DNA of 20,184 bases from NCBI RefSeq assembly GCF_000003605.2, contig NW_003148274.1, forward strand, positions 14,799-34,982, given 5' to 3'. Source of the stretch: Saccoglossus kowalevskii. Its lineage: Eukaryota > Hemichordata > Enteropneusta > Harrimaniidae. The notes beneath the pieces were generated by a model. It was not told the DNA's origin, made no database searches, and saw nothing but the letters and a program-made list of their open reading frames with translations. Positions 1-20,184 of this stretch are shown here, in pieces (position 1 is the stretch's first letter; each line of letters starts with the position of its first letter). A program made the position numbers and the translations under genes.

Positions 1-736
1 TCAATGCACAACAAACAATACGCTTATCAATTCAACCAATGCACAACAAACAATACGTTTAACAATTCAATCAATGCACAACAAACAATACGTTTAACAA
101 TTCAACTAATGCACAACAAACAATACGCTTATCAATTCAATCAATACACAACAAACAATACGCTTATCAATTCAACCAAGGCACAACAAACAATACGTTT
201 AACAATACAACCAATGCACAACAAACAATACGTTTAACAATTCAACTAATGCACAACAAACAATACGCTTATCAATTCAATCAATACACAACAAACATTA
301 CGCTTATCAATTCAACTAATGCGCAACAAGCAATACGTTTTAGCAATTCAACTAATGCACAATAAACAATACGTTTAACAATTCAACCAATGCACAACAA
401 AAAATACACTTATCAATTCAACTAATGCGCAACAAACAATACGTTTAACAATTCAACCAATGCGCAACAAACAATACGCTTAACAATTCAACCAATGCAC
501 AACAAACAATACACTTATCAATTCAACTAATGCGCAACAAACAATACGTTTTAGCAATTCAACTAATGCACAACAAACAATACGTTTAACAATTCAACCA
601 ATGCACAACAAACAATACGTTTAACAATTCAACCAATGCACAACAAACAATACACTTATCAATTCAACTAATGCGCAACAAACAATATGTTTAACAATTC
701 AACTAATGCGCAACAAACAATACGTTTAACAATACA
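1..736. repeat. 35-bp minisatellite, about 21 copies
   Basis: Head-to-tail copies of a unit starting AATGCACAACAAACAATACG and continuing TTTAACAATTCAACC. The period is 35 bp, with a few 36-bp copies containing TTTTAGCAATTC. Copies vary between GCAC and GCGC, and between TTTAACAA and CTTATCAA. The plus strand is very poor in G. The array is cut by the left edge. It lies in NOX4 intron 12, where the transcript would read a U/G-rich repeat. The open frame across it is a by-product of the repeat. Confidence 0.97.
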
Positions 737-1024
737 GGCGAACGTCATTGTTGACGTAAACTTAATTAAAAGAAATGGTAAATGTCATTCATAACACGTT
801 CCATATTAGCTTGTCATTACAGAATGCCAGTGCAGCTCAGGTCTCTGTTCTATGGAAGAAAGTCTGACTGGCTCGTTATTTGGTGCTTATGGATATAAGT
901 GATATCAGCTTGTAAATAAACTACAAATTTCTGTGAACATAGGCTAGGCAAGTGATTAACAACACTCATTATCATATCCTCGCCTCCAATAAACACTTAC
1001 CCGGGGCAAGTGAATTGAGCCTTT

Positions 1025-1165
1025 AATAATTCAACCAATGCACAACAAACAATAGTCTCAATAATAATTCACTTCATGCAAATCAAACAATATATGCACA
1101 ACAGACGAACTGAACAATTCAACTAACGCACAAATAGCAATACGCTCAACAGTTCAACTAATGCC
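1025..1165. repeat. degenerate outlying copies of the 35-bp minisatellite
   Basis: Three to four decayed copies of the same unit (TTCAACCAATGCACAACAAA, ATGCACAACAGACGAAC, TTCAACTAACGCACAAATAG) lie about 290 bp past the end of the main array, separated by unrelated sequence. Confidence 0.85.
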
Positions 1166-2121
1166 TAAAGCCCATGGAATTAAATCGAGCTCTCATCGAT
1201 ATTCTACACTAGCCCGCAATACATCAATCCCAGAAGCAGATACAGTCCTGAAGCAGTCCTGTGACATAATATCGTATTGTGTACTTAGTGACAGAGGCTT
1301 ACTTTGGATATTTTCTGCATTGAGATAATGAATATTCTTGCGTATGATCTTCCTCCAGACTGGTCAGCTCTTGTAAACGAACTATAAGTGTACAAGCACA
1401 CAATAATGTCAGCTATTTTGGCACAAGATAAACCTGCATAATCTTTAATTTGGTCTTGTCAACAATTGTTTTCAAAACATTGTTTCTTAAATTCATCACG
1501 CGATTACAGGGGGATAGTATTAGACGCAAATGACAAAATGACCGCCGAAATCTCGTTGAGTACGGGAGAGCCACGCGACTTATGTTTGTCTCATCTCTAA
1601 CAGTGTTCCATTCTCTTTCGTCATCGTGTAGAGTGTTCCAAATACTATGGTAGCATAAAAACGGGGAAAATAAAATGTGATGGTGGGAGGGATTGAATTA
1701 CTATTTAGGAGGAACCATTTATGAAGATGGAAAATGGGCTATCTGGCTTTCAACGACATCCCGGCGGCCATTGCCATCTAAGTTGATTTGTTTCTTATTC
1801 TGGTTTCTTTTTAATATCAGTTAAACAATATGAGCATGTTAAGTTATAGTTTGTTGATAACGTGAAGGACAGTATGTTATGGAGTTTTAGACTTGTTTAA
1901 AAACAGTGGTTTGGTAGGCTCCAAAAGTTAGAACGTATCTGGTGAGAACTTTTCATTTACTCTAAATTGAGGCCTAAAATAATAAAAAAATATGCTTTAC
2001 CTACATTATGGTGCGGAAAATATGGCGCTCAAAGGGTTACTCTAATCATTATACCTCTTTGCTCCAATTAAATTGCAACTTTAAAGATCATCATCAATTA
2101 ACTAATAATTAAAGTGCTTAC

Positions 2122-2182
2122 CCGTCCAGTCACCGAGAACCCGGATGTGAATGCTAAATGATGCAATTTCAGGATTCGGGCA
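2122..2182 (-). CDS. NOX4: NOX4 exon 12, FAD domain continuation, last exon in window
   Basis: Encodes CPNPEIASFSIHIRVLGDWT plus one base, after acceptor TATGTTTACAG and before donor GTAAGC. It matches human CPTETKATFGVHLKIVGDWT. The exit phase is 1, so the next exon should open by completing the residue after GDWT (Glu in human NOX4). No such exon was found down to base 1. Confidence 0.92.
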
Positions 2183-5100
2183 CTGTAAACATACAAAACA
2201 GTACACGTTAGTGAACGCTCGTCAATTTAATTCTTCGGCATTAAGGAATATAGTGGATCACGGAATCCAGATATGAGTATGAACATTGCAGGACACGTGA
2301 CAAGCACGTGACAACTTACCGCTGTTAGAGTAAACGGATGCCATTCCATAGAAGAAATGCTCGGTATATTCACCATAATGTACTGGAGGAAATAAAACAA
2401 ACATAAAAAATAAGTTTGGTAAATCAAAGGTCGCCAACCAGTGATAAAGAAGATTACAATTATGTTTGTTAGGAGTGACCAAAGTACAAAGTAAAAGATA
2501 GTTCAATATTGCTATTGTACTAACACGGCAGTACCACGTCTAAATTTACTATTATAAATCGTTTGCGTGATGGCACACATAATATGACCGTGAGTAATAT
2601 AATAATAGACAGTTGATAAAATAAATAAAACATAGAAGTAAAAAGCGAGCGTGCCAGGATTCGAACCTGGAATCTTCTGATCCGTAGTCAGACGCGTTAT
2701 CCGTTGCGCCACACGCCCTCATACAAGAAAGACCGAATCACGACTGTAGCCAATTTAAGGGTAAGAAGTGTAAATATACATTTTTAAAATTTGGGAAAGT
2801 ATCATGGTAAAATATACACTAACATTTTAAATATTGTAATGAAATTAATATAAGTAAAAGGTATGAAGCCATACTGAGCAGCCAAAAAAGCGTTAGCGAA
2901 CCAAACAGAACCTAGCATGCCAGGATACGCAGCTAAATTTTCACGGGGAATGGCACAAGAATACTTTTGGGTCCATGATATCCGCACAACTTTTTCTTTA
3001 AATATCATGGCAACTTTCCCAAACTAGAAGCAGTCCAAGTAACGTGACATGCCCAACGGCAAGGTAAATAAATGAACAAAGAGATGAATACTTTACCTGC
3101 CCCGCTTTACCTCGAAATTTTTCTTTCGTGAAACGTATTTCGATGACGTCACATGAATGATGAACGACTTCTTGAATATTTGCCTCGCGGTATCGACTTC
3201 CCAGAAATCGACATATCTTTTCTATGGCATAGCACGTGAGCGGTACGACCACCCACATCCAAGTCTGTCAAAAAAGATGTACAGCGAGATGTCAAAACTG
3301 TTATTTCTCCTGGACAGATTTTATTGTAACCACGTCGGTACATAGCGTATGGGTATGCTATACAAAACAGTCAATAATACGTCAGACCAAACAGAGCCAG
3401 CACAATTATCACTCTGTAGTTTCAGGCTCTATGAATCGTGACAGGTTCAAACAAACACGGTCCATAACTAAACAAAATAGAGGCGAGCGAATATTTCAAC
3501 TGGGTGGTAGATCATACTAGTCAGGAGCCAAACATGCGTGATTTATAACCTGCCTCCAAAGTCTTTGTGATCATAACCTAACCTCTATTAGAAACATTGC
3601 ATCACCCCTTACCTAAGTGCAAGCAGTGATGGGAGTCATTAGTTTAGTATTATTACCTGTTGAGGTATCCTTATAAATATTGGCATTTCTTTACACGTAA
3701 CTGAAGACGAATCCCAATCCATGGAGCCTTCGGCATATGCCATTATATCAGTCTTATTCTGAATCAGGCAACCTGGAATATGCATAACTATATTTTCTTG
3801 CATTTTTAAAAGGCCCCTAGAACAAATATGAATATGATTCCTCATTTACATGCACGTAAAACCAGATTAACTTAAATACAACTGGGACAGAATGGCGTGA
3901 CATTTTCCTGGATGCCCTGATATAGGGTGCTTAGCACGAAGCACACGTCAAGGGTGTGGATTTCTTTGTTGTGTAGTGTCTGTACCATTAATGACTTGCA
4001 AATTGCACGCATAACCATATTCAATGCAACGGACACTTTGTTGAATTTTAGCTAGCATGTGATTTTAGCTACAATTTTAGCTACATAAAAATAAGCTAAT
4101 CGTGATACTGACACTTAAAGTAGTAATGTAGCTATTTCAAATGTTTTGCAGAAAGTTGCCCTAACCTAAAAAGCGAGTACCAAAGACCCTCCAGCGCTCA
4201 ATATATCATTCTGACCAGCTTTTGGTTTAAAATTCAGTGTTACCAGACAGAAATTATTTGAAATAGACAAAAACGTGTGCTTACCTTGATGCATGGAATA
4301 AAAGAAGTATATAAAAACAATAAATAAATGGTGAGTATACCAAAATATTTCATAGCTAGCAGTCCTGGAAAAGATGAATTATTTTATGAATTAAAATAAA
4401 TAAAATACAAACTTGGTTCACTCACAAGTTTCGACACAATTTTTTTTCTGAATGTAAAATTTAACCCCACACATATATTTCTTTAATGTCTTTCCATATA
4501 GACAGTGAGATTATGGGTGATACATTCGTGAAATTGACAGCCATGTTAGTTACTCACCTGACTGCCTTTGTTGATGACGTCACAATTACAAATAAAATTA
4601 TCATCATTGAAAAACCTGTAGCACCAGCAACTGTAAAGAGAGTTCGTGAGAGTGTAGAGTAGTAGTCAGCGATGATACTGAGAAGAAATCGAACTTTAAA
4701 ATCAAAGGTTCAAGATACAAGGCAAGACTAACACAATTGACGTAATAAACTCGTTTTACTCACCAGAACAAAAAAGTACTTTTCGCGGATCCTAGAAAAG
4801 ACAAATACGGAAGACTATTATAGCGCCGCCATCATGACATGTTAAAGACCGATACAAAACCATATAGACAATACACACTATTTTTTTGATGCTCACACTT
4901 TCCTTTTGTCAGAAGTTAGCGAGGTGTTTTTTTACGGTTATGAATTTAAGAGTATATGATTCAACAGTCGCCCTCTAGCGAAGGTTCTTGGTAGAGGGCG
5001 TTACTTAAGTGTGAATTCAGTTAATATCAGTCGCCCACAATCATGAAGATAAGACGTGAACGCACCTCATCTTGACAGCTTGCCAAATTGATTTCTGGGT

Positions 5101-8100
5101 AATTGTTATTGTACCGCTGAGAGGAATTTATGACGTTCGTAATATGACCAATAGTATGCACCGCTGAAATGAAAATGAAAATCTGTCAAAGTATTCAACT
5201 TCCATGATGAATTCAAAAAGTCATTGTGGTTACAATGCATTTCTAAGCATTTTAAAATAATTCTGTTAAATATTACGTTTTTTTAAAAACATTAGGTTAT
5301 GATTTATCGTAAAATAAAAATAATATGTTGGCTACAAACATAGCAGTATTCATTAGATGAAATACTGAGACACAAGTTGTTAATCACCTCAATGTACGGA
5401 TAAATCCAGAGCGTATGCGCATTAGAGTTAATTGTCTCATCGAAGGAAAAATTATAAACTTGTTTTTTTTCAAAACAACATTGTTAAGCTAAGATAAAGC
5501 ATATTATACTGTTTCTATCAAGATGCAATATCAGACAAAAATTTTTGAACGTCATGCTAATATACTGATATTCTCAAAGGGTTCGTGACAATATACACAG
5601 ATGTTTGGCATAAATCAGACGATTGGGAAGCTACATTCCCAGAACAAACGCACTTACCACCTGCCAGACAGACAAGGATCGCACAAACCATGTGAATTTG
5701 CTTCGCCTGGTCGATGAACCTTCGTACGCGTCGCTTAGCAACCTACACAAATTGAAAGGGAATAGACATTATTAACAAAAACTTAATTGAAGTTTCAACT
5801 GGACTTGGATAGTAGTATACCATATATCACGCTGAAACGAGTAGTTCCTATGAGTACGATGTTTTCTTAAATATCAATCCTAGAGAGGAGAAAACGAAAC
5901 GTATAGGACATCGTTTTGTTCTTGAAATGTAATTACTAGTATCATAAATTCTACAAAATAAACATGTTAGATACGTCAATACTACATCCCGTTCCATGTC
6001 GAAATATTAACAATGGATGGGTTGTCGGTTACGTTGGATAATCTGTCCATTATATCATCACCTTGTAGCCTCGTTCGTAATTTCGCACGGACAGTGGCTT
6101 GCGTGTATTTAAATTTGCACAAAGCGTCTATGTAATTGTAATTTAATAGGTTCTCAAAGCATTGGTAAATAAATTATGTGCGATTACCTTTTCAACATCG
6201 ACCGAAATAATACGTAGTATGTTTTAATCTTTTTCTAACTAAGGGTTAGACACATTTAAAGAACGACGACAATTTTTTGCGCAGGCGCACACTAAAAAAT
6301 ACCATGCTTGGTGCAGTAAAATGAAAACGTGCTAGTTTTTTATTTATTTATTTTAATCGGTAGGCTAAGAATGTTTGTTGACCGCAAAAGATTTCGTAGA
6401 CTCCATCTAAAAGTGGAACAGGTCTTGGGATCACGGGCCATTATGATTTTATTTCCATTTATCCAGTCATTGGTATTTATATATACCCATTAACGGTTTA
6501 TTCATTTTGTGAGTCATACCAAGATTTATATTCGGCATAGGCACGTGTCTAACAAGTTGTAAACAATGCCATTAATATTCCGTGTTCTAGTAGCAGTTAA
6601 GTCGTATCTTTGAAGTACGTTAGTAATACCGTTGTTATGGACGGAATTTAAATAACATGTAATAATCGCTAATTTCTGCCCAGAACTCTTTATCAAATTG
6701 CCAGTGGCGGAATGACATGGCGAAGTAACAGATACGTGGCTCGTTTAATTGAATAAACATGCATTCAGCTCGATAAATTTATGACAACAGATGTTCTGAG
6801 GTTGTCAGTTTATTATGTGCATGCGGGATTTACGAATAGTCGGGAGTGGTATTGTTATGATAAGAGTAAACACGAAATATAATATATATGAGCTTGCGTT
6901 GCGCTGTTAAATAAACAAAAATAAAAATGCATCACTAGTATTAGGAACTGATTGAATCAGAATTGCTGCTTTTCAACTTCGCAGAACGGTGACCGTGGTT
7001 GATTCAATAACCGAACGACACTCGTTACATATATTCTCGCTCACAAGAGAGTTTACTGGAACCATAGTTTTATTACGAGTGAGAGATATGCTATGTGTTC
7101 AATATAATTATATGGAAATTCGTTATAACGAGGTTACAGCATAGAAAACTCCTTCTCCCATTTGCCTGTGTTACAATATCACAATTTCGTCGATGGCTGC
7201 CCACTGAAGACACTTGTCACATTGGAATGTAAGATTGGAATAACGATTTTTTTAAATAAACAATTGAAGCAGTATTTCTGTAATTGAAGACTGAATGGTG
7301 GTGGATATTGTACTGATTCTCTATGATGTACACGTGTGTCGTTTGTCGACTTCTCGATATTCAATTGCAAATATCGAGATTAAAGTTTAATGACCTTATG
7401 TCGTCGTAAATGGTTGCAGTATATTTTTAGCTAGTGTTATAAGTATATTGGATGGTAGTGATAATATGTCGGTGAAAATTCATTTATGTTGTAAAACCAA
7501 AACATGTGGGAATGGAGTGCACTGCAATATCATTTATCGGTGACCTTTGACCTGAAACTACAGCGGTAAATTAGATCGGCATTTTACAAAAACATCAGCC
7601 ACCATTGAGCTGTAATCTACTCATTATGTTACTTGCAAGTACCCCTATGCAGTTACTATCAGCAACGAATTTTGGAAAATTGTGGAGTTTATTGCTGTTT
7701 ATGTGTTGTCTTCTCATATATCACTAAATATGTTTTGTTTATGTCTTGAACATAAATGGTACCATGGCTCGGAAATTCCGCGCAATGCCTGCCTTGCAAC
7801 AGGTTCAGTAATTTTATTGAGGTCCTTCGAGTTTTAAAGCTCTCTGATTTCCTGCCAACACAGGAACCAAGTTATCTCCAACAGCTGTTGTTGATCAACG
7901 ATTGGATATGTAAGATACAAAACCATATTGGCATGTGACTCAACTGCTTGCAGACTAACTATCACTACACTATCACTTGTTGTCAAAGATTGAATGAATG
8001 CAGCATATTTGTTTAATCGGGATCATCATTTGTATTGGGAAGAGTATTTGGGTGAATTGTATGATTTGTAACAGAATAAACTTTATTTAACTGGTTTATG

Positions 8101-11100
8101 TTGGCTGGTGAGTGAGCAAAGTTTTCACAATAAATAAGTGAGTCCCAACCGTCACGAACCAGTGAGGGAAACATGACAATTCCCCGTAAATTCGACGATT
8201 TGACTCGGCGTGGTCTACTAACTCACTAAGAATATTCAAAAATGGCGTCTTTGTTATCTTAAAGGTAATTATAAAATAGCCTGCAGTTGGTTCATTTAAA
8301 TTTAAAACGTAGCACATTGAGTTTGTTGTGCCTTCATGGTCTGTAAAACATGTCATAGTTTAGTGAAAATTGCCCTGGGCGGGGTTTTCAGGTTCACTTG
8401 GGGCACGACTTAACCAGAAGAGGTATAGTAGTAGTCTAATACGAGTATATTGTGATTTGTTGTAACACGCACCTTGTGAGAGCGTCTCAGACACGTCAGC
8501 AGCGTTCTACACATCGGAAGTAACACCATCGCACAGTTTAGGTTTAACACATCGGCAGTACCACGTGATATGCACAATCCTTTCTGTAAGAGAACACAAA
8601 ACAGTACTAATTGGAAATGTCCTGTATTGATAAATGCCAACATAAAACTTCGCGAGAACTGTTTGGTCGACACATAATTTTCACTGCGTAGCTATAACAT
8701 ATTATTGGTAACTATTGATGCAATCTTGGGGGCGTCATAACCTGCTAACAAAGAGGCGATATAAATAATTTATATTTTATCTTTATAGACATTTGGTTAA
8801 GAATTATCTTAACATTTTCACTACCAGACTTTCTCGCCAAAATGTTTCTATAATATTTTCTTATATTTTTCAATATTTCTGGAAATGAACCATAATGTTT
8901 AAGCCAGCAGACAAAATGTGAATAGATTTTCAGTGTTTACTAAAAAAATTGGCTATATTTGTCCCAATCTTGAGAGACTGTTTCGTTAATTTGTGGTGAA
9001 AAGCGGGAACTGGTGGAAAAAAGGTTAAACCATGGTACAAATAGTATTCGTTTGTTAAAATAATCAACAATGAAACTGTGCGTGCGTTTTGGAATAGCGA
9101 CCCACACAATTAATTGAATGCGCATGCGCATTGGAGGTAGAAGCATATTTTTTAGAAAGTTTATCATAATACTCATTGGTGTGTGTGCAATCATGTAGCT
9201 AGTTTAAAGTACCATATTTTGTAAGAGCTGACCAAACATTATTTTACAAATACTATCTTTTGAACAGTTCTATTGAAAGTGAAAGCAAAACAGCACGATT
9301 TTTAACACAGATTTTTAAATTCCTAAAACTATCAGACATGATTTATATTTTTTTATGCTATGGCTTTTATAAGACATAGCATTTCGACGATATAAACCAA
9401 TGGTAAAGACGCTGTAATATTGACAAAAATCACTAATATAATAATGATTTTCTCAATAAAATAGGCTGATGACTATTGACAAATGCTGTGTATTTTCATT
9501 TATTAGTAAGTTTCTAAGTAATATATTGTATGCTAAAAACAGAATGTTTTAGGTTACGAGAAATCATAATTATACATGTTATATTCCTTCAATTCTTCCC
9601 TCAGATGTGCTATGGTGGTGTAGTTGTAGACAATTTATTGAGCTGACTTTGACAAGCACACCGAGTTCACGGTCACTGGCTTTAGTGCTAATTTATGATG
9701 AGAGATAATGAAAGTATTTATTTGTAGTCACATGAGTTTAACAGTGTCTACTCTTCAGTTCTTCAGGCCCATTGTCTAACAACCCTCAGCGGCGAAACAA
9801 GGCGCACAGGTCTACTACGACCGCTGGCATGAATTTTGGTCGATCCACAATGGCGCGTTTTCAAATTGGATGCCCAAGAAAACGATGTTTACGACGAGTT
9901 TGCATCAACCCCACCTAAAATTACGACATTTCAAGAAATGTAGTGGTTTACATCAAGAAATAGTCATATATTATAATCAATAATATTCTAATAATTAACA
10001 AACTACTGTTGTAATATGTATTCTAAATTGTAGCAGCCTGCAGGGAAAAAACGAGGCAGAGGTCATCAAAATACTGTAACCGTGCATTTTCGAAGGAGTC
10101 TCGCGAGTTTCTTTCTCGCTCTCAACGCTCTATAGTTTGTTAATGTTTTCTTGATCATGTTTGTCATTTTAATGTTTATATCAACACATTTTATCTCCGA
10201 TTTCCCAGGCAGGATTGCGAACCAATGATAGGTTTGGTGTTACAAATCAGACCGTAAAATGACTATCGCGAAGGGTCAATCCATCGTATGTCGACCGGGA
10301 CCATTCAATAGCTTAGCACATCATAAAAGAAATAAGTAACGGATAATGGATCACTAACATGAGGGCTTAAAACTAAATATTTATCCAAACCAGAATTATA
10401 ATCACACGTACAAAAATAACATTTTTATAAAAAAAAATAGACCGATTTAGATTTGAATTAATAACACTCTGATTGGTTCTTAGTGAAAATACTTCATTTC
10501 CAACTTGACCATCGATGATGTGTTTATGCATTTGTAAAATGTTTGCACATACATTGATTGCCACTGCAATGTGTGAAAGTGTACACGATATAGGCGTTAC
10601 GAACAACAAGTTCCCATCTCTACTGTACTCTGTCAGTCAAGCGTGATTTTCTCGTTAACTTTATAATGAATCCGTTTAAAAGATATTATCGATCAGAAGC
10701 AATTGAAGTCACGTGCTTTTTTTCAGCAAGTACTGGTGTGATCGCCCATCGGTAATAAAACAACATACCCTGATGTAGCATGACACGCGTGCAGTATGTC
10801 CTAAAACATTAATGGCAAGTTAAATGCTATGCACTGTTCACTTTTTCTTTGTCCATATAGTAAATTTGAACTTCTTTGTAGGTTTTAAAATCCGCAGCTG
10901 ACATTTTAGCCTGAACATTGACTCGATGTGAAGCGCATTCCGCGATGGCTGAAATAACTTACATCGAATTGCTACTCTGATATCAGTTCGAGACACTTTG
11001 AATTGGAAATTGTGAGAAACAGTGGCTACTTTTACCCTGATTCCAGGCCCGAACCACTGCACGACTGCAACCTCCCCACTCCCCATATCACATGACGTTT

Positions 11101-14100
11101 ACCAGAGATGCCAATTAAATACTTCTAATCCGGAACCATTTATCAATGAAAGATAAACATCAAATATGTTTGGATAACTTTAGATCTGAACGACACACAT
11201 GTACGTGATTACAATGAGAAGTTGACCCAGATTAGAATTACTGGGATTCGCCGCGGATTAGTGTTACTGAAACTGGCCGCGTGTAAAAAGTATTGCGTGG
11301 CCTTGGGGCAAATTGGCAATTTCTCAACGTGAAATCAGAGCCAGTTTTACGGAAATAGACATAGTGTTAAATTTATGATGTTTCCAAACATGCTGTAACT
11401 GATACAAATGTGTGTTTATTATAACACACGTTTGGCTTATACACACAATTGCACAAAGTGTATAATTTATGGATTGAATCAAAGGGCTGACTGAGGTCAT
11501 GAACCTCGTATACGTCCCTGACACATGTTTTGGAACTAGAATTTTCATATTGAATACGATATAAAGCCTTCCAGGATACCACTCGCAGAAAATGGAAGGA
11601 TATGATTTAACGTCTGCTTCTTACTAGATAACAACAACGTTTATTTGTTTCTCAAATTAGATCAATATTTTTTATGAATAAAGTTAGACTGTAAACGGAC
11701 AATTTAATTGGTTGAAAGAGAAAATAACAGTGAAATCTATAAACGTTCGTGGTATTCTTTTGAAATAAAATCTAACCCTCTGACTTGTACTTCCTATACC
11801 CTTATATGCACATGCGTATACACACGTATCAACTAAACGGAGGTCAAGGTTAATAGTCCGGCATCTTTAATTAGCCTGTCTGGAAATGGTTCTTTTGTGA
11901 CACATTCTTATCTTCTTTATTGCCTATTCTAGTACTTCCTCTGTATCCTTATTATTCCTCACAACTGTGTGAAACTGTCGCGTAATAGTTCCTGTTTAAA
12001 GGTCAAACATCATTCTTCTTCACATTCTGGGGGTATGAGTTAGTAAGAATTTCCCACCGCCTCTTCCCCAAAGCCAGCAGTTGTTTAAAAAAGTTGAAAA
12101 CCAATTTAACACATGGCAAAAGGTAGGTGATTGGGAATTACTGCCGTTATTGGAGGGATTGCCAGGATGTGTGACCCTTGGGTACATGCCTAAGATACAT
12201 TCGCTGTCAATTTCCGTCAAAGCGTAGTTAGGGGAGCGGGGTTAGCAATAGTTCAAGGACACCATATGGCTAGATATAGGGGTGTAACATTCTGTGTAGC
12301 ACACTGCATTCGAGAAAAACACGTGCATAAACGTATCGACATTTGTCTTCCATTCGCCACATGCTGATGGTGGCCCCAGTGACCCCACAGGCTAACTGGA
12401 AAACCAGAAACTATGTTGAAGTTATAAAATAACAAGAACTTGTTGTACCACTGTCCCTCAACACTGTCATTGCTGGCCTGGGGGAATATGTTTACAGCTT
12501 CGGGTACGGTAAATATTAAAGGGCGGTGGTCGTCGCGCAGCGCGTGTTCGAATGTCATGTAAACAAACATAGTATTTTGTACGCGTTGTATACGTCTATG
12601 AGTTCCATATCGAAAAGATGCACTCACCACCGGGCACGCCCTCAACGTCGTACTTTACATAATGAAACACCCCCGATTCAACAATTTACTCTTCCTTTCT
12701 TTTTTTAAGTTAAAACTATTTTCATATACGATTTTTTTACAAATATAAACAGGACAATCTTCAGAAATATACTCATCATGATGCTGTTGCTTGACTGTAC
12801 GTGAAAGAGAAACGTCCACCATTTTGAAAAACTTACCCCTAACATCTGTCGAAGATAGAAATACTGTGGTCCCGTTTTGTATTCGTTATACGTTCTGCAG
12901 AACACAAGGCCGTTGATTCCCAGCCATACAACCTTGAGAAGAAACAAAAATAATAAACATTATTCTCATTTGTGTGTGTTCTGGAGATTCTTGAAACTTT
13001 AAAATAATATTGTGTGTGTATGTAATCAATCCATACACACTTCACCCAAAAATGTATTCGGTGCCGCTTTTAATGTATTTTTTGTTGTGCGTTATTAACG
13101 CATTGAATGTTATATCGGATGTGAGTATATTATTATATAATATTCTTTTCGAAGGTTACCCGGTTTGCGCTTAGTCTGTGATAATCTTTCATACGACGTG
13201 CACACACCATTACATCGCTTTGCTGTGTTTATCTTTGGGGTATGCGACCGACCAATCTTCTTAGCAAGTCTAGCTATCTATTACAGTACGTAGTGTGTAA
13301 ATATGAACAAACTGACCCCAAAACCTTCCCCTGCTCGTGCTTAGAAAATGTGTGTAAACGAGGCCAATATCCGAGGTATTGAACATTTGGCCTCGAGCTG
13401 TGTCACAATGCTGCACAAATCTGTACTAATTGCGAGACAATTCAGATTGCAAGCAGGCAATAATCTACGACGACATACCGACATACATTAAACAATTGCG
13501 TTCGGAATATTTACTGTCAAAGGTCAAGAAAAGTTGTATTTTGCCAGAGCAATATAGCGATATAGATTTTTGTTTGCAAATTTCTATCCCGATAAAAGAA
13601 CTCGAGAGAACTTGAGGAAAGAGATTGATTGTTGTAGAACAACAAGTACGAACCCAAACGTCAGTGCGTTCGCCACACAAGTTGAACTTGAATGTAATTA
13701 ACGATATTCCCAGCTTGTTCTCGTCGAGGCACGGTTTACGTTCTCTTCAGTTCTAGTTCTTTTTTATATATTATGTTTACCAGGTGTCGTAGATTATATT
13801 TCTACCTAAACTAAATCGCATTCTCTATACATGTTGCTGCTTATGGATTGTCCCCATAGAAATGGTCGTCTACAAATACCACCAGAACGATGGACTCGGA
13901 ACATGTTTATTTCAAATAATGGTAATTCTTTGGTAATAGCAATTATCGAAATCAAGAAAAACTATGGGTAACATGACATGTGCGTGGAATCGGTTAAACA
14001 TTTTCATGGTAGAAATGTACGTAAATCTGAGGTCACACCAAAGGTCACACCAAGGGAAGCACTGTGTCAATATTCACTCTGGGTGGTAATTATCAACTCA

Positions 14101-17100
14101 TCCAATTAATATTAGTAAGCCGCCAATATCTTCTGTTTTTAATTTCACGTTACATATACTTTAAACCGTCAATATTTGTGATTGAAATCCAAGTGGATGT
14201 AAGTCATATATATACCCACGTTTTCACGAGATGCTGAATTGTTTTAGTTACGGACAGGGAGTACGAAAACATCGAGTTACAAAATGACTCCGCCAATATT
14301 TTAGAAACCATGCCCACATTTTAAAAATCACGCCCACTTTTGCAAATTGTACACCCAAATTGTAACTCGAAATGTACTCATTACAAAATGACTCGTCGTT
14401 TGATTTATTTTATTGTAATTTATTTTAACATTCCATCGTTCGTACATTTTCATATGGGTGATTTTGAATACAGTATTATTGTCCAGTATTTGCGTTCCAT
14501 ATTGATTGAAGACATAAGCGACGGAATTTGATTCACTGATACGGTCGCACGGGCGCATTGAATTATTGGTACGTACTGTTAATGACAGCGCGTGCGCATT
14601 TACGGTCATGGTTTCATTTTGTCAACACAATGCATCGAGCAGCAATTGTCCGCGTTGTCCCGTTTACCGTCAATTAAACATCCTGGTGGTTTCGTTATTT
14701 CAGCATACTTATGTGTGAAACAGGTTGACTCGCCTGGTAAACAATGAATGGCATTGTGCTCAAACAAATGTTACGGAATTTGTTTCCGGGTCAATAAATA
14801 GATTAGATAGCATAACAGCGTCTCATCCACAGAGACCCTATTACTGGTACATTTGAATTGAAAAACGTACGAATTTGAATCACAGGACCACCACCAGTAA
14901 TCTGCAGATCAGCATCCTGGTGTAGGTCTTCATCTGTTCAACTTTGCCATGCGTCGGTCATATCTCACCACCAACAGCGGAAAGTAAACACATACTGGAT
15001 CAACCGTGACTGCAACGGTCTGTAACGGTACACCCGGGACAGTCAGCATGATCGTTAAAAGCTTCCCCAGAAATAATAAACACTGTTTTATCACCAAATG
15101 TAAAACAATGATCGCTTGTCTTCAACCATAATTGAGGAAACTATTTTCTTTGTGATGCTGTATCTGTGGATTAATTGGAAATGTGTGGACCCGACGAAAT
15201 AATAACATTCGCTATAAATTCCGATATATGAGCTCGTACAGGGCAGAGAGTGTAAGACAAATCAAGGAACATTTCAATCTGCAAAATTGACTTACAAATT
15301 AGTGTACTCAATGCGAATAACCTTGCCGAAATATTTATTTCAATGCAATAATTATTTGTTATATGACATAATTGTCCCACCACCCAGCTGTGATAACATT
15401 CATTTTCGCATCTTATCGGTGCGAAGCAGCATGTCATTCACTGCAAAGCGAAGAATCAGTGGGAAAAATAAGTTCGTTGTGCGTTCACTCCAGGCTCTAT
15501 ATATGACACAGAAGGTCGTCAACGAAGTATGCCAAGGTGGCACTTTTAGTTGTATCAGTCGTATAGTTCATGTAGCCCCTGTCGTTCAGTCTGCTGGTGG
15601 TAGGTAAACGACGCAACGGGTCAGATAATAAATCGTTGTCGTAAATGGTGACGACAATTTAGTGAACACAATTAGGGGCAGCACAACTATGCACATACGA
15701 TCAGATAAAATCCCCCCTCAATATCGAATGGCCCACCCTTAATCTACTTTTTCAAGCGAAAATGCTGCTCTTCGTTTCTTTCAACATGTATTCATTATTT
15801 TATTGCAAAACTTATCCAATCTCTATCCCGTTACTCACAGAAAATTTCTGATCTGACACGACGCACGCACATGAGCGTTTTCGTTTTCCAGACCAGTTTA
15901 AGATTACGGGCATGCTAATATTATTCTTGATCCATAGTGCGGTATACGAATTTTGAATTTTCATTAACACCAGTTTGTATATTATTTACTTTGTAGATTA
16001 TATTTTAAGCACTATTTACATTTTTTGTTCATAGCCTACAGTCGTGCCTACAGTCGTGTATACAGTCGTGCATACAGTCGTGTATACAGTCGTGTATACA
16101 GTCGTGCCTACAGTCGTGCCTACAGTCGTGCATACAGTCGTGCCTACAGTCGTGCATACAGTCGTGTATACAGTCGTGCATACAGTCGTGCCTACAGTCG
16201 TGCATACAGTCGTGCATACAGTCGTGTATACAGTCGTGCATACAGTCGTGCCTACAGTCGTGTATACAGTCGTGCATACAGTTGTTCAATTTCTGGTTAT
16301 GTGTGCTGTTATGGGTTTGGTAATCATAACAAAAAATATACAGAGAATATTTTTACAAAAAGAATTCCATTGAAGGGAAAAGTGCTGGAAAAAATATTCC
16401 AGCAACATTATTCCTTAACTAAAACTCAAATGTGAGGAGAGAGGTTTTTAATGGTCAACTTCTTATTAGAGTAGACAAAACGGCAAAGAAAAATGGGAAT
16501 TGTATGTTGACGATAAAACACTTAATAACATATTGCCAGTCTGTCTGAACATGCTGATGTTTTCTATGCACGTGTCTCTGATATATTCATTTATTAAACC
16601 TTGCTTTACCGTATACGATAGGATGCGACTTTATCTTCGTATTTATCAAGACCCGGCAATACTGTCAACACGAAATTATCTAATACCACAGGGGTAATGC
16701 GATACCGTTGCAATACAATTCGTGCCCTTATAGCCTCATTTGGGATTATTTGTATTCACGAACGACATACTTGAAATACTAGTTTCGACTTATTAATCAA
16801 GTCTCGTGTCCTCCGTGGGAATATGTCAATGAAGATATCAATATTTTATTGGAATATATGTGCAAAAGCAAGCAAAACTGATTATTAGGCGAAATACCTA
16901 TCCACGGTTACTAAAAAAATCTTTTTTAGTAACCGTGACCTATCGGAGCAACTGACGTCGCCACTCTCTGTGCTTCAGAGAAAATGATGATGTCATCATT
17001 CTGCGTTATAGTGCAAATGATGTCGTCCTGCCCCTGTCTTTGTTACAATAAAAGAAAACCTTGAATATCATATAAGAAATGATATGTGCTCGTTCCACTA

Positions 17101-19491
17101 CACCGGCCCAAATAACTATTTTTTTTTTGAGAGAGAGAGAGAGAGTTCTTTGAGCCAGCATGGATTTAACGTACAAATAACGATTGTGTGCTCCGATTTG
17201 CTGATAAAGAACAGAGATAATATATCACTTTCTTGAAAGTTAATAACTTAAAGGCGAAAGTTTATCCTACAATATTAACGGAATTCGTGTGCGTACTGGT
17301 AACTGTTCTTTTAATGGGTATCGCAACGTTCATAGCACAATCACTTGTACAATACCGAACGCACAGTGAATGTTAATGTGGTCCACCAGTAAGTGTAGAC
17401 CGTTGTGCTATATTGTTATATCACAGTTAATCCCATCAAATTACACCCACTGTTAATTTGATTACGCCAGACCTCAAAACGAGCTGAGCCGGCACGTTGG
17501 AAAGTCGTCACGTCCGATAATCGGGAATCGCATCTGCGCATAACACTTTAAGCAGTTCAAGTTGTCAGTCAGATCAGTGGTTTTTTCACCGCACCACGCT
17601 GCTGAAATCCACTCGCGAATTCCGCGTGGTATTCACACTGCGTACGATAGAACTTTTAACGTTACGACCTCCGCCGCTTTGTGAGGTTATGACAACCTCG
17701 TCACGGACTCCATTAATACTAACACGTTTTTGTTGTAATCTAATTAACTTCAAGCCCGTGTTGAGAGAAAACTACGTTGTTATTTCACGTGGACCATTAG
17801 CTCCATGCGTGAACCTGTATTACTGCTATCAAAGGGCGGTAAACTGTGACCCAACTGATCTTCTGCTACATAATTTTAACGTAACCAAAGAATTGTTCTT
17901 ACTGCAACTTTTTTTGTCGGTGTCTAGACCGAATAGTTAAAGCTACTTGATAATGTTGACTATAATTGTAACGCTTATGAATTCTCAGTCGACCGACACG
18001 TTGCAATTGTACAATTATTTAGTTTACGTGTCGTTTCCTTGCTATACGGCGGAAGTCAGCACTGTTTGTATCGGCTGTAGTGTCGGCTTTGACTTAGAGT
18101 AGCTACAATTGGGATGGTTTGTTTACGGGAGTAAATAAATGGAAATGGGAGTGTGTATTTTTTTCGGAATGATGGAATGTACCCAAGATCATCCCTAAGA
18201 TACACCACCATTCTACAATCAAGTCTCCAAATCTATTAAAAGAGAGTTTTCCTGATTTAATCAAATAATCTCAATCCCAACTGAACACAGTCTATGCTTA
18301 ACCCGTTAAACGTCGCAGTGATTTCCCGCCAAAATGTTGAGATAAAATTTTGCATTTCAAAATTTAATGTCTGTATTTGTTTGACGAAACTCTCGTATTG
18401 TTCATTTGACTATGTTTTTCATCACGTCTTTGCGCACATATTAGTTGAAACAAAATTATTTTGTGAATAATGACACAAGTTGTCGTTCTAGAGATTTATC
18501 GATTGTCCCTGTGTGCAATTTATAGCCGGTCAAATCAAAATCATGACAGCTGAACTTGACATACACACTTGAAATATTGCAATCGGTATGTATTATCACG
18601 ACACGAAAGTGTCCGGTAGTTTATCGACTCCCTCTTACACGCCATGTTTGTAAATAATAGTGCTGTCAAGACTAAGGAACTTTAAGACCAGTGAGGTATC
18701 AGTACTGTTATTATAGATCAGATTATCATAGTATGTTCTTGTAGATAATTCCTAGACAAGAGACTGTCACCATCAGTGACCCGTTAATGGGTGAAGGCAA
18801 ATGTTTACCAGGGAGGCGATAGTCAGGATCCGTTGACAATAAGCTTTGAAAATGTGACATTAACACGTATTGAATGCAGTGCAAAGTGCAAGCAAGTATG
18901 GGTGTATTCATACACATTGTTGGTATTATGGTGTTTGTAATAAAGAAAAAAAAACTGGGCTGACTTTTAAAATGCCAACTCGGCATAAACTTAATACTTT
19001 GACTTGCTCCCTGAAGCAACGGGATCAACTTGAATCGATGCGTATGAGTATGACAGGCAAATACAGTTATTTAATACAAGTGTAATAGAGATGTACTGTG
19101 GATTTATTTCATGAGATATGTACACTAGGTTGAAAGGTCAGCATGAATTTCTCCCACACACTGGTGTCTTATAAACATTGCATCTCGTCCTTGACATCGG
19201 GACGATATAAAGTGCTACACTTTTTATTAAATAGTGATATTTGACAAGCTGCGTGGTATATCTGTATTACGTAATGTAGGTGATTGGAGTATCCATACGC
19301 CAATATTAATGTCACACGTGTAAGTCTGCTTCATACATGCCAAAATCATAACACAGCATAAATTCAGTTTGAAACGCCAGAAGACTACGTAAGTCGAAGA
19401 AGGCAAAGACCAAATACAGTTCGTTTGCACTTACCAGTAGGAGGTATTTATATCCATCGTTGCGTAGCCAGTGCCGCCCGGATGTAACCAT
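2122..19491 (-). CDS. NOX4: NADPH oxidase 4-like (NOX4) gene, 12 coding exons, 3' end off window
   Basis: NOX4 is a membrane flavocytochrome that passes electrons from cytosolic NADPH through FAD and two haems to oxygen. In vertebrates it works with p22phox and releases mainly hydrogen peroxide constitutively. The spliced exons give, in order: a short N-terminus and TM1 (residues 1-45), TM2 with the motif LNLNCAMVLLPMCRTLL (64-80), TM3 with haem ligands His105 and His119, an NSS sequon at 129, TM4 (about 160-180), TM5 with FWYTH (His194) and His207, the E-loop with His222, Cys226 and Cys251, TM6 from TWMW (264), and the FAD motif HPFTLT in exon 11. GPQYFYLRQMLG, DPRK and PGC favour NOX4 over NOX1-3. 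All junction phases agree (0,0,0,1,0,1,2,2,0,0,0) once a one-base slip in exon 8 is allowed for. The last exon seen ends in phase 1 after GDWT. Roughly 200 C-terminal residues, including the NADPH site, are not in the window. Family identity is near certain; exon edges are by eye. Confidence 0.95.
2320..2382 (-). CDS. NOX4: NOX4 exon 11, FAD-binding motif
   Basis: Encodes YIMVNIPSISSMEWHPFTLT plus Ala, in phase 0 at both ends, between acceptor TTTCCTCCAG and donor GTAAGT. HPFTLT is the FAD-binding signature of the ferredoxin-reductase-like domain in all NOX proteins. EWHPF resembles NOX2; human NOX4 has ENHPF. Confidence 0.95.
2640..2644 (-). terminator. Pol III terminator of tRNA-Arg
   Basis: A run of five T on the minus strand begins one base after the mature tRNA 3' end, the usual Pol III stop. 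It should keep Pol III from reading further into the NOX4 intron. Confidence 0.8.
2657..2667 (-). promoter_or_regulatory. tRNA-Arg B box (Pol III)
   Basis: Minus-strand GGTTCGAATCC matches the B-box consensus GGTTCRANNCC exactly and forms the T arm. Together with the A box it would recruit TFIIIC. Confidence 0.9.
2701..2711 (-). promoter_or_regulatory. tRNA-Arg A box (Pol III)
   Basis: Minus-strand TGGCGCAACGG fits the internal Pol III A-box pattern TRGYNNARNNG and forms part of the D arm. Confidence 0.85.
3097..3264 (-). CDS. NOX4: NOX4 exon 10, transmembrane helix 6 and start of FAD domain
   Basis: Encodes 56 residues from TWMWVVVPL through CDVIEIRFTKEKF to GKAGQ, after acceptor ATCTTTTTTGACAG. 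TM6 leads into the cytosolic reductase domain. Exon 9 joins directly: CKEM...PQQ-TW has the same length as the human segment. A second GTAAAG donor sits 14 bases upstream of the one used (GTAAAG at 3091-3096); using it would shift the frame. Confidence 0.94.
3265..3656 (-). other. NOX4 intron 9
   Basis: A 392-bp intron from donor GTAATA to acceptor GACAG. Vertebrate NOX4 has extra E-loop residues in this part of the protein, but no coding segment was seen here, and the flanking exons already align without a gap from the second E-loop Cys to TW. Confidence 0.8.
3657..3816 (-). CDS. NOX4: NOX4 exon 9, extracellular E-loop
   Basis: After acceptor TTTGTTCTAG it encodes GLLKMQENIVMHIPGC onward to FIRIPQQ (53 codons, entry phase 2, exit phase 0, donor GTAATA). 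It holds His222, Cys226, a sequon at Asn230 (NKT) and Cys251, the equivalent of human Cys270. The loop between the cysteines is 19 residues shorter than in human NOX4 as I remember it. Confidence 0.92.
3817..4284 (-). other. NOX4 intron 8
   Basis: A 468-bp AT-rich intron from donor GTAAGC to acceptor TTCTAG. No repeat or RNA gene seen. Confidence 0.8.
4285..4364 (-). CDS. NOX4: NOX4 exon 8, transmembrane helix 5, carries a one-base frameshift
   Basis: After acceptor TCTTTTCCAG the frame reads TASYEIFWYTHHLFIVF, with haem ligand His194. Beyond the five-base homopolymer at 4313-4317 the family match continues only in another frame, as YILLLFHAS, which supplies haem ligand His207. With one more base in the run the exon would be 81 nt and end in phase 2, exactly what exon 9 needs. 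As written, the frame reaches TAA at 3806-3808 in exon 9. Donor is GTAAGC. Confidence 0.9.
4558..4630 (-). CDS. NOX4: NOX4 exon 7, transmembrane helix 4
   Basis: Encodes VAGATGFSMMIILFVIVTSS and then TKAVR, counting the split first and last codons. It lies between acceptor CTCTTTACAG and donor GTGAGT; entry phase 1, exit phase 2. It aligns column by column with human PGLTGVCMVVVLFLMITAST. The TGACGTCA palindrome here is coding sequence, so it is probably not a regulatory CRE. Confidence 0.93.
4764..4791 (-). CDS. NOX4: NOX4 exon 6, 28-nt micro-exon
   Basis: A 28-base exon between acceptor CTTTTCTAG and donor GTGAGT, encoding DPRKVLFCS plus one base. It matches human NOX4 DPRKLLFTT at the entry to TM4. 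The short size would hide it from most gene finders; both splice sites are strong and both phases fit the neighbours. Confidence 0.9.
4969..5000. repeat. 9-bp GC-rich inverted repeat in intron 5
   Basis: CGCCCTCTA and TAGAGGGCG are perfect inverse copies 14 bases apart, GC-rich within AT-rich DNA. Each arm resembles the core of the animal CTCF motif in opposite orientation, but could also be the remains of a small palindromic element. Confidence 0.55.
5066..5163 (-). CDS. NOX4: NOX4 exon 5, second TM3 haem ligand and extracellular C-loop
   Basis: After acceptor TTTCATTTCAG it encodes VHTIGHITNVINSSQ onward to CQDE, ending at donor GTGCGT. The His of VHT is haem ligand 119. An N-glycosylation sequon (Asn129-Ser-Ser) lies in the loop where human NOX4 also has sequons. 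The loop length equals the human one. Entry phase 1, exit phase 0. Confidence 0.92.
5164..5657 (-). other. NOX4 intron 4
   Basis: A 494-bp intron, strongly AT-rich around 5260-5340, with homopolymer tracts but no recognisable element. Confidence 0.8.
5658..5742 (-). CDS. NOX4: NOX4 exon 4, transmembrane helix 3 start with haem ligand His105
   Basis: Encodes 28 residues plus one base, beginning VAKRRVRRFIDQAKQIH after acceptor TTGTGTAG. The basic stretch is the cytosolic B-loop, and the His in QIH is the first haem ligand. Two donors overlap, GTGGTA and GTAAGT, three bases apart. The downstream one (used here) is stronger and gives the required 13 residues between the two TM3 histidines. Confidence 0.93.
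7352..7379. repeat. 10-bp inverted repeat with 8-nt loop
   Basis: TCTCGATATT pairs perfectly with AATATCGAGA around the loop CAATTGCA, whose first six bases are themselves palindromic. Function unknown. Confidence 0.7.
7541..7553 (-). promoter_or_regulatory. perfect DR1 nuclear-receptor element (candidate)
   Basis: Minus-strand AGGTCA-A-AGGTCA matches the DR1 consensus at all 13 positions. DR1 sites are bound by RXR heterodimers, HNF4 and COUP-TF type receptors, all present across animals. It sits mid-intron in NOX4, suggesting a possible enhancer; there is no functional evidence. Confidence 0.5.
8473..8583 (-). CDS. NOX4: NOX4 exon 3, B-loop and transmembrane helix 2
   Basis: Encodes 37 residues from KGLCISRG to CLRRSHK, after acceptor CTCTTACAG and before donor GTGCGT, phase 0 at both ends. 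VLNLNCAMVLLPMCRTLL is the NOX family signature of TM2; vertebrate NOX4 differs at only a few positions. The frame is also open upstream of the acceptor into intron, which is not coding. Confidence 0.95.
8584..12836 (-). other. NOX4 intron 2
   Basis: A 4.3-kb intron. The segment near 9770-9960 and the stretch 12000-12650 are richer in GC than their surroundings. The latter includes a 130-codon open minus frame (12253-12645) without a recognised domain. No clear repeat family, RNA gene or coding exon could be assigned. Confidence 0.75.
12837..12932 (-). CDS. NOX4: NOX4 exon 2, transmembrane helix 1
   Basis: Encodes 32 residues from VVWLGIN to FYLRQMLG. It follows acceptor TTCTTCTCAAG and ends at donor GTAAGT, phase 0 at both ends. 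The hydrophobic first half completes TM1. GPQYFYLRQMLG matches human NOX4 GPEYHYLHQMLG far better than the NOX2 equivalent. Confidence 0.95.
14030..14053 (+). repeat. 12-bp tandem duplication with two AGGTCA half-sites
   Basis: AGGTCACACCAA is followed at once by AGGTCACACCAA, giving two nuclear-receptor half-sites spaced by six bases. That spacing fits no classical receptor dimer well, so a simple slippage duplication is likelier. Confidence 0.6.
14273..14394. repeat. degenerate 20-bp tandem repeat flanked by short inverted and direct repeats
   Basis: Three 20-bp units (14298, 14318, 14338) share the form ATTTTA...A-GCCCAC. They are bracketed by CGAGTTACAA at 14273 and its inverse TTGTAACTCG ending at 14369. 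A 14-bp direct repeat TTACAAAATGACTC occurs at 14277 and 14381. This could be a small decayed mobile element or a local duplication. Confidence 0.6.
16035..16284. repeat. 12-bp minisatellite, 21 copies
   Basis: Units of NNTACAGTCGTG, whose first two bases are CC, CA or TA. Twenty copies have an exact core and the last is decayed. A period of 12 without stops keeps several frames open on both strands, producing YSRA/V, TVVH/P/Y and HDC-type repeats that should not be taken as proteins. Lies within NOX4 intron 1. Confidence 0.97.
16903..16937. repeat. perfect 16-bp inverted repeat with 3-nt loop
   Basis: CACGGTTACTAAAAAA and TTTTTTAGTAACCGTG are exact inverse complements separated by ATC. The tight hairpin could extrude as a cruciform, or be a relic of a palindromic element. 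It is too short for a microRNA precursor. Confidence 0.85.
17119..17145. repeat. T10 followed by (GA)8 tract
   Basis: A T homopolymer of ten bases runs directly into a 17-base GA microsatellite in intron 1. It may bind GAGA-type factors or be a neutral microsatellite. Confidence 0.9.
19435..19491 (-). CDS. NOX4: NOX4 exon 1, start codon and N-terminus
   Basis: Encodes 19 residues, MVTSGRHWLRNDGYKYLLL, which align without gaps to the human NOX4 N-terminus (WLANEG becomes WLRNDG). The start has purine G at -3 and G at +4, a good eukaryotic context. The reading frame stays open upstream without another well-placed ATG matching the family, so this ATG was chosen. The exon ends in phase 0 at the strong donor GTAAGT (19429-19434). 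Confidence 0.9.
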
Positions 19492-20184
19492 ACCCTTCTT
19501 GAATGGCTCCCTGAAACGACGCAAAATACTAGAAGACTTGAGTTTATAAGTGGTTGTAAGAACAATGGTAATTTCTTTCGATTTGAGTGTCCGTTCATCA
19601 CAGTTCGGTGGAGAATCTCCCACCTAGTCGTAAATGTTGTTGACTGTCTGATGAATTACACATGCCCAGGTCACACGGAGGACTCTTCCGAACAGAGGAA
19701 GCCCTGTACAATTTATAATTCATTGATACAGCACTTTATCACACGACGCTATTTCTTCCTGTCTGTTAACAAATCACCGTGTTATTTACTCGCCTTGATC
19801 ACAGATAGTGACTCATGTTTTCACAGTCATTGGTTGTCTCAAGTCCTCTTGTTGTACAGTATACAGTAGTCCTGGGGTATACTGAAACCCAGCCAGACTT
19901 AAGCTGTTTTACTTACGCCGTGGAAGAGACTATTGTCTGTGTGTGTAGGGGTGGGCAGGGTATTTAAAGATGGTGACCGTTTCTAGAAGGCAGAGATGTT
20001 ACTGCCATTCGTTGCTATGATTGGGTAATTTTGTGACGTAATACCTACGTGTATGTATTGAGACAATACATTTAGCAAATACGGTAATAGCAACTACGAC
20101 TGCATATACATGACATTTTACAATAATTTTTGAACCCGTGTCATACCGTGAGTGCGGACCTGCACAGACTTCCCTGCATACAAC
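19492..20184 (-). other. NOX4 5' UTR and upstream flank
   Basis: The 693 bp to the right of the start codon should hold the 5' UTR and possibly the promoter. The frame 19471-19869 (plus) has no recognised domain. Candidate promoter motifs cluster at 19961-20041. An untranslated upstream exon beyond the window cannot be excluded. Confidence 0.6.
19947..20041 (-). promoter_or_regulatory. possible core promoter cluster
   Basis: On the minus strand, in transcription order: a CRE-like site (TTACGTCA, 20034-20041), a CCAAT box (20020-20024), an HSE-like palindrome TTCTAGAA (19981-19988) and a TATA-like TTTAAATA (19961-19968). The TATA-like site also reads TATTTAAA on the plus strand next to a G-rich box, so the direction is uncertain and the call is tentative. 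Confidence 0.25.

Follow-up and report, generated by a model that had tools for sequence, protein, structure and literature searches.

Loop C is 25 residues long in NOX4 and 37-41 in NOX1-2, and three E-loop residues of NOX4 (His222, Cys226 and Cys270) set its H2O2 output, according to passages of PMC5372347. A passage of PMC1940245 places histidines that share the H-X12-H spacing at residues 209 and 222 of human NOX2. NOX4 is already known in the wider group, with one echinoderm entered in Table 1 of PMC5372347, and sections of two older surveys (PMC1940245, PMC2121648) report no NOX4 in sea urchin. Three NOX surveys (PMC5372347, PMC9524095, PMC2121648) do not mention Saccoglossus or hemichordates in their main text.

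We analysed a stretch of 20,184 nucleotides from the hemichordate Saccoglossus kowalevskii (the window, C3850:14799-34982 on the plus strand, in whose numbering coordinates are given unless a contig is named). Twelve exons of an NADPH oxidase of NOX4 type lie on its minus strand, with 1,080 coding bases counted from a candidate ATG, and the gene is apparently the single-copy NOX4 of this acorn worm. Exon 1 (19435-19510) reads MVTSGRHWLRNDGYKYLLL, aligns from human NOX4 residue 1 and is preceded by AG and followed by GT. The candidate start ATG (19491-19489) is tentative, the frame of exon 1 being still open upstream of it. Exons 2 (12837-12932), 3 (8473-8583), 4 (5658-5742), 5 (5066-5163) and 7 (4558-4630; TM4 region) were found as tblastn matches. 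Exon 6 (4764-4791; 28 nt), which contains a frame-keeping T6 run, is too short to be picked up separately by tblastn. The cumulative exit phases of exons 1-7 are 0, 0, 0, 1, 0, 1 and 2. TM5 with the heme-ligand histidines is encoded by exon 8 (4285-4364; 80 nt) and the E-loop with the equivalents of His222 and Cys226 by exon 9 (3657-3816). Exon 10 (3097-3264) runs from TM6 to the FAD domain and was matched by tblastn, NOX2 and Pfam. Exon 11 (2320-2382) and exon 12 (2122-2182) were matched by tblastn, the latter being the last visible exon, with the remainder expected to fall in an N stretch. GT donors and AG acceptors were present at all splice sites of these exons (12/12 and 12/12). The initial annotation had called every other exon and splice site intact, which stands for the 12 exons of the window; the C-terminal exons are out of view, their expected place on the window's scaffold (C3850:1-14798) reading N.

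The assignment to NOX4 was indicated by alignment scores, the 5' part of the gene reaching 231 bits against human NOX4 vs 155 bits against NOX2, and the 3' part 125 vs 99.8 bits. Pfam placed Ferric_reduct (PF01794; E 3e-15) in the 5' part; FAD_binding_8 (PF08022; E 5.5e-14) lies in the 3' part, in a frame that differs from that of the 5' part. The NADPH-binding half (PF08030) gave five matches in the assembly at E<=1 and none on C3850. A genome search with Ferric_reduct returned two matches, both on other contigs; the window gave none, which shows that short exons escape such a search. In comparison with NOX2 (gp91phox; 8gz3_B, 8kei_B, 7u8g_A) the gene belongs to the same fold family, with E-values of 1.5e-39 (5' part) and 8e-25 (3' part) against 8gz3_B. 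NOX2 differs in a longer loop C region, where it is separated from the acorn worm 5' part by gaps of 7, 9 and 3 columns, whereas the same region has the length found in human NOX4, judged by a gapless alignment to its residues 1-200. Also shared with human NOX4 are His222, Cys226 and a third E-loop cysteine in a common C-x-E-x-P-x-F context. Unlike human NOX4, the acorn worm has a shorter E-loop (exon 9, 3657-3816), with the third cysteine at 251 instead of 270; its C-terminal NADPH-binding exons are out of view, and its exon 8 is one base short as recorded.

Three further elements were noted around these exons. A tRNA-Arg (ACG) gene lies in the intron between exons 10 and 11 (2645-2718, minus strand), on the same strand as NOX4. 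The intron between exons 1 and 2 holds a 12-base minisatellite (16037-16282) of about 20.5 copies of TACAGTCGTGCA, and a 35-base minisatellite of about 21 copies with 89% matches occupies 2-733, at the left end of the window beside an N stretch.

The frame break in exon 8

Read from its acceptor in the frame set by exon 7 (entry phase 2), exon 8 gives TASYEIFWYTHHLFIVF, which fits TM5 of NOX4. An A5 run (T5 on the coding strand) sits at 4313-4317, after the coding-strand G at 4318, as the initial annotation had reported, and here the family match switches frame. Past the run, the same frame continues as IYFFYSMHQ-GAF and ends at a TAA (3808-3806) after 212 residues, the premature stop that the initial annotation had predicted. 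In the other frame the sequence is YILLLFHAS, continued into exon 9 as RGLLKMQENIVMHIPGC. Exon 9 is stop-free in only one of its three frames, that entered in phase 2, and exon 8 as recorded exits in phase 1; one more base in exon 8 would bring the two into agreement, as had been proposed.

The 5' part aligns with residues 1-200 of human NOX4 without gaps and with 50.5% identity, and the other-frame part begins at residue 201. With the two frames counted as contiguous, the heme histidines occupy positions 194 and 207, and His222 and Cys226 have their human numbers, which bears out the earlier reading of this region. The H-X12-H spacing at 194/207 is present only in this contiguous count; as recorded, the frame carries H195-X12-H208 and then stops. 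Aligned to the solved structure of human NOX2 (8gz3_B), the 5' part breaks off within TM5, at residue 215, and when exon 8 is read in one frame to its end the NOX2 match covers only its residues 3-19 of 29. NOX2 leaves the first 52 of the 160 residues of the 3' part unaligned, so the match of YILLLFHAS-RGLLK rests on human NOX4. One tblastn alignment kept exon 8 in a single frame with one extra residue, a solution that leaves the phase of exon 9 unexplained.

The entry phase of exon 8 is set by conserved sequence, whose counterpart in exon 9 demands another exit phase, so chance is a very unlikely cause of the disagreement. At the level of the recorded sequence we regard the frame break, and its place within a few codons, as confirmed; the exact position of the missing base is set by homology to that same precision. 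It is the one frame break in the 12 exons of the window, and no second lesion was seen in them. Four other runs of at least five bases occur in the NOX4 exons (T6, T5, A5 and A5), all of them frame-consistent. Seven pairs of inverted repeats were found, none of which overlaps exon 8.

Splice and recoding routes past the break

Reading frame could in principle be regained by bypass splicing, in which exon 8 is skipped or its donor is joined to a cryptic acceptor inside exon 9. Exons 7 and 9 do join in frame when exon 8 is left out, and the result stays open through exon 12; the skip, however, deletes TM5 together with both of its heme histidines. Pairing of 32 donors with 31 acceptors yielded 28 frame-open combinations, five of which use the normal donor of exon 8. 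The best of these five enters exon 9 at an acceptor 44 bases inside the exon (product ...IYFFYSMHQ-GCLIQNKT) and retains the histidine at the H195-X12-H208 spacing carried by the recorded frame, but it loses His222, and its acceptor scores 5.6 vs 8.0-16.0 for the normal acceptors of the gene and 16.0 for that of exon 9 itself, on a home-made matrix built on the NOX4 gene. Frame-open routes are moreover expected by chance, because roughly one site in three has a suitable phase, and since YILLLFHAS-RGLLK is conserved in the other frame, the ordinary route seems to have been under selection. An in-frame splice route, which the initial annotation had said would tell against its account, thus exists on paper and only in weak forms, and we consider bypass splicing improbable. 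Chance frame-open routes of this kind may nonetheless mislead gene predictors.

The frame could likewise be restored in some or all transcripts if, at the U5 run, ribosomes underwent programmed frameshifting or the transcript slipped. A single-tRNA slip of Phe-UUU by one base back yields exactly the family sequence. The register at the run, however, is GUU UUU AUA, and inspection revealed no slippery heptamer (X-XXY-YYZ) in register. Predicted structure downstream was ordinary (12 windows, z -1.75 to +2.45), and five is a short run for slippage. A frameshift element was rejected on the missing in-register heptamer and the unremarkable folding downstream, and recoding as a whole is the least probable of the explanations considered here. 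Scarcely more probable is a combined case, in which the deletion is real and fixed and NOX4 would still be made through recoding at T5 or a shifted exon 9 acceptor, with TM5 rebuilt as FIYFFYSMHQ and its heme histidine displaced (H195-X12-H208).

Origin of the missing base

The remaining explanations place the fault either in the assembly or in the animal. The assembly (572,110,611 bases in 4830 contigs) was searched for further copies. A 251-base query carrying exon 8 matched only itself. A 200-residue query gave eight listed matches, seven on C3850 and one on C211, a NOX paralogue with 33% identity. A second haplotype or a paralogue carrying exon 8 was accordingly rejected, and among the matches listed the assembly holds no second copy of NOX4 and no intact second haplotype. 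With no other copy among those matches, nothing marks the gene as a decayed duplicate accompanied by an intact one. An old pseudogene was also rejected, given a single frame break and intact GT donors and AG acceptors (12/12 each).

An assembly or consensus error is the explanation that we favour, with a little more than even confidence, because the lesion is single, the other exons of the window are conserved and a second copy was not found. Past the break the sequence follows NOX4 from residue 201 onward, with His222 and Cys226 retained and, in the contiguous count, the heme spacing as well; its FAD-domain portion has a Pfam match. Under this explanation the record would be one base short in the T5 run inside exon 8, the base would have been lost in consensus or assembly, and the usual allele of the animal would be intact and would make a normal, H2O2-producing NOX4. 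The initial annotation had likewise ranked a homopolymer assembly error first. That ranking is kept as plausible; the step to it has become less automatic, the run of five A being short and the assembly not looking indel-prone, with its long N stretches and no frame break between neighbouring matches in the survey described below. The frame-consistent runs elsewhere in the gene also count against a homopolymer error.

Indels in the assembly were gauged from HSP70, myosin-head and actin matches, a neighbouring pair less than 60 bases apart being taken as the sign of a mid-exon frame break. The lists, which comprise scored candidates only, held 111 matches over 23,352 bases (HSP70 26, myosin-head 56, actin 29). 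Not one of 88 neighbouring pairs was less than 60 bases apart, although the yardstick is rough and short exons such as exon 8 would escape it. Stops lay inside 35 of the 111 matches (HSP70 5/26, myosin-head 25/56, actin 5/29) and were taken for intron ends. The scaffold of the window contains eight N stretches of 1.4-14.8 kb which, if they are true gaps, suggest paired-end scaffolding rather than noisy long reads. The earlier S. kowalevskii genome was reportedly based on Sanger reads. It is described as short read-based in a passage of PMC11175523, according to which genomes of Schizocardium and Ptychodera have been published too.

A real one-base deletion in the sequenced animal, truncating NOX4 within TM5 as a null allele or a very young pseudogene, is the strongest competitor, one that we hold to be a serious possibility though clearly less probable than an error. 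The initial annotation had named a polymorphic null allele as its alternative, and we keep it with more weight than it was given there. Such an allele is favoured by the few indels that the assembly seems to contain (0/88 pairs) and by a run of only five, and the lack of any further lesion is what a young segregating allele would show; an intact second haplotype that would contradict it was not found in the assembly among the matches listed. Against it stands the conservation of the gene elsewhere in the window. Were the gene dead and evolving neutrally, the finding of a single lesion would date the event to within about 1.2-2.1% divergence (with assumed lesion ratios), a range that would fall within the polymorphism possible for an outbred marine animal. 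The stop at 3806-3808 lies upstream of several exon junctions, so the transcript of a null allele would probably undergo nonsense-mediated decay. A true null allele would mean a natural loss of NOX4 in a model hemichordate.

The locus resembles both single-base frameshifts of draft genomes and segregating loss-of-function alleles: one lesion, in a short homopolymer, in a gene that is otherwise intact in the window and for which no second copy was found. The finding is most likely an ordinary one and no new biological device: either a known gene has a one-base lesion in a draft genome, or its allele is broken. Its meaning is mainly a caution for annotation, in that automatic annotation would truncate or mis-splice hemichordate NOX4, and surveys of NOX evolution could then count the gene as lost or non-functional.

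Further observations

Two observations concern open frames. A 423-codon open frame on the minus strand of L023 (offset 8542 of the reverse complement) appeared by eye to be retroelement gag-like. On the mitochondrial contig, two near-identical ORFs of 81 residues, 191 bases apart, follow COX2 (L031:6443-6879), which suggests a tandem repeat.

Gene order and codon use were also noted on the mitochondrial contig (C4830; 17,037 bases). COX1, identified by Pfam, lies on the strand opposite to the adjoining ND1 and COX2, and ND2 precedes ND1 (genes other than COX1 named by eye). Passages of PMC3121625 describe for the S. kowalevskii mitochondrion within Hemichordata an inversion of COX1, a transposition of ND1 or ND2, AAA coding for Lys and AGG unused, and state that cephalochordates share the states of AAA, AGG and AGA; AAA is likewise given as Lys in part of PMC2697986. 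On gene order, which carries the comparison because the codon states also fit cephalochordates, the contig probably belongs to S. kowalevskii (taxid 10224) or a close relative. In ten mitochondrial genes of the contig we counted 47 AAA, 5 AGA and 0 AGG codons.
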